DNA from: Rhodothermus sp.
GTDB lineage: Bacteria; Bacteroidota; Rhodothermia; Rhodothermales; Rhodothermaceae
DNA: 64,000 nt
Direction of reading: 5' to 3'
Assembly: GCA_026989375.1 (NCBI GenBank)
Contig: JALSJJ010000099.1
Coordinates: 1-64,000, forward strand
The translations under genes were made by a program, and so were the position numbers. Position 1 is the first letter of the stretch; every line of letters starts with the position of its first letter. The notes beneath the pieces were generated by a model. The model saw only the letters and a list, made by a program, of their open reading frames with translations. It was not told the DNA's origin and ran no database searches. This document shows, in pieces, positions 1 through 64,000 of this stretch.

Positions 1-417
1 CCCATTGACCCAGAACCCCTGGGTTGCTACCTGCATGGCCGCCCGGGTGATCAGCGCTGGGTAGAGGTCTACCTGATGAGGGTGGACGAGGAGCTGCACC
101 ACTGGCCCGAGCAGCACGAACGCACTCGCCGCTGGATGTCGCTGAAAGAAGCCCGCCAGGTGGTCTATGAAGACGGCCTCCGCACGCTGCTTGATCGCCT
201 CCCCGACGAACTGACGCAGCGCAGATACGGACGTAAGTTGAGTCCCCGGGCCTCCCGTCTGCTGGTGGTGCTCTTGCTGCTGGCCTCGCTGGCCCTGGCC
301 TTTGGCGGCACGTACTACCTGGCCCGTCTGCTTGCCCGCCCTGAAGTGCAGCAACGCCTGCAGGAACTCCAGCACGAAACCGAAGCTGCACCCCCGACTG
401 GCGCGGTACGTTTTTAA
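1..417 (+). CDS. Nudix hydrolase-like protein, C-terminal part with a terminal transmembrane segment (5' end outside window)
   Basis: Frame +1 is open from base 1 and continues into the listed ORF; 'RTRRWMSLKEARQVV' resembles the C-terminal Nudix fold, followed by hydrophobic 'LLVVLLLLASLALAFGG'. Confidence 0.6.
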   Translation, partial: PIDPEPLGCYLHGRPGDQRWVEVYLMRVDEELHHWPEQHERTRRWMSLKEARQVVYEDGLRTLLDRLPDELTQRRYGRKLSPRASRLLVVLLLLASLALAFGGTYYLARLLARPEVQQRLQELQHETEAAPPTGAVRF

Positions 418-523
418 CAGGCGCTCGTTGTAGAATTCACGCGAGCCAAACGCCACGCTTCAGCATGCGTTGTAGTTTCCGGAGGTTTTTTCCCTGTCAG
501 AAAAACAACCGACTACGCTCCCT

Positions 524-1981
524 ATGCCTCAACCTCAGGAAAAACATCGGGTCACCATTGCTTACGGCGACGGTATCGGTCCAGAAATCATGCGCGCCAC
601 GCTGGCCGTACTTGAAGCCGCTGGCGCCCCACTGGAATACGATGTGATTGAAATTGGCGAAAAAGTCTATCGAAAGGGCATCACCTCTGGTATCCCGGAC
701 GAAGCCTGGAGCGTACTGCGTCGCAATCGGATCTTTCTGAAAGCACCGATCACCACGCCTCAGGGCGGCGGTTATAAAAGTTTAAATGTAACGATCCGCA
801 AGGCACTGGGGCTGTTTGCCAATATTCGTCCCACCAAATCCCTTCACCCGTACGTCGAGACGCCTTACCCGAATATCGACCTGGTGATCGTCCGTGAAAA
901 CGAAGAAGACCTGTATGCGGCGATTGAGCACCGGCAGACGACCGAGGTCGTGCAAGCGCTCAAGCTGGTTACCCGGCCAGGGAGTGAAGGCATCATCCGC
1001 TACGCTTTCGAATACGCCCGGGCTTATGGCCGTCGCAAGGTCACCTGCATGTCAAAGGACAATATCCTCAAAATGACCGACGGCCTGTTCCACAGGATCT
1101 TCGATGAAATTGCCACTGAATATCCGGACATTGAAGCCGAGCATCGCATCATCGATATCGGCGCTGCGCTGGTGGCCGCCCGTCCGGAGACGCTCGATGT
1201 CATTGTCACGCTGAACCTTTACGGAGACATTCTGTCAGATATTGCTGCGCAGGTAGCCGGTTCGGTAGGACTGGGGGGGTCGGCCAACGTGGGCACACAT
1301 GCCGCCATGTTCGAGGCCATTCATGGATCGGCGCCCGACATAGCTGGCAAGGACATCGCCAACCCGTCGGGCCTGCTCAATGCTGCCGTCATGATGCTCG
1401 TTCACCTGGGAATGGCCGACATTGCTGCCCGCATTGAAAACGCCTGGCTGCGTACGATTGAGGACGGCATCCACACGGCCGACATCTATCGCCCCGGAAA
1501 GAGCAAGCAAAAGGTAGGCACCCAGGCTTTTGCCGAGGCGGTCATTGCTCGTCTGGGGCAGAAACCCCAGCACCTGAAGCCGGTGCATTTCCGCAAACCG
1601 GGCGTCGCCGTGGCGATTCGTCCCGCCCGACGCCAGCCCAAACAACTCGTGGGTGTAGATGTGTTCATCGATTGGGACGAAGCCGGACGCGACCCAAACG
1701 TGCTGGGTCGCAAGCTTGAAGCCCTGGCCGGTGAGGCCTTTCGTCTGCGCGTGATTACCAATCGGGGTGTCAAGGTTTATCCCGGCGGCCTGCCCGAAAC
1801 GTTCTGCACCGACCACTGGCGCTGCCGTTTCGTCGCGGCCGAGGAAGGCGGCACCGTAACGCCCACGCAGGTGCTGGAGCTGCTCCGCCGCATTCATGAA
1901 GCCGGGTTGGCGTTCATTAAAACCGAACACCTCTACACGTTCGATGGCCAGCTCGGCTACTCCCTTGCTCAGGCAGAGTAG
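524..1981 (+). CDS. icd: NADP-dependent isocitrate dehydrogenase, Thermus-type long form
   Basis: 485 aa; 'YGDGIGPEIM', 'NLYGDILSDIAAQVAGSVGLGGSANVG', 'EAIHGSAPDIAGKDIANPSG' motifs of the isocitrate/isopropylmalate dehydrogenase family plus C-terminal extension. Confidence 0.9.
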   Translation: MPQPQEKHRVTIAYGDGIGPEIMRATLAVLEAAGAPLEYDVIEIGEKVYRKGITSGIPDEAWSVLRRNRIFLKAPITTPQGGGYKSLNVTIRKALGLFANIRPTKSLHPYVETPYPNIDLVIVRENEEDLYAAIEHRQTTEVVQALKLVTRPGSEGIIRYAFEYARAYGRRKVTCMSKDNILKMTDGLFHRIFDEIATEYPDIEAEHRIIDIGAALVAARPETLDVIVTLNLYGDILSDIAAQVAGSVGLGGSANVGTHAAMFEAIHGSAPDIAGKDIANPSGLLNAAVMMLVHLGMADIAARIENAWLRTIEDGIHTADIYRPGKSKQKVGTQAFAEAVIARLGQKPQHLKPVHFRKPGVAVAIRPARRQPKQLVGVDVFIDWDEAGRDPNVLGRKLEALAGEAFRLRVITNRGVKVYPGGLPETFCTDHWRCRFVAAEEGGTVTPTQVLELLRRIHEAGLAFIKTEHLYTFDGQLGYSLAQAE

Positions 1982-2023
1982 TCGATTGCACGGCACACCG
2001 TGCGTCTGACCGGACTGCGACGT

Positions 2024-2076
2024 CCCGGACCCGAGCCCATGCTCCAGCGTACACTTTTGGGTCCGGGCTTTTTTCT
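2024..2076 (+). terminator. intrinsic terminator after icd
   Basis: CCCGGACCC (2024-2032) pairs with GGGTCCGGG (2059-2067), followed by CTTTTTTCTTTT. Confidence 0.6.
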
Positions 2077-2098
2077 TTTGCGCTGCTGCTTCACAGTC

Positions 2099-3958
2099 AT
2101 GCGTATCCCGGAAGAAACCATCGAAGCGATCCGGGCGGCTGTCGATATTGTCGAGGTCGTGGGAGAGTACGTGTCGCTGCGACGCCGCGGTGCCAACTGG
2201 TTCGGGCTATGTCCGTTTCACGAAGAAAAGACGCCCTCTTTCAGCGTCAATCCTCGCCTGGGCATTTTCAAGTGCTTTGGCTGCGGCGTCGGTGGCGACG
2301 TGTTTGCCTTCATTCAGCAGATCGAAGGAGTGAATTTTGCCGAGGCAGTACACATGCTGGCCGAGCGGGCGGGCATTCCGATCCCTGAAAGCGAAGCCGA
2401 AACCGATGATCCAAGGCCGGCCCTCTACCATGCGCTACGCTTTGCCGCTCGTTTCTACTTTGAGCAGTTGAGCCATCCTGAAACGGGTCGGGCCGCCCGC
2501 GCCTACCTGAAGCATCGGGGCATTCAGCCGGAGTCCGTTCGCCGCTTTGGTCTGGGGTACGCACCTGATGCCTGGGAGGCCCTGCTGCAAGCGGCCACCG
2601 CTGCTGGCATCCGCCCCGAGGTGCTCGAAGAGGCGGGCCTGATACTTCCACGCCGAGAGCGTGGTGGCTACTACGACCGCTTCCGCCACCGCCTCATGTT
2701 CCCTATCTTCTCCCACACGGGCCGCGTGGTTGGCTTTGGCGGACGCCTCCTGGCGTCTAATTCAGAACAGCCCAAGTACATCAACACGCCGGAAACCCCT
2801 GTCTATCATAAAGGGCGCATCCTCTATGGCCTGTATCAGGCGCGCCAGGCACTTCGAGAGCAGGCCGAAGCGATCCTGGTCGAAGGCTACACTGATGTCA
2901 TTACGCTGCACCAGGCAGGTATCACGCACGCGGTGGCCACCGGAGGTACAGCGCTCACGCCTGACCAGGCGCGTTTATTGGCGCGTTACGTGCGCCGCGT
3001 GGTATTGCTCTACGATGCCGATACGGCCGGCCAACAGGCTACCCTGCGTAGCATTGAGTTGTTTCTCGAGCGTGGGCTGAGCGTCTATGTCGTCCCCCTG
3101 CCGCCCGGCGAAGATCCCGACTCGTTCGTACGAGCACAGGGGGCACGCGCCTTTCAGGCGTACCTGCAACGTCACCGCCGCGACTTCGTCACGTTCTATT
3201 ACGAACGAGCCCAACAGCTGGGCCAGCTCGACACTCCTGAAGGCGAAGCCGAGGTAGCTCGCACGATCGTAAAGGCTATCGGACGCCTTCCCGATCCGCT
3301 GCTGCGCGAGCCATACGTACGCCGTGCTGCCGACTTGCTTCGCATCGAGCCTGTGCGCCTCTTGGAGATTCTGGAAGCCCAGACGAGCTCGCCTGTCTCC
3401 ACAAAACCGGCGGCTTCTCCGACTCCCCCTACCCCTCCACCGGCCACTTCTACCTGGCATGAAGCCGAGCGCATGCTCGTGCGCCTGATGCTGGAAGAAG
3501 GCAAAGCCATGGTTAGCTTTGTCCTGGGCCATATGGCCCTGGAAGAATTCACCGAAGGGCCTCCGCGCCAACTGGTCGCCCGCCTGCTTGAGCAGTATGA
3601 GGACGGTACCATCAATGCACAACCCTTCCTGGACGGCCACTACGGTCCCGAATTGCAACGCCTGACCATTGAAGCCCTCATGGAGCCCTACGAGCCCTCC
3701 CAAAACTGGGAGCGCAAAGGCATCGCTGTCCCCCGCCTGCGCGATCGGGCTTACGAAGCAGCCATTGATGCGATGATGCGCCTCAAACTTCAACGCATTG
3801 ATGAACTCATTCACCAGCTCAAAAAAGAACAGTTGCACGCCCGCCACAATGAAACACGCCTGCGGGAAATCATGGCCCGTCTGAGCCATATCCTGCAGCT
3901 GCGTCGCCAGATTGAACGCCGCACCTTCCTTAATCCAGAGCTCCTGCCCGGCTCCTGA
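2099..3958 (+). CDS. dnaG: DNA primase
   Basis: 'MRIPEETIEAIRAAVDIVEVVGEYVSLRRRGANWFGLCPFHEEKTPSFSV' CHC2 zinc finger and TOPRIM 'LVEGYTDVITLHQAG'; ATG at 2099 preferred over the longer ORF start at 2000. Confidence 0.95.
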   Translation: MRIPEETIEAIRAAVDIVEVVGEYVSLRRRGANWFGLCPFHEEKTPSFSVNPRLGIFKCFGCGVGGDVFAFIQQIEGVNFAEAVHMLAERAGIPIPESEAETDDPRPALYHALRFAARFYFEQLSHPETGRAARAYLKHRGIQPESVRRFGLGYAPDAWEALLQAATAAGIRPEVLEEAGLILPRRERGGYYDRFRHRLMFPIFSHTGRVVGFGGRLLASNSEQPKYINTPETPVYHKGRILYGLYQARQALREQAEAILVEGYTDVITLHQAGITHAVATGGTALTPDQARLLARYVRRVVLLYDADTAGQQATLRSIELFLERGLSVYVVPLPPGEDPDSFVRAQGARAFQAYLQRHRRDFVTFYYERAQQLGQLDTPEGEAEVARTIVKAIGRLPDPLLREPYVRRAADLLRIEPVRLLEILEAQTSSPVSTKPAASPTPPTPPPATSTWHEAERMLVRLMLEEGKAMVSFVLGHMALEEFTEGPPRQLVARLLEQYEDGTINAQPFLDGHYGPELQRLTIEALMEPYEPSQNWERKGIAVPRLRDRAYEAAIDAMMRLKLQRIDELIHQLKKEQLHARHNETRLREIMARLSHILQLRRQIERRTFLNPELLPGS

Positions 3959-3988
3959 TCGGTGCGTCAGAGGCGCATCAGGCTTTTT
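3954..3988 (+). terminator. putative intrinsic terminator overlapping the dnaG stop codon
   Basis: CCTGA...TGCG-TCAGAGG-CGCA-TCAGG followed by CTTTTTCC. Confidence 0.5.
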
Positions 3989-4117
3989 CCCTTTCCTACT
4001 TGGCGCCTGATAGCGTGTTTTCGCAACTTTATACTGCAATGTTCGGTAGCCGTTTGCAATCCATCTTTTCTGCAAAACGGCTCATCGTAGGGCGACAATT
4101 TCAATCGCAATCAGGTC

Positions 4118-6661
4118 ATGAGACGCGGACTATTCCTGACGGTAGGCTGGTTTTTCATACTGCAACCAGCAGCACAGGCCCAGAACGCCTGGATCAACGA
4201 ATTCCACTATGACAATGCCGGTGCCGACGTTAACGAATTCGTCGAGATCGTTATCGAAAATGCCTTTGCGTTCACGCTGGATGACTTTACCCTGGTACTC
4301 TACAATGGCAACGGCGGTGTTCCCTACAGCACGCACACGCTGGGCACGTTTACGGAAGGAGCAACGGTCGGCAACTATACTTTCTTTTACAAATACATTG
4401 CTGGCATTCAAAATGGCGCGCCCGATGGATTAGCGCTCTGCTACCAGGGTAACCTGATTCAATTACTCAGTTATGAAGGTGTCCTTACGGCCAATGGAGG
4501 TTGTGCCGATGGCAATCTTTCCACCGACATCGGTGTAGCCGAAAGTGGAGCAACAGGCGATACGGAGTCGCTTCAGTTAACCGGTTCGGGCTCTGACTAC
4601 GCAGACTTTAGTTGGGCCGGTCCAGCGGCTGCCTCTCCGGGCATGCCGAACACAGGCCAGACGCTGATCAGTCGGCCGGTGGTGAACACCAACAAAGGTA
4701 CGAGCTATACCACCCTTCAGGCGGCTATCGACGATGCCGATCCGTATGATCAGCTTGAGTTGCAACCCGGCACCTACTCGGAAACCATTACGATCAACAA
4801 ACCCTTATCAGTAGTGGGGGCCTCATCCGGACTCCCCAAACGGAGCACACTCCGGACCCGCCCGCACCGTACACAAAGCATTGGTTGTACGCTCCCCGTC
4901 ATCATTGATGCTACAGGTTTCCCTATCGGTATTAATATCGCCGCGGATGACGTGTACCTATCCGGCTTCTGCGTTACTGGAGCCACCAATGCCAACCTGT
5001 ATACCAATGCAACTATTTCTAATCTTACCCTGGACCAGATCGAATCTGTCCATACGGGTCCCGGTGGCTATGGCTTCGACATCGATAACCTTGCTACTGT
5101 CGATAGCTTGATTATCTCAGAGGCTTATTTTGCCGGACATTTTATCGGCATGCAGGTTCGAGGCTCGCTCTTTGAAGCTGAAATCAACACCAGCACGTTC
5201 GAACAAAACCAACACAGTGGCCTGTACATCACTCATGGCAACGACACCACAGGAAGCACCTTCGTGTGGGGGCTGAGCATTTTGGATACCCGGTTTTCCG
5301 ATAACCCCTGTAAAGGCATCTATGCAGAAAAGCTTGACCAGTCGCTTTTCAGGAACGTGATGGTCGAAAACAGCGGCACCTCTCAAACCCCAGACTGCCT
5401 GTACCCCGAAGCTATCGACCTTAACTTGAAGTATGGCTTCTATGAAGGCCTCGTGCTTGACAGCTTACACGTTACCGGCTCCATTGGCACGGGGTTGCAC
5501 CTCAAAGGCGGTGTGGACGACGGTAGTGCTGTGGTTAGTACCGTACTCATTCAAAATAGCTATTTTGCCGATAACCGTATCGGCGTCGCCTTTGGAGGTA
5601 ACGTGGGGGATGGGGAAGGCCTGATACTGCAGACCAGTGCTATTGTAAACAACGGCAACGAACCGGACCGCTACATCTATCAAGACACCACAGCCGCCAG
5701 CTACGCCACACGGGGTGGTGTATTGGTTTATAATACCCCTCTTACTGCATGGATCGCTATCTTCTACAGCTGCATCGTTAACAACGGAACAACCGAATAC
5801 CAGGATACCTATGGCTTCGGGCTGTCCAATGCCGGCGACGCTCCGGTAGAGGCAATCAACGTCTGGTGGGGACAGGCAACAGGCCCTGTGTTTTTCACAG
5901 GCACTTTTACTGAAGGGAACTACGTCTTTGAAGGTGCCGACGTCGTTACAGATCCATTTGCCACAGAGCCCTATGCCGACATTGAGGGTTGTGGTGGCCC
6001 GGTAGGTACCTGTACGCTGGCCACGCTGGGAACGCTCCAGGTACTGAACCCGAGCACAGGACGGGCACAGATCCTGGGTGCTGACGGCATCCAGATCGTC
6101 CAGAACAGTCCTACTCAGCCGAATATCAACCTGGAGCTTGTCAATGTCACAGACGGCGATGGCAACCCGGTCTTCACCGAAATCGCACCGGGTATCTGGG
6201 AATACACGGGCGGGGGATCTCCGCCGACCGAAGCCTGGGCCTATTATCAGCGGCTCGACACAAACGATCCAAACAACCAGTTCTTCCTCCAGGTGTCCAC
6301 GGTCTGCCCTTCTGAGCCGGATGGTACACTGGAGGCGCACCTCGATCCGCACTTTAGCTTTGGAGAGGCCTTGCCCGCCACCTTTGCTGTCCGACCGGCT
6401 GCGCCCAATCCGTTCTACACACGCACGACGCTGGTCATCGAGCTACCGCAGCCTGCCCATGTCATGGTCCGTGTATTTGATCTGCTGGGCCGCGAGGTGG
6501 CCCTCCTGACCAACCGCACCATGCTGGCTGGCACTCACCAGATCGTATGGGAACCCGGACGCAGTGGTCTTTCAGGCGGCACCTATCTCCTGCAACTGAT
6601 TGTCCGAGAAGATACCGGCAAATATCATCGGCATACGCAACTACTGACCTTCATTCACTGA
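4118..6661 (+). CDS. secreted protein with LTD-like N-terminal region, right-handed beta-helix region and C-terminal type-A (T9SS-like) sorting domain
   Basis: Signal peptide; 'AWINEFHYDNAGADVNEFVEIV' LTD-like; 'NKGTSYTTLQAAIDDADPYDQLELQPGTYSETITINKPLSVVGA' beta-helix start; C-terminal 'RPAAPNPFYTRTTLVIELPQPAHVMVRVFDLLGREV...GTYLLQL'. Confidence 0.75.
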   Translation: MRRGLFLTVGWFFILQPAAQAQNAWINEFHYDNAGADVNEFVEIVIENAFAFTLDDFTLVLYNGNGGVPYSTHTLGTFTEGATVGNYTFFYKYIAGIQNGAPDGLALCYQGNLIQLLSYEGVLTANGGCADGNLSTDIGVAESGATGDTESLQLTGSGSDYADFSWAGPAAASPGMPNTGQTLISRPVVNTNKGTSYTTLQAAIDDADPYDQLELQPGTYSETITINKPLSVVGASSGLPKRSTLRTRPHRTQSIGCTLPVIIDATGFPIGINIAADDVYLSGFCVTGATNANLYTNATISNLTLDQIESVHTGPGGYGFDIDNLATVDSLIISEAYFAGHFIGMQVRGSLFEAEINTSTFEQNQHSGLYITHGNDTTGSTFVWGLSILDTRFSDNPCKGIYAEKLDQSLFRNVMVENSGTSQTPDCLYPEAIDLNLKYGFYEGLVLDSLHVTGSIGTGLHLKGGVDDGSAVVSTVLIQNSYFADNRIGVAFGGNVGDGEGLILQTSAIVNNGNEPDRYIYQDTTAASYATRGGVLVYNTPLTAWIAIFYSCIVNNGTTEYQDTYGFGLSNAGDAPVEAINVWWGQATGPVFFTGTFTEGNYVFEGADVVTDPFATEPYADIEGCGGPVGTCTLATLGTLQVLNPSTGRAQILGADGIQIVQNSPTQPNINLELVNVTDGDGNPVFTEIAPGIWEYTGGGSPPTEAWAYYQRLDTNDPNNQFFLQVSTVCPSEPDGTLEAHLDPHFSFGEALPATFAVRPAAPNPFYTRTTLVIELPQPAHVMVRVFDLLGREVALLTNRTMLAGTHQIVWEPGRSGLSGGTYLLQLIVREDTGKYHRHTQLLTFIH

Positions 6662-7537
6662 AACCAACACGTAGCGATGCGTACCAACACCACGACCCAG
6701 CGGGCATCCACCTCCACCACACACCAGATGCCTGCTACGGAGAGGCGGCGGCCCTTTGAACCACCACGCTTGGAATATCAGGGGTGCCTGACCGAGCAGA
6801 CTACAGGCGTCTTCGTATTCTCATGATTCCCTGAACCGACCAGAGGAGCCACCCGCGGGCATGTGACGCTCGTGGGTGGCTCCTACAGGGAGCTAAGAAT
6901 AGCGTGGCGACGAGCTGCCGTCCATCGCTGGTTGCGGAGAGGCAAGAAGTCGAATCCACAACACGGTGTCTCTCCATTGTTGCCGGACACCTGATCCGGT
7001 GAAGGAGAGCATAATGTGCTGTTTTACCGAGCATCAATCCGTGCACAGCCTGGCTTGTCTCCCTGCAGGCAGGGACATGGCTGTCGAACCTCAGCGTCAA
7101 CTTCATCCTGCAGACTTTCGCTTCCCCGCGGGACAAGCGATTGAGCAAAGCCATTCCTTCGAATGTTAGCGCCGGCAGTCCCAGCGTCAATCCTTTGCAG
7201 CAGGCTCCTTAGCTCGCTGCGATGAGGAGCGCGGCCCGGACCTCAATGCATCTGTCAAATATCGGAGGCAACCTCTTCGGGAATCCTCCTACCCCGGGGG
7301 ATCGTCCCCCATCGTTAACGCCTATGTGAGCACTGGCCTCCTGATGGACGAACCATCATGATTCTTCCCGTTCGCTCCCCGGTCAAAGTGCGCCTGACAT
7401 AAACACCTGCATTATTCGATGTACATCTCCCCCTTCTCAAAGCTGTCAGCATTTCGACACAATCTACCGATTACTTCAAGACCGCTGTCCACCGAGGACT
7501 TTACGGCTCACGTTTCCGATTGCCAGTGCAGCGCGCA

Positions 7538-9076
7538 TTAGATCAGTACCTCACCGGTCATCTCAGGCGGAATCTCCTCACCCAGCATATGTAGGATGGT
7601 AGGTGCCACATCGCCCAGCTTACCGTCCTTAATCGGTCCATCCAAACCCGGCTTGATGATCAGGTGAGGCACAAGCGCCGTTGTATGAGCTGTATGCGGT
7701 GATCCGTCGGGATTTTTCATACGGTCGGCGTTGCCATGATCGGCCAGCACCGTTACCGTGTAACCGTGTTGTAGCGCAGCTTCAACAACCACCCTGGTGG
7801 CGGCATCAACCGCCTCGATTGCCCTAACGGCTGCCTCAAAAACACCCGTATGTCCCACCATGTCAGGATTGGCGAAGTTCAGTACAATCAGGTTGTAAAT
7901 TTCTTTCTCTATAGCTTCAGCACAGCGCCGGGCCACTTCGGGCGCACTCATCTCGGGCTTCAGATCGTAGGTAGGCACTTTGGGAGAAGGCACCAGGATG
8001 CGATCCTCTCCTTCGAAGGGTTCTTCGCGTCCCCCACTGAAGAAATACGTAACGTGGGCGTACTTTTCAGTTTCGGCAATTCGAAGCTGACGTCCGCCCA
8101 ACGCAGCGATCACCTCACCGAGTGTCATGCGCAGGTTGACCTTGCCGAAAGCGATCGGCAGATCGAAGGTCTCGTCGTATGGCGTAAAGGTTACAAACAG
8201 CAGATCCAGCCGCTTGCCTCGATCGAAGGCTTCAAAATCGGGGTCGGTAAAGGCACGCGTGAGCTGGCGGGCACGATCAGCACGGAAATTGTAAAAAATC
8301 ACCGCATCGCCATCGGCCACGCGCGTTGGGTAGCCATCGCCGTAATCAATCCGGCGTGGTTTGACGAATTCGTCGGTCACTCCTTCGGCGTAGCTGGCCT
8401 CCAGCGCCTTAACGGGATTGTCGAACACCTCACCCTCCCCATAAACCAGCAGGCGATAGGCCTTTTCGGTGCGCTCCCAGCGTCTGTCACGGTCCATGGC
8501 ATAGTAGCGGCCCACGATCGAAACGATGCGCCCGACACCGATCTCCCGCGCTCTGTCCAGAAACTGGCGTACATAGGTAACACCAGATTTTGGATCGGTG
8601 TCGCGACCATCGGTGAAGGCATGTACGCATACCTGTTCGGGCCGCAGGCCTTCACGCCGGGCCAGCTCCAGCAGGGCAAAGAGATGGTTCAGGCTGGCAT
8701 GAACGCCGCCATCAGAGAAGCATCCCATCAAATGCAAACGCGTGTTGTGCTCACGGACGTGACGGGCCGCCCGTACCAGCACCTCGTTTGTAAAAAACGT
8801 GCCCTCCTGAATCTCTTTATCAATACGGGTAATCTCTTGATAGACAACCCGTCCGGCTCCCAGGTTAAGGTGGCCCACTTCGGAGTTGCCCATCTGGCCT
8901 TCAGGCAGTCCTACGGCCAGCCCTGAGGCCTTCAACGTAGCGTGGGGATACGTGGCAAACAGGTGGTCCAGATAGGGCTTGCGGGCATGATCAATTGCAC
9001 TGACTGAAGGGTCTTCGGCGATGCCGTATCCATCCAGAATGACCAGCAGATGGCGTTTTTTCGGATCCATGAGCAT
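7538..9076 (-). CDS. gpmI: 2,3-bisphosphoglycerate-independent phosphoglycerate mutase
   Basis: 'LLVILDGYGIAEDPSVSAI', 'GQMGNSEVGHLNLGAGRVVYQ', 'VLADHGNADRM' motifs. Confidence 0.97.
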   Translation of the reverse strand: MLMDPKKRHLLVILDGYGIAEDPSVSAIDHARKPYLDHLFATYPHATLKASGLAVGLPEGQMGNSEVGHLNLGAGRVVYQEITRIDKEIQEGTFFTNEVLVRAARHVREHNTRLHLMGCFSDGGVHASLNHLFALLELARREGLRPEQVCVHAFTDGRDTDPKSGVTYVRQFLDRAREIGVGRIVSIVGRYYAMDRDRRWERTEKAYRLLVYGEGEVFDNPVKALEASYAEGVTDEFVKPRRIDYGDGYPTRVADGDAVIFYNFRADRARQLTRAFTDPDFEAFDRGKRLDLLFVTFTPYDETFDLPIAFGKVNLRMTLGEVIAALGGRQLRIAETEKYAHVTYFFSGGREEPFEGEDRILVPSPKVPTYDLKPEMSAPEVARRCAEAIEKEIYNLIVLNFANPDMVGHTGVFEAAVRAIEAVDAATRVVVEAALQHGYTVTVLADHGNADRMKNPDGSPHTAHTTALVPHLIIKPGLDGPIKDGKLGDVAPTILHMLGEEIPPEMTGEVLI

Positions 9077-9118
9077 TAACCGGTTGGTTTCTACACAGCA
9101 ATGGGCTAACAGCCTGGC

Positions 9119-9961
9119 TTAACGCACGCGATAGTCAGGCACGCGTTTCGTCGAACGGCCGGTTTTTGCATCAAATACATGCATTGAACCACACGCCGGG
9201 CAGCTAACCTGTTCCAGTCCGTAACGGTCAGAACGATACACCGGAGTCTCGAAGTAGCGCCGGCACCGTTTGCAGAAGTAACGTCCCCGCCTTGGATCCA
9301 GTCCGGTCAGAGGAGGTGGCAGTCGCCGGAGCCGACGGTAGTGATCGCACAGGTCAGTGAGCACGCACCGGATACAGCGGGGTTGGCGGGCCGTACAGGT
9401 ATAACGGCCGTGCAGAATAAGCAGGTGATGCGCCTCGCCCCACTCACGCGCCGGAAGCTGACGCTTAAGCCGCTGCTCCACCTCACGGGGCGTACGTGCC
9501 CGTCGTACCAGTCCGATTCGATGCGCCACGCGATACACGTGCGTATCGACAGGCAACGCCGCAATCCCAAAAGCTACCGACGCCACCACACGTGCCGTCT
9601 TGGGTCCTACACCGGGCAGCGTCTCAAGTGCCTTGAGGGAAGCAGGAACCTTTCCATTAAATTCCTTGCAGATACGGCGAGCTGCTGCCACCAGATGTCG
9701 TGCCTTACTGTTTGGATACGAGACAGATCGGATGTAGGGCAGCACGTCCTCTGGCTCGGCGGCCGCCAGCGCTTCCACCGTAGGAAAAGCCGCAAACAGC
9801 GCCGGTGTCACCTGATTGACCCGTGCATCAGTGCACTGGGCCGAAAGCATGACAGCAACCAGCAGTTGATAGGGATTCTCGTGGCGGAGCTCGGTCTGCG
9901 GTCGGCTGATTACCTGCCGCAACCGCGCCAGTACCTGTCGGGCTCGAGAAACACGTGCCAC
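9119..9961 (-). CDS. nth: endonuclease III with C-terminal zinc-ribbon-like extension
   Basis: HhH 'LPGVGPKTARVV', catalytic Asp 'LPVDTHVYRVAHRIGL', 4Fe-4S C-X6-C-X2-C-X5-C ('CTARQPRCIRCVLTDLC'); extra C-terminal CKRC...CPAC. Confidence 0.93.
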   Translation of the reverse strand: MARVSRARQVLARLRQVISRPQTELRHENPYQLLVAVMLSAQCTDARVNQVTPALFAAFPTVEALAAAEPEDVLPYIRSVSYPNSKARHLVAAARRICKEFNGKVPASLKALETLPGVGPKTARVVASVAFGIAALPVDTHVYRVAHRIGLVRRARTPREVEQRLKRQLPAREWGEAHHLLILHGRYTCTARQPRCIRCVLTDLCDHYRRLRRLPPPLTGLDPRRGRYFCKRCRRYFETPVYRSDRYGLEQVSCPACGSMHVFDAKTGRSTKRVPDYRVR

Positions 9962-10106
9962 GGTAGTTCCAGACCGTCTCGAAAAATCGCCTCCAAGATA
10001 GCACGTCAGGCATCAAGTTCCTTTGAAAAAAGCGCTTTGGACAGACGAACCCACAGCTTCTGCCGTCGTTGGAGCCGCTGTACGCATGCACTGACGTGGT
10101 TCACCC

Positions 10107-11279
10107 ATGTGCCGGTTGTTGCTTTCGCTGTTGCTGCTGATAATGGCTCTTCCGACGACGGCGCGTCCACCACTTTCTGACAGCGCCCGGGTAGCGCTGG
10201 TTACCATTTTACCCGGACGCTCACTGTATGCGGCGTTTGGTCACAGCGCCCTGCGCGTGTACGACCCCGTGCAGGGCATCGACTGGCTTTTCAACTACGG
10301 CACGTTCGACTTCAGCGATCCCTGGTTTATTCCCAAATTTATCTACGGCCAGCTCGACTACTTTCTATCGGTGAGCGACTATGCACGCGCGGTCCAGTTC
10401 TATCGCGATGTAGAAAGGCGTCCGATTGTCGAGCAATGGCTGAACCTGTCGCCCGCACAACGCGACACGCTTATGGATTTTCTGATGTGGAACGCGCGTC
10501 CGGAAAACCGCACCTATCGCTATGATTTTCTGTTCGATAACTGCTCCACACGCATCCGGGATGTGCTCGAACGTACGTTGGGATCAGCGCTTCGTTTTAC
10601 ACATGCAACTCCAGCCGCCACATTCCGCCAGATGCTTGATCCATATGTGGCCGATCGCCCACTGCTGCAACTTGGTTTTTATTTAGCACTGGGCCAGCGG
10701 GTTGATCGTCTCCCTACAGCGCGTGAGATAATGTTTTTGCCGCTGGACCTGAAAAGTGCCTTCGATCAGGCACAGGTGCTACGCGATACTGCCTGGCTGC
10801 CTCTGGTTGCTCGGACCGACACCGTATTCTGGCCAGAGGGCCACCGACCGTTACCCGAACCGACCTGGCCATGGCTCACTGTACTGAGCTGGTTACTGTT
10901 TGCCGCTGGCGCCGGTGCAACAGGTATCGCCTGGCAACGGGGACAGCTTTCCTCTTTTCGTCTGGATGCGCTGCTTTTTGGTGCTGTAGGGTTGATTGGC
11001 CTGTTGTTGCTACTGCTCTGGATAGCGACAATCCATACGGTAACGGCCTGGAACTGGAATCTGCTCTGGGCCTGGCCACTGCATCTGCTGGTAGCCATAC
11101 GCCTCTGGCACCGCCGTCGTCCGGATCGTCTGGAGCGTATTTATCTGTTCGTAACGGGCCTGCTCACGCTCCTGCTGGCGCTGGGTTGGTTTTTCTGGCC
11201 CCAGGCATTACACCCGGCCCTGCAGCCGATTGCGCTACTGTTGGTCGTACGTACGGCCGCACGCCTCCATGTTCGGTGA
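10107..11279 (+). CDS. DUF4105 domain-containing membrane protein
   Basis: 'LYAAFGHSALRVYDPVQGIDWLFNYGTFDF...YRYDFLFDNCSTRIRDVLE' is typical of DUF4105; C-terminal TM helices. Confidence 0.8.
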   Translation: MCRLLLSLLLLIMALPTTARPPLSDSARVALVTILPGRSLYAAFGHSALRVYDPVQGIDWLFNYGTFDFSDPWFIPKFIYGQLDYFLSVSDYARAVQFYRDVERRPIVEQWLNLSPAQRDTLMDFLMWNARPENRTYRYDFLFDNCSTRIRDVLERTLGSALRFTHATPAATFRQMLDPYVADRPLLQLGFYLALGQRVDRLPTAREIMFLPLDLKSAFDQAQVLRDTAWLPLVARTDTVFWPEGHRPLPEPTWPWLTVLSWLLFAAGAGATGIAWQRGQLSSFRLDALLFGAVGLIGLLLLLLWIATIHTVTAWNWNLLWAWPLHLLVAIRLWHRRRPDRLERIYLFVTGLLTLLLALGWFFWPQALHPALQPIALLLVVRTAARLHVR

Positions 11280-11296
11280 GCGGTTGTTCGCGGGGC

Positions 11297-12319
11297 TCAG
11301 TGTGTTTGCGAAGCTGTCCGTTTTCCCAGACGTCCCTGCCATCCATCCTGCAACGCCTGCCATATAGCCCGCATGCGGTGCCAGGTAAAACGCAAACTCT
11401 TTTCCCTGAGCAATGAGATCAGACAGAGCGCTCCCAGAAAAATCACGCCGTTTAGCAGAAAAACGCTTCGCCGGGTAAGGTAGCGCCTTTCCAGCCATAT
11501 CCGATTACGCAATGCGTAGTAAAGCCGATCAGTATCAATTTCGGGATCAATCCATGAAAATCTTTTTGTTCTCTGCACATGCCAGGAATCATCCAGATCT
11601 TCTATAACCGCCGTGGCACACAGGTAGAGCCGGGCTCCGGCTTCGGTCAACCGTAAGGTATATTCATGATCATCGGCATACAGATACAGCCGGCGATCCG
11701 GTAACCCTACCCGCTCCACCCAGGATCGGTGCAAAAGCATCCCGCCGTAGGGCGCATAAGCAATGGGGACCAGTGGGAAAAGCGGCGTTTTCGGCACTGG
11801 GTCATGTTGTTTTCTTCCGAAGAGGCGAGCCGGCAATTGTCGAATGTGAAAGCCAATAAACGTATTTGGAGCGTGCTCCATACCTCTGCCCTCAGAAATG
11901 GCCTGTCGTTGGTCTTTTCGACTGGGCCGGAAGCCTACCAATACGTTGCATGGATGCGCGCCCAGTAGATGATAAGCCAGCAGCAGCCGATCCAGGGCAT
12001 CGCGTGTCGGCCGGTTGTCATCATCCAGCAGCCAGATGAACTCGGCACCGCCTTCGTACGCAGCCTGAATCCCTGTTGCATAGCCGCCAGCCGATCCTGC
12101 ATTTTCTTCCAGATGGATCAGGCGTAATTGTTCGGCCAGCGTTTCCTGCAGAGCCAGCAATTCAGCTCGTGCGGTTGCAGCACATCCATTATCTACCAGC
12201 ACAACCCGCTCCACTCCGGCTTCCAGCGCGGCTTCGATAACCGTCCGTACCAGTGGTACGCGGTTCCCGTAGGTAACCGTCACCACCCAGACCTGTTGCG
12301 CCGCTACACGATCAGGCAT
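11297..12319 (-). CDS. glycosyltransferase, GT2-like (rhamnosyltransferase/galactofuranosyltransferase-like)
   Basis: 'VWVVTVTYGNRVPLVRTVIEAALEAGVERVVLVDNGC', 'NAGSAGGYATGIQAAYEGGAEFIWLLDDDN'; ATG at 12319 chosen because the longer ORF overlaps the upstream gene. Confidence 0.85.
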   Translation of the reverse strand: MPDRVAAQQVWVVTVTYGNRVPLVRTVIEAALEAGVERVVLVDNGCAATARAELLALQETLAEQLRLIHLEENAGSAGGYATGIQAAYEGGAEFIWLLDDDNRPTRDALDRLLLAYHLLGAHPCNVLVGFRPSRKDQRQAISEGRGMEHAPNTFIGFHIRQLPARLFGRKQHDPVPKTPLFPLVPIAYAPYGGMLLHRSWVERVGLPDRRLYLYADDHEYTLRLTEAGARLYLCATAVIEDLDDSWHVQRTKRFSWIDPEIDTDRLYYALRNRIWLERRYLTRRSVFLLNGVIFLGALCLISLLREKSLRFTWHRMRAIWQALQDGWQGRLGKRTASQTH

Positions 12320-12324
12320 ATCGG

Positions 12325-13839
12325 TTATCGTTTCAACACGCGTCTCACCAACTCGCGGTCCACTTCGTCCAGCAGTCGTTTCCAAGCAAACCAGGCAAAC
12401 GCGCCCAGGAGCAGCCCCAGAAGCATCAGATGACTCCAGGCGGGTAGGTTTTCTGACAGTTGTTGTATGCCCCAGGCCGCTATGCCCAGCACGCCCAGCG
12501 CTCTGGCAATCGGCCACAGCTGACGCAGTACTTCCTGTCCCTTCAACCGTTGTAACCGAAATGTAGCCCCGAACAGCAAAAGGGCATCCACTCCAACACG
12601 TAACGTCCAGGCTACTGCAGCACCGACAATGCCTCCGTGTGTTATAAGCAACCAGGCTCCTCCCACATACAGGGGCAACTCCAGCAAATGAAATCGCGCC
12701 GGCAGATCCGGACGTCCGATCCCCTGCAACAGTGCATAAGGGACGTAGGCCAGCGAATTCATCAGCACACCAAGCGCCAGCACCTGCAGCACCCTTGTGC
12801 TCTGCGTAGCAAAGTCAACGCCCAGCCACACATGCAGGAGGTCCGAAGCTCCCAGCGCGACTCCCAGAGCGATTGGCCCCATAGCCAGCAGCACATATCT
12901 GACCGCTCGCCCAAAATAACGCGCCAGCCGTCTTTGATCCTGCACGCCTTCCAGTGCGCTGAATACCGGAAAAAGCACCATAACCAGTCCGGAAGGTACC
13001 AGCCGAAGCCGGGTAACGATTTCGTAAGGGGCCGCATAGTAGGTCAGTGCCGTCATTGAACGAAGTGCACCAATTAAAAAGCGATCGAGATAGACCAGTA
13101 GTGGACTGACCACACTGGAGACGGTCACCCAGCCTCCAAACGCCAAAAGCGATCGTAACAGGGTAGGCGATATGGTGTAGGACCGCAAGTTGGGAAACAG
13201 GCGCCAGTTCATCATAATAAAGGCGATCAGACTTCCCAGACGTGCCAGCAGCAACAACGCTACAATGCCGGGCAACTGAAACCCCACCATTAGCCCAACC
13301 AGGGGGAGCAGGAACATGGAAATCCCGGCCGGAATACGCACAGCGTTGAGCCAGTCAAAGCGCTGGGCAGCTTCCAGTGCTCCACTAAACGATCCGGAAA
13401 TCAGCACAATCGGCACAGCCAGCGCCAGCAGGTGAAAGGTACCACGCGCTTCATCGTGCAATGCCTCGGGAATGTTCAGTACTTTCTCAATCAACAGGGA
13501 TGTGCTTCCCAGCACGAGCAATAGCCCGACCAATCCCAGCAGTGCCTGCGCCGTGACCGCCGACCAGATCGTACAGCGTAGACGAGCCATCTCGCCACGC
13601 GCCAGGGCTTCGGCGACAAACTTGGTCGTTGCCCGTCCCAGGCCCAGATCCAAGAAGGTAAAATAGCCCAGCAGCATCCATGCCAGCGCCAGCAGGCCGA
13701 ATCGATCTGTTCCTAACCCCTGAATGATAAACGGCAGGGTGACCACGCCGATCAGGAGCGGTCCACCCTGCCCTGCCAGATTGAAGAGCGTATTGCGGGC
13801 CAGGAGTCGTCCGCTGATCTGTAGTCGGTGCATACGCAA
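12325..13839 (-). CDS. oligosaccharide flippase / polysaccharide biosynthesis protein (Wzx-like)
   Basis: Multi-TM; 'NTLFNLAGQGGPLLIGVVTLPFIIQGLGTDRFGLLALAWMLLGYFTFLDLGLGRATTKFVAE'. Confidence 0.85.
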   Translation of the reverse strand: MRMHRLQISGRLLARNTLFNLAGQGGPLLIGVVTLPFIIQGLGTDRFGLLALAWMLLGYFTFLDLGLGRATTKFVAEALARGEMARLRCTIWSAVTAQALLGLVGLLLVLGSTSLLIEKVLNIPEALHDEARGTFHLLALAVPIVLISGSFSGALEAAQRFDWLNAVRIPAGISMFLLPLVGLMVGFQLPGIVALLLLARLGSLIAFIMMNWRLFPNLRSYTISPTLLRSLLAFGGWVTVSSVVSPLLVYLDRFLIGALRSMTALTYYAAPYEIVTRLRLVPSGLVMVLFPVFSALEGVQDQRRLARYFGRAVRYVLLAMGPIALGVALGASDLLHVWLGVDFATQSTRVLQVLALGVLMNSLAYVPYALLQGIGRPDLPARFHLLELPLYVGGAWLLITHGGIVGAAVAWTLRVGVDALLLFGATFRLQRLKGQEVLRQLWPIARALGVLGIAAWGIQQLSENLPAWSHLMLLGLLLGAFAWFAWKRLLDEVDRELVRRVLKR

Positions 13840-13887
13840 CAGCCCGGCCCCGCGTCGATCACCGCAGCCTTTTGCGCTGATAAAACG

Positions 13888-16767
13888 TTATAACCGCCGG
13901 GCCAGCGCAATGATGGTGAGTGTGCTGGCGGCAATCGAAGCGATGTCGGTCAGCGTCTTGCCAATGTCGAACGTTACCTGACGCTTTTCCTCCGGAGGCT
14001 TGCGCACCACCTCAATGATGGCCCCTTCATCCACGACGGGATCCCGCTGGAACCAGCCCTTCAGTCCCAGATAGACCGGATAGGTTCCTCCGTCGGCCTG
14101 GGTCACCAGAATAACCTTGGAGTCGTCATCCAGGCCCCCGGCGCGCTCGATGTAGTAACCCACACGCTTACCACGCACGTACTTCACCAGTCCCGGTCGT
14201 CGTACGTTCCCCCGCACCACCACAGTCCCGGGTTTGGGCGGCACGCGGATCTCGTCGCCCGGCAACAGCACAACGTTATGTTGCGGATCGCGCCGCACGG
14301 CCCGCTCCATGTCGATCACCACAGGTAGCCCGCCCCGGATCAACCGAGCTCCCTTCAGGTAGCCGGTAGGACGTACCCCACCAGCTCGCTCCAGTACATC
14401 GGCCAGGGTCTCATTTTCTCGCAAAATCGTATAGGTGCCCGGATACCATACCTCGCCCGAGACGGTCACGGTCTGCTGTGGACGAAAGGCAGGATTGCTC
14501 CGAATGTAGACGCGATCACGGTGCTGCAGGCGAAATGTGCGGGCGCCACGCAATGCACGCGTCGTATCGTCCAGCGCAAACGAAACCGCTTCGACATCGT
14601 CCATATCCTCGGCCATAGGGACCTGAATGCGCACGGCGAGCTGTTCGAAATGATCCGGATCGGCCCCTTTCGGCAGACGGGTTACTTCCGCCCAGTCCAA
14701 CAGGGCATCTTCCGTAAAACCACCGGCCCGCAGGATCAGATCTTCCAGCGTCATGTTCTCCTGCCAATGATATTGGCCCGGATTTTTGACAGCTCCACTG
14801 ATCGTGACGAATTTCTCCCGGATCTCCTGCACATCGATCGGATAGATATGGAGGCGATCACCTGGTTGCAGCAGCGCACGCCCGGCTCCCTCATTACGCA
14901 GTGCTTCGGCCAGATTGAACGGGATGATTATCTCCCGCGTGCCCTGCTCGACCTTACGAATCAGGTCAGCGCGTTCCAGATAGACCTCCCTGAGAAACTC
15001 CTTGTCGAACAGCCCGCCACCCAGGAAGAGCAGGTCGTAGACGGTCATGCTATCCCGCCAGGCATAGACGCCAGGATGGCGCACTTTACCAGAGATTTCG
15101 ACCGTTCGGGGCGCGTTCAACTCCAGCTCCGAATAGACGCGAACCCGATCACCCGGCTGCAACATCAGGTTGTGTTCGGGATCGCCCAGCAGGATGCGCG
15201 CCAGATCGAGCGTTCGCATCGTCTCGAGCAGCGCCAGGGTATCTGTGGTGTCTGAAAGTATCTCCCGGGTGAGATCGGGCCGAAATACTGAGGGAGGCCG
15301 CTCGGCCGGGTTCTGTTTGAAGCGAAGGAGCTGAACGCGGCCTTCGTAGACGTCGCTTGTCACACCTCCAGCGCGCTCGATCAGATCACGGATCGTCCGC
15401 ACCTGCGTGGTGATCTCGTAGAGTCCTGGATGCACGACCGCCCCACTGATATGAACGCCATTGCGGCTTACGTCAAGCACCGAGAGCACCTCGACGCGAT
15501 CGCCATCATAGAGCGGCACCTGCCGCGAGCCATCCAGCACCCCATCAAGCGGCACAGTAAGCACCTCGCGCACCACAGAAGGGTCCTGCCGCTGCTCAAA
15601 GGGAATGATGCGTTCAATGCGGACGTACCGGGTAAACGCCTCGGGCTTCAGGCCAGCCGCAAATTGAATAAGCTCGCGCAATCCTTCGTTTTCCTTGAGC
15701 TCGTAAATGGCCGGACGCCGCACCTGGCCCTGAATGGCTACGGTCTTGCCGCGTGGGGGCACGAAGAGCTGGTCATTGTTCTGCAGGCGTACATCCTCAC
15801 GTCCTTCCCCCCGCAGCAGATAGTCGTAAAGGTCTACACGGGCCAGCACCTGACCGTTACGCACCACGCGCACGTCGCGAAGCGACCCGCTGATTTTAGG
15901 CCCCCCTACGGCATATAAGGCCTGAAAGACCGTCGACTGGCTGGCGATCACATAACCACCGGGGTGTTTTACCTCGCCCAGTGCATAAATATAGACCGGC
16001 TGCAGCCGGGCAACAGTCAGATCCATAAAGACCGTAGGGGGATCTTCCAGTAACCCGGCGTAACTGCGGGCCAGCCAGCGTTTGAGTTCTTCCCGGAGCA
16101 CCTCCAGCCGCTTACCGGCCACGGTGAACTGCCCGACGTTGGGCACGAAGATGCGGCCTTCACGGTCGACCGTCAGGTCGTAGGCAAACTCCGTGGCGCC
16201 CCAGACCATCAGCCGTAACTCGTCGCCGGGTCCTACCAGATACTGATCATCAACCGGCCCCAGTTGGTTGGGACGAAAGGCGTCTGGAATGTTTTCAAAA
16301 ACGTCATACCCGAAATATGGCAGCGTGTCAGCCGGAGCACGCGTCTCCTGCCTTTGAAGCGTATCGCGCCGCAATCGTAACGTATCGGCCAGCGCCCGCA
16401 GCGTGTCGATTGCCAGCGTATCCTGAAAGCTGAGTGGATAGACACCGGGCGTCAGAATGCGCGGAAGCTGCTGGGTCTTTTCCTGTTGCACGGCCTGCAG
16501 CATGGCCTGAATCTGGCTTTCAGGAATGCCCAGCTCCCGAGCACGTTGCACGGCCTGCTCGGGATCGGACAGGTCGATACCCAGCCGCGCCGCCTCTTGA
16601 CGCGCTTCTTCGAGGCTCATCCCACGCCGTTGCAGCTCCTCCTGCACCGGCTGCGGAATATCCTGGGCATACGATACGGCAGCTAAAAGCCCCACGCCAA
16701 ACCACAACGACAGCACTATTCCGGCAAACAGCGGCCACCGGCGATTCAATCGATACATAACACCCAT
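13888..16767 (-). CDS. multi-SLBB polysaccharide export protein (Wza-like)
   Basis: Poly_export motif 'YLVGPGDELRLMVWGATEFAYDLTVDREGRIFVPNVG' followed by about seven SLBB-type repeats ('ISGxVxxPGxY...AGG'); start at 16767 gives a signal peptide. Confidence 0.85.
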   Translation of the reverse strand: MGVMYRLNRRWPLFAGIVLSLWFGVGLLAAVSYAQDIPQPVQEELQRRGMSLEEARQEAARLGIDLSDPEQAVQRARELGIPESQIQAMLQAVQQEKTQQLPRILTPGVYPLSFQDTLAIDTLRALADTLRLRRDTLQRQETRAPADTLPYFGYDVFENIPDAFRPNQLGPVDDQYLVGPGDELRLMVWGATEFAYDLTVDREGRIFVPNVGQFTVAGKRLEVLREELKRWLARSYAGLLEDPPTVFMDLTVARLQPVYIYALGEVKHPGGYVIASQSTVFQALYAVGGPKISGSLRDVRVVRNGQVLARVDLYDYLLRGEGREDVRLQNNDQLFVPPRGKTVAIQGQVRRPAIYELKENEGLRELIQFAAGLKPEAFTRYVRIERIIPFEQRQDPSVVREVLTVPLDGVLDGSRQVPLYDGDRVEVLSVLDVSRNGVHISGAVVHPGLYEITTQVRTIRDLIERAGGVTSDVYEGRVQLLRFKQNPAERPPSVFRPDLTREILSDTTDTLALLETMRTLDLARILLGDPEHNLMLQPGDRVRVYSELELNAPRTVEISGKVRHPGVYAWRDSMTVYDLLFLGGGLFDKEFLREVYLERADLIRKVEQGTREIIIPFNLAEALRNEGAGRALLQPGDRLHIYPIDVQEIREKFVTISGAVKNPGQYHWQENMTLEDLILRAGGFTEDALLDWAEVTRLPKGADPDHFEQLAVRIQVPMAEDMDDVEAVSFALDDTTRALRGARTFRLQHRDRVYIRSNPAFRPQQTVTVSGEVWYPGTYTILRENETLADVLERAGGVRPTGYLKGARLIRGGLPVVIDMERAVRRDPQHNVVLLPGDEIRVPPKPGTVVVRGNVRRPGLVKYVRGKRVGYYIERAGGLDDDSKVILVTQADGGTYPVYLGLKGWFQRDPVVDEGAIIEVVRKPPEEKRQVTFDIGKTLTDIASIAASTLTIIALARRL

Positions 16768-16977
16768 GCTAACCTGCTGGATAGGGACGCTCACTGTTCC
16801 AGAAAGCCCACAGCCCGACAAGATACGGACCACAATTAGCTGTCTGGTCTGCTGTATGCAGTTTAAGATACAAATTCCCTTCAGCAGCGTGCGACACTTC
16901 ACAAAAATCCCAAAGACCTATGGAAAATTGCACCGCCCACCGGTAGGATTTGCCATTTTCTTGATAGGACAGCCTCC

Positions 16978-17820
16978 TCAGCCTTTGAACGTATGTACCC
17001 TGCCAAAAAGGTCCTGAGTCCCCCAGATGCCACTGCGGAGACACTCAAGCTGAACAATCTGGCTGTGATCCACAAACAGATTAACCTCCGGACCGTAGTT
17101 TTTGATATACCAGGCAAATACCCGAGGATCGGCCGCTTCAAACATGAGCTTCTCCAGGCCCAACTCATTGATGAACCGGGCGACTACGTCCGTCCGCCAG
17201 GTCTCCACGTTCTCAGTAATCCCCTCGGATTCTACCATAATCATGTAGGCACCGGCTTCAAGAAAACGCCGTGCCAGTTGAATTGCCCAGGCCGGATCCT
17301 GCACTCCTTCAGCTTCCAGCAATGCGGCCGGCGTATCGCCACCCGCACCAAACTGGATCCCCACTTCGGGCTTGGCTTTCAAGCCAGCTTGCTGTACGGC
17401 TTCGATCAGACGCAGCCAGTCATCAGCCGGAATCGTGATAAAACCAGTGGAAATCTCAATAATATCAAACCCCAGCGCTTTGCATTCCTGAATATAGCGA
17501 TGGACAGCCTCTGAGCCCTGCGTTACCACATATTCAATGAAACCACCTGTCGAGACCAGCACATCGTACTGGTGGCACAGGTCAATCATATCTCGAAGCA
17601 CCCGGCGGGGCATCAACGTAAACGATCCACCCGCAAATTTGAGCGAATCAATGTAGGCGCCCATGGTTTCGAGCACATCTTTCAGATAATTGAGGCCCAT
17701 GACCGAATAGTAAGGGCCGCGAATTTCCGTAAGGCCGCGCGTGCGGGGCTTCTGCCCCCGATCGTTCATTCGAAGAAATGAAAAAGCCCGCTCCAAACTG
17801 TTTGACTTCTTTCGCAGCAT
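16978..17820 (-). CDS. phosphosulfolactate synthase family protein (ComA/HSA32-like)
   Basis: 'KFAGGSFTLMPRRVLRDMIDLCHQYDVLVSTGGFIEYV', 'MIMVESEGITENVETWRTD', 'FEAADPRVFAWYIKNYGPEVNLFVDHSQIVQLECLRSGIWGT'. Confidence 0.85.
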   Translation of the reverse strand: MLRKKSNSLERAFSFLRMNDRGQKPRTRGLTEIRGPYYSVMGLNYLKDVLETMGAYIDSLKFAGGSFTLMPRRVLRDMIDLCHQYDVLVSTGGFIEYVVTQGSEAVHRYIQECKALGFDIIEISTGFITIPADDWLRLIEAVQQAGLKAKPEVGIQFGAGGDTPAALLEAEGVQDPAWAIQLARRFLEAGAYMIMVESEGITENVETWRTDVVARFINELGLEKLMFEAADPRVFAWYIKNYGPEVNLFVDHSQIVQLECLRSGIWGTQDLFGRVHTFKG

Positions 17821-17924
17821 TGTCCGTCTCTGGGTTTGCTGAATGCCCCTGCAACGAAATGCAGGATGCTGATTTATAAGGACAGGTTTCCCACTCGACC
17901 TACAAATAACCAGCGCGTTGCACC

Positions 17925-18581
17925 ATGGGAAAAAAATTGATTGGTCGGTTACATGTGCTTACCGATTTCTACTTTCAACAGCGTTACGCCCATGCCGAGC
18001 TGGCCCGCCTGGTAATTGCCGGTGGAGCCGACACGGTGCAGTTCCGACAGAAATTTGGGGGTATCCGCCATAAGTTACATGAGGCGCGGCGCACCGCAGC
18101 CGTATGCCAGGAGGCAGGCATTCCGTTGATCATCGATGATCATCTTGACATTGCTCTGGCTGTAGCAGCCGATGGCGTGCATCTGGGGCAAGAAGATTTT
18201 CCTGTGGATGAAGCCCGGCGCATCCTGGGCCCGGACCGTATCATAGGAGCCACGGCCACGACGATCGAACAGGCTATAGCAGCCTGGCAGGCCGGTGCTG
18301 ACTATATTGGCTTCGGTCCGGTCTTTCCCACGGCCTCAAAAGCCAATCCGGCCTCGGTGAAAGGTCTGGAAGGATTGCGGGCTGTCTGTGAAGCGGTGCC
18401 CATCCCTGTGATTGCGATTGCTGGCATCACCGTACAACGCGTGCGGCCCGTACTGGAGGCTGGAGCCTATGGCATAGCCGTGATGACTGCCATCACGACC
18501 GCACCTGACCCCCGGGCAGCTACTGCGCAATTTCGGATGGAAATCGAATCCGTACGGCGCACGCTGGCGGAGACACGCTGA
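17925..18581 (+). CDS. thiE: thiamine-phosphate synthase
   Basis: 'LIIDDHLDIALAVAADGVHLGQEDFPVDEARRILGPDRIIGATATT...ADYIGFGPVFPTASK' motifs. Confidence 0.92.
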   Translation: MGKKLIGRLHVLTDFYFQQRYAHAELARLVIAGGADTVQFRQKFGGIRHKLHEARRTAAVCQEAGIPLIIDDHLDIALAVAADGVHLGQEDFPVDEARRILGPDRIIGATATTIEQAIAAWQAGADYIGFGPVFPTASKANPASVKGLEGLRAVCEAVPIPVIAIAGITVQRVRPVLEAGAYGIAVMTAITTAPDPRAATAQFRMEIESVRRTLAETR

Positions 18582-18638
18582 ACATGAACGCCCCTTAAGC
18601 GTTAAGGATGGGCTCTTTGCAGACCAGACGGAGTTCAT

Positions 18639-19739
18639 ATGTCCACCCGCAGGGCCATTCTGAACTGCTTCCGCCAGCATCAGCGCTTTGTGCTGACCAC
18701 TCACGTCAAACCCGATGGCGACGCGATTGGCTCGCAGTTGGCACTGGGGCGGTTGCTCCAGAAAATGGGTCGTGAGGTGTACCTGATCAACAGCGATTCC
18801 CCTCCGTCCAATCTGACCTGGATGCCTGGCATTGACCAGATCGAAGTGTTCAGGGGCACGCTGGCCCAGCGCGAACGCATCGATCAGGCCGATGTTATTT
18901 GCGTGCTCGACACGAACGCGTTGGATCGGCTGGGAGACCTGGCCTCGGCCGTCGAGGCCAGTCAGGCCCGTAAGCTGCTCATTGATCATCACACCGCCCC
19001 GGAGAGCTGGTTCGATCTGCAGTACGTACGTGATACCGCCTCTTCCACCGGCGAGTTGGTCTATGAGCTCGTACGAGCTATCGACCCCAACCTGATCGAT
19101 CATGAGCTGGCCACTGCCCTGTACGTGGCCATCATGACCGACACGGGATCGTTTCGTTTCAATACCGTGACGCCAGCAGTTCATCGTATTGTAGCGGATC
19201 TGCTGGAACGCGGACAGCTCAGCACCGAGGCCATCCACAGCGCCATTTTTGACACGCGCACGCCCGAAAGCATGCGCCTGCTGGGCCTAGCCTTGCGCAA
19301 TCTACAGCTTCGCTACGACGGACAGGTGGCCTACATGGTGCTTTCACGACGCATGTTCAATGAAACCGGTGCTTCAACCGAAGACACTGAAGGCTTTATC
19401 AACCACCTGCTATCAATCCGAGGCGTCCGGGTTGCGCTACTGTTCACGGAGATTGAAAAGGGGGTTAAGATCAGCTTTCGCTCAAAAGGCGACTACCATG
19501 TAAACGCCTGGGCTCGGGCTTTCGGAGGTGGGGGGCATCGGAATGCAGCCGGCGCATTTGTGGCAGATGCTTCCCTGGAAGCGCTGGTCGAGGCCGTGAT
19601 GGCCGCTGCTCCCCGCTATCTTCCCCTACTTAATGCATCCGCCATAAAGCGCGCTTCGGGCACCCTTTCATCGGAAGATGCGTCGTATCTTTCAGCACTC
19701 CTGCATCAGAAGTCGCAAGCATCCTCAACAGCGTCATGA
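18639..19739 (+). CDS. DHH/DHHA1 phosphoesterase (NrnA-like oligoribonuclease/pAp phosphatase)
   Basis: 'HVKPDGDAIGSQLALGRLL', 'LLIDHHTAPESW', 'MTDTGSFRFNTVT', 'GGGHRNAAGA'. Confidence 0.92.
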   Translation: MSTRRAILNCFRQHQRFVLTTHVKPDGDAIGSQLALGRLLQKMGREVYLINSDSPPSNLTWMPGIDQIEVFRGTLAQRERIDQADVICVLDTNALDRLGDLASAVEASQARKLLIDHHTAPESWFDLQYVRDTASSTGELVYELVRAIDPNLIDHELATALYVAIMTDTGSFRFNTVTPAVHRIVADLLERGQLSTEAIHSAIFDTRTPESMRLLGLALRNLQLRYDGQVAYMVLSRRMFNETGASTEDTEGFINHLLSIRGVRVALLFTEIEKGVKISFRSKGDYHVNAWARAFGGGGHRNAAGAFVADASLEALVEAVMAAAPRYLPLLNASAIKRASGTLSSEDASYLSALLHQKSQASSTAS

Positions 19740-21241
19740 AGGTCTCGGTCACAACAATCCCGCTGGACGAGCTGGATATTGACCTGCTCCTGGTACCTGT
19801 CACGGAAGAAGCCGTCGAAGTAACCTTGAAGGCGCTGAGCGAACAGTTTGGCCCGATCGTGCAACGTGCCGCTGCAGACTTTACCGGAGCGCCGGAGGAG
19901 CTCATCTGGCTATATCCGGAAAGTGGTCGCGCTCGACGCCTGGCGTTGCTGGGCATGGGCCCGTCCGAACGCATTGATCTGGAACAACTGCGGCGCGTGG
20001 CAGCCCGTGGGGCCGAACTGGCTCGCGACCGTCAAGTAGTCACGGCAGCGATCGTACGTCCGCAGCTATCGATCGATCCGGAATCGGCCAGCCAGGCACT
20101 GGTCGAAGGGTTTATGCTGGCCGCTTATCGCTTTACACGGTACAAGACGGACACAAGCAAACTGCGCGATATTGAACGGCTCGTCATCCACGAGACCAGC
20201 GACGATGAAAAGGCCAGCCGGCGAGGGGCTGAGCGCGGCCGCATCATTGCCGAATGCGTGATGACGGCCCGTGACCTGGTCAACCTGTCTCCCGACGAAA
20301 AAACACCCACCAAGTTCGCTCGCCTGATTGAGCAGTCGGCTAAAAAGTACGGCTATGAGGCTGACGTGTGGGATAAAGCGCTGATTGAGGAAGAAGGCAT
20401 GGGCGGCCTGTTAGCCGTCAACCGGGGTAGCCCTGAGCCTCCCACGTTTACCGTCCTAACCTGGCATCCGGAAAACGCGCTGAATGAGCGACCAGTCGTG
20501 CTGGTTGGGAAAGGGGTCGTTTTTGACACAGGGGGCCTGTCGCTCAAGCCCACGAAAGACAGCATGGACTACATGAAGTCCGATATGGCTGGGGCAGCAG
20601 CCGTTGTAGGAGCAATGGAGGCGCTGGCCCGGCTCAAGATTCCGCTGTACGTCGTGGGGCTGATTCCCGCCACCGACAATCGCCCTGGTGAGAATGCCTA
20701 CGTACCCGGTGAGGTGATCCGGATGCATTCGGGGAAGACGGTCGAGGTACTCAACACCGATGCCGAAGGACGACTGATTCTGGCCGACGCTCTGTCGTAC
20801 GCTCGCACCTATCGGCCGATTCTGGTAATCGACCTGGCCACGTTGACCGGTGCTCAGGTGATCGCGCTGGGCACGGAAGTGGCAGCTGTCATGACCAATA
20901 ACACAGAAGGCGCCGAAGAGCGCCTGCGGGCCATGGTCGCTGCTGGCGAGCGCAGCGGGGACCGCGTCCATCCGCTACCGATGTACGATGAATATGCCAA
21001 ACTGCTGGAAAGCGACGTGGCTGACCTGAAAAATATCGGTGGCCGTGAGGCCGGCTCCATCACAGCCGCTAAGTTTCTGGAGCACTTCGTGAACTATCCC
21101 TGGATTCACATCGACATGGCCGGACCGGCCTTCCTTAAAGAATCCAAACCATACCGCCCCAAAGGGGGAACAGGCTTCGGCGTACGCCTCCTGGTCGAGT
21201 TCCTGCGCGACTACGCTTCCCCCCGGCGCTTTTCGAGCTAA
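19736..21241 (+). CDS. pepA: leucyl aminopeptidase (M17)
   Basis: 'VGKGVVFDTGGLSLKPTKDSMDYMKSDMAGAAAVVGAM', 'NTDAEGRLILADALSYA'; starts within a 4-bp overlap with the previous ORF. Confidence 0.95.
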   Translation: MKVSVTTIPLDELDIDLLLVPVTEEAVEVTLKALSEQFGPIVQRAAADFTGAPEELIWLYPESGRARRLALLGMGPSERIDLEQLRRVAARGAELARDRQVVTAAIVRPQLSIDPESASQALVEGFMLAAYRFTRYKTDTSKLRDIERLVIHETSDDEKASRRGAERGRIIAECVMTARDLVNLSPDEKTPTKFARLIEQSAKKYGYEADVWDKALIEEEGMGGLLAVNRGSPEPPTFTVLTWHPENALNERPVVLVGKGVVFDTGGLSLKPTKDSMDYMKSDMAGAAAVVGAMEALARLKIPLYVVGLIPATDNRPGENAYVPGEVIRMHSGKTVEVLNTDAEGRLILADALSYARTYRPILVIDLATLTGAQVIALGTEVAAVMTNNTEGAEERLRAMVAAGERSGDRVHPLPMYDEYAKLLESDVADLKNIGGREAGSITAAKFLEHFVNYPWIHIDMAGPAFLKESKPYRPKGGTGFGVRLLVEFLRDYASPRRFSS

Positions 21242-21266
21242 GGAGTCTATGGCCGTTTTTCGGCAC

Positions 21267-21312
21267 GCACAAAAGGGGCAACGGGTCCTTCATCCGTTGC
21301 CCCTTTTTGTGC
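21267..21312. terminator. strong bidirectional-looking intrinsic terminator after pepA
   Basis: GCACAAAAGGGGCAACGG / CCGTTGCCCCTTTTTGTGC stem, nearly perfect, with A-tract and T-tract. Confidence 0.85.
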
Positions 21313-21369
21313 TTCTGGCTACGCGGGCACAACGACCCGCCGCTACGTCGCCTGACGATCTAGATTTTT

Positions 21370-21521
21370 TTTGAACAAGGAGGTTACACGAAACGACAGG
21401 CGGTGTCTTATGAGGTGAAAGCACGTCCAGGAGACTTGCGTCTGCGGCACGTCCCCGCAAGTCTCAATCACACATGGTGGGGCAGCCGGCGCGGCTCCTG
21501 CTGGGGCCGCGCCGGTTTTTT
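21370..21521 (+). ncRNA. candidate small non-coding RNA or attenuator leader ending in an intrinsic terminator
   Basis: No plausible ORF; perfect 10-bp stem GAGACTTGCG (21431-21440)/CGCAAGTCTC (21456-21465); perfect 10-bp GC stem CCGGCGCGGC/GCCGCGCCGG then TTTTTT. 5' end not defined. Confidence 0.45.
21486..21521 (+). terminator. intrinsic terminator
   Basis: CCGGCGCGGC (21486-21495), loop TCCTGCTGGG, GCCGCGCCGG (21506-21515), T6. Confidence 0.85.
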
Positions 21522-21644
21522 GTAGGCTGACGCGCCCCATGGCTCCTCAAGAACCTCATAACCTGCATAGCCAACGTTTGCCGAACAACCTGAACGTAAA
21601 CCACCCGTATAAGTGAGCCGGGTAGATATGAAGCATTCGAGGTT

Positions 21645-22688
21645 ATGCAATCGGCACCCGCTGTTTCCGTAATTATTGTTTCCTGGAACGCCCGCCATCT
21701 CCTGGAGCGGTGTCTGCCCTCGGTCGTCGCTACCTGTTATCCCAATTTAGAGATTATTCTGGCTGATAATGGATCTACGGACGGCTCGTCCGAGTGGGTT
21801 GCTGCAACCTTTCCACAGGTGCACATCGTCCGGCACCCGGAAAACTGGGCATTCTGCCGGGGAAATAATGAAGCGATTCCCCACGCACGTGGCCAGTACA
21901 TCGTGCTGCTCAACAACGACGTAGAAGTCCCCTCCGACTGGCTCTGGCCACTGGTTCAACGCATGGAATCTGATCCGGCCATTGGCGCTGTTCAACCCAA
22001 GTTGCGTCAGTACTACCAGCGTACCCACTTTGAATATGCCGGTGCGGCCGGTGGTTTTCTCGACCGATTCGGCTATCCTTTCACGCGCGGTCGGCTTTTT
22101 GATACGGTCGAACCCGATGAAGGGCAGTATGACGATCCGGGTCCCATCTTCTGGGCTACCGGAGCTGCCATCATGCTTCGACGCAAAGCGCTGGATCAGG
22201 TGGGGTTGCTTGATGAGCACTTTGTCTTGCACATGGAGGAAATTGACCTGTGCTGGCGCCTCCAACGTGCTGGCTATCGTATCGAGCTGGTACCTGAAAG
22301 TGTGGTATATCATCTGGGAGGGAGTTCGCTTCCTCCTCATGACCCGCGCAAAACTTACTATAACTTTCGCAATAGCCTGTTGCTACTGTACAAGAATCTT
22401 CCCCCTTCTGAATGGCGCCGCATATTTCCTGCACGCTTCCTCCTTGACGTATTGGCGCTGCTGCGTTTTGCCGTGCTGGGTCGCTGGAAGGACGCCGTTG
22501 CCATTGTGCAGGCCTATCGGGATGCCCATCGCATGCGCCGCTTCTATCACAACCAGCGTCCTGTAAACGGCGAAAGCGTCGTGCTTCCTCCTTATCGAGG
22601 CAGCGTGGCACTTGAATACTTTCTGTTTCGACGCCGGCGTTTTCAGGAGTTGCCTGCGGGGCGTTTTCTTAAGCCGTGGAGGAGGTGA
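21645..22688 (+). CDS. glycosyltransferase family 2
   Basis: 'VSVIIVSWNARHLLERCLPSVVATCYPNLEIILADNGSTDGSSEWV', 'NNDVEVPSDWLWPLV', 'IDLCWRLQRAGYRI'. Confidence 0.92.
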   Translation: MQSAPAVSVIIVSWNARHLLERCLPSVVATCYPNLEIILADNGSTDGSSEWVAATFPQVHIVRHPENWAFCRGNNEAIPHARGQYIVLLNNDVEVPSDWLWPLVQRMESDPAIGAVQPKLRQYYQRTHFEYAGAAGGFLDRFGYPFTRGRLFDTVEPDEGQYDDPGPIFWATGAAIMLRRKALDQVGLLDEHFVLHMEEIDLCWRLQRAGYRIELVPESVVYHLGGSSLPPHDPRKTYYNFRNSLLLLYKNLPPSEWRRIFPARFLLDVLALLRFAVLGRWKDAVAIVQAYRDAHRMRRFYHNQRPVNGESVVLPPYRGSVALEYFLFRRRRFQELPAGRFLKPWRR

Positions 22689-23589
22689 GACGTCGGCGTG
22701 CCGTCCGCTGCTCGTACTGCACGGCAAAGGCTATAGCGATCAACACCAGTATCATACCGACCACAGAAAGCCCGGGAGGTGTCTCCGCAAAAAGCAGATA
22801 AGCCAGCAGTGAAGCCCCTACTGGTTCCAGTAGTGAAAGCAGGCCCAGCCAGGCAGCCGGCATATATTTCACACTGTAGTTAAAGGAGCCATGTCCAAGA
22901 ATTTGGGGTCCCAGCGCCATAAGACCACATAGCAGGTAAAAACGCGGACTGTACCCCCAGAGCGGCACCTTCAGCAACAGCGCCGGAATCAGCGCCGTCA
23001 CGGCTGCGGCCAGGTACAGAGGGAAGACATAGGTCAACCAGGAGGCCTGTTGTCGCACGACGCGTCCGATGAGCAAATACAGGCTGATCAGCAGGGCCCC
23101 AGCCAGCGCTAAGGTGTTGCCCAGCAGAGGCTGTGCGCCGGTTTCCAGTTCGGTATGATCGCCCCAGCCGATCAGGGCGGCTCCGATCACCGCCAGACCG
23201 ATGGCCACTACCACCGGAAAGGCCAGCCGCTCGCCCAGTATCCAGAATCCCAGCGCCGCCAGAAAGACCGGACTCATACAGACCAACACCGAGGCACTGG
23301 CTACCGAGGTATAGTAAAGCGATAGGATCCATGCGATAAAGTGCATGCCAAGGAAAACGCCAGCCAGCATGGTGAGTCCAGTCTTCTGGCCGAACAGGCG
23401 ATGGACCCGCAATTTAGGGAGCGCGAATGGTGCCAGCATGACCACAGCCAGCCACGTCCGCCAGACGGCGATGGCCAGACCGGACGCCTCTTCACCAGCC
23501 CAGCGCACCAGAATCGGACTGACTGAGAAGCTGAGCAGCCCCAGCGCCAAGATTGGATAAACGCGAAAGGGTATGTGCCGGTTGGCCAT
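22669..23589 (-). CDS. DMT/EamA family transporter
   Basis: About ten TM helices, two EamA-like repeats; 3' end overlaps the convergent glycosyltransferase by 20 bp. Confidence 0.88.
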   Translation of the reverse strand: MANRHIPFRVYPILALGLLSFSVSPILVRWAGEEASGLAIAVWRTWLAVVMLAPFALPKLRVHRLFGQKTGLTMLAGVFLGMHFIAWILSLYYTSVASASVLVCMSPVFLAALGFWILGERLAFPVVVAIGLAVIGAALIGWGDHTELETGAQPLLGNTLALAGALLISLYLLIGRVVRQQASWLTYVFPLYLAAAVTALIPALLLKVPLWGYSPRFYLLCGLMALGPQILGHGSFNYSVKYMPAAWLGLLSLLEPVGASLLAYLLFAETPPGLSVVGMILVLIAIAFAVQYEQRTARRRLTSSTA

Positions 23590-23602
23590 GTGTTGTCGGC
23601 CC

Positions 23603-24043
23603 TTAACGTAGCCGATCCATCGACCGGATCAGTGCGATGTCACGCTCAATGCCCCGGCGGGCCAGCCACAACAGCAGATAAGCCAGCACAGGCTGCCCGA
23701 TCCATAACACACGATCCCACAGGATACCCTTCTCGGTCCGTACTGCCAGTGTACCATCCAGGTACATCCCTCCAACGTACAGGAGGGCAAGCAACAGCAC
23801 GCCTATCTGTTCCAGGACAACCAGCGTGCGCTGACGCTCTAACTGCTGGTACCGAAAGATGAGGACGATGGCTGCGACAGCCAGCAGCACAGCCAGCCCA
23901 CGCGCAACCGGCCCAATCCAGGCATGAGCCGTTGGTCCCAACAACTGCCAGGGTGCCTGTGCCAGCCCCATCCAGAGCAGCACCAGGCCTGCCAGTAGCA
24001 GATAAAGCGATTGAATTCGCTGGATCATGGTTGGTTGCTGCAT
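23603..24043 (-). CDS. DUF4293-like membrane protein
   Basis: 'MIQRIQSLYLLLAGLVLLWM' N-terminus and four TM helices as in Bacteroidetes DUF4293 proteins. Confidence 0.65.
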   Translation of the reverse strand: MQQPTMIQRIQSLYLLLAGLVLLWMGLAQAPWQLLGPTAHAWIGPVARGLAVLLAVAAIVLIFRYQQLERQRTLVVLEQIGVLLLALLYVGGMYLDGTLAVRTEKGILWDRVLWIGQPVLAYLLLWLARRGIERDIALIRSMDRLR

Positions 24044-24102
24044 AGAAAAGCCCCGCTGTACGCAGGGCTTTTTATGTGGCTTTTGACCTTCAAAAGCGCA
24101 TG

Positions 24103-24561
24103 CTATGAGGCTGGCGCTTCGGGTCGCGCCGAATAGTTGATACGCAGCGTCCCTGCCTCCCGGAGCTCCTGCTGCACATCATAGACCAGCTTCATCCTGG
24201 CGTCCTGATCGATACGAAGCGACACGATCAACTTGGGCTGCTCCAGCAGCTTGTTGTACATGATCGTGCGAATCAAGGTAATATCATCAATCAGCGCATC
24301 GTCGATCTGGACGCGTGTTTCGCCCAGCCGGCCGTCAGGCATCTTGCGGGGACCGATATAGATGTAAGAAAGCAGGCGCTTCTGGTCGATTTTTGTGAGC
24401 GCTTCGGCCCGGGGCAGAAGCGTGCGTACCTGCACCGTTGTCTCCCGCAAAACCGTGCTGACCATAAAAAAGATCAGCAGCATAAAGATAATGTCCGGGA
24501 GCGAAGCTGTCGGAATTCCCTGCTTGGTTTCTGCCTTCTTTTTAAAGTGCTGCGAGGCCAT
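24103..24561 (-). CDS. ExbD/TolR family biopolymer transport protein
   Basis: 'IPTASLPDIIFMLLIFFMVSTVLRETTVQVRTLLPRAE'. Confidence 0.9.
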   Translation of the reverse strand: MASQHFKKKAETKQGIPTASLPDIIFMLLIFFMVSTVLRETTVQVRTLLPRAEALTKIDQKRLLSYIYIGPRKMPDGRLGETRVQIDDALIDDITLIRTIMYNKLLEQPKLIVSLRIDQDARMKLVYDVQQELREAGTLRINYSARPEAPAS

Positions 24562-24577
24562 GGTCTTGGATCGATGC

Positions 24578-25132
24578 TTAGCAGTCCGGTTCGGCTACTG
24601 AAATCTGGGCCGGAATGATTTTGCGAATCTGGTTCTCATCATCCGGTCCCAGCGTAGCCCGATAGGCATTGTAGTTAGGATAACCCAGTTTGCGGGCTTC
24701 GGCATCCCAGAGCTCGAAATAGGCCATCCAGACCTCATCAAGCACCTGGATATAAGTGTTGTAGGAGGTTTCGCAGTCCGTTTTGATCGAGACGACAGCT
24801 TTTTGTGGACTCTCTGCGTAGTTGGGATCAACGCCGTTGTTCGTAATATGCTTTTTCACCTCCGCCCGAATCTGCTGCACCGAAGCCAGCTCATCTTCGA
24901 TCAGTACCTGGCCCTGGGCATTAACCAGGATCTTGAGCATGTTGCGTTCCCGCACCGGCGGCGGTTCCTGATCTTCCTCCAGCTTGGGTGGCAGCGTCAT
25001 CCCAATGCCCGTATCCACATCAATGGTGGTGGTCACCAGAAAGAAAATCAGCAGCAGGAACGCAATGTCAGCCATCGAAGCCGTCGGAATCTCGGCCTCC
25101 TGACGCTTTTTCTTCTTTAGCAGCCCCGCCAT
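24578..25132 (-). CDS. ExbD/TolR family biopolymer transport protein (extended periplasmic part)
   Basis: 'IPTASMADIAFLLLIFFLVTTTIDVDTGIGMTLPPK'. Confidence 0.9.
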   Translation of the reverse strand: MAGLLKKKKRQEAEIPTASMADIAFLLLIFFLVTTTIDVDTGIGMTLPPKLEEDQEPPPVRERNMLKILVNAQGQVLIEDELASVQQIRAEVKKHITNNGVDPNYAESPQKAVVSIKTDCETSYNTYIQVLDEVWMAYFELWDAEARKLGYPNYNAYRATLGPDDENQIRKIIPAQISVAEPDC

Positions 25133-25146
25133 GATCTATCGCCGGT

Positions 25147-25422
25147 TTAGAAGGTAAACATACTCCGCAACCCCGAAAGTAGCAGTGAGACCACGGTTAG
25201 CCCGAACATAACCAGCACCGTAATCACACCGGCCTGCGCCCAGCTTCCCACGGAGAATCCCAGTACCACCATGAGCAGCAGGGGCAACGCCACAATCAGC
25301 ATAGATACCGGACTGATTTTGCCGTAAGTAAGGTTGCGCAGGCCAAAAATTACCTGGGCGATCAACCCCAGCCCCAGTAGAATCAGGGCTGCCCAGATGG
25401 CCAAAGGAACAATGTTTCCCAT
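25147..25422 (-). CDS. small three-TM membrane protein in the ExbB/ExbD cluster
   Basis: 91 aa, hydrophobic, tightly spaced between ExbB and ExbD genes. Confidence 0.7.
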   Translation of the reverse strand: MGNIVPLAIWAALILLGLGLIAQVIFGLRNLTYGKISPVSMLIVALPLLLMVVLGFSVGSWAQAGVITVLVMFGLTVVSLLLSGLRSMFTF

Positions 25423-25463
25423 ATCTACGCGTTTGCTTTTGCTTCCAAAAAGTTCCGCTCAGC

Positions 25464-26192
25464 TCAGGACTGTTTAGGGGCTTCAGCCTTCTCCTCCGAA
25501 GCCGTCAGCGGACGCCCGGCCTGCATCAGCACCAACGAGTCGATCAGTTCGATCGACGCCTCCTCCATGTCCACTACGATCCGGTCGATCTTTGAGACCG
25601 CATAGTTGTAGAAGAACTGCAGAATGATAGCGGTAATCAGACCGAAAACCGTGGTCAACAAGGCCACCTTGATACCACCGGCCACCAGACTGGGCGAAAT
25701 ATCACCGGCTTGCTCAATGGCATCAAAGGCCTGCACCATACCCACGACCGTTCCAAGGAAGCCGAACATCGGAGCCAACGAAATAAACAGGGACAGCCAG
25801 ACCAAGCCGCGCTCCAGAAAACTCATCTCAATCGACCCATACGAAACAATCGCCTTCTCGACTGCCTCAATGCCCTCATCGGCTCGCAATAGACCAGCCT
25901 GGAAGACCGAAGCCACAGGCCCCCGCGTCTTAGCGCACACCTCCTCAGCCGCCTGAACTCCGCCTTCCTCCAGCGCCTTTTTTACCTGCAGGATAAACTT
26001 ACGCGTATTAATGTCGGCCAGATTTAGCGTGATGATACGTTCGAAGGCGATGGCCAGACCAATAATCAGCGAAACCAGGACCGGCCACATGAAGTCGCCG
26101 CCTTCGTTAAAGCGCTGGACCAGTACATTGATAAATCCTTCGTCTCCGGCGGCAGCCTGAGGCAGCATCAGCAGCAGGCTCAGCAGTTCCAT
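25464..26192 (-). CDS. MotA/TolQ/ExbB proton channel family protein
   Basis: 'GTVVGMVQAFDAIEQAGDISPSLVAGGIKVALLTTVFGLITAIILQFFYN'; GAAGGAGG upstream of the ATG. Confidence 0.92.
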   Translation of the reverse strand: MELLSLLLMLPQAAAGDEGFINVLVQRFNEGGDFMWPVLVSLIIGLAIAFERIITLNLADINTRKFILQVKKALEEGGVQAAEEVCAKTRGPVASVFQAGLLRADEGIEAVEKAIVSYGSIEMSFLERGLVWLSLFISLAPMFGFLGTVVGMVQAFDAIEQAGDISPSLVAGGIKVALLTTVFGLITAIILQFFYNYAVSKIDRIVVDMEEASIELIDSLVLMQAGRPLTASEEKAEAPKQS

Positions 26193-27201
26193 GGACGGTT
26201 TCCTCCTTCGTTCTGGTTTGTGCTACACACTCTTAATAAATAATGCGGGCTTAGAGTCGCCCGGCGTGCAACGTGGGGCATATTACCGAATTTCTTCCGC
26301 AGAGTCAATCCCGTGAATCCCGTAAACGTTCCCAATCCAGAACAGCAGCTCCCCTCCCCAAACGCAGCATTCGGTAACACTTTGAATCTATTGAGCGATA
26401 AACGGAATAACATGCGCGACGACTAAATAACCGAACGGCCCATGCTGCCTTCAGTAGCATGCCTGACCATTCCCCGTCGGTACCAAAAGCGTAAGACAAC
26501 TCCCTGGTCTCGTAGTACCCACATGAAAGCCGCTTTCTTCCAAAAAATTACGAAATGCCCACCTTAGAAGAGAGTTAGGACGACACACTTTCACAAAAGT
26601 TTCTCCACAATGGGCCATTGCCGTTGCAATACGACACCGTACCGATTAAACCAGTGCCGGACAAAACGCTGCACCAGATTTGCTGCCTGCATCAGCGACG
26701 GAAGCGTATCCAGCGCTATCAATCAGGACACCTTCGGTCCCCAGACACTACGCGATCGCTGTCAGTCACCGGGTAGTACTACCATTGGCCAGTAGAACCT
26801 ACTATTGCTCCAGTCAGGGTGTACCTTCTCACGACCCGCATCGGATCATGATCCTGTAGAATTGCCTGCTACAATTTTGCTGGTGAATGCGGTGCGTTCG
26901 CAAACCTCAGCACAACCCGGGTACGCCTGGACGGTGACCATCACACATACCAGCGTTCCGTGGAGCTCCTTAAGCGTGCGCTACACTATTCACGGATAAA
27001 GCCAACCGCACGGACCTGAGCGCTCGTCAACCGCCCTGCCCTTTCGCCAAGTCCGCCGGACCTCACACGCTGAACGGGCAATGGTATCCACCCCTTCGGT
27101 CTCGACAGCAGCTCTTAGACCCATGCTGATGCCTTCGGAAGCACCTTTCGGGCCTTCATCCTGCCTCGCACAGAACGAGATGGATACCGAAGGAGGACCC
27201 T

Positions 27202-27444
27202 ATGATGGCGACAACATTCCCTGCAATGCCACTTCCGATAAGCCAACTGAATCGATGGGATCCCATAGAAAGCCTGTCACAGCTTCTGCAGAGTTTAGAC
27301 GGACTTGGCTTCTGGAAAAACGGCACGGTGCTGAAATCCTACTCCTTACCAACAACATACCCAAGCCGCAGCACAGAAACCGACACATGGACTTGTCGTA
27401 GGCGTTCGGTCCTGTATCCGGACCTGTATGCCTACCTTGTCTGA
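27202..27444 (+). other. questionable small ORF or gene relic, N-terminus faintly Hsp20-like
   Basis: SD-like GGAGGA 7 nt upstream of ATGATG; 'LNRWDPIESLSQLLQSLDGL' then low-quality sequence. Only weak support. Confidence 0.2.
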
Positions 27445-27497
27445 TCCTGTAAGGCTTGGCTTTGCCAGAAGCCCGCTGTAACTTGTGTACGAGCCGT

Positions 27498-29183
27498 ATG
27501 AGACCCATGCAGAATCGAGACGTAGCCCGCCTGCTGCGCGAAACAGCCCGGTTGCTGGAGCTCCGTGGCGAAAATCCTTTCCGTGTACGCGCCTATGAAC
27601 AGGCTGCCGCTGCAATCGAACAACTGGAGGAGCCCGTTGTCGAGCGGATACGCCAGGGTACTCTGACCGAGTTACCCGGTGTCGGACGTGGGCTGGCTGC
27701 GCAGATTCAGGAGCTGGTCGAGCAAGGCACTTCGAACGTACTGGAACGTCTCCGCCAGGAGCTTCCTCCAGGGCTTCTGGAATTGCTTACGTTGAAAGGG
27801 CTTGGACCTCAGCGGGTACGTCAGCTCTGGCAGGAGCTGAACATCACCTCGCTGGATGATCTGGAAGCAGCATTACAGGACGGTCGCCTTCATCGGCTCA
27901 AAGGTTTTGGTCCCCGTCTACGTGAACGGTTACGGGAGGAACTGACCCGCCGCCGGCGCTACCGCACGCTGCGGCTGTTGGCCCAGGCGCTTCCTGTGGC
28001 CGAAGCGCTCTGCGAACAAATACGACAGCATCCGAACGTTCAACGCGTCGCGCTGGCCGGCGCTGTTCGGCGCATGCTGGAAGTGGTAGATCGAATCGAA
28101 CTGGTGGTCGTCGCTTCGCAGGAAGCCTTGCAGCAGCTACTTTCGCTCACGCAACAGCGATCCGGGCCACATGGCGAGCTCTTGTTGGAAGGCACGTTGC
28201 CGGATGGCTTTCCGTTGCGCCTGATCGTGACCTCCCCGGAATCCTTTGGTACCATCCTGTGGTGGTACACCGGATCGGAAGCGCACTGTCAGGCCTTTCT
28301 GCAGGCGTATGGTCCTCCAGCGCCCTCTCCGGAGGAAGCGGTTCTGTACGAGCGCGTAGGACTCCCCCTGATTCCTCCTGAACTACGCGAAGGGTATGGT
28401 GAGCTGGAAGCCGCTGCGCACCATGCACTTCCTCACCTGATCACGCAACAGGATCTCCGAGGTATCTTGCACAACCATTCCACCTATAGCGATGGCCGCC
28501 ATACCCTCCGAGAAATGGCTGAAGCCGCACGCAGCCGAGGTTACCGCTATTTTGGCATCGGCGATCATAGCCGGTCGCTTACCATTGCCCATGGCCTCTC
28601 CGTTGCGGAAGTACACCGCCAGCAAGAAGAAATTCGTGCGTTAAACGAGAAGCTGGCACTTCATAACTTTCGCATTTTAAGCGGCACGGAATGCGACATT
28701 CTCCCTGATGGATCGCTGGACTATCCCGACGACGTACTGGCGCGCTTCGACTATGTGGTGGCCAGCGTACACACCCAATTGGAAATGGACGAAAAAACAG
28801 CCACGGAACGCATATTACGGGCCCTTCGTAATCCGTATGTCACGATTCTGGGACACCCGACAGGCCGCTTGCTGCTTCGACGTGAAGGCTATCCGCTGGA
28901 CTGGGCCCGCATCATTGATGCCTGTGTTACCTACCGCGTAGCCATTGAGCTCAATGCCCATCCTCAGCGCCTTGATATTGACTGGCGACGCATCCGTGCG
29001 GCAACCACAGCGGGCATCCCCATTGTAATTAACCCGGATGCGCACGCCATCGACGAACTGGACTATGTGCGCTGGGGCGTAGCCGTCGCCCGCAAAGGAT
29101 GGCTCTCACCTGATGCCTGCCTGAACGCTCGGGAACTGGACGACTTAGAAGCCTGGCTCCAACAACGTCGCACTTCCGGTTAA
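27498..29183 (+). CDS. polX: family X DNA polymerase with PHP domain
   Basis: 'RDVARLLRETARLLELRGENPFRVRAYEQAAAAIEQL', HhH 'LTELPGVGRGLAAQIQELV', PHP 'GILHNHSTYSDGRHTLREMAEAARSRGYRYFGIGDHS'. Confidence 0.93.
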   Translation: MRPMQNRDVARLLRETARLLELRGENPFRVRAYEQAAAAIEQLEEPVVERIRQGTLTELPGVGRGLAAQIQELVEQGTSNVLERLRQELPPGLLELLTLKGLGPQRVRQLWQELNITSLDDLEAALQDGRLHRLKGFGPRLRERLREELTRRRRYRTLRLLAQALPVAEALCEQIRQHPNVQRVALAGAVRRMLEVVDRIELVVVASQEALQQLLSLTQQRSGPHGELLLEGTLPDGFPLRLIVTSPESFGTILWWYTGSEAHCQAFLQAYGPPAPSPEEAVLYERVGLPLIPPELREGYGELEAAAHHALPHLITQQDLRGILHNHSTYSDGRHTLREMAEAARSRGYRYFGIGDHSRSLTIAHGLSVAEVHRQQEEIRALNEKLALHNFRILSGTECDILPDGSLDYPDDVLARFDYVVASVHTQLEMDEKTATERILRALRNPYVTILGHPTGRLLLRREGYPLDWARIIDACVTYRVAIELNAHPQRLDIDWRRIRAATTAGIPIVINPDAHAIDELDYVRWGVAVARKGWLSPDACLNARELDDLEAWLQQRRTSG

Positions 29184-29184
29184 A

Positions 29185-31065
29185 ATGAGGCGCCTGTTGT
29201 TTCCATTCATCCTTGTGCTGCTGGGCCTGCTGATGGTTTTCAGTGGGTATCACTATCTCGTTCAGGCTGTCCGGCACCCTCCTTCGCAGCGCTCCATCGC
29301 CGGCCTCCAAGCCCCCGTTACGCTGCAGATCCTTCCCGGTCATCTGGTCAGCATCCGAGCGGCCCACCTGGATGATGCACTGACGGCCCTGGGCTATGCG
29401 CATGGGCTCTGGCACAGCTGGCCCCTGCTCCTCTGGCGTCAGGCAGCACTGGGCCGTCAGACCGAATGGTTTGGTCCTTCCACCGTACTTCTCGACAGCC
29501 TGGTGCATGCCCTGTTACTTCCTGAACAATCCCGAACTGCTTATGAACAGCTACCCTCACACGCTCGTCACCGCCTGCTTGCCTACACCCAGGGACTTCA
29601 GGCCGCCCTTCTGGAGCGACCGACAACCCTTCGGGATGAACAGGTTTTGCTCAACCTTCCCATTGATCCCTGGCAACCCTGGCACAGCCTCGCCATCGAG
29701 CGCTTGCTGGCCCTGCTGATGCTGCCGCATACCACAGATGAGGCCATCGCCGGCCTGTCAGCACTTCGCTCCTGGCTACACCTCTATGGCTTCCACCACA
29801 GCATGGCCTGGGTACGATCGACCACCGACGGAAGTCTGCAATGCTACATGCGTTACGTCTACGGCGATCTGGCCCTCCCCTTCTTCCAGGAAGTGCTGAT
29901 CCTACTGCCAGACGACACGCTTCGCCTTGTAACTATTCCAGGCACCCTGCTCTTTCTGGCCGGCCAGACCGGTCAACATACCTGGTATCTGTTACCAACT
30001 ACCCAGCCAGCTACCCTGGAAAGGCGCCCCCGGACCGCCCTTTCATTACAGCCCGTTTATACGCGTTTTCGCCTACCCGACGGCAGCGAGCGCCTGCTGC
30101 AACGTGCGCAGGCTGGTGATGCCCTGGTTCTTGCAGAACCTGCTCCAGACACCGTATTGCTGCTTCGATGGGCCGGTTTGACTCCAGTCAGCGACCTGCC
30201 GGCCTGGCTCGCCCTGCTATCGAACCACGTTCCTACATTTCGGCTGTTCGAAGGCGCAGGGATCCGGCTTACGGCCGATGGTCGCTGGCACCTCCTCGGA
30301 CATCCCCGGATTGTTGGATCCTTGAACGATGGTGTCCTGATTGGCCAGACCCCCTGGCATCAATGGATCGCCCACCGCCTCCGAGATCTACCCCCGACCC
30401 CTGCCTTTCCGGACGATGCGCACAGCCGCTGGGCTCATCAGCAGCTGGCAACGTTACTTCCTGTGTTGGATCCCCTGCGTTTTACGGATACGCTGTCTCA
30501 CGAAGCCTATACGCTGCTCCGTAACTGGGATGCTACCTACAATGCTGCCAGCCTGGGTGCTACCATCTTTGATTACTGGATCAGCCGCTATCTGGAATCC
30601 GGTGGCACATTGCCCTTACCCACCTCACCCGATCCGCTACGGTCCCACTATGTCCAGGTCTTGCAAGCTGCCTTCGACGCCGTCGTCGATACGCTGGCGC
30701 ATCGTCTGGGCCCCGATCTCAACCTGTGGCGCTGGGAGCGGGCCCACACTCGGCGACTGGCTTTTCCGGTGTGGTCACACCTGGCTCATCTTCCTGCCGC
30801 TGCTCGTTATGCGCCCCTGTTGTTGCCCGGCACCGGCCATCCATCTACCCTTTCATGGGGAGGATCCCCGTTGCTCCGCGAACGACCGGCACCGGCGTTC
30901 TGGGAGGGGTGGACGACACTTTCCGATACAACCGTTTTCTCTGTGCGGCGCTTATGGCTTGAGATTGATCGGTTTATGGCACGTTATCGCCTCCCTACTC
31001 GGCCTTCAGCGTGGCCCTTGCACCCTACCTCGCCCCTCCACACTATACGCCTGATGCCGCGTTGA
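29185..31065 (+). CDS. divergent penicillin acylase family (Ntn-hydrolase) protein
   Basis: 'HLDDALTALGYAHGLWHSWPLLLWRQAALGRQTEWFG' and 'FHHSMAWVRST...VTIPGTLLFLAGQTGQHTWYLLPT' align with penicillin acylase landmarks; N-terminal TM. Confidence 0.65.
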   Translation: MRRLLFPFILVLLGLLMVFSGYHYLVQAVRHPPSQRSIAGLQAPVTLQILPGHLVSIRAAHLDDALTALGYAHGLWHSWPLLLWRQAALGRQTEWFGPSTVLLDSLVHALLLPEQSRTAYEQLPSHARHRLLAYTQGLQAALLERPTTLRDEQVLLNLPIDPWQPWHSLAIERLLALLMLPHTTDEAIAGLSALRSWLHLYGFHHSMAWVRSTTDGSLQCYMRYVYGDLALPFFQEVLILLPDDTLRLVTIPGTLLFLAGQTGQHTWYLLPTTQPATLERRPRTALSLQPVYTRFRLPDGSERLLQRAQAGDALVLAEPAPDTVLLLRWAGLTPVSDLPAWLALLSNHVPTFRLFEGAGIRLTADGRWHLLGHPRIVGSLNDGVLIGQTPWHQWIAHRLRDLPPTPAFPDDAHSRWAHQQLATLLPVLDPLRFTDTLSHEAYTLLRNWDATYNAASLGATIFDYWISRYLESGGTLPLPTSPDPLRSHYVQVLQAAFDAVVDTLAHRLGPDLNLWRWERAHTRRLAFPVWSHLAHLPAAARYAPLLLPGTGHPSTLSWGGSPLLRERPAPAFWEGWTTLSDTTVFSVRRLWLEIDRFMARYRLPTRPSAWPLHPTSPLHTIRLMPR

Positions 31066-31071
31066 GCATGC

Positions 31072-32139
31072 TCAAACGCCGATTGCTTCCAGCGCCAGCC
31101 CGATCGTCTGCAACTGCAACCGCATAGCGACCGGCAGTGGCAACGCCCGAAGTCCAAACAGACGGCGTGCCTCGTCCAGCGATTGCCCTTTTTCCACACG
31201 CAGGCGAAGCTCTGGCAGCTGTTCCCGTAATTCGAGATAGGCCACAGGCACACCCGGCGGTGAGGGCCGATGCCGAACCACGAACAACGGTAACTCGGTC
31301 ACCAGACAAAGTGGATCGCCCCCCAGACGCCGCACAAATTCCATTGAACTCATCCGAAAGTGCGAAGCCGTCTGCGCGTCGCCCTGTGCCAGAAAGAACG
31401 TGCGCATGGCTTCACCTTCAGGAGTGGTCATAAAGCCGGGCCCCAGATAGAAAAATCCTTTTTCGCCTTTGCGGTTATGATCATGCAGTTCGAGCCCGGC
31501 TACACGGACCGCTTCTATAAAGGCCCGTTGCAGCGCTTCCGTACGAAATGACCAGTGGCGCTCGATAAGCAGCAGCGCTCCTTCCGCAAAGCCCATACTG
31601 TGCAGGTTGATGTACAACGCGAAAGGTGCGTATGCCTGCAAAAAGCGGGCAATAGCACGGTTTTCGACACGAAGATCCGGGTAGCCAAACTCCAGGTCAC
31701 GTCCCGGAAGCTCCCGCACAATGCCGGTCAGGTAAGCCTCCAGCGAGGGCCAGCGTTCGGTCCAGCTTCGGTTGCGGAGCTCGCCATCCGGGTTGATGTG
31801 AGGCAGTATGACAAACCGCACGCGCTCCAGCAATGGCTGTAAAAGATCGGGCCGTCGCATGCCTTCCGTGATCAACCAGCGCAACGTTTCGGGACCCACC
31901 GGCTCGTCGGCATGGGCTCCGGCCAACAACAGGACGGATCGCTGGCCTCGTCCCATCACTACGGCATCCAGCGGTCGTCCTTCTTCACTCTGGCCAATCT
32001 GGTGGAAGGTTGCCAGCCCGTCACTGGACCGGCAGGCCTGCTCAATTGCCGCGCGCACCATCTCCTGTGTCCGAAATACGGGCGCTGCTTCTTCTGGAAG
32101 CAGCGCAGCCAGCCGATCTGCCCACCGCATGGTATTCAT
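31072..32139 (-). CDS. M14 family zinc carboxypeptidase-like protein
   Basis: 'SVLLLAGAHADEPVGPETL' (HxxE), 'PHINPDGELRNRSW', 'INLHSMGFAEGALLLIE'. Confidence 0.8.
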   Translation of the reverse strand: MNTMRWADRLAALLPEEAAPVFRTQEMVRAAIEQACRSSDGLATFHQIGQSEEGRPLDAVVMGRGQRSVLLLAGAHADEPVGPETLRWLITEGMRRPDLLQPLLERVRFVILPHINPDGELRNRSWTERWPSLEAYLTGIVRELPGRDLEFGYPDLRVENRAIARFLQAYAPFALYINLHSMGFAEGALLLIERHWSFRTEALQRAFIEAVRVAGLELHDHNRKGEKGFFYLGPGFMTTPEGEAMRTFFLAQGDAQTASHFRMSSMEFVRRLGGDPLCLVTELPLFVVRHRPSPPGVPVAYLELREQLPELRLRVEKGQSLDEARRLFGLRALPLPVAMRLQLQTIGLALEAIGV

Positions 32140-32142
32140 CGA

Positions 32143-32688
32143 CTATTGTGTTTTGTCCAGCTTGTCATCCAACCCGGAGAAACGTTCCACCAGCTTGCGT
32201 GCTTCAGGTGCTCGGGCTACTACAAAATCCCAGGTAGCCGGCACCACGGCGGCTACCGGCTCGTACAGCGGCGAAGCGCGTCGGGCAGCCGGTCCAGGCA
32301 GATCGAACACGCGCAGCACCAGAAACAGCAAGCTCAGGAGCAGTACCGCCTTGAACCCACCTACCAGCGCCCCCAGCAATCGATTGAGCAGCGATAACTT
32401 GATAGCTCCCAGCAAGGCCTCAGTAGCTCGAATGGCCAGCCAGACGCCTACCTGCACGGCCAGAAACACCAGCATGAACCCAATGAGCGGCCCCACCCGG
32501 GGCGACAGGCTCAAGCTGGTGACCACCAGCTTTCCTACCGGCTCCATGGCCGAAATGCCTACCACAATGGCCAACACAAACCCTACGATACTGGCCACCT
32601 GGCGCACGCCGCCGGTTGCAAACCCGCGCACCATACCCAGCCCAATCAACACCAGCATGAACCAGTCGAGTGGCGTTAGTGCCGTCAT
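32143..32688 (-). CDS. CvpA family protein
   Basis: 'LDWFMLVLIGLGMVRGFATGGVRQVASIVGFVLAIVVG' four-TM CvpA pattern. Confidence 0.85.
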   Translation of the reverse strand: MTALTPLDWFMLVLIGLGMVRGFATGGVRQVASIVGFVLAIVVGISAMEPVGKLVVTSLSLSPRVGPLIGFMLVFLAVQVGVWLAIRATEALLGAIKLSLLNRLLGALVGGFKAVLLLSLLFLVLRVFDLPGPAARRASPLYEPVAAVVPATWDFVVARAPEARKLVERFSGLDDKLDKTQ

Positions 32689-33158
32689 GAAGCTGATTCG
32701 CGCTGAGTTAGCAGCTCTCGGGCCAGCTCACTGACGCGGCGTCCGTCGGCTTGCCCACGCATACGTGCCATCGCCTCTTTCATCACACGCCCCATGTCGC
32801 GGACCGAACGAGCCCCCACCGATTCGATAATCTCTTCCAGAACGTCGCGGATCTCTTCGTCACTGAGCTGACGTGGCAGGTATGCTTCAATGATTTTTAA
32901 CTCTTCTGTTTCCTTCTGCACCAGATCGTCCCGTCCCGCTGCACGGAACTGTTCGATAGCCTCACGACGGCGTTTGGCCTCTTTTTGCAATACTTCCAAC
33001 TCCTGTTCAGGGGTCAGCGTGGCCTTTCCTCCTTTGCGTTCGGCGATCTCTCGTTCCGTCAGAGCGGCCTGCAGCGCTCGAATCGTGCGCAACCGCGCCG
33101 TATCGCGTGCCCGCATGGCCGCCTTCAGATCCTCGGTCAAGCGTTCCTTCAATGACAT
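32685..33158 (-). CDS. GatB/YqeY domain-containing protein
   Basis: 'MSLKERLTEDLKAAMRARDTARLRTIRALQAAL', 'YLPRQLSDEEIRDVLEEII', 'DMGRVMKEAMARMRGQADGRRVSELARELL'. Confidence 0.93.
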   Translation of the reverse strand: MSLKERLTEDLKAAMRARDTARLRTIRALQAALTEREIAERKGGKATLTPEQELEVLQKEAKRRREAIEQFRAAGRDDLVQKETEELKIIEAYLPRQLSDEEIRDVLEEIIESVGARSVRDMGRVMKEAMARMRGQADGRRVSELARELLTQRESAS

Positions 33159-33226
33159 GGCCCGTTTCTGTGCTGGCGAAAAGGTTTGCTAAAAAATACA
33201 CATTCTTTCTGTCTTCGACAGCCCGG

Positions 33227-33991
33227 CTACCGAAAGATCAACCGAAAGGCCGCCACCCCTAATCCCAACTGCGCAATGCCCAGCGCAATGCCAGCCCGAA
33301 GATCAAGTGCCCGGATACGCGGGCGCAACGTCGGATCTCCGGTTTCTTCATAACGTGCATAAAGCCGGTCCGCCTGAAATTTGTAGTGAACAGATACGGC
33401 CGTCGCAGCCACGGCCACGCCAAGTGCAGCATATGTAATCCAGCGCCGACGGCGTACGGTGGGTCCTCCGGGCTGCACCTCAGGAACGGACGTTTCCAAC
33501 GGTTGCAGATAGACCCGATGGCGATTCCATACCTGCTGTCCGGGCCACAGGGCAACCGGAGCGTAGCCAGGCCGGACGAGATAAAGTGTATCCTGAAGCG
33601 GCGCTTCGAAGGCGTCCCAGAAAGGGGTTTCGCCCAGGAATCGCTGGCGTTCGGATTGCCTCACAAAAATACGGGCCCCAGAAGGCACTGACTCGATACG
33701 GTAGTGGTATCGGAAAGTCACCGTGATTTGAAGTGTATCAGCCGTGGTGTCTGGCAACATGACTGTACGGGCTGGAATGGCCCAGGTATCACCTTCGGGG
33801 GGCACCACGCGCAACATGCGTTTGCCAGCAGGTAATCGGAAGATGTGATAGCGCGCAGGTCCCAGCAACACTGAATCGGCATAGACCAGCGCTTCCGGCC
33901 AGTTTGTGCTGAGCACGATGACCGGCTGCGTCTGGCCTGGAATTGCCAGCCAGCACGTAAAGCTCAGGCTAAGGATGTGTGGCCACTTCAT
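33227..33991 (-). CDS. PEGA domain-containing membrane-anchored protein
   Basis: Signal peptide; 'RYHYRIESVPSGARIFVRQSERQRFLGETPF' PEGA-like; C-terminal hydrophobic helices; overlaps upstream gene by 23 bp. Confidence 0.75.
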   Translation of the reverse strand: MKWPHILSLSFTCWLAIPGQTQPVIVLSTNWPEALVYADSVLLGPARYHIFRLPAGKRMLRVVPPEGDTWAIPARTVMLPDTTADTLQITVTFRYHYRIESVPSGARIFVRQSERQRFLGETPFWDAFEAPLQDTLYLVRPGYAPVALWPGQQVWNRHRVYLQPLETSVPEVQPGGPTVRRRRWITYAALGVAVAATAVSVHYKFQADRLYARYEETGDPTLRPRIRALDLRAGIALGIAQLGLGVAAFRLIFR

Positions 33992-35105
33992 GAGTGGTTT
34001 GCAGCAGATAAACCTGCCGGGGACGCGTCAAAACGACCAATCCGAAAGCAGATCTCTCCAGATCAAGCACTCCCCCTTTCAGCCTAGTTTCCCAGCGCAG
34101 AACGCCGGTTGCCAGCTCCAGCGCCACCAAGCGGCCGTGCAGGTCTCCTACGTAGAGCACGCCAGCCGTGGTATCGGCTACGGGTGCCGCCACCATGGCA
34201 GTCCCGCCCGTCCACGACCAGCGCAACGTGCCAGTGGCGCGTGTCAGCGCTCGGACGACGCCGTCACTTCCGGCCACATACACGGTCTGTTCGACGACCA
34301 CGGGCGTTGTGAGCTGGATGGAGGTATCGGGCAGTGCCAAGGTCCAGGCCACTGTGCCGGAGGCGGCCTGCAGCGCTACCAGTCGGCCCCGTGTGGTGGG
34401 CAAAAGTACCCGATCATCGACTGGAAGAGGATCGACATACACAGGCCAGCATTGCTGCTGCCAGCGCAACCGGCCTGTTTCGGTCTCCAAGGCCACTACC
34501 CGTCCCCGTTTGTCGGCTACCACCAGCAGATCCCCTACTCGAATCGGCCGTGCGCGCACGCCTTCCAGACCGGTCACCTCGGGCTCCTGCACCCAGCGTG
34601 CTTGTCCGTCTCGCACATCCAATGCATACACCCGTCCCCACCGCTCGGCCACATACACGACGTTGCCTTCCAGCGTCAGACTGGCCTCCACGCCATTACC
34701 TACGTGACGCCAGACGATCCGGCGGCGATACAGGTCGTAGGCCACTACTGAAGCTCCACCAAGGGCTACCGGTACTACGAGTACAGTCCCGTGCAGCACC
34801 GGCGCTCCCAGCAGGTCCCGCCCTGCATCAAGCACCCCACGTCGGCGGCCTTTGGGCAGTTCAAACGCATGCACGTCGCCCTTTCGATTGGTGACCAGCA
34901 GGAGGCGGCCAGCCACAAATGCCCGGGCCGGTGCGGCCTCAACGCCACGCTGCCAGCGTACCCCCAGCGGAGGCGCCACCGTCCATCGTGCTGTTACCGG
35001 GGACACCAGCATCCTCTCGGGCACCTGCAACGAGCGACAGCCGCCTTCTGTAAGCAACATGGCCAGTCCGATCGACCCCCACACCCAGTGCTTCAAAAAT
35101 CCCAT
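33969..35105 (-). CDS. PQQ-like beta-propeller lipoprotein (BamB-like)
   Basis: Lipobox 'LLTEGGC'; repeated 'GRVVALETETGRLRWQ', 'GRLVALQAASGTVAWTL', 'GVVRALTRATGTLRWSW', 'GRLVALELATGVLRWE'; overlaps upstream gene by 13 bp. Confidence 0.88.
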   Translation of the reverse strand: MGFLKHWVWGSIGLAMLLTEGGCRSLQVPERMLVSPVTARWTVAPPLGVRWQRGVEAAPARAFVAGRLLLVTNRKGDVHAFELPKGRRRGVLDAGRDLLGAPVLHGTVLVVPVALGGASVVAYDLYRRRIVWRHVGNGVEASLTLEGNVVYVAERWGRVYALDVRDGQARWVQEPEVTGLEGVRARPIRVGDLLVVADKRGRVVALETETGRLRWQQQCWPVYVDPLPVDDRVLLPTTRGRLVALQAASGTVAWTLALPDTSIQLTTPVVVEQTVYVAGSDGVVRALTRATGTLRWSWTGGTAMVAAPVADTTAGVLYVGDLHGRLVALELATGVLRWETRLKGGVLDLERSAFGLVVLTRPRQVYLLQTTHEVATHP

Positions 35106-38041
35106 CCAAAGAAAAACTGACGGAAAAACCGTTCGCGATATCGAAAGCCATCACGGTAACGATAGCCCATATCGTAGCGCAACACTAACCCACCCAGCAG
35201 ATTCAGCCGGAAGCCCAGACCAACGGCACCGATTGTTTCCCCTGTGTAAAGTTGCGGCTCCCGACGATCGTAGCGATCGTTCCACGCATGGGCCGCATCG
35301 AAGAACAACGCCCCCCGCAGGTTAGCAATACCAAACGGTGCCAGCAGTGGCATGTAAAGCGAAGGGGCTTCAAGGATCGGGAAACGCAGCTCATGGGAGG
35401 TAAACCAGAGCTTGCGCCCTCGTACGTTAAACAGTGGAAAACCACGCAGATCCCAGCTTCCTCCCAGAAACCACAGCCGTGCTTCACGACCTTCGTTGAT
35501 GCGGAGCAGTCCCCAGGAAGCCAGCGTGACGTTGCGCGTCAGGCGCAGATAGTGGCGTACATCCAGGCTCAGTGTATAGTAGCTGACGTTGGCGTAGCGC
35601 AGATCGGTGGTATATCCCAACGTCAGATTGGCCCGCCCCCCCTCAACCGGTCCGTTGGCCCCATAGAGCGCATGGTCATGCACCAGGGCCAGCGCATTCG
35701 ACAGAAGCAGGGCCCGACGTCGGACACCTCGGATGGCTACGCGTTTGTCGCTCCAGGCCAGCGCCGTGTGCAGCTCAAGACGACGGAAGGTAGAAAGTGG
35801 ATAGCTCAGCGCCCCGTAGGTGCCCACCAGTTCTTCCCAGAGCAGCGGATATTCGGCGGCAGCATCTGGGTCGGTCAGGTCGAAACGCAGGCCGGCAAAC
35901 CGATAGATTCCGTAGCCAACATTTGTGCGACGGTGGAGCTGCACGCGGGAGACGGCCACGTTCAACCCTTTGAGCAGCTCGCCACTTCCCCGCCCCGTGT
36001 GAAAAACCGTCACGTACCACCGGTCATCGCCCAGTAGATCTGAAAAAGCCAGCGCGGCACCGCCCGTTGTACCCCAGAGTGCGCTCTGGCTGATGCTGAT
36101 GCCGCCATAGGCTATATCCAGACTGTAACGTCGATGGTAGGGTCGGCGTCGGACGCCGCTCTCGGTCGAAAGACGTCCGGGCTGCCACGGGGGAGGGCTG
36201 CCCAGCAATGCCACCGTCGCCTGCTGATACGGACGGGCCAGTCGCTCGGCCACATTCGGGATATAGCGAATGGTGAACCGATAGTGCTCAAACGCGCTGA
36301 AGAGCAGGTGTCCGTCGGACGTCCATATGGGATCAAAGGCAGCGGTGGCCAGATTGGTCAATCGGTAAAGTCGCCGCACCGGCGGCCCGACAGCCTGTGC
36401 CCCTGTCTCAGGATAGGCAGTCGCTACCGGACGGACAGACAGCCGGGGCATCACTTCGACCGCCCAGATGTTCTGTGGGCTAAAACGACCCTCGTCCCCC
36501 ATCACCGCACTGGCAAACACGACGTAGCGGCCATCCGGGCTCCACCGGGGCTCCCGATCACGCCGCCATCCATCGGTGAGCTGGCGAATCTGCCCGGTAG
36601 CAAAGTCGTAGAGAAACAGATTCATCCCGTACCGTTCGCCCCAGGCCGTGCGGTCTGAGGCAAAGGCCAAATAGCGGCCGTCTGGACTCCAGGACGGATC
36701 GCGATCGTCATAAAGGTCACGTGTGAGCCGCTCAAGCTGGCCGCTCGCGGTATCCAGCACATAAAGATCGATCCATCCCCCGTCGTCGATCGCACTGAAG
36801 GCCAACCGCTTGCCGTCCGGGCTCCAGGTCGGGCTATAGAGCGCCACCAGATGGGGGAATCGGTACGTGCTAAGCAGTGCTTCCCGTTCCAGATCGTACA
36901 GATGCAATACATCTCCTGCACCACTCCGGGTCGTGAAGGCCAGAACGCCGGCGAACGATACATCCATGCGGTCTTCCAGCAAGCTCACCGACTCAAAGCG
37001 TTCGCTCCGGCCGGTACGAATCAGCACCCGTGGCGTACCTGTTGGCCGATAGGTCGCATCAACCGGAATCGCATACAGGCTGGTGGAGGTGCCCTCGTTG
37101 CCCAGATAGTACACAAATCGCTGGCCATCACGCCGTCGATACACCACCGGTTTTGTGCTGATCCCCCGCGCCACGATTGCCCGGGAAGCCAGTGAGGGCA
37201 GCGTGCGATGCGGCAGCATCGGTAGATAGCGCAGCTTCAACCAGCGCTCCCACCGATCTGATATCCGGTAGAAATCTTCGCCCAGTACGTGCTCCATCAC
37301 ACGCCGAAAGTCACGATCCATCCAGAACTGCTCGATCAGCTCCAGCAGTTTTTCCTCGCCGTAGGTCTCGGCAATGAAGTGGCAAAGCGCCTCCCCTTCT
37401 TTGTACATGAGAAAGGTGCCATACGTGCGATCCATGTTTTCCAAGGGGGCCAAGTAGTTCGCATAGAGCGCATCTCGAAGGATCATCTCATGCTGGTCGT
37501 CTGGCGGCCCCGACCAGTACTCAGCCAGTCCTTCGGTAAACCACAAGGGCAGATAACGATCGGGAGGCATCCGATGATCACGCAATACCTGAAGCGCCCG
37601 ATGGAACGTAAACACGTGGACGAGTTCGTGCCAGATCACTCGCCGAAAACGATAGAGATTGCCGCTGGCCGGAATCACAACCCGCCCTTTGATCAGCTCG
37701 AAAAAGCCAGCCACGCCTTCCGGGACAAAGCCCGGTATTGTGTTTGTCTGCTGGAAATGATAAGGCGCCGCATAAAAAATAATCGGTGTACGCTGCGGCA
37801 GGGCATAGTTAAAGCGCTGCTGGAGTGTGCGATAGGCCTCCTCGGCAAAGTAGGCGCCATGCTCGGCCAGCACCTGCATTTCGGGATAGTAATAAATGTC
37901 AAAGTGCTCTGTCTGCAACACATGCCAGTCGAAGCGCTCGTACTGGATTTTGTTTTTCCCGAAGTGTGCCTCGTAGAACTGAGCTGACGCAGCCGATACT
38001 GTCAGCACATACAATCCCAGCCCCGGCAGCAAAGCACGCAT
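35093..38041 (-). CDS. peptidase MA-like (HEXXH) + TolB-type propeller + Omp85/BamA-like outer membrane barrel fusion
   Basis: HELVH at residues 138-142 with 'WFTEGLAEY'; 'SPTWSPDGKRLAFSA', 'DPSWSPDGRYLAFAS', 'EPRWSPDGRYVVFAS'; C-terminal 'GGSWDLRGFPLFNVRG' and final aromatic-rich strand ending FGWDF. Confidence 0.88.
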   Translation of the reverse strand: MRALLPGLGLYVLTVSAASAQFYEAHFGKNKIQYERFDWHVLQTEHFDIYYYPEMQVLAEHGAYFAEEAYRTLQQRFNYALPQRTPIIFYAAPYHFQQTNTIPGFVPEGVAGFFELIKGRVVIPASGNLYRFRRVIWHELVHVFTFHRALQVLRDHRMPPDRYLPLWFTEGLAEYWSGPPDDQHEMILRDALYANYLAPLENMDRTYGTFLMYKEGEALCHFIAETYGEEKLLELIEQFWMDRDFRRVMEHVLGEDFYRISDRWERWLKLRYLPMLPHRTLPSLASRAIVARGISTKPVVYRRRDGQRFVYYLGNEGTSTSLYAIPVDATYRPTGTPRVLIRTGRSERFESVSLLEDRMDVSFAGVLAFTTRSGAGDVLHLYDLEREALLSTYRFPHLVALYSPTWSPDGKRLAFSAIDDGGWIDLYVLDTASGQLERLTRDLYDDRDPSWSPDGRYLAFASDRTAWGERYGMNLFLYDFATGQIRQLTDGWRRDREPRWSPDGRYVVFASAVMGDEGRFSPQNIWAVEVMPRLSVRPVATAYPETGAQAVGPPVRRLYRLTNLATAAFDPIWTSDGHLLFSAFEHYRFTIRYIPNVAERLARPYQQATVALLGSPPPWQPGRLSTESGVRRRPYHRRYSLDIAYGGISISQSALWGTTGGAALAFSDLLGDDRWYVTVFHTGRGSGELLKGLNVAVSRVQLHRRTNVGYGIYRFAGLRFDLTDPDAAAEYPLLWEELVGTYGALSYPLSTFRRLELHTALAWSDKRVAIRGVRRRALLLSNALALVHDHALYGANGPVEGGRANLTLGYTTDLRYANVSYYTLSLDVRHYLRLTRNVTLASWGLLRINEGREARLWFLGGSWDLRGFPLFNVRGRKLWFTSHELRFPILEAPSLYMPLLAPFGIANLRGALFFDAAHAWNDRYDRREPQLYTGETIGAVGLGFRLNLLGGLVLRYDMGYRYRDGFRYRERFFRQFFFGWDF

Positions 38042-38211
38042 GGCGCCCGATGGCCGCAGATGACCCTGGCTGTTGCGTTCACCATCTGTTCACAGGCTAC
38101 GCCAACCGACAGCGACCGTTCCGGCCAGCTTCATGTAAGCCCGTGAGGCACCAGCGCACAAGGCCCTGCCCCAATCCGCTCCGCTGCTCATGCGCCGCCA
38201 TCTGCAGGCGC

Positions 38212-41200
38212 TCACATATTCCGCCGATACTCGCCGCCCACTTCAAACAGGGCCTGCGTGATCTGTCCCAGCGAGCAGTAGCGTACGGACTCCATCAGCT
38301 CGGCGAAGACGTTCTCGCCGCGACGCGCCACCTGCTGCAACCGCGCCAGCATCTGCGGCGCCCGGTGGGCATTCCGCCGCTGGAAAGCGCGCAGGTTTTC
38401 GAGCTGATGCCGCTTTTCCTCTTCGTGCGAGCGCATCAGCGCCGTCGGTGCATCGTGCGATTCGCCGTTTTTGGGCAGGAACGTATTCACCCCGATAATG
38501 GGCAGCTCGCCGCTGTGCTTCTTGCGCTCATAGAGCAGCGACTCTTCCTGGATTTTGCCGCGCTGATACATCGACTCCATGGCCCCCAGCACCCCACCCC
38601 GGCGATCGATGCGCTCGAATTCTTGCAGCACCGCCTCCTCGACCAGATCGGTCAGTTCTTCGATAATGAAGCTTCCCTGCAGCGGATTTTCGTTCTTGGC
38701 CAGGCCCAGCTCTTTGTTGATGATCAGCTGAATTGCAATAGCACGCCGGACGCTCTCTTCGGTCGGGGTCGTAATGGCCTCGTCGTAGGCGTTGGTATGC
38801 AGTGAGTTGCAGTTGTCATAGATGGCCATCAGCGCCTGCAGTGTCGTGCGGATGTCGTTGAAGGCGATTTCTTTGGCGTGCAGGCTACGACCGGACGTCT
38901 GGATGTGGTATTTGAGTTTCTGGCTGCGTTCGTTGGCGCCGTATCTGTCCCGCATCACCACAGCCCAGATGCGTCGGGCCACGCGTCCGATCACGCTGTA
39001 CTCCGGGTCCATGCCATTCGAGAAGAAGAACGACAGGTTCGGTGCAAAGTCGTCGATGTGCATGCCCCGGCTCAGGTAGTATTCCACGTACGTGAAGCCG
39101 TTGGCCAGCGTAAAGGCCAGTTGCGTGATCGGGTTGGCCCCTGCCTCGGCAATGTGGTACCCCGAAATGGAGACCGAATAGAAGTTGCGGACCTTGTGGT
39201 CAATGAAATACTGCTGCACGTCGCCCATCAGGCGCAGCGCGAACTCGGTCGAAAAAATGCAGGTGTTCTGCGCCTGGTCTTCCTTGAGGATGTCGGCCTG
39301 GACGGTGCCGCGCACGACGGAGAGCGCCCGGGCTTTGATGTTCTCGTACGTTTCTCGATCAAGCAGTCCCCATTCGACCAGCTCGGCGCCGCTGGTGCCC
39401 AGCAGGCCCAGTCCGGTGCCGTCATGCGTGGGCGGCAGGTCGTCGACCCGTCCCTGTGGTCCGAACGGCACGTAGCGCGGACGGTCATCCCCCAGCCGCT
39501 CGGCAATAGCCCGCTCGACCTCCTCCCAGCGCCCGATTTCGCGCAGGTAGTACTCCACCTGTTGATCGATGGCCGTATTCAGGAACATGGCCAGGATCAT
39601 GGGCGCCGGCCCGTTGATGGTCATCGACACGCTCGTCTTCGGGTCGCACAGGTTGAAGCCCGAGTAGAGCTTCTTCATGTCGTCGAGCGTGCAGATCGAC
39701 ACGCCCGCATTGCCGATCTTGCCGTAGATGTCCGGGCGTTCATCGGGGTCGCGGCCGTAAAGCGTAACCGAGTCGAAGGCGGTCGAAAGCCGCTTGGCCG
39801 ACATGCCTTCCGAGATGTAGTGAAAGCGGCGGTTGGTACGCTCGGGCGTCCCCTCGCCCGCAAACATGCGCGTAGGTTCTTCTTCTGTGCGTTTGAAGGG
39901 ATAGACGCCAGCCGTGTAGGGGAAGTAGCCGGGCAGGTTCTCCAGCAGCGCAAAGCGCAGGCGTTCGCCGGGGTCTTCATAGCGCGGCAGCGCCACCCGT
40001 GGCACCCGGGTGCCCGAGAGCGACGTATGGTAAAGCGGCGTATGGATCTCCCGGTCCCGCACTTTGTAGGTGAACGTCTCCTGTCGGTAGCGCTCGGCCG
40101 TGGCGTCCCACTCTTCCAGGATGCGCTTGCAGCGCGCGTCGAGCTTGTCCCACCAGTGGCGGATCATCTGATCCAACCGCTCCAGCAGCAGCTCCCGATC
40201 TTCAGGCGCCCAGCGTTCCACCTGGCGCCGCGCGCCCACTGCCTCGCCCCATTTCCGCGCGTAGGTTACCTGCTCTTCGACCCACTTCCGGTAGTTACGG
40301 CAGGTCTCGACAATCTCGCCCAGGTAGCGCTCGCGCCTCGGCGGAATAATGGCCTGCTGTTCGGGATCGACCTCCGGCAGCTCTTCCGGCTTGAACAGAC
40401 GGGAAGCTCGCCCGAAATGGAAGCGTTCGTTGAGCAGATCCAGCAGCGCCAGGTAAAGCCGCGTCGTGCCCGGATCATTGAAGTGCGAAGCCATAGTGGG
40501 GAAAACGGGCATGGCTTCGGGCGGCTGGTCGAAGGCGCCCCGGTTGCGCTGCACCTGCTTACGGATGTCCCGAAGGGCATCCTGGCTTCCTCGTTTTTCG
40601 AACTTGTTCAGCACAATCAGATCCGCCAGATCCAACATGCCGATCTTTTCGAGCTGGGTCGGGGCGCCATAGTCCTGGGTCATGACGTAGAGCGTAACAT
40701 CGGCCAGATCGGCAATTTCCGTGTCGCTCTGGCCGATGCCCGCCGTTTCGACGAAGATCAGGTCGAATCCGGCCGCCCGGCACACCTCAATGGCCTCCTG
40801 CAGCGATTCGGTAATGGACCGGTGGGCCTGGCGTGTAGCGAATGAACGCATGTAAACACGGTCGCCATGCTCGCCGTAGAGCGCATTCATGCGGATGCGG
40901 TCGCCCAGCAGCGCGCCCCCCGTGCGCCGCCGGGTCGGATCGACCGAAAGCACGGCGATGTGGATGTCTTCAAAATCGTTCAAAAAGCGACGGATCAGCT
41001 CATCGGTCAGCGTCGATTTACCGGCCCCGCCGGTGCCGGTGATGCCCACCACCGGTGCCGTACGCACCTCGGCGGCCGGTGCGCCGTCGCCTCCGGCTGG
41101 TTCCGGCACCAGACGGGCCGGCACCTGCTCCAGCAGTCGCGACTCGATGGCCGTCAGCACCCGGGCCAGCGCTTTTTTGTCTCGCTGCCGCACCCGCTCC

Positions 41201-41664
41201 AGCTCTGCTTCTTCGAGCTGCCGCACAGTCGGGAAGTCGCATTGCTCCAGCATGTAGTTGACCATCCCCTGCAAGCCCATGCGCAGCCCGTCCTCCGGCG
41301 AAAAGATTTTGCAGACGCCGTAGGCTTCCAGCTCCCGGATTTCCTCGGGCACGATCACCCCGCCGCCTCCACCGAAGACCTTGATATGCGAAGCGCCCCG
41401 CTCACGTAGCAGGTCAATCATGTATTTGAAGAACTCCATGTGCCCGCCCTGGTAGCTTGAGACGGCAATGCCCTGCACATCCTCCTGAATGGCCGTCTCG
41501 ACGATCTCCTGCACGGAACGATTATGCCCCAGGTGAATGACCTCGGCGCCACTGGCCTGCAACAGCCGACGGATCAGGTTGATGGCGGCGTCGTGCCCGT
41601 CGAAGAGGCTGGCCGCCGTCACAAAGCGGATGCGGTGCTTGGGTTTATAGACACGCGGTTCCAT
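38212..41664 (-). CDS. icmF: fused isobutyryl-CoA mutase (B12-binding, G-protein chaperone and mutase domains in one chain)
   Basis: N-terminal '[30 protein letters not shown]', P-loop '[21 protein letters not shown]', C-terminal mutase '[35 protein letters not shown]' and 'HIQTSGRSL'. Confidence 0.92.
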
Positions 41665-41739
41665 GATTAACTTCGATTTTTGCAAGCGCTTCCGTCCATA
41701 AAAAACAATGAACCCCTCTATAATGATTCATTCAGTCTG

Positions 41740-42636
41740 TCAATAATACCACGGAAATCTGGAATAATCTGGGCGTCGCTTCTCCAGAAAGGCATCTCTT
41801 CCTTCCCGCGCTTCTTCGGTCATATACGCCAGGCGTGTGGCTTCGCCAGCAAACAACTGCTGGCCGATGAGTCCGTCGTCGATTAGATTGAATGCATATT
41901 TGAGCATGCGGATAGCCGTCGGGCTTTTCCGGTTGATTTCAGCGGCCCATTCCAGCGCGACCTCTTCAAGTTTTTCGTGGGGTACCACGGCGTTGACCAT
42001 CCCCATCTGGTAGGCTTCCTCGGCTGTATAAGTACGCCCCAGGAAAAAAATCTCGCGGGCACGCTTCTGCCCCACCATGCGGGCCAAGTAAGCCGATCCA
42101 AACCCCCCGTCAAAGCTGGCCACGTCCGGATCGGTCTGTTTGAACAGGGCATGCTCCCGACTGGCAATCGTCAGATCACATACCACATGCAGGCTATGTC
42201 CACCACCCACCGCCCACCCGGGTACGACGGCAATAACTACCTTGGGCATGAAGCGGATCAATCGCTGGACCTCCAGAATATGCAGTCGGCCCATGCGGGC
42301 CTTTGCAGCGGGCGTATCGTCTCTCGCTTCATATTGATACCCCGACGGCCCACGCACACGCTGATCCCCACCGGATGAGAAGGCCCATTTACCGTGCTTT
42401 TTCGAAGGGCCGTTGCCTGTCAACAGTACCACCCCAACATCTGGCGTCTGACGAGCATGGTCAAGTGCCTGATAGAGCTCATCGACCGTTTTTGGACGAA
42501 AGGCATTGAGCACTTCCGGTCGGTTGAAGGCAATGCGGACCGTACCCTGATCCTTGGCGCGGTGATAGGTAATGTCCTCAAACTGAAAGCCTTCGACTTC
42601 AACCCAGCGATCCGGATCAAAAATCGCCGAAACCAT
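41740..42636 (-). CDS. menB: 1,4-dihydroxy-2-naphthoyl-CoA synthase
   Basis: Crotonase fold; 'FEDITYHRAKDQGTVRIAFNRPEVLNAFRPKTVDEL', 'FSSGGDQRVRG', 'VVPGWAVGGGHSLHVVCDLTIAS'. Confidence 0.94.
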   Translation of the reverse strand: MVSAIFDPDRWVEVEGFQFEDITYHRAKDQGTVRIAFNRPEVLNAFRPKTVDELYQALDHARQTPDVGVVLLTGNGPSKKHGKWAFSSGGDQRVRGPSGYQYEARDDTPAAKARMGRLHILEVQRLIRFMPKVVIAVVPGWAVGGGHSLHVVCDLTIASREHALFKQTDPDVASFDGGFGSAYLARMVGQKRAREIFFLGRTYTAEEAYQMGMVNAVVPHEKLEEVALEWAAEINRKSPTAIRMLKYAFNLIDDGLIGQQLFAGEATRLAYMTEEAREGRDAFLEKRRPDYSRFPWYY

Positions 42637-42712
42637 TGTGATCACTCCGCTTTTTCGTGGAACACCTTGTGCTCGCTGTAGGGGCAATATAGCATGAAGG
42701 GGACCTCCCCTG

Positions 42713-43339
42713 CTATGGATTTTCGGGCCAGGCCAGGGCCCAGACGTATCCTTCGCGCAGGTCGGCTACGACGCGCCAGCGCGCGCCGTCTTCCAGGTAG
42801 ACCCACCCCTGCGTCGGCGCTTCAAGTACCAGGCGAAGCCGCCGCGGCGAGCAGCGCAGTCCGAGACCCAGGCCTTTCAGCACTGCCTCTTTCAAAGCCC
42901 AGCACCAGACGGTCGCCTGCTCAGGCTGCATCTTGAAATGGCGAAGCACCGGATGTTCGTCCGGGTGCAGCACGTAGCGATAAAGTTCTGGCGACCGGGG
43001 TTTGAGACGCTCCAGGTCAGCTCCTACAGGATGGCGGGCAGTCACCGCCAGTGCCACATCGTCAGCATGGGCGATCGACACAAATAGATCAGTGCCAGGC
43101 ACGCAGGGGGGCTCATCAGGACGTGCCACAATGGGCACGCGGTCGGGCGTCGTGCCCAGGCGCTCGGCCAGCACCTGACGAGCGGCTGCACGCCCCAGCA
43201 GAAAGGAACGACGGCGCTGCACCCGGCGGAATCCTTTCAGTCGTCGGCGCTCGTCTTCTGAAAGCCACGTGCGCCACGTCGCTTCACAGGCTGGATCGTA
43301 GCGCAGCCAGCACCAGGTGATCGTCTCCGGCAGTATCAT
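42713..43339 (-). CDS. 4'-phosphopantetheinyl transferase superfamily protein
   Basis: '[20 protein letters not shown]', '[26 protein letters not shown]', '[17 protein letters not shown]'. Confidence 0.88.
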
Positions 43340-43352
43340 GTTTCCGTCAACG

Positions 43353-43380
43353 AAAAAAGGCAGGGCTGGTGCCCTGCCTT
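43353..43380 (-). terminator. intrinsic terminator of sodA
   Basis: On the minus strand GGCAGGGC-ACCA-GCCCTGCC followed by TTTTTT. Confidence 0.85.
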
Positions 43381-43405
43381 TCACATCTCGGGTGAATCAC
43401 ACGAT

Positions 43406-44035
43406 TCAAGAGGTTGCAACCTTCGCCATCGCCTCTTTGTAGTACTGGGCCACCTGGTCCCAGTTGACCACGTTCCACCAGTTCTGGATGTATTCGGCGC
43501 GGCGATTCTGATACTTCAAATAGTAGGCATGCTCCCAGACATCCAACCCCAGAATGGGGGTATGGCCCTGCATGTAGGGGCTGTCCTGGTTGGGCAGTGA
43601 ATAGACCTGAAGCCCGCCGTTTTCGTCCACGACCAGCCAGGCCCAGCCACTTCCGAAGCGTCCGGCAGCCTCGGCCGAAAACTTCTCCTTAAAAGCGTCG
43701 AACGATCCAAACGTCGACTTGATGGCCTCGGCCAGTTCTCCGGTGGGCTCACCACCGCCATTGGGCTTCATGATCGTCCAGAACAAGCTGTGGTTGGCAT
43801 GCCCACCACCGTTGTTGCGCACCGCCGTGCGGATCGACTCGGGGACCTCATTGATACCGCGCAGTAGCGCTTCAATCGACTTGTGCTGCAGTTCTGAATG
43901 GCCCTCAAGCGCCTTGTTCAGCTTGTCCACATAACCCTGATGGTGCTTCGTGTAGTGGATTTCCATCGTCCGGGCGTCGATATAGGGCTCGAGGGCATCA
44001 TACGCATAGGGCAACGGGGGCAGCGTAAAAGCCAT
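43406..44035 (-). CDS. sodA: superoxide dismutase (Mn/Fe family)
   Basis: '[41 protein letters not shown]', 'GSGWAWLV', '[15 protein letters not shown]'. Confidence 0.96.
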
Positions 44036-44139
44036 AGCGTCTCCTTGATTTGGTTTTGGGGTGCTGTGCCTCGGATCGCCGCAGCATTCCTCCCACGGGA
44101 GGAGCTCTAACGGAAAAAACTCAGAGAAAGTTTTCGGGG

Positions 44140-44688
44140 TTAACCAGATCGTAACACTTCAAGCAATCGGTGATAGTCACGCGTGCTGAGCTTGCCCTGC
44201 GCTCTCAGTTGTGCCAGGGCAGCCTGCACCGCTGCATGATCGGTCCGTGCATTGGAGGGGTCATGCGCCATCGGAGTGCGCAGCATCGCTTCCTGCAGAA
44301 AGCGCGCCACGTAGGGGGCCGCTTTGGGCTTACCGGAAAAGTCCATGGAGAGCGTGAATGTGGCACGGCCGCGGTTAACCTGCAATTCAATCCGTCGGCC
44401 ACCCAGCAACCGCCGTTTCAACTCAACGCCCACAAGATCTTCGTATAGGACGGTTTGGGGCGGCTCCAGATCCATATTCTGAAAGATAAACCGATCGCGC
44501 AAAAAAACGGCTCCGTCTCGTCCCGTCCCCATCCATGTGGCATCGTAGAGGGCCAGCACTTCGTGCGGTGCCACTCCATGGGCATAGTCGGCCAGCGCTC
44601 CCCGAAGCCGATCTTCAGGGATCTCCGGGGCCACGAACAGTCCCCACTGCGGGGCGTGGGGAATCAGCTCACGAATCAACGCTTCCAT
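44140..44688 (-). CDS. hypothetical protein
   Basis: 182 aa ORF, 7 bp downstream of rsmB; no family recognised. Confidence 0.7.
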
Positions 44689-44694
44689 AGTCCC

Positions 44695-46068
44695 TCACTG
44701 CTTTCGACGTAGCCGGGCGGCAAAAGCTCCATCCATTTGATCACGAGGCGGCCAGGTGGCAAAGAAGCCTTCTTCCGTGACCATCTCGGCCGGCACCCAC
44801 CGCGCAGCGCTTTCTACGGTAAACTCAGGATGCCTGGCCAGAAACGAGCGGACGCGCGCTTCATTCTCATCCGGCTCGATCGTACAGGTGCTATAGACAA
44901 GTATGCCACCGGGACGCACCAGCTGAGCTGCGGCTTCCAGCAGCTCATCCTGTAACCGAACCAGTTCGTCCAGATCTTCTGGACGGCGATGCCAGCGCAG
45001 ATCAGCCCGTTTGGCCAGCACTCCCAGACCGGAACAGGGAACATCAAGCAGCACCCGATCGGCCTTCAGCTCGGGATAGCGTTCCGGTACCTGGCGCAGG
45101 TCGATCGCCTCGACCTCAATGCTGGTCAGCCCTTGCTGCAAGGCCGCCTTTCGAATCAATTCCGCACGCCGGGAATGTACATCAAAAGCTACCACACGTC
45201 CGTGGTCACGCATGCGTGTAGCAATATAGGTCGTTTTGCCGCCTGGGGCCGCACAGGCATCAACGATGGTCTCCTCTGGGTGCGGATCCAGCAAGCGCAC
45301 GACCAGGCCGGCACTTTCGTCCTGAACCGTTAACAATCCCTTCTCGATCAGTCGATCTTGTAGGATCGGCCCCAGACGCCGCACCCGAATGAAATCATCC
45401 AACACCGGTGACGGCTCGGCCTCGACGCTGCGATCGGCCAGGCGATGCAGTACCACGTGGCGCGCGATGCGATCGGTGCGCACGCGCACGCCGAACCAGG
45501 GGCGTTCGTTATAGTAGCGCAGGAGTGCCTCGGTGCTATCCGCTCCGTACCGGGCCAACCAGCGGCGCACCACCCAGGTTGGATGCGCGTAGCGAATGGC
45601 CAGATCTTCAGCCAGATCGCCTGTCTGCGGCTGTGGCAAAAAGTCACGCTGGCGCAATAGGGTGCGAAGCACCGCATTTACAACGGCGCCGGCCCGGGGA
45701 CGCACAAGCTTCCGGGCCAATCCAACAGCTTCGTGCAGCACTGCATAGGGCGGTGTATCCGTAAAGAGTAATTCATAGAGCCCCAGCCGCAAGATTTGCC
45801 GCAATTTTGGTTCTATGCTGTCGTAGCGCCCTTGGTAAACTTGCGCCAGCAGAAAGTCAAGCCAGCGGCGCCAGCGCGTTACACCGGCAACATACTCCGT
45901 GGTCCGTCGGCCAGCTTCGGGTTCCAGCTCATCGGTCAGGCCGGCCGATGTCAGTCGATTGGCATAGGCCTGATCCTTTTCAATGCGCACCAGCAGGCGC
46001 ACGGCCTCCCGGCGAGCCGGATCCAGACGTTTACGCGACCTTCGCACGCGCGACATTGGCATGGACAA
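44695..46068 (-). CDS. rsmB: 16S rRNA (cytosine-C5)-methyltransferase, RsmB type
   Basis: N-terminal NusB-like domain, 'DACAAPGGKTTYIATRM', 'LLDVPCSGLGVLAKRADLRW', 'GGILVYSTCTIEPDENEARV'. Confidence 0.93.
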   Translation of the reverse strand: MSMPMSRVRRSRKRLDPARREAVRLLVRIEKDQAYANRLTSAGLTDELEPEAGRRTTEYVAGVTRWRRWLDFLLAQVYQGRYDSIEPKLRQILRLGLYELLFTDTPPYAVLHEAVGLARKLVRPRAGAVVNAVLRTLLRQRDFLPQPQTGDLAEDLAIRYAHPTWVVRRWLARYGADSTEALLRYYNERPWFGVRVRTDRIARHVVLHRLADRSVEAEPSPVLDDFIRVRRLGPILQDRLIEKGLLTVQDESAGLVVRLLDPHPEETIVDACAAPGGKTTYIATRMRDHGRVVAFDVHSRRAELIRKAALQQGLTSIEVEAIDLRQVPERYPELKADRVLLDVPCSGLGVLAKRADLRWHRRPEDLDELVRLQDELLEAAAQLVRPGGILVYSTCTIEPDENEARVRSFLARHPEFTVESAARWVPAEMVTEEGFFATWPPRDQMDGAFAARLRRKQ

Positions 46069-46112
46069 CGATCACCCCTATTGCTGTAACAAGGGGAGCA
46101 CCAGATAGGGTA

Positions 46113-46574
46113 TCAGAAGAACTCGTTGTATGGAGGCGTCCCCTTGACTCGGAAATAAACGAATTGCAATAACGGAAGAGTTTCCTCCGGACGCGTATCG
46201 TACCGCAAACGCCCGTCAATCCAGACACGCATGCGCACCCCGGCCGCCCCGGGAAGCAAGCGGGCAAAGAATCGTTCTCGTAGCCGGATATCGTACCGCT
46301 GTTCATAAGGCAGTTGGATCTGCAACGTATCGGCCGTTAGCAGATACACCACCAGCGTATCACGCAGCGGCGTGCCAAATTCGTCCAGCACAGCGGTCCG
46401 CTGCAGCAAGAAATTGGCCGAGGTAACCAGCACCAGGGTGCTATCCGTGCTTCCTTCAATACGAAGCCGTGCTTCCTCCGGGGCGTCCTGTCCCCTGAAA
46501 AGATCACAGGCGCCCAGCAAAAGCAAGCAGCCTATGCTGCTCAGCTTCAGACCATAACCCCATCCGCGCATCAT
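46113..46574 (-). CDS. hypothetical lipoprotein
   Basis: Signal sequence with lipobox 'LLLLGAC' when starting at 46574; downstream of SusD. Confidence 0.65.
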   Translation of the reverse strand: MMRGWGYGLKLSSIGCLLLLGACDLFRGQDAPEEARLRIEGSTDSTLVLVTSANFLLQRTAVLDEFGTPLRDTLVVYLLTADTLQIQLPYEQRYDIRLRERFFARLLPGAAGVRMRVWIDGRLRYDTRPEETLPLLQFVYFRVKGTPPYNEFF

Positions 46575-46596
46575 ACAACCCAAACGCTTGTCTCGG

Positions 46597-46641
46597 AAAA
46601 AAAGAAAAGTGGAGGTGCCGGAAACCTGCGCCGGCACCTCC
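46597..46641 (-). terminator. intrinsic terminator after the susD-like gene
   Basis: GGAGGTGCCGG / CCGGCACCTCC perfect 11-bp stem with a T-rich tail on the minus strand. Confidence 0.75.
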
Positions 46642-46667
46642 ATTTCACTTACACCTACTGTTCAGGT

Positions 46668-47999
46668 TCAGTCAATATACGGATTCGCACGGCGTTCAAT
46701 AACGGTAATGGGGAAGAAAGTCCCCGGTCGACGCACCGCCGTCCCATCCGGCCGCCATTCAGGCGACGGATCATCGAAGCGATAATGATCCGCCAGGCGC
46801 CGTCCCTGCAGAAACAGGTAGGCCTGTCGGCTGAACCGAAGCATCTCGATTGGTTCGATACCCGAAACCGAAGAATTTGTAGTATACGGCGTTAAGCCAT
46901 CACGCACACGAAGCTGATTAATGTGGTTGGCAAATCCTTGTAGATTCCCCTGCGCCAGCGCGGCCTCTGCCAGGATCAAGTGCATTTCCCGTTCCGAGGC
47001 TACCGTAATATCCGTATAGTTTTCGGACGAATGAAATGCCATGATCTCCTGCTCCACATAGGGATGCACGACATCCGTATCGATAATGTCTTTGAAGATC
47101 ACCGCCTCTGTCCGTTTATTATCTGGCGTTGGTTGGATATAGGTATCCCCAAAACGCATTTCCAAGCGGCTGTTCACCTGCCAGCCGATGCCGGCCACCA
47201 CCACATCCGGTGCACTGGGATCCAGGTCCAGCACCACCCGCTCGTCTGGATCCACCAGGGCCAACGCCGCCTGCGCATCGGCGACCGCTCCAGGATCATT
47301 TACCAGCGCATTCACCTGCACATTCCCCGGGAAGATGAGGGCACGAAGCGCCCGGCTATATTTCGCCCGTGCCCGGAACATGAGCAACTGGCCCCGCAAA
47401 TCATCATCGTTCAGGGCCTCAGCAATGGCAATGGCCTTGTCCAGGTAACCGATGGCCGTTGCATAAACCTGATCCAGGTTTTCCCGGCCAATCGGTGGCG
47501 CTGGCTCTTGCCGGTTGGAGAACGCAAAATCATCAAACATATCCCCAATGACCACATAAATGATTGCGCCATAGAGATAGGCTCGAGCCAACGCCCGTCT
47601 ATCCGTTAGCGCCCCTTCTTCTTGGAAGCTCTCCAGACGTTTGATTACCTCGTCTGCCCACCATCGAGCTTCCGCCACATAGGGAAAGGCGGCGTCCGTG
47701 AATTCGTTAAAAGGATCGTCAATATTCCCAAAGTCCAACTGTTGCCAAGCATCTCGCGAGCCCACCCACACCAATTCATCGGTCGCTGTAGAGTAGGGCG
47801 CCATCATCGCATAGACGGCGCGCGTCACCGCAGCTTCCACCCCATTGACCATAGGAATAATCGCTGCGGGATTCCCCAGATCTTCCTCAACCAGGTTGTT
47901 CGGGTTGTTAACGTCCAGCAGATTACATCCTGTGAGCCCCAGACTCAGGATTAAACCAAGGGCCCACAACCCTGTCCGAATTCTCTTATCGTAACGCAT
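46668..47999 (-). CDS. RagB/SusD family outer membrane lipoprotein
   Basis: Lipobox 'LGLTGCNLLDVNNPNNLVEEDL'; SusD-like TPR region and 'FLQGRRLADHYRF' near the C-terminus. Confidence 0.88.
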   Translation of the reverse strand: MRYDKRIRTGLWALGLILSLGLTGCNLLDVNNPNNLVEEDLGNPAAIIPMVNGVEAAVTRAVYAMMAPYSTATDELVWVGSRDAWQQLDFGNIDDPFNEFTDAAFPYVAEARWWADEVIKRLESFQEEGALTDRRALARAYLYGAIIYVVIGDMFDDFAFSNRQEPAPPIGRENLDQVYATAIGYLDKAIAIAEALNDDDLRGQLLMFRARAKYSRALRALIFPGNVQVNALVNDPGAVADAQAALALVDPDERVVLDLDPSAPDVVVAGIGWQVNSRLEMRFGDTYIQPTPDNKRTEAVIFKDIIDTDVVHPYVEQEIMAFHSSENYTDITVASEREMHLILAEAALAQGNLQGFANHINQLRVRDGLTPYTTNSSVSGIEPIEMLRFSRQAYLFLQGRRLADHYRFDDPSPEWRPDGTAVRRPGTFFPITVIERRANPYID

Positions 48000-48018
48000 G
48001 GCAGTCTCTCCGTGTGGG

Positions 48019-51000
48019 TTAGAAGCCAAACCGAACCGTGAAGGTTACGCGCCGCGGCAGTACAAAGCCAAAGGCATCCACGCCATCGAGGTAGTTCTGC
48101 GAAAGCTGGCTGCCACTGCCGCGTCCCACGGCATTAACTTCGGGATCCGGCCCGTCATAGCGCGTCCAGAGTGCCAGGTTACGCACGCCCAGCGTGAACG
48201 ACAGCCGGTCAATCCCCCAGAGCCGCTGGAGCTGCGAGCGCGGCACGTCATAGGTAAGGCTGAGCTCCCGCCAGCGCAGGAAATCGGCGGGTTTGATCGT
48301 GTTCAGACCACTGAATGGAGCCAGTGCCAGCAATTCGTTCAGCCAACGCTCCAGCGCCCGAAGCCGCACCTGGGGATCATTCTTAGGATTGCCGTTGGCA
48401 TCTATCCCACCGGTCGCATAATCCCGCACCACCTCCGCAGACCACGGCAGGTTACGGCCAATGACCGGGTTCGCCTGCCGGAAGGCGAACGTCAGGTTGT
48501 TGACGTAATAGTTACCGGCCTTGAACTCAAAGGCGGTATAGAGCCGGAAATTGCGCAGGAATCGAATCGTCGCGCCGAAAGATCCCTGCCAGTCCGGCGT
48601 GGGCTTCCCGAGGTAGTGGTCCAGCAGATCGCCGTCGCCATCCTCGTCGGCCAGCAGCACCAACGCCAGCGACTGCGGCATGCTGACCCGCCCGTTGGCT
48701 GGATTAATCAAATCTTCCGGTGTGAGTGTGGCCAGATAGGCCAGCACTTCGTCCCGCGTATCGGGCTGCCCATCGCCGTTGAAGTCCACCGGTAACCGAT
48801 CAGGACCTGTGGGGAGCAACTTTGCACCAAAGTGGGCACCCGGTGCATATCCTTCAATCAAGAAATTACGATAGCGTGGGTAACTACCACCCACCTTAAT
48901 GGGCGGCGCACCACCCATGTCCGTCACCTGTTCCCACAGATACGAAGCATTGGCAAATACATCGATCGACAGGTTTTCACTATTGTAGAGGTTGCCTTTC
49001 AGGCCCAGTTCTACGCCACGCGCCTTCAGCTCTCCGATGTTGGTCAACTGACGTGCCCGGAATCCTCCCGTGACCGGGAACTGCTTATCTACCAGGGCAT
49101 CGCTCACAACGCGGTCCCAGTACGTGGCTTCTAAGGCCATCCGGTCCTGCCACAATCCCAACTCTACCCCCACTTCCCATTCGGTAGAAATCTCCGGCTT
49201 CAACTTGGGATTCCCCAGATTACCGGGCGCGATACCTGGCCCACTAACCGAGGCCAGCGGCACATACGTTGTCAATGCGTCGAAGGCCCCTGGTTGCAAC
49301 CCGGATTGTCCGATGGCCGCACGCAACCGCAGGGAAGAAATTGGCCCCAACGGACGCCAGAACGGCGCATCCGAAGGAATGAAGCTCAGCGAAGCCTTGG
49401 GATAGAACACCGCGTCGAACTCTGAACCAAAAGCGCTGTTGGCGTCCAGGCGTCCGCCCACGGTCAGGAACAGATAGTCATTGAATCCGATCTGCTCCTG
49501 GGCAAAGATACCCAGGTTCACCACTTCCAGGAACGACTCAAACACAGTCTGCTCGGCTGCGCCACCCGTCACGTCAATCCCCGGCCCGGGGAAGCGCCGT
49601 CCTTCGGCCGACGATTCAATACGCCGCGTAATGAACCCCTGCGTTCCCAGGATAAAGACAGACTCCAGCGAAGAAGTCAGCCGCGTACGATGCGTCATCT
49701 TGATGTCGGCCGTGATATCCAGCGTGTTGAGGTCATCGATACGCCGCACTCCCTCTGGATTGTAGCCGCTGAACTTGTCAATATTCCACCCGAAGGGAAA
49801 GACTTCACGGCTGAACTGGTTGACGACATCTACGCCAAAGGTGGCGTCAAACATCAGCGGCCGTGAGGGACGATAGTTCAGATTAATACTGCCAAAGAAA
49901 CGGTCCACATCCTGGGAGTAGATCTGCTGCAGCCCTTCATTGACCGTCATGAAGGCCGGCGAGCCCGTCTGGTTGTTGAAGCGCACCAGCTCGGGCTTAC
50001 TGAACATGGCCAGCGTAAAGGCCGCAAAGATATTATTGTTGTTGTTGGGCGTCTCATAGTGACGCCGGGTCAACCCTGTCGATACACCGATCCGCAGCTT
50101 ATCGCTCGGAAAGATATTGACGGTTGCCGTCGCCTGAGCAATCCGGTTAATGTCAGCAGAAAGCGTACGCACACCCGGCGGATAGCGCCGTCCCGTCTTA
50201 CCGCCAAACGGTCCATCCTCGTCTGCATAGCGTAGATTCAGGAAATAGGTAACTCCCGGCGTCCCTCCGGAAACAGAAGCGGTGTAAGATTGCAGGTATC
50301 CCGTTTCAAACAGCTCATGAATAAAGTTTTCCTGCACCAACTCGAAAGGCCGTACGGGCCGTCCGAGATACCTTGACATGGTATCTGCAACCGCCTGATT
50401 CCATGCAAATCCTGTGTTTGCCGGATAAATCCGCGGGTACCAGGCGGCTCCCTGCTCAATCCGGAAACTAAACCGCGGCGGCCCTACCGCGCCTCGCTTG
50501 GTAAAGATTTGAATGACGCCATTCGAAGCTTCGGTCCCATAAAGCGTGGCAGCAGCCGCTCCCTTCAGAATCTCAATGCGCTCAATCGCTTCAGGGTCCA
50601 GGTCATCCAGTCGCGAGGGAGAGCCTCCTCCTCCCGTTCCTACAAAGCCACCAAAACCTCCGCCCCGGTTGATGCGGATACCATCAATGTAAACAACCGG
50701 TTCATTACTCTGCGAAAGGGAGGCCGAACCGCGAATGCGAATCCGTGCTCCTTCTCCCGTGAGGCCACCTGAGGGCAACACAGCCACAGAAGGCTCACGC
50801 GCCAGCAACATCTCGGAGAGATTTTGCACCGGCGCCAACTCCAGTTCCGCCGCATTGATGGTAGCAATGGTGTTCCCCAGGCGCTTGACTTCGACCGGCC
50901 CGCCTGCACCCGTTACCACCACTTCCTGCAGGTTCAGGGCCGTCTGATACAGCGCAAAATCGACCGTAACCGTCTCCCCTTCTTCTACAGTAACCTGCCG

Positions 51001-51246
51001 CGTTTCTGTGCGATATCCAATAAAGCTGGCCTCCAACGTATACGTCCCTGCCGGAACCCGTTCAATCGTGTAATTTCCGTCAATATCCGTAGCCGCACCT
51101 CGCAACAGCTCACGAATCACCACATTGACTCCCGGAATGGGATCCTGTGTGTCGGCGTCTACTACGCGCCCCTTGATCGTCCCCTGCGCCAGCACACTTC
51201 CAGGCAATAGTAGCAGCCACAACCAGAGCACATGTTTTGCGCGCAT
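48019..51246 (-). CDS. SusC/RagA family TonB-linked outer membrane protein
   Basis: 'GTIKGRVVDADTQDPIPGVNVVI' CarboxypepD_reg-like domain, plug 'SSNGVIQIFTKRG', C-terminal 'RRVTFTVRFGF'. Confidence 0.93.
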   Translation of the reverse strand: MRAKHVLWLWLLLLPGSVLAQGTIKGRVVDADTQDPIPGVNVVIRELLRGAATDIDGNYTIERVPAGTYTLEASFIGYRTETRQVTVEEGETVTVDFALYQTALNLQEVVVTGAGGPVEVKRLGNTIATINAAELELAPVQNLSEMLLAREPSVAVLPSGGLTGEGARIRIRGSASLSQSNEPVVYIDGIRINRGGGFGGFVGTGGGGSPSRLDDLDPEAIERIEILKGAAAATLYGTEASNGVIQIFTKRGAVGPPRFSFRIEQGAAWYPRIYPANTGFAWNQAVADTMSRYLGRPVRPFELVQENFIHELFETGYLQSYTASVSGGTPGVTYFLNLRYADEDGPFGGKTGRRYPPGVRTLSADINRIAQATATVNIFPSDKLRIGVSTGLTRRHYETPNNNNNIFAAFTLAMFSKPELVRFNNQTGSPAFMTVNEGLQQIYSQDVDRFFGSINLNYRPSRPLMFDATFGVDVVNQFSREVFPFGWNIDKFSGYNPEGVRRIDDLNTLDITADIKMTHRTRLTSSLESVFILGTQGFITRRIESSAEGRRFPGPGIDVTGGAAEQTVFESFLEVVNLGIFAQEQIGFNDYLFLTVGGRLDANSAFGSEFDAVFYPKASLSFIPSDAPFWRPLGPISSLRLRAAIGQSGLQPGAFDALTTYVPLASVSGPGIAPGNLGNPKLKPEISTEWEVGVELGLWQDRMALEATYWDRVVSDALVDKQFPVTGGFRARQLTNIGELKARGVELGLKGNLYNSENLSIDVFANASYLWEQVTDMGGAPPIKVGGSYPRYRNFLIEGYAPGAHFGAKLLPTGPDRLPVDFNGDGQPDTRDEVLAYLATLTPEDLINPANGRVSMPQSLALVLLADEDGDGDLLDHYLGKPTPDWQGSFGATIRFLRNFRLYTAFEFKAGNYYVNNLTFAFRQANPVIGRNLPWSAEVVRDYATGGIDANGNPKNDPQVRLRALERWLNELLALAPFSGLNTIKPADFLRWRELSLTYDVPRSQLQRLWGIDRLSFTLGVRNLALWTRYDGPDPEVNAVGRGSGSQLSQNYLDGVDAFGFVLPRRVTFTVRFGF

Positions 51247-51286
51247 AGCCTCTCCCGGAATGTTTTCGGTTGGTCAACTCGTTTGC

Positions 51287-51318
51287 CAAAATTAGAACAT
51301 TCTTTGCCATTACTTCAA
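51287..51318 (-). promoter_or_regulatory. candidate Bacteroidetes-type promoter for susC-like gene
   Basis: Minus strand TTG (51316-51318), 21-nt spacer, TAATTTTG (51287-51294) matching TAnnTTTG. Confidence 0.5.
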
Positions 51319-51329
51319 GATTTCATGAT

Positions 51330-51382
51330 GCTGAACGGTTGAAATAACACGCTGAATGGTTCAGAATCTTGGCTCAATGGTT
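51330..51382. repeat. three direct repeats at exactly 21-bp spacing (putative activator sites)
   Basis: GCTGAACGGTT (51330-51340), GCTGAATGGTT (51351-51361), GCTCAATGGTT (51372-51382). Confidence 0.65.
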
Positions 51383-51782
51383 TACAGGGGCTCATCTATA
51401 TAGAGCTCCCGTCTGCGTATCTGAATAAACAAGGCGCCTGTTTCCTTTCCGGAAAGAGGCTGCTGGGCCATGGCGCTTTTTAACTCTGCTGCAACGCGCG
51501 GACACCTAAGTCAAGAAACGGGGCTTCAATAAACAGACGCAGCGCTTTCAGTGCCTACTGAGGCCTGGCCCGGATCAAACGCAAAAGGCGTCAGCGTTCT
51601 GTCAGGCTATAAAAAGTGCCTTCCGTTTGTCTTTTCTGCAGGATGAGACCGTATCGCTTCAGGGAAACCGTGGGCCTTGCCCGCACACACAGGTTGCTGC
51701 AGGCATCAAAACCGTCTGGTCATGGACGTGCGGCTTGCGTTTGTTGGGCTCTGCGCACGGGCGCTCTGGGCAGAACGTCAGG

Positions 51783-52676
51783 TCAGCGTCCAACAATAAA
51801 CGTATACTGCACCCTTGCATAGCTCCCGAAAACGCCCCGCCCTCCCGAGACATGTTCCAGGACAGCCGGGATCTCTCCAGGCGAGAGGGTCGAGCCCCCT
51901 TGCTGTACAGACTGGGTTCGGATCAGGTCATACAGGTTGTCGTCCAGCGCGCTAATCGTCACTCGGTTGGGTCCGTAGAAGAGCACAGCCAGCCAGGGTA
52001 ACCGTAGTCGAAGCGTCCCGTCAGGCATTTCCCGGTAGTTGGCTTCATTCAGGATAGGCGATCCACTTACGCGCAGTTCCTCAAGCGTAAAGGTGCTGTC
52101 TTCGTAGAGTGCTCGCCCCAGCGGCGTTAGATTCTCTTCGGTCGGCTCCAATGCCTCGGTGGTGATGATGTAAACGGCCTGGCGGCCGGGATACTCGCTA
52201 CGTGTCATGAACAGTTCCAGGCGCACCTCGCTCTGGTAGCGCACGGAGTCAAGATTGGCGCCTAACACTCGAAAGGTATCGGGTACTGTCGTTTCGGCCG
52301 TCAATAGTGTTCCATCGGGCATTTGGGCCTCCAGCCGGTAAGTACGTAGCGGCTGCACGCGAGCCCTCCGCACCAGGGGAATCGGCACATAGTAACCCGG
52401 GGTGTCTGTATGCTCCTCGTATGGATACCAGCGTTCTGGCAGGCCCTGCGCGTCCAGCAATGCGATGCGTACCTGCGCCCCGCGTACCCGCACCGAGTCG
52501 GGCACATAGACTGCATTAATCGGCATTGTCCGCGTCAGCCATACCGGCTGCAACGGCTCTCCTGCGATCTGGTACGACTCGACCACGTACTCCGGCGTGA
52601 ATGAAACGGGCGCTACCTGATCGCAGCCAGCCCACCCGAACATCCCGACCAGTATGTACCAGAAAATACGCGGCAT
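51783..52676 (-). CDS. DUF4249-like lipoprotein
   Basis: Follows a TonB-dependent receptor gene; 'PEYVVESYQIAGEPLQPVWLTRTMPIN...VRGAQVRIALLD' as in DUF4249. Confidence 0.75.
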   Translation of the reverse strand: MPRIFWYILVGMFGWAGCDQVAPVSFTPEYVVESYQIAGEPLQPVWLTRTMPINAVYVPDSVRVRGAQVRIALLDAQGLPERWYPYEEHTDTPGYYVPIPLVRRARVQPLRTYRLEAQMPDGTLLTAETTVPDTFRVLGANLDSVRYQSEVRLELFMTRSEYPGRQAVYIITTEALEPTEENLTPLGRALYEDSTFTLEELRVSGSPILNEANYREMPDGTLRLRLPWLAVLFYGPNRVTISALDDNLYDLIRTQSVQQGGSTLSPGEIPAVLEHVSGGRGVFGSYARVQYTFIVGR

Positions 52677-52679
52677 GGC

Positions 52680-54962
52680 TCAAAACTGCAGGCTGAACGA
52701 TAGGTTGGGCAGCGGGATAGGAATCTGCGGTACTTCATTGCGCTTGACCTCTCCCTCGTGGTTAAACTCAAAGAAGTAGAACCACAGGTTACGTCGAGCA
52801 TACGCGTTCAGCACCTGAAACTGCAGCGTATAGTCGGCCACGCCAAAAAAGCGCCCGTGGCGCGTCAGCCCTATGTCGAGCCGATGGTAAGCGGGCAGGC
52901 GTGCATTGTTGTAGCCGGGTGTCAGGATCACGTTGCGTGTGTCTGCGCCAAATGGATCACGCGTAAGCCGATACTGCCCCGCCGGCTCCGTGTAGGCCTG
53001 TCCGGTGGCGTACGTAAAGACCGATGAAAGTCGCCAGTGCCGTGACAGGTTAAAGCGGACTACCAGGTTCACGTCATGTGTGCGGTCGTACTTGGGTGGA
53101 TAGAACTGCGGACGGCCGCGTTCGTCGAGGTTAACACCCGGGAAGCGACGGCGCGTGCGGCTCCAGGTATACCCCAGCAGTCCAGTGAATCGTCCTACAG
53201 AGCGTTGCAAAAGGACTTCTACGCCATAGGCATACCCATCCCCTACCCGAAACAGGTCACGGTAAGCGAGCCCGGCCACGTTCGGCAGAAATGGATCAAA
53301 CTCGAACAGCGCGCGCATGGTGCGGTAGTAAGCTTCTGCTTCTACATTGACGCCCGTCACCGGCTCCCATTTGGTACCGATGACAAACTGGTCTCCCCAA
53401 GCCGGTTTTACCCCCTCGGCTACGGTCAGCCAGACGTCAAAAGCGGTGATCAGTTCGCTGGAGATAAGGGTCAGATATTGATAATAGCGTCCATAACCGG
53501 CCTGCAAGCGCAGGTTAGCACGCGGGCGGTATTCAATCGAAAGCCGCGGCTCCAGTCGCATATACCGCCCGCGCCCGAAATAACTCAATCGGAGTCCTCC
53601 CTGCAATACCCAGAAGGCTGAGGGTCGGAACGTTTCCTGCAAATACAGGGCCCCATAGAAGGCATCAATCGAAGCCCGCATCCCCGCTTCTTCATCAAAC
53701 CAATCCTGCAATCGAAAGCGAAACAGTCCACTCCAGTAGCCCAGCTTAAGGGTATGCTTTTCGTCTGGAAAATACTCGAAGTCACCGCGCACGGACCAGT
53801 CTGTTACTGTGTTCCTGCGCTCAAAAGGCGTACCGGCCAGTTCGAAGGTTGGCAGGCTGAAATAGTAGGATCCGGTCAGCCGAAAACTCGCAAATAGCTT
53901 TTCGGAAAACAGGTGCGTCCATCCCGCTGTAGCCGTGCGGTTGCCGTAGGTGACGCGCAACTGGCTATCCTCCAGAAAAGGAAGCTGCAACACATCCTGC
54001 CCGGCGTAAAAAGCCAGTGAGAGCCGATCGTTGGCCGAAGCATCGATATTCAGTTTACTATTCAGATCATAAAAGTAAAACCGATCTGGCGCCCCCTCGA
54101 CGTTTTGCCGGCGCAGCACAGCCAGCAACGGTTCAATGGTCGAGCGTCGTACCGCGATCATCCAGGAGCCCCACCGGTAGGGGCCTTCCAGCATCAGACG
54201 TGAGGCCAGCATGCCGATACTCAGTCGGCCATGCGTCTCATAGCGATTGCCGTCTTTATTATAGACGTCCAGGACCGATCCCAGACGGCCGCCATATTCT
54301 GCTGGATAGGCCCCTTTGTAGAGCCTGACGTCCTTGATGGCGTCGGGGTTGAAAGTGGAAAAAAAGCCAAAGACATGCGTCGGATTATAGACGGTGGTGC
54401 CATCCAGCAAAATCAGCGTCTGGTCCGGGCTTCCGCCGCGCACGTACAGTCCACTGGAATAGTCGGAAGCGGCCTTGACCCCGGGCAGCAGTTGCAGCGT
54501 GCGGAATACGTCTGGCTCAAAAACTGCCGGAAGCTCCTGCACCAGGCGGGTTTCCACCTGGGTGACCCCCAGATTGCGGGCTTCCTCCAGCTCGCGTTCA
54601 GCGGTCACCACCACCGCATCCCCCGTTAACGGCTCGGGCTCCAGTGCAATATCCAGCCGCCGCGTCTCACCGGGTTGGAGCGTCAAAGTGCGTTGAAAAA
54701 GGCGGTATCCGAGATAGGATACGACCAATGTATAGGTACCGGGCGGAATTCCAGTCAGCGTAAAAAAACCGGCCGCGTTAGTGGCTGTGCCATATGTCGT
54801 GCCCTTGAGCACAACGTTGGCAAAAATCAGCGATTCACCCGTGGTGGCATCCCGAACGAATCCGTTGATCGTGGCCGGCTGCGCTCGACTCCCTACGGCC
54901 AGCAGCAACCCACCGATCAGGACAAACCAGCAGCCCCGCATGCCCATCTTTATCAGGTTCAA
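52680..54962 (-). CDS. TonB-dependent receptor with carboxypeptidase-regulatory-like domain
   Basis: 'TINGFVRDATTGESLIFANVVLKGTTYGTATNAAGFFTL', plug 'LPGVKAASDYSSGLYVRGGSPDQTLILLDGTTVYNPTHVFGFFSTFN'. Confidence 0.92.
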   Translation of the reverse strand: MNLIKMGMRGCWFVLIGGLLLAVGSRAQPATINGFVRDATTGESLIFANVVLKGTTYGTATNAAGFFTLTGIPPGTYTLVVSYLGYRLFQRTLTLQPGETRRLDIALEPEPLTGDAVVVTAERELEEARNLGVTQVETRLVQELPAVFEPDVFRTLQLLPGVKAASDYSSGLYVRGGSPDQTLILLDGTTVYNPTHVFGFFSTFNPDAIKDVRLYKGAYPAEYGGRLGSVLDVYNKDGNRYETHGRLSIGMLASRLMLEGPYRWGSWMIAVRRSTIEPLLAVLRRQNVEGAPDRFYFYDLNSKLNIDASANDRLSLAFYAGQDVLQLPFLEDSQLRVTYGNRTATAGWTHLFSEKLFASFRLTGSYYFSLPTFELAGTPFERRNTVTDWSVRGDFEYFPDEKHTLKLGYWSGLFRFRLQDWFDEEAGMRASIDAFYGALYLQETFRPSAFWVLQGGLRLSYFGRGRYMRLEPRLSIEYRPRANLRLQAGYGRYYQYLTLISSELITAFDVWLTVAEGVKPAWGDQFVIGTKWEPVTGVNVEAEAYYRTMRALFEFDPFLPNVAGLAYRDLFRVGDGYAYGVEVLLQRSVGRFTGLLGYTWSRTRRRFPGVNLDERGRPQFYPPKYDRTHDVNLVVRFNLSRHWRLSSVFTYATGQAYTEPAGQYRLTRDPFGADTRNVILTPGYNNARLPAYHRLDIGLTRHGRFFGVADYTLQFQVLNAYARRNLWFYFFEFNHEGEVKRNEVPQIPIPLPNLSFSLQF

Positions 54963-55015
54963 TCAGCCTGGCGTTGTCTTACGAAAAGATTTCCGGTCCG
55001 GTTGCCATGGTCATC

Positions 55016-55858
55016 CTACTCCCGGAGCAGTGCCCCTGCCCGATCTGGGTAGTCTGTAATCAAGCCGTCCACTCCCATACGTAACAATCGCCGCATGTCG
55101 CCGACGCGGTTGACTGTCCAGGGAATCAGGCGCATACCATGGGCATGAACAGCCGCTACCAGTTCCGTGGTGACCAGCCGATAGTCGGGGCCGTACACGT
55201 CCGGGACAAACCCCAGGCGTTCCAGTTGCTTTTCCAGGGGCCGGTGGTCTCGGCGTTCCACCAGCAACGACACGGCCAGTTCTGGAAACAACTGCCGAGC
55301 TATCTGGAGCACGCGCACATCGAAAGAAAGCAGTGTGGTGCGCGCTGTTACCTCACAGGCGGCTACCACTGCCTGGACCCGACGCACAAACGTCTCCGGA
55401 TCAGGCTGGTACGTGCCTTCCCATTCTGGCCGCGACTTGATCTCAATGCTGTAGCGCACAGGTGGCCGCCCCAGCTCGGCTGCATAGGCCTCAGCACGGT
55501 GCAGCACCTCCGCCAGACGCGGCTTAGGCGCCGGCACCGGCTCCTGATGGGGAAAGCGCGGATGTCGACGGCTCCCGCAATCAAACCGGGCAATCTCAGC
55601 ATAGCTCATGCGGTACAGGTTATAGCGCTTAAAAGGCCGCACCGGTCGCCCGCAAGGCTCCCGGCATAACGCGGCCGAAAACCAGGGCTCGTGTGAGACA
55701 ACCACCTCGCCATCGCCAGCAATCACCACATCCATCTCCAATGACGTGACGCCCAGTTCCAGTGCCCGGGCGAAAGCTGGCCATGTATTCTCTGGCCGTA
55801 ACCCCCGCGCCCCTCGATGCCCCTGAAGGTCAAATGAACGCCTTTGCATTACGCCCAT
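55016..55858 (-). CDS. glycerophosphodiester phosphodiesterase family protein
   Basis: 'LQGHRGARGLRPENTWPAFARALELGVTSLEMDVVIAGDGEVVVSHE'. Confidence 0.93.
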   Translation of the reverse strand: MGVMQRRSFDLQGHRGARGLRPENTWPAFARALELGVTSLEMDVVIAGDGEVVVSHEPWFSAALCREPCGRPVRPFKRYNLYRMSYAEIARFDCGSRRHPRFPHQEPVPAPKPRLAEVLHRAEAYAAELGRPPVRYSIEIKSRPEWEGTYQPDPETFVRRVQAVVAACEVTARTTLLSFDVRVLQIARQLFPELAVSLLVERRDHRPLEKQLERLGFVPDVYGPDYRLVTTELVAAVHAHGMRLIPWTVNRVGDMRRLLRMGVDGLITDYPDRAGALLRE

Positions 55859-55956
55859 CTCATTTAGCCATAAATATAAATTTATTCAAGAGTTCTCCAG
55901 AAATAAAATGAAAACTTTTTTCATCTGAGGCGTTCGCTATTGGAGCAGCTTTTTGC

Positions 55957-55964
55957 TATTTTTG
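55957..55964 (+). promoter_or_regulatory. possible -7 element upstream of gyrA
   Basis: TATTTTTG matches TAnnTTTG, but no correctly spaced -33 element was seen. Confidence 0.25.
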
Positions 55965-56048
55965 GTTGATTTTCCGTGTTTGCTCGACGTTTGAAGCCTT
56001 CTGTGTTTGTTTTTAATTGTCTAACAGAAATAATCTATTTACAAAAAA

Positions 56049-58607
56049 ATGGAGACAGAAAAACCTCGTATTATACCTGTCAATATTGAGGAGGAAATGA
56101 AATCCTCCTATATCGACTATTCTATGTCGGTCATTGTCGGCCGTGCGCTACCGGACGTACGCGATGGGCTCAAGCCAGTTCATCGTCGGGTGTTGTACGG
56201 CATGTACGAGCTTGGCCTGACCGCCAGTGCGTCTTACAAGAAAAGCGCTCGTATTGTCGGTGAAGTACTCGGCAAATACCACCCGCATGGCGACGCTGCT
56301 GTTTACGATACCATGGTACGGATGGCGCAGGACTTTGCCATGCGTTATCCGCTGGTTGACGGCCAGGGAAACTTTGGCTCGATTGATGGTGACAGTCCCG
56401 CCGCCATGCGCTATACGGAAGCCCGCCTGACGCGCCTGGCCGAAGAAATGCTCCGGGATATTGACAAAGACACGGTCGACTTCCAGGATAACTTCGACGG
56501 CTCGCTGAAAGAACCTGTCGTCCTTCCAGCCGCTCTTCCGAACCTGCTTGTCAATGGCGCCGACGGCATTGCCGTGGGCATGGCGACAAAGATTCCACCC
56601 CATAACCTGGGCGAGACCGTCGACGCGCTCATTGCCATGATCGATAATCCAGAGATCTCGCTCGAGGAGCTGATCAAGTATCTGCCGGCCCCGGATTTCC
56701 CCACCGGCGGCATTATTTACGGCTACAGTGGCGTGAAGGAGGCCTACGCCACCGGTCGCGGTCGCATCGTGATCCGGGCCCGGATGCATGAAGAAGAGGT
56801 TCGGCCGGGTCGCCAGGCACTTATCATTACGGAGATTCCCTATCAGGTCAACAAAAGCAGCCTGATTGAAAAAATCGCCCATCTGGTGCGGGAACGCCGC
56901 ATCGACGGCATCACAGACATCCGGGATGAAAGCGACCGGGAAGGCCTTCGGGTCGTGCTGGAGCTCCGCAAAGACGCCGTGCCGCTGGTGGTACAGAATC
57001 AGCTTTACAAATACACGCCCTGCCAGCAGACCTTCGGCGTCAACATGGTGGCGCTGGTAAACGGACGCCCACGCACGCTCACCCTGCGGGAACTCATGCG
57101 CCACTATCTGGACCACCGACACGAGGTGGTGACCCGGCGCACCCGCTTCGAGCTGCGTAAGGCCGAAGAACGTGCCCACATCCTGGAAGGCCTCAAGATT
57201 GCCCTGGACCACCTTGATCTTGTTATCAACATTATTCGCTACGCGGCCGATCCGGATGAGGCACGTCAGCGACTCATGGAGGGCGTACTGCCAGAGCAAC
57301 TCACCCCGGAACAGCGCGAGCGGCTGGGCCTCCCCGTTGAACAGCGCTCACATTTCACCCTCACCGAAGCCCAAGCCAATGCCATCCTGGCCCTCCGATT
57401 GAGCCGGTTGACCGGTCTCGAACGACAGAAAATCGAAGAAGAATACCGGACCCTGCTTCAGGAAATTGAACGTCTGCGAAGCATTCTGGCCAGTGAGCCC
57501 CTGCGCTGGCAGCTCATCCGGGAGGAACTTCTGGAACTGAAGCAAAAGTATGCCGATGCGCGGCGCACGGAAATTGACTATGCAGGCGGCGGCGAGTTTG
57601 CCATTGAAGATTTGATCGAAGACGAGCAGGTCGTGGTCACGCTGTCGCACCAGGGATTGATCAAGCGCACTTCGGCCCATATCTACCGACAGCAGGGGCG
57701 CGGCGGTGTAGGCATGAAAGCCAGCGGCATGCGCGAGGACGACTACATCGAACATCTGTTCGCCTGCAAAAACCATGACTATCTGCTCTTTTTCACCGAT
57801 CACGGCCGTTGCTACTGGCTGCGCGTCTACGATATCCCGGAAGGGAGCCGTACCAGTCTGGGGCGTTCCATTCGGAACCTGATTCAGATTGCACCGGACG
57901 ACCGCGTACGGGCTGTGCTGAATATCCGCAAAGAGGATTTTGAAAATCCAGACTTTCTGCACACGCACTATGTACTGATGGCCACCCGACAGGGGCTGGT
58001 CAAAAAGACTGCGCTGGCCGCTTTTAGCCGGCCACGTGCCGACGGCATCATTGCCATCGCATTTGCTGAGGGCGATGAGTTAATCGAAGCCACGCTGACC
58101 GACGGTCGTACTCACGTGCTTCTGGCTTCGTCAGGCGGACGCGTGGTGCGCTTTGACGAGTCCGATGTGCGTCCCATGGGGCGAAATACGCGCGGCGTAC
58201 GTGGCATCACGCTGGAAGCCGCCGAACAGGTCGTCGGTATGGTAGCTGTCCCCCCTGCGTCCGCGCCCTACATCCTCGCCATCAGTGCCCATGGCTACGG
58301 CAAGCGCACCCCTCTGGCAGAATATCCGCTCCATCGGCGGGGAGGCAAAGGTGTCTGGACCATAAAGATTACTCCCCGCACAGGCCGTCTGATTGCTATC
58401 AAAGCCGTACACGATGCGGACGATCTGATGATTATCACCCAGAATGGCCTGATGATTCGGCTGCACGTGGCCGATATCAGCTGCATGGGGCGCCATACCC
58501 AGGGCGTCCGACTGATTCAGCTCAAGCCCGGCGATGCTATCGCCGACGTCACACGCCTGGTTACTGAAGCACAGGCCGATGAAGCCATATCCGAACCGGC
58601 CGCCTGA
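56049..58607 (+). CDS. gyrA: DNA gyrase subunit A
   Basis: '[37 protein letters not shown]', '[28 protein letters not shown]' and C-terminal beta-pinwheel repeats. Confidence 0.97.
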
Positions 58608-58639
58608 GTCGGCAGGCTATGCCCTCCGATTTATGACTG

Positions 58640-58674
58640 CGGCACCGTCTGCCGGCGGTGCCGTGGTTGTTTTA
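58640..58674 (+). terminator. probable gyrA terminator
   Basis: CGGCACCG / CGGTGCCG 8-bp stem followed by TGGTTGTTTTA. Confidence 0.55.
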
Positions 58675-58833
58675 GGCCAGCGTGGCGTCTACCTCACCGG
58701 TTTCTAACGCAATCCGGATACTTTTTGACCGCAGTCTCGGACACGATCGCTGAGCAGGAGGCCGCGCAAACTACCGGCACCCTGTAGCTCCTGTGTACTC
58801 CCGAGATCCAGCCGGCCTAACAGGGGACACTAA

Positions 58834-58864
58834 CAAAAAAGCCGGCCGTTTTCAGGCCGGCCTT
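58834..58864 (-). terminator. intrinsic terminator of the aminotransferase gene
   Basis: GCCGGCC / GGCCGGC stem with TTTTTT on the minus strand. Confidence 0.8.
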
Positions 58865-58881
58865 GAACAGTCCGGATCGTC

Positions 58882-60240
58882 TCAAGAAGTGGGATGCTGG
58901 CGTGCCACATACGCCAACGCCCGGTGTAGTCTTCGGAGTCCCTCATCGACGTCTGCTTCTGTGATAATCAGCGGCGGACGAAAGCGAATCGAGCGCTCTC
59001 CACAGCTCAGAATCAATACCCCTTCTTCCAGACTCCGCCGCTGGACAGCATCCCGAAAAGCCGACGACGGTAGATCAAATGCGCACATAAGCCCACGACC
59101 GCGGATGTTCGTCATAAAAGGATATGTCTCGGCCATCTCTTCCAGCCGACGCAGTAGATAGGCGCCCACACGCGCTGCATTCTCTACCAGACGATCTTCC
59201 TCAATGATCTCCAGGATCCGATCAAACCGAACCATGTCAACCAGATTGCCCCCCCAGGTGGAATTCAGTCGGCTCGACACATGGAACACGTTGTCCTCTA
59301 CCTCATCCAGCCGACGACCAGCCAGGATGCCACATACCTGTGTCTTCTTGCCAAAAGCGATGATATCGGGCTGCACACCAAGCGCCTGATGCGCCCAGAA
59401 GGCCCCGGTAATTCCAACACCTGTCTGCACCTCGTCAAAAATCAAGAGGGCATCGTTTTCATCGGCCAGTTCCCGAAGCGCCTGCAGAAACTCGGGCCGG
59501 AAGTGGTTGTCGCCTCCCTCGGCCTGAATGGGCTCGATGATAATGCAGGCAATGTCATCTTTGTACTCGTAAAAGTACTGTTTGGCCTGCCGAAGGGCCA
59601 GCTGTTCCAGCTCAATCGTGCGTTCCAGGTTTTCCGGGGTAAGCGGAAATGTCAGTTTCGGGTTGATAACGCGCGGCCAGTCGAACTTCGGGAAATACTG
59701 GGTTTTGCGCGGATCGAAGGTGTTCGTGAGCGAGAGCGTATAGCCAGAGCGACCATGGAAGGCCTGGTCGAAGTGCAATACTCGATGTCCCACTTCCCGA
59801 CGGTAGCCTTTGCGGAAGTTCTTACGTACCTTCCAGTCGAAGGCCGCCTTAAGCGCATTTTCCACCGCCAGCGCCCCGCCATCGATAAAGAACGCATAGG
59901 GTAGGTAGTCCGGAATGCCCACGCGTTCGAAGGTCTGGACAAACCGGGCCATGTGGATGGTATAGATATCCGAATTGGTAACCTTGTTAAGGGCTGCCTC
60001 CATCAAACGCCTTTTGAAATCCTCATCTTCCAGCATCTTGGGATGGTTCATCCCAACGGCGCTGGACGCAAAGAAGCCAAAAAAGTCGATCAACTCGCGT
60101 CCGGTAAGCTGATCATAAAGATGCACGCCCCGGCTCCGCTCCATGTCAAGCACGATCGGCAACCCGTCGGTAAGCAGGTGGCGGGCCAGAATGGGACGCA
60201 CTCTGTCGGGTGTGATCTGCTGCATCGTCACATGCTCCAT
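58882..60240 (-). CDS. lat: L-lysine 6-transaminase (class III aminotransferase)
   Basis: 'DFFGFFASSAVGMNHPKM', 'FIDGGALAVENALKAAFDWKVRKNF', 'IIIEPIQAEGGDNHFRPEFLQALRELADENDALLIFDEVQTGVGITG'. Confidence 0.88.
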   Translation of the reverse strand: MEHVTMQQITPDRVRPILARHLLTDGLPIVLDMERSRGVHLYDQLTGRELIDFFGFFASSAVGMNHPKMLEDEDFKRRLMEAALNKVTNSDIYTIHMARFVQTFERVGIPDYLPYAFFIDGGALAVENALKAAFDWKVRKNFRKGYRREVGHRVLHFDQAFHGRSGYTLSLTNTFDPRKTQYFPKFDWPRVINPKLTFPLTPENLERTIELEQLALRQAKQYFYEYKDDIACIIIEPIQAEGGDNHFRPEFLQALRELADENDALLIFDEVQTGVGITGAFWAHQALGVQPDIIAFGKKTQVCGILAGRRLDEVEDNVFHVSSRLNSTWGGNLVDMVRFDRILEIIEEDRLVENAARVGAYLLRRLEEMAETYPFMTNIRGRGLMCAFDLPSSAFRDAVQRRSLEEGVLILSCGERSIRFRPPLIITEADVDEGLRRLHRALAYVARQHPTS

Positions 60241-60270
60241 AAGGCACGTTCTTCCGTTTGCTTGAGGATG

Positions 60271-60288
60271 CGTATTTTGCAAAATACG
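60271..60288. promoter_or_regulatory. perfect 18-bp palindrome, putative operator between lat and lipA
   Basis: CGTATTTTGCAAAATACG equals its own reverse complement. Confidence 0.55.
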
Positions 60289-60456
60289 AAAACCACGCCA
60301 CTGGAATCAGAACGTAAAGCAGGGAAAACTTGAAAGATCAGCAAAAGACGCAGGGCCCGAGGGCCAGTGCCAGTGCATGATTGGTGGGATCATTTCGCCG
60401 CGAACCGTGTAGCCTCTCCGCGACTTGGACACCTGGATTTTTCAGCCACACGCACT

Positions 60457-61443
60457 ATGGCCGAGCAACACACTGAATCGCCCCGTCGTCGCTTTCTTCC
60501 GGGTGAAATTGAACTCAAGCGGGTACCCAAAGAACCCCTTTTTCCAAACGGCGATGGAGGACTTTTCGAGCTACCGGTGATTGATCCACCGCCGGTGGCC
60601 AACGAGCGGGGACGCCGGCCTGCCTGGCTGCGAGCCAAGTTGCCCTATGGCCCCACCTATCGGCGCGTGCTGGACATCGTCGAAACCCATCGGCTACACA
60701 CCGTCTGCCAGAGTGCCCGCTGCCCGAATATGGGCGAGTGCTGGACGGCCGGTACAGCGACGTTCATGATTCTGGGAAATGTGTGCACGCGCTCGTGTGG
60801 CTTTTGTGCCGTCAAAACCGGCCGACCAGATCCGGTAGACTGGGACGAGCCACGTCGCGTGGCCGAAGCCGTTCGGCTGATGGGCATCCGGCATGCCGTT
60901 GTTACTTCTGTCGACCGCGATGACCTGAAGGACGGCGGCGCTGCGCTGTTTGCCGAGACGATCCGTCAGATCCGCGCCCTCAACCCGGGCGTAACGGTTG
61001 AAGTGCTGATCCCGGACTTTCAGGGCAACTGGGATGCGCTGCAACTGGTGTTAGACGAACGCCCGGACATCCTCAACCATAATATTGAGACCGTGCCCCG
61101 TCTCTACCGCCGCGTGCGTCCCCAGGCCCGCTATGAACGCTCCCTGGAGCTACTCTGGCGTGCCAAACAGGCCGGCCTGCGTACGAAAAGCGGAATCATG
61201 GTTGGTCTGGGCGAGACCAAAGAAGAGGTGCTGGCCGTAATGGACGACTTCGTGCGGATTCGGCTCGATATCATGACGATTGGCCAGTACCTGCAACCCA
61301 CCCGAATGCACCTGCCTGTCGAGGAATTTGTGCATCCGGATGTCTTCCGCTGGTACAAAGAAATGGGCGAAGCCAAGGGCATCGGCCACGTCGAAAGCGG
61401 ACCGCTGGTGCGTTCTTCCTACCATGCTGAACGGCATGTGTGA
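60457..61443 (+). CDS. lipA: lipoyl synthase
   Basis: '[13 protein letters not shown]' and radical SAM '[13 protein letters not shown]'; '[18 protein letters not shown]'. Confidence 0.95.
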
Positions 61444-61452
61444 AGCAGACGC

Positions 61453-61674
61453 TCAACGCTTCGCCCGACGGTTGGTCCGCGACGAAGGCTCCTGCTCCCA
61501 GCGCGCGATAAGTTCCTGCCAGTAGGCCGGATCAAGGAGCACAGCTATGGCCCTGCCCTGCCGTTGGACAATCACCGGCCCGCGTGCCAGACGTGCTTTC
61601 AGGGCCGCAGTCGACTGTAAGCGAATCCTGGAAATTGCCACCGTCTCTACCGTCGCTTCAGGCTGGCGCTTCAT
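61453..61674 (-). CDS. Phd/YefM-like antitoxin-fold protein, no adjacent toxin
   Basis: 'VAISRIRLQSTAALKARLARGPVIVQRQGRAIAVLLDPAYWQEL'; start at 61674. Confidence 0.6.
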   Translation of the reverse strand: MKRQPEATVETVAISRIRLQSTAALKARLARGPVIVQRQGRAIAVLLDPAYWQELIARWEQEPSSRTNRRAKR

Positions 61675-61837
61675 AGCTCCAGATAACCTGTATTTTGCAA
61701 TTGGTGTGTATGTACGCCATACCCGGCGTTTTTTGCCTTTCGTTACCATTTTATTACGCTTCGGATGGCTTTCTCTCGAAAATATCCTTTAGTTTACGGC
61801 TTGTACTGTATTGTTATAACAAAACATCCGCACTGTC

Positions 61838-62050
61838 ATGAAGCGGAACGTTGGGACAATCGATCGGGTGATTCGTATCGGAATTGCCCTGATAATTGGC
61901 GTGCTGTACCTTACCGGCCAGCTTAGCGGCACGGCCGCTGTTATTCTGGGTATTGTCGCCCTCATTCTTCTGATCACTGGACTGTTCGGGAGTTGTCCGC
62001 TATACGCGGCTCTGGGAATGTCCACCTGCCCGCGCAAAGCCAGCAGTTAG
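61838..62050 (+). CDS. DUF2892 family inner membrane protein
   Basis: 'MKRNVGTIDRVIRIGIALIIGVLYLTG...GSCPLYAALGMSTC'. Confidence 0.85.
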   Translation: MKRNVGTIDRVIRIGIALIIGVLYLTGQLSGTAAVILGIVALILLITGLFGSCPLYAALGMSTCPRKASS

Positions 62051-62127
62051 AGCAGCCTACACTTTCGCAGGCAAGCGGTACAGGCGCCCCGATAAGGCGC
62101 CTGTACCGACTCACTCATCAGCAACGC

Positions 62128-62460
62128 TCATCCCATGCGAAAGAGCGATTGGAATTTCATGGCCATCGGCAATGAGCCGCTCACTTTGAGCTTGCCCATC
62201 ATCATCAACGTCATCGGGTTGGCCTCGCCGTTGTTGATTTTCAGCCAGTTCTCAGCGGAGGTAGTAACCGTGACGGTGGGATTTTCATGTTTCCCTTCTT
62301 TGATCTCCAGCGTCTTGTCTTTGATCATCAGATAATATTCGCCGCCCCCTTCACCGGTCAGGTTAAGTTGTACGACCCCTTCGACACCTTCGGCCTGGTC
62401 GGGCAAGAACCGATCTTTGTAGGATTCAAGCACTTCGGGAATGCTGTTGTACTTGGGCAT
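62128..62460 (-). CDS. SCP2 sterol-binding domain protein
   Basis: 'YYLMIKDKTLEIKEGKHENPTVTVTTSAENWLKINNGEANPMTLMMMGKLKVSGSLPMAMKF'. Confidence 0.85.
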   Translation of the reverse strand: MPKYNSIPEVLESYKDRFLPDQAEGVEGVVQLNLTGEGGGEYYLMIKDKTLEIKEGKHENPTVTVTTSAENWLKINNGEANPMTLMMMGKLKVSGSLPMAMKFQSLFRMG

Positions 62461-62494
62461 GGCACGTGATACAGGTTGGTGATGATTTTTAGCT

Positions 62495-63709
62495 TTAATC
62501 TATCGCAGAAAAATCGGCTCCGAAAAGTCCTTCGGCAGCCAGTGTTTCAAGCTCTTCCTCGGAGAATCCGGCTTCCTGCAACACCTTGCGGGTGTGGGCC
62601 CCCGGCGGAGGGCCCACATGCCGGTAGTCGGGCAGCGTCTTCGAAAACCGTACAGGAAAGCCGACCTGACGCTGGGCGGGACCGTCTGGGCGTGGGACGG
62701 TGACCATCAGCGCGCGCGCCTGCACCTGTGGATGTTGCGTCATTTCTTCCAGGGTCAGCACCGGCTCCACACACACGTCCCGCTCGGAAAAGATAGCCTG
62801 CCATTCGGCCAGCGTTCGGGTAGCGATCACCTGCTGAATCTCCTTTTTAAGGCGTTGCTGGACGGCTGCATCCCAGACGTTGTAGCCGTACGGTGCCAGT
62901 TCGGGTCGACCGATGGCTTCGCAGAAGCCTTCCCAGAACTTGGGCTCCAGGCCAGCTACCGTCAGGTAGCGCCCATCGCGCGTGCGATAGCAGTCGTAGA
63001 AGCTGCCCCCGTTCAGGGGTTCGGTCTCGTAGCCCGGTAGATGGCCCGCAGCCAGAAAGCCGCTGACGGCCAGTCCATTGAAGGCGATGGCACAGTCGAG
63101 CAACGCCAGGTCCAGGTACTGTCCTTCGCCGGTGCGCTGGCGATGCACAACAGCGGCCAGGATGGCCAGGGCCGCAAACAATCCACCAGCCATGTCGGCC
63201 AGGGGCACGCCGGAGGGTACCGGTCCGCTCTCCCGACGGCCACTGTGGCTCAGCAGGCCGGAAAGTGCTTGATAGTTCAGGTCATGCCCGGCCCGTGTGC
63301 GATAGGGCCCGGTCTGGCCATAGCCGGTGATAGAGCAGTAAATCAACGCGGGATTATCGGTAGCCAGCGTTTCGTAGTCCAGGCCCAGCCGTTGCATGAC
63401 ACCTGGCCGAAAGCCTTCCACCACGACGTCATAGTGTGGCACAAGCCGACGTACCACGTTGGCCGCTTCTGGATGCTTCAGGTCAAGCACTACCGACCGT
63501 TTGGAGCGGTGGACCCAGGCATGGCCGGCTGCCGTCCCGGTTTCGTCGTAGGGGGGCGCCAGGTGCATCAGGTCGGGTCGGTCAGGCGATTCGATGCGCA
63601 CCACTTCAGCCCCCAGGTCGGCCAGTAGCAGCGTTGCGAATGGCCCGGGCAGCAATGTCGTGAAGTCCAGTACGCGCAGCGCATGCAATGGTCCTGGCAT
63701 CGCCCTCAC
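62495..63709 (-). CDS. CaiB/BaiF CoA transferase family protein
   Basis: 'LRVLDFTTLLPGPFATLLLADLGAEVVRIESPDRPD', 'FRPGVMQRLGLDYETLATDNPALIYCSITGYGQTGPY'. Confidence 0.92.
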   Translation of the reverse strand: MRAMPGPLHALRVLDFTTLLPGPFATLLLADLGAEVVRIESPDRPDLMHLAPPYDETGTAAGHAWVHRSKRSVVLDLKHPEAANVVRRLVPHYDVVVEGFRPGVMQRLGLDYETLATDNPALIYCSITGYGQTGPYRTRAGHDLNYQALSGLLSHSGRRESGPVPSGVPLADMAGGLFAALAILAAVVHRQRTGEGQYLDLALLDCAIAFNGLAVSGFLAAGHLPGYETEPLNGGSFYDCYRTRDGRYLTVAGLEPKFWEGFCEAIGRPELAPYGYNVWDAAVQQRLKKEIQQVIATRTLAEWQAIFSERDVCVEPVLTLEEMTQHPQVQARALMVTVPRPDGPAQRQVGFPVRFSKTLPDYRHVGPPPGAHTRKVLQEAGFSEEELETLAAEGLFGADFSAID

Positions 63710-64000
63710 GCGTTGATCGAAACAGAAGATTCCCGCTCCACGCCCCGCAGGCTACGCAGCAACAGCGGCATCAGCCAGGTGGCTACAGCCTTCGGCGTCT
63801 CCTTGTCGGTCAGACGACGCCAGCAATGGACGCCCTGCACCAGACCGATGCACATCTGTGCCACCACGTTCGGCTCGGCGGTCTCCACAAAAATGCCCTG
63901 CGCCATGCCTTCTGCAATCACTGCTCTCCAGCAGTTCTCGTACTGCCGGAGCAGCTCCTCAAGGTTCATGGGAAGCACCTGGTGCAGTGTCTCCCGGGTT
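63706..64000 (-). CDS. TetR family regulator, C-terminal part (5' end outside window)
   Basis: Frame stays open to the window edge; 'YENCWRAVIAEGMAQGIFVETAEPNVVAQMCIGLVQGVHCW' resembles the TetR C-terminal domain; 4-bp overlap with the CoA transferase gene. Confidence 0.6.
   Translation of the reverse strand, partial: TRETLHQVLPMNLEELLRQYENCWRAVIAEGMAQGIFVETAEPNVVAQMCIGLVQGVHCWRRLTDKETPKAVATWLMPLLLRSLRGVERESSVSINA

Follow-up and report, generated by a model that had tools for sequence, protein, structure and literature searches.

A metallopeptidase-like, propeller-bearing Omp85 fusion genetically coupled to a BamB-like lipoprotein and a PEGA protein

A unit of three tightly coupled genes on the minus strand of the window (the whole 64-kb stretch of DNA analyzed here) suggests an uncharacterised machine that handles outer-membrane proteins. 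The first gene, FUS, encodes a fusion of a predicted zinc peptidase, a TolB-type propeller and an Omp85 barrel, and is followed by the genes for a BamB-like propeller lipoprotein (PQQ) and a PEGA-domain protein (PEGA). Domain content, conservation of the catalytic residues, gene coupling and co-occurrence were all observed directly. In our estimate, the chances are about even that FUS and PQQ jointly serve in periplasm-facing assembly or quality control of client proteins, in parallel to BAM. The features of the unit are as follows:

35093..38041, minus strand: FUS, 982 aa, peptidase/TolB-type propeller/Omp85 barrel fusion (ORF, Pfam, 107 aligned orthologues)
FUS residues 1-20 (given by residues only), minus strand: predicted signal peptide, by inspection
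37187..37981, minus strand: gluzincin-like peptidase domain, FUS residues 21-285 (Peptidase_MA_2; low-confidence model)
37616..37630, minus strand: HELVH motif (H138, E139, H142), all three residues unchanged in 107/107 orthologues
37529..37543, minus strand: WFTEG motif, with E170, the candidate third zinc ligand, invariant in 107/107
36242..37186, minus strand: TolB-type beta-propeller, FUS about residues 286-600 (PD40; phmmer to TolB)
35096..36139, minus strand: Omp85-type barrel, FUS about residues 635-982 (Omp85 Pfam match; barrel profile)
35435..35452, minus strand: DLRGFP, the (V/L)RG(F/Y) motif of the Omp85 L6 loop (R866 in 107/107, G867 in 106/107)
33969..35105, minus strand: PQQ, 378 aa, BamB-like propeller lipoprotein, with its start codon within the end of FUS (PQQ_2)
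33227..33991, minus strand: PEGA, 254 aa, with signal peptide, PEGA domain and C-terminal two-helix hairpin (PEGA match, 21.7 bits; alignment)
33230..33448, minus strand: C-terminal transmembrane hairpin of PEGA, about residues 182-254 (two helices in 55/75 relatives)

The three ORFs called in the window, their lengths and their overlaps (13 bp between FUS and PQQ, 23 bp between PQQ and PEGA) agree with the initial annotation, and motifs and Pfam matches together bear out its reading of the 982-aa protein as one carrying HELVH, WFTEG, a TolB-type propeller and a C-terminal barrel with DLRGFP. The 13-bp overlap was rejected as a conserved trait because many relatives could start PQQ at TGATG, with an overlap of 1 bp; the conserved property of this junction is tight coupling, not the exact overlap length.

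The peptidase domain matches Peptidase_MA_2 (8.2e-11, residues 125-269) above the curated cut-off. In an alignment of 107 orthologues from two phyla (50 from the order of the window organism, 36 from other families of the phylum and 21 from Gemmatimonadota), residues H138, E139, H142, E170, G171 and E174 are invariant; conservation of the HEXXH motif had been set beforehand as a test, and the motif is intact in every orthologue (107/107). Given that identity to the window FUS goes down to ~39%, the invariance of the active site does not merely reflect closeness of the orthologues, and the invariance of the catalytic set, H138/E139/H142/E170, indicates that peptidase activity is probably under selection. 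Judging from these residues, the FUS peptidase is probably active. The protein carries both sequence hallmarks of the MA(E) gluzincins, HEXXH and a downstream Glu ligand, in conserved form. The structural model of this domain, built from a two-sequence alignment (window and locus L009), is weak (pLDDT 56), and its best fold matches, collagenase G/H and M1 aminopeptidases, none of them below E 0.001, give only a hint of likeness to these enzymes. A profile of the peptidase domain had no match in PDB, and no relative was found in viral contigs.

The propeller matches PD40 (1.8e-23) above the curated cut-off, and the solved structure closest to it in phmmer searches is TolB, with E down to 1.2e-23. 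The C-terminal region, annotated as a barrel, turned out to be Omp85 by sequence. It matches Omp85 (PF01103) at 7.2e-8 over residues 798-948, with 32.7 bits against a cut-off of 24; a profile of 38 barrels matches both BamA (4k3c, E 0.015) and the POTRA protein 9ccg (E 2.8e-5) in PDB; and the FUS paralogues align to the Omp85 model through its last position, 325. The C-terminal residue is aromatic, Phe or Tyr, in 107/107 orthologues, and FUS thus combines three features of the Omp85/TpsB superfamily, namely, a barrel domain recognizable by sequence, the L6 motif and an aromatic C-terminus. A search for POTRA in FUS gave no match at E<=1, and the gap between the propeller and the barrel, only about 45 residues, is too short to leave space for one. 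The absence of POTRA, the usual part of Omp85 assembly factors for docking clients and lipoproteins, counts against client handling. The OM_YaeT/BamA model scores only 12.6 bits with FUS, against a cut-off of 297. The full FUS model, from the same two-sequence alignment only, has a mean pLDDT of 40, and about 20 in the barrel; an amphipathicity scan of the barrel yielded 26 peaks but is too coarse for a strand count. The window genome has 8 Omp85 genes, FUS included, and the larger of these likely include BamA.

PQQ matches PQQ_2/BamB at 1.3e-38 and is the only strong PQQ_2 gene in the window genome. It scores 136.7 bits with the BamB equivalog model TIGR03300, under the cut-off of 285.2, and by this model is not BamB; this shortfall, too, counts against client handling. 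In E. coli, BamB binds BamA through the POTRA domains. The analogy to the BamA-BamB pair, with which the initial annotation had explained the unit, was not borne out, given that FUS is without POTRA and PQQ stays below the BamB cut-off. Most PQQ relatives carry LxGC, and 80 of the 89 pass the lipobox rule; the lipobox of the window PQQ is degenerate (TEGGC) and fails the rule, which makes lipidation of this particular protein uncertain. Surface export of lipoproteins in Bacteroidota is marked by acidic residues after the Cys (PMC12578637), and because these residues are absent in 74 of the 80 lipobox-bearing relatives, PQQ, as far as sequence signals tell, most likely faces the periplasm.

The PEGA domain (PF08308) was recognized just above the cut-off (21.7 vs 20.8 bits, 1.9e-4). 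The loop of the C-terminal hairpin carries a conserved K-A-D...D-P-x-L-R-P pattern and contains, on average among the relatives, 6.3 Lys/Arg residues, compared to 2.8 on one flank and 0.6 on the other. Being so rich in Lys and Arg, the loop would be cytoplasmic by the positive-inside rule, which would put the PEGA domain in the periplasm and the protein, probably, in the inner membrane. PEGA is the least conserved of the three partners, and in several relatives, the hairpin is better conserved than the PEGA domain part. The proposal that all three products form one outer-membrane complex thus finds partial support: the genetic coupling of FUS and PQQ stands, whereas PEGA, the least conserved partner and with a Lys/Arg-rich hairpin that fits an inner-membrane anchor, suits it poorly.

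The hairpin, probably located in the inner membrane, and its conserved charged loop would also suit an envelope sensor, in which a signal (an unfolded protein, a sugar or a cell-wall fragment) is recognized by the propellers, the peptidase frees a signalling fragment and PEGA relays the signal inward; moreover, the pairing of PQQ with PEGA persists in some genomes where FUS sits elsewhere. We give such a sensor a small chance because no consistently linked regulator gene is present, PEGA is the part conserved least, and sensing needs no Omp85-type barrel.

The predicted locations of PQQ and PEGA bear as well on the main rival to client handling, surface secretion of the peptidase, whereby the barrel would export its own peptidase-propeller region to the surface to cleave outside proteins, with PQQ as a periplasmic export helper. 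As in PlpD of type Vd secretion, an enzyme domain precedes an Omp85-type barrel in FUS, although PlpD carries a patatin lipase and POTRA instead of the gluzincin and propeller. The invariant catalytic residues of FUS are consistent with such secretion, and an Omp85-linked metalloenzyme delivered to the cell surface has been proposed earlier (PMC4104836). Nevertheless, this mode of action seems unlikely to us: the passenger, which includes an entire propeller, would be large (about 600 aa), POTRA is absent, and the selective tie to a lipoprotein predicted to be periplasmic and to a probable inner-membrane protein better fits a periplasmic site.

Examination of gene neighborhoods upheld the coupling of the three genes across homologues, which are mostly linked. 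PQQ lies directly 3' of FUS, on the same strand, in 50/50 loci fetched from the order, with PEGA next in all 48 loci where the contig was sufficiently long; among 36 loci that belong to the phylum but to other families, 32 have PQQ after FUS, and 29 have PEGA. Within the order, the neighbours of the module are IcmF, YqeY and CvpA, the latter two usually coming after it, but outside the order, YqeY/CvpA occur near FUS in only 1 of 36 loci (L117), so that FUS-PQQ-PEGA is kept while its surroundings turn over. Two further fusions of the same architecture, paralogues of FUS, are encoded in the window genome. PQQ and PEGA are absent from the neighbourhoods of these two and of another two paralogues inspected elsewhere; therefore, the association is specific to the FUS clade and not general to the architecture.

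Presence and absence of the genes point in the same direction. Full-length PQQ, that is, a match over most of the 389 profile positions, was detected in 15 of 16 FUS-containing genomes but in 0 of 34 lacking FUS, and in the single exception (G266), a diverged PQQ adjoins FUS (L120). Where FUS has no adjacent PQQ, the genome usually encodes PQQ at another site, as in four of the positives (G331, G342, G132 and G263), hence linkage is not the source of the pattern; the distant PQQ in G342 and G263 is itself followed by PEGA. In Gemmatimonadota, FUS and PQQ are mostly unlinked, or convergent and overlapping at loci L009 and L137, and a PQQ match was found in 15/21 genomes with FUS compared to 0/20 without, several of these matches, in larger ORFs (546-845 aa), being possibly generic PQQ proteins; in two genomes (G374 and G372), a PEGA-profile match comes after PQQ. 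These doubtful matches, together with the lack of any PQQ match in 6 of the 21 FUS-containing Gemmatimonadota genomes, count against client handling. Fisher values for the co-occurrence in the two genome sets, which ignore relatedness, are 7e-12 and 1e-6. On an rpoB tree of 27 genomes, at least 4 changes of FUS fall on well-supported branches (the best tree has 6), and PQQ agrees with FUS in all 4 independent pairs on the well-supported branches, where the PQQ-positive labels include G266 (adjacent, diverged) and G368 (weak match); the sign test on these 4 pairs (0.125) is not significant because the change events are too few. The coupling of FUS and PQQ thus extends beyond linkage: in both phyla, their presence and absence match also when they lie at separate sites.

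Conservation of an operon does not, alone, prove joint function, and the three genes could simply share expression while their products do unrelated jobs. We consider this very improbable, given that FUS and PQQ agree in presence and absence even when apart, and that, outside the order, the flanking genes of the operon do not stay with them. The module does not appear to be essential everywhere, a point that weighs against client handling, because a genome of the same genus (G006) seems to lack FUS and PQQ: at its locus L161, IcmF runs straight into a 5'-truncated PEGA, with FUS, PQQ and the first half of PEGA missing. This loss looks like one deletion, although misassembly is possible in an assembly of 230 contigs.

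The Gemmatimonadota loci place FUS in a different context. Here, the next gene after FUS shares 1-4 bp with it, LptE (PF04390) comes after that gene, and, in most of these loci, a cytidylyltransferase-like gene, which we read as RfaE2, is located further downstream. The overlapping gene probably encodes a lipoprotein; searches of Pfam and PDB returned no match for it, and a LolB-like identity, noted by eye only, was rejected. The LptE and RfaE2-like neighbours indicate a setting of outer-membrane biogenesis and were counted in favor of client handling. They would also fit an accessory of LPS export, in which FUS-PQQ would serve the assembly or turnover of the LptD-LptE channel as a built-in counterpart of the E. 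coli peptidase BepA, by which LptD is matured or degraded (PMC8423444). Neither LptE nor LptD, however, is among the neighbours of FUS in the window or the order, where IcmF, YqeY and CvpA are found instead, and this reading strikes us as rather improbable.

For client handling, we envisage the following mechanism, in which the orientation of FUS, the physical complex, the activity of the peptidase and the handling of clients are all inferred. The barrel would hold FUS in the outer membrane, leaving the TolB-type propeller and the zinc-peptidase domain on the periplasmic side. There, PQQ would serve FUS alone as a propeller partner, fixed to the outer membrane by a lipid in most species. The propellers might keep an outer-membrane client close to the barrel, the barrel might aid insertion or release of the client, and the peptidase might clip or clear clients that stall. 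PEGA would be an optional third part, probably tethering the site to the inner membrane. Omp85 proteins in general are described as assembling or translocating proteins (PMC4104836). Tentatively, and at somewhat below even chances, Rhodothermota-like, other Bacteroidota-side and Gemmatimonadota lineages could possess, next to BAM, a second machine for outer-membrane proteins. It would consist of an Omp85 that lacks POTRA and has its own metallopeptidase for quality control, a BamB-like lipoprotein dedicated to it and an anchor in the inner membrane, and lineages would acquire and lose these parts together.

Views of how outer membranes are assembled outside Proteobacteria are changing, with two structures of Bacteroidota BAM reported in 2025 (PMC12611786, PMC12578637), and one of these papers describes the presence of BamB in any Bacteroidota as not clear (PMC12578637). 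A BamB-like lipoprotein does occur in Bacteroidota-related lineages, and its genetic partner is a different, peptidase-bearing Omp85. Naming the FUS-PQQ pair bears on how a propeller lipoprotein might work without POTRA and on proteolytic quality control inside a barrel protein. We found no mention in the literature of HEXXH in WD40-Omp85, of PQQ or PEGA partners, or of the co-occurrence, in a coverage that was incomplete and hence is no proof of novelty; term searches of the two Bacteroidota BAM papers did not find the FUS-PQQ module either (PMC12611786, PMC12578637).

Among known systems, FUS is, by its domain layout, of the WD40-Omp85 kind, a propeller-Omp85 architecture without POTRA that was named by Heinz & Lithgow in 2014 and already compared by them to a BamA-BamB fusion (PMC4104836). 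FUS likewise has a TolB-like propeller directly before a POTRA-less Omp85 barrel, but the HEXXH domain, the separate propeller lipoprotein and the PEGA gene are unmentioned in the text of that paper (PMC4104836). BepA (PMC8423444), a periplasmic zinc metallopeptidase that works on an outer-membrane barrel protein at BAM, resembles the role proposed for FUS, but is soluble, contains TPR repeats and is not fused to a barrel. The Bacteroidota BAM, with its BamADGH core, comes from the same wider phylum group, and BamI, a propeller lipoprotein, is part of the complex in Bacteroides; it differs from PQQ in being surface-exposed and six-bladed (PMC12611786, PMC12578637). Finally, the BAM of E. coli also pairs an Omp85 barrel with a PQQ-type propeller lipoprotein (BamA and BamB), and BamB faces the periplasm, as PQQ is predicted to do, but BamA contains five POTRA domains and lacks a peptidase, and PQQ falls below the threshold of the BamB model.

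In a genome from the same genus as the window (locus L161, G006:C17, 6837-10977), IcmF lies immediately 5' of a PEGA gene with a truncated 5' end; the genes for the peptidase-propeller-Omp85 fusion (FUS) and the PQQ propeller lipoprotein are absent together with half of the PEGA gene, as if removed by a single deletion, and misassembly could be an alternative cause of this arrangement. The window's own genome encodes two additional fusions of this type, in L126 (4663-7992) and L127 (7078-10353), on contigs C75 and C226; both share the HELVH motif, and neither PQQ nor PEGA was found beside them.

Other genes of the window include the following:
13888-16902, polysaccharide-export protein of 1004 aa in which a Poly_export domain is accompanied by numerous SLBB domains
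46668-54962, genes for SusD-like proteins and TonB-dependent receptors
The PEGA matches at 46668-54962 sit within carboxypeptidase-regulatory-like domains and have no connection with the module.

Among Gemmatimonadota, PQQ repeatedly occupies an alternative neighbourhood (L162, L166 and L167), near and pointing away from a gene that, by eye, resembles asparaginyl-tRNA synthetase. In loci L145-L156 of the same phylum, FUS is followed on its 3' side by a gene for a probable lipoprotein of ~240 aa and of no known family, whose start precedes the end of the FUS stop codon by 1-4 bp; LptE comes next, with a cytidylyltransferase-like (RfaE2-like) gene after it in the majority of these loci.
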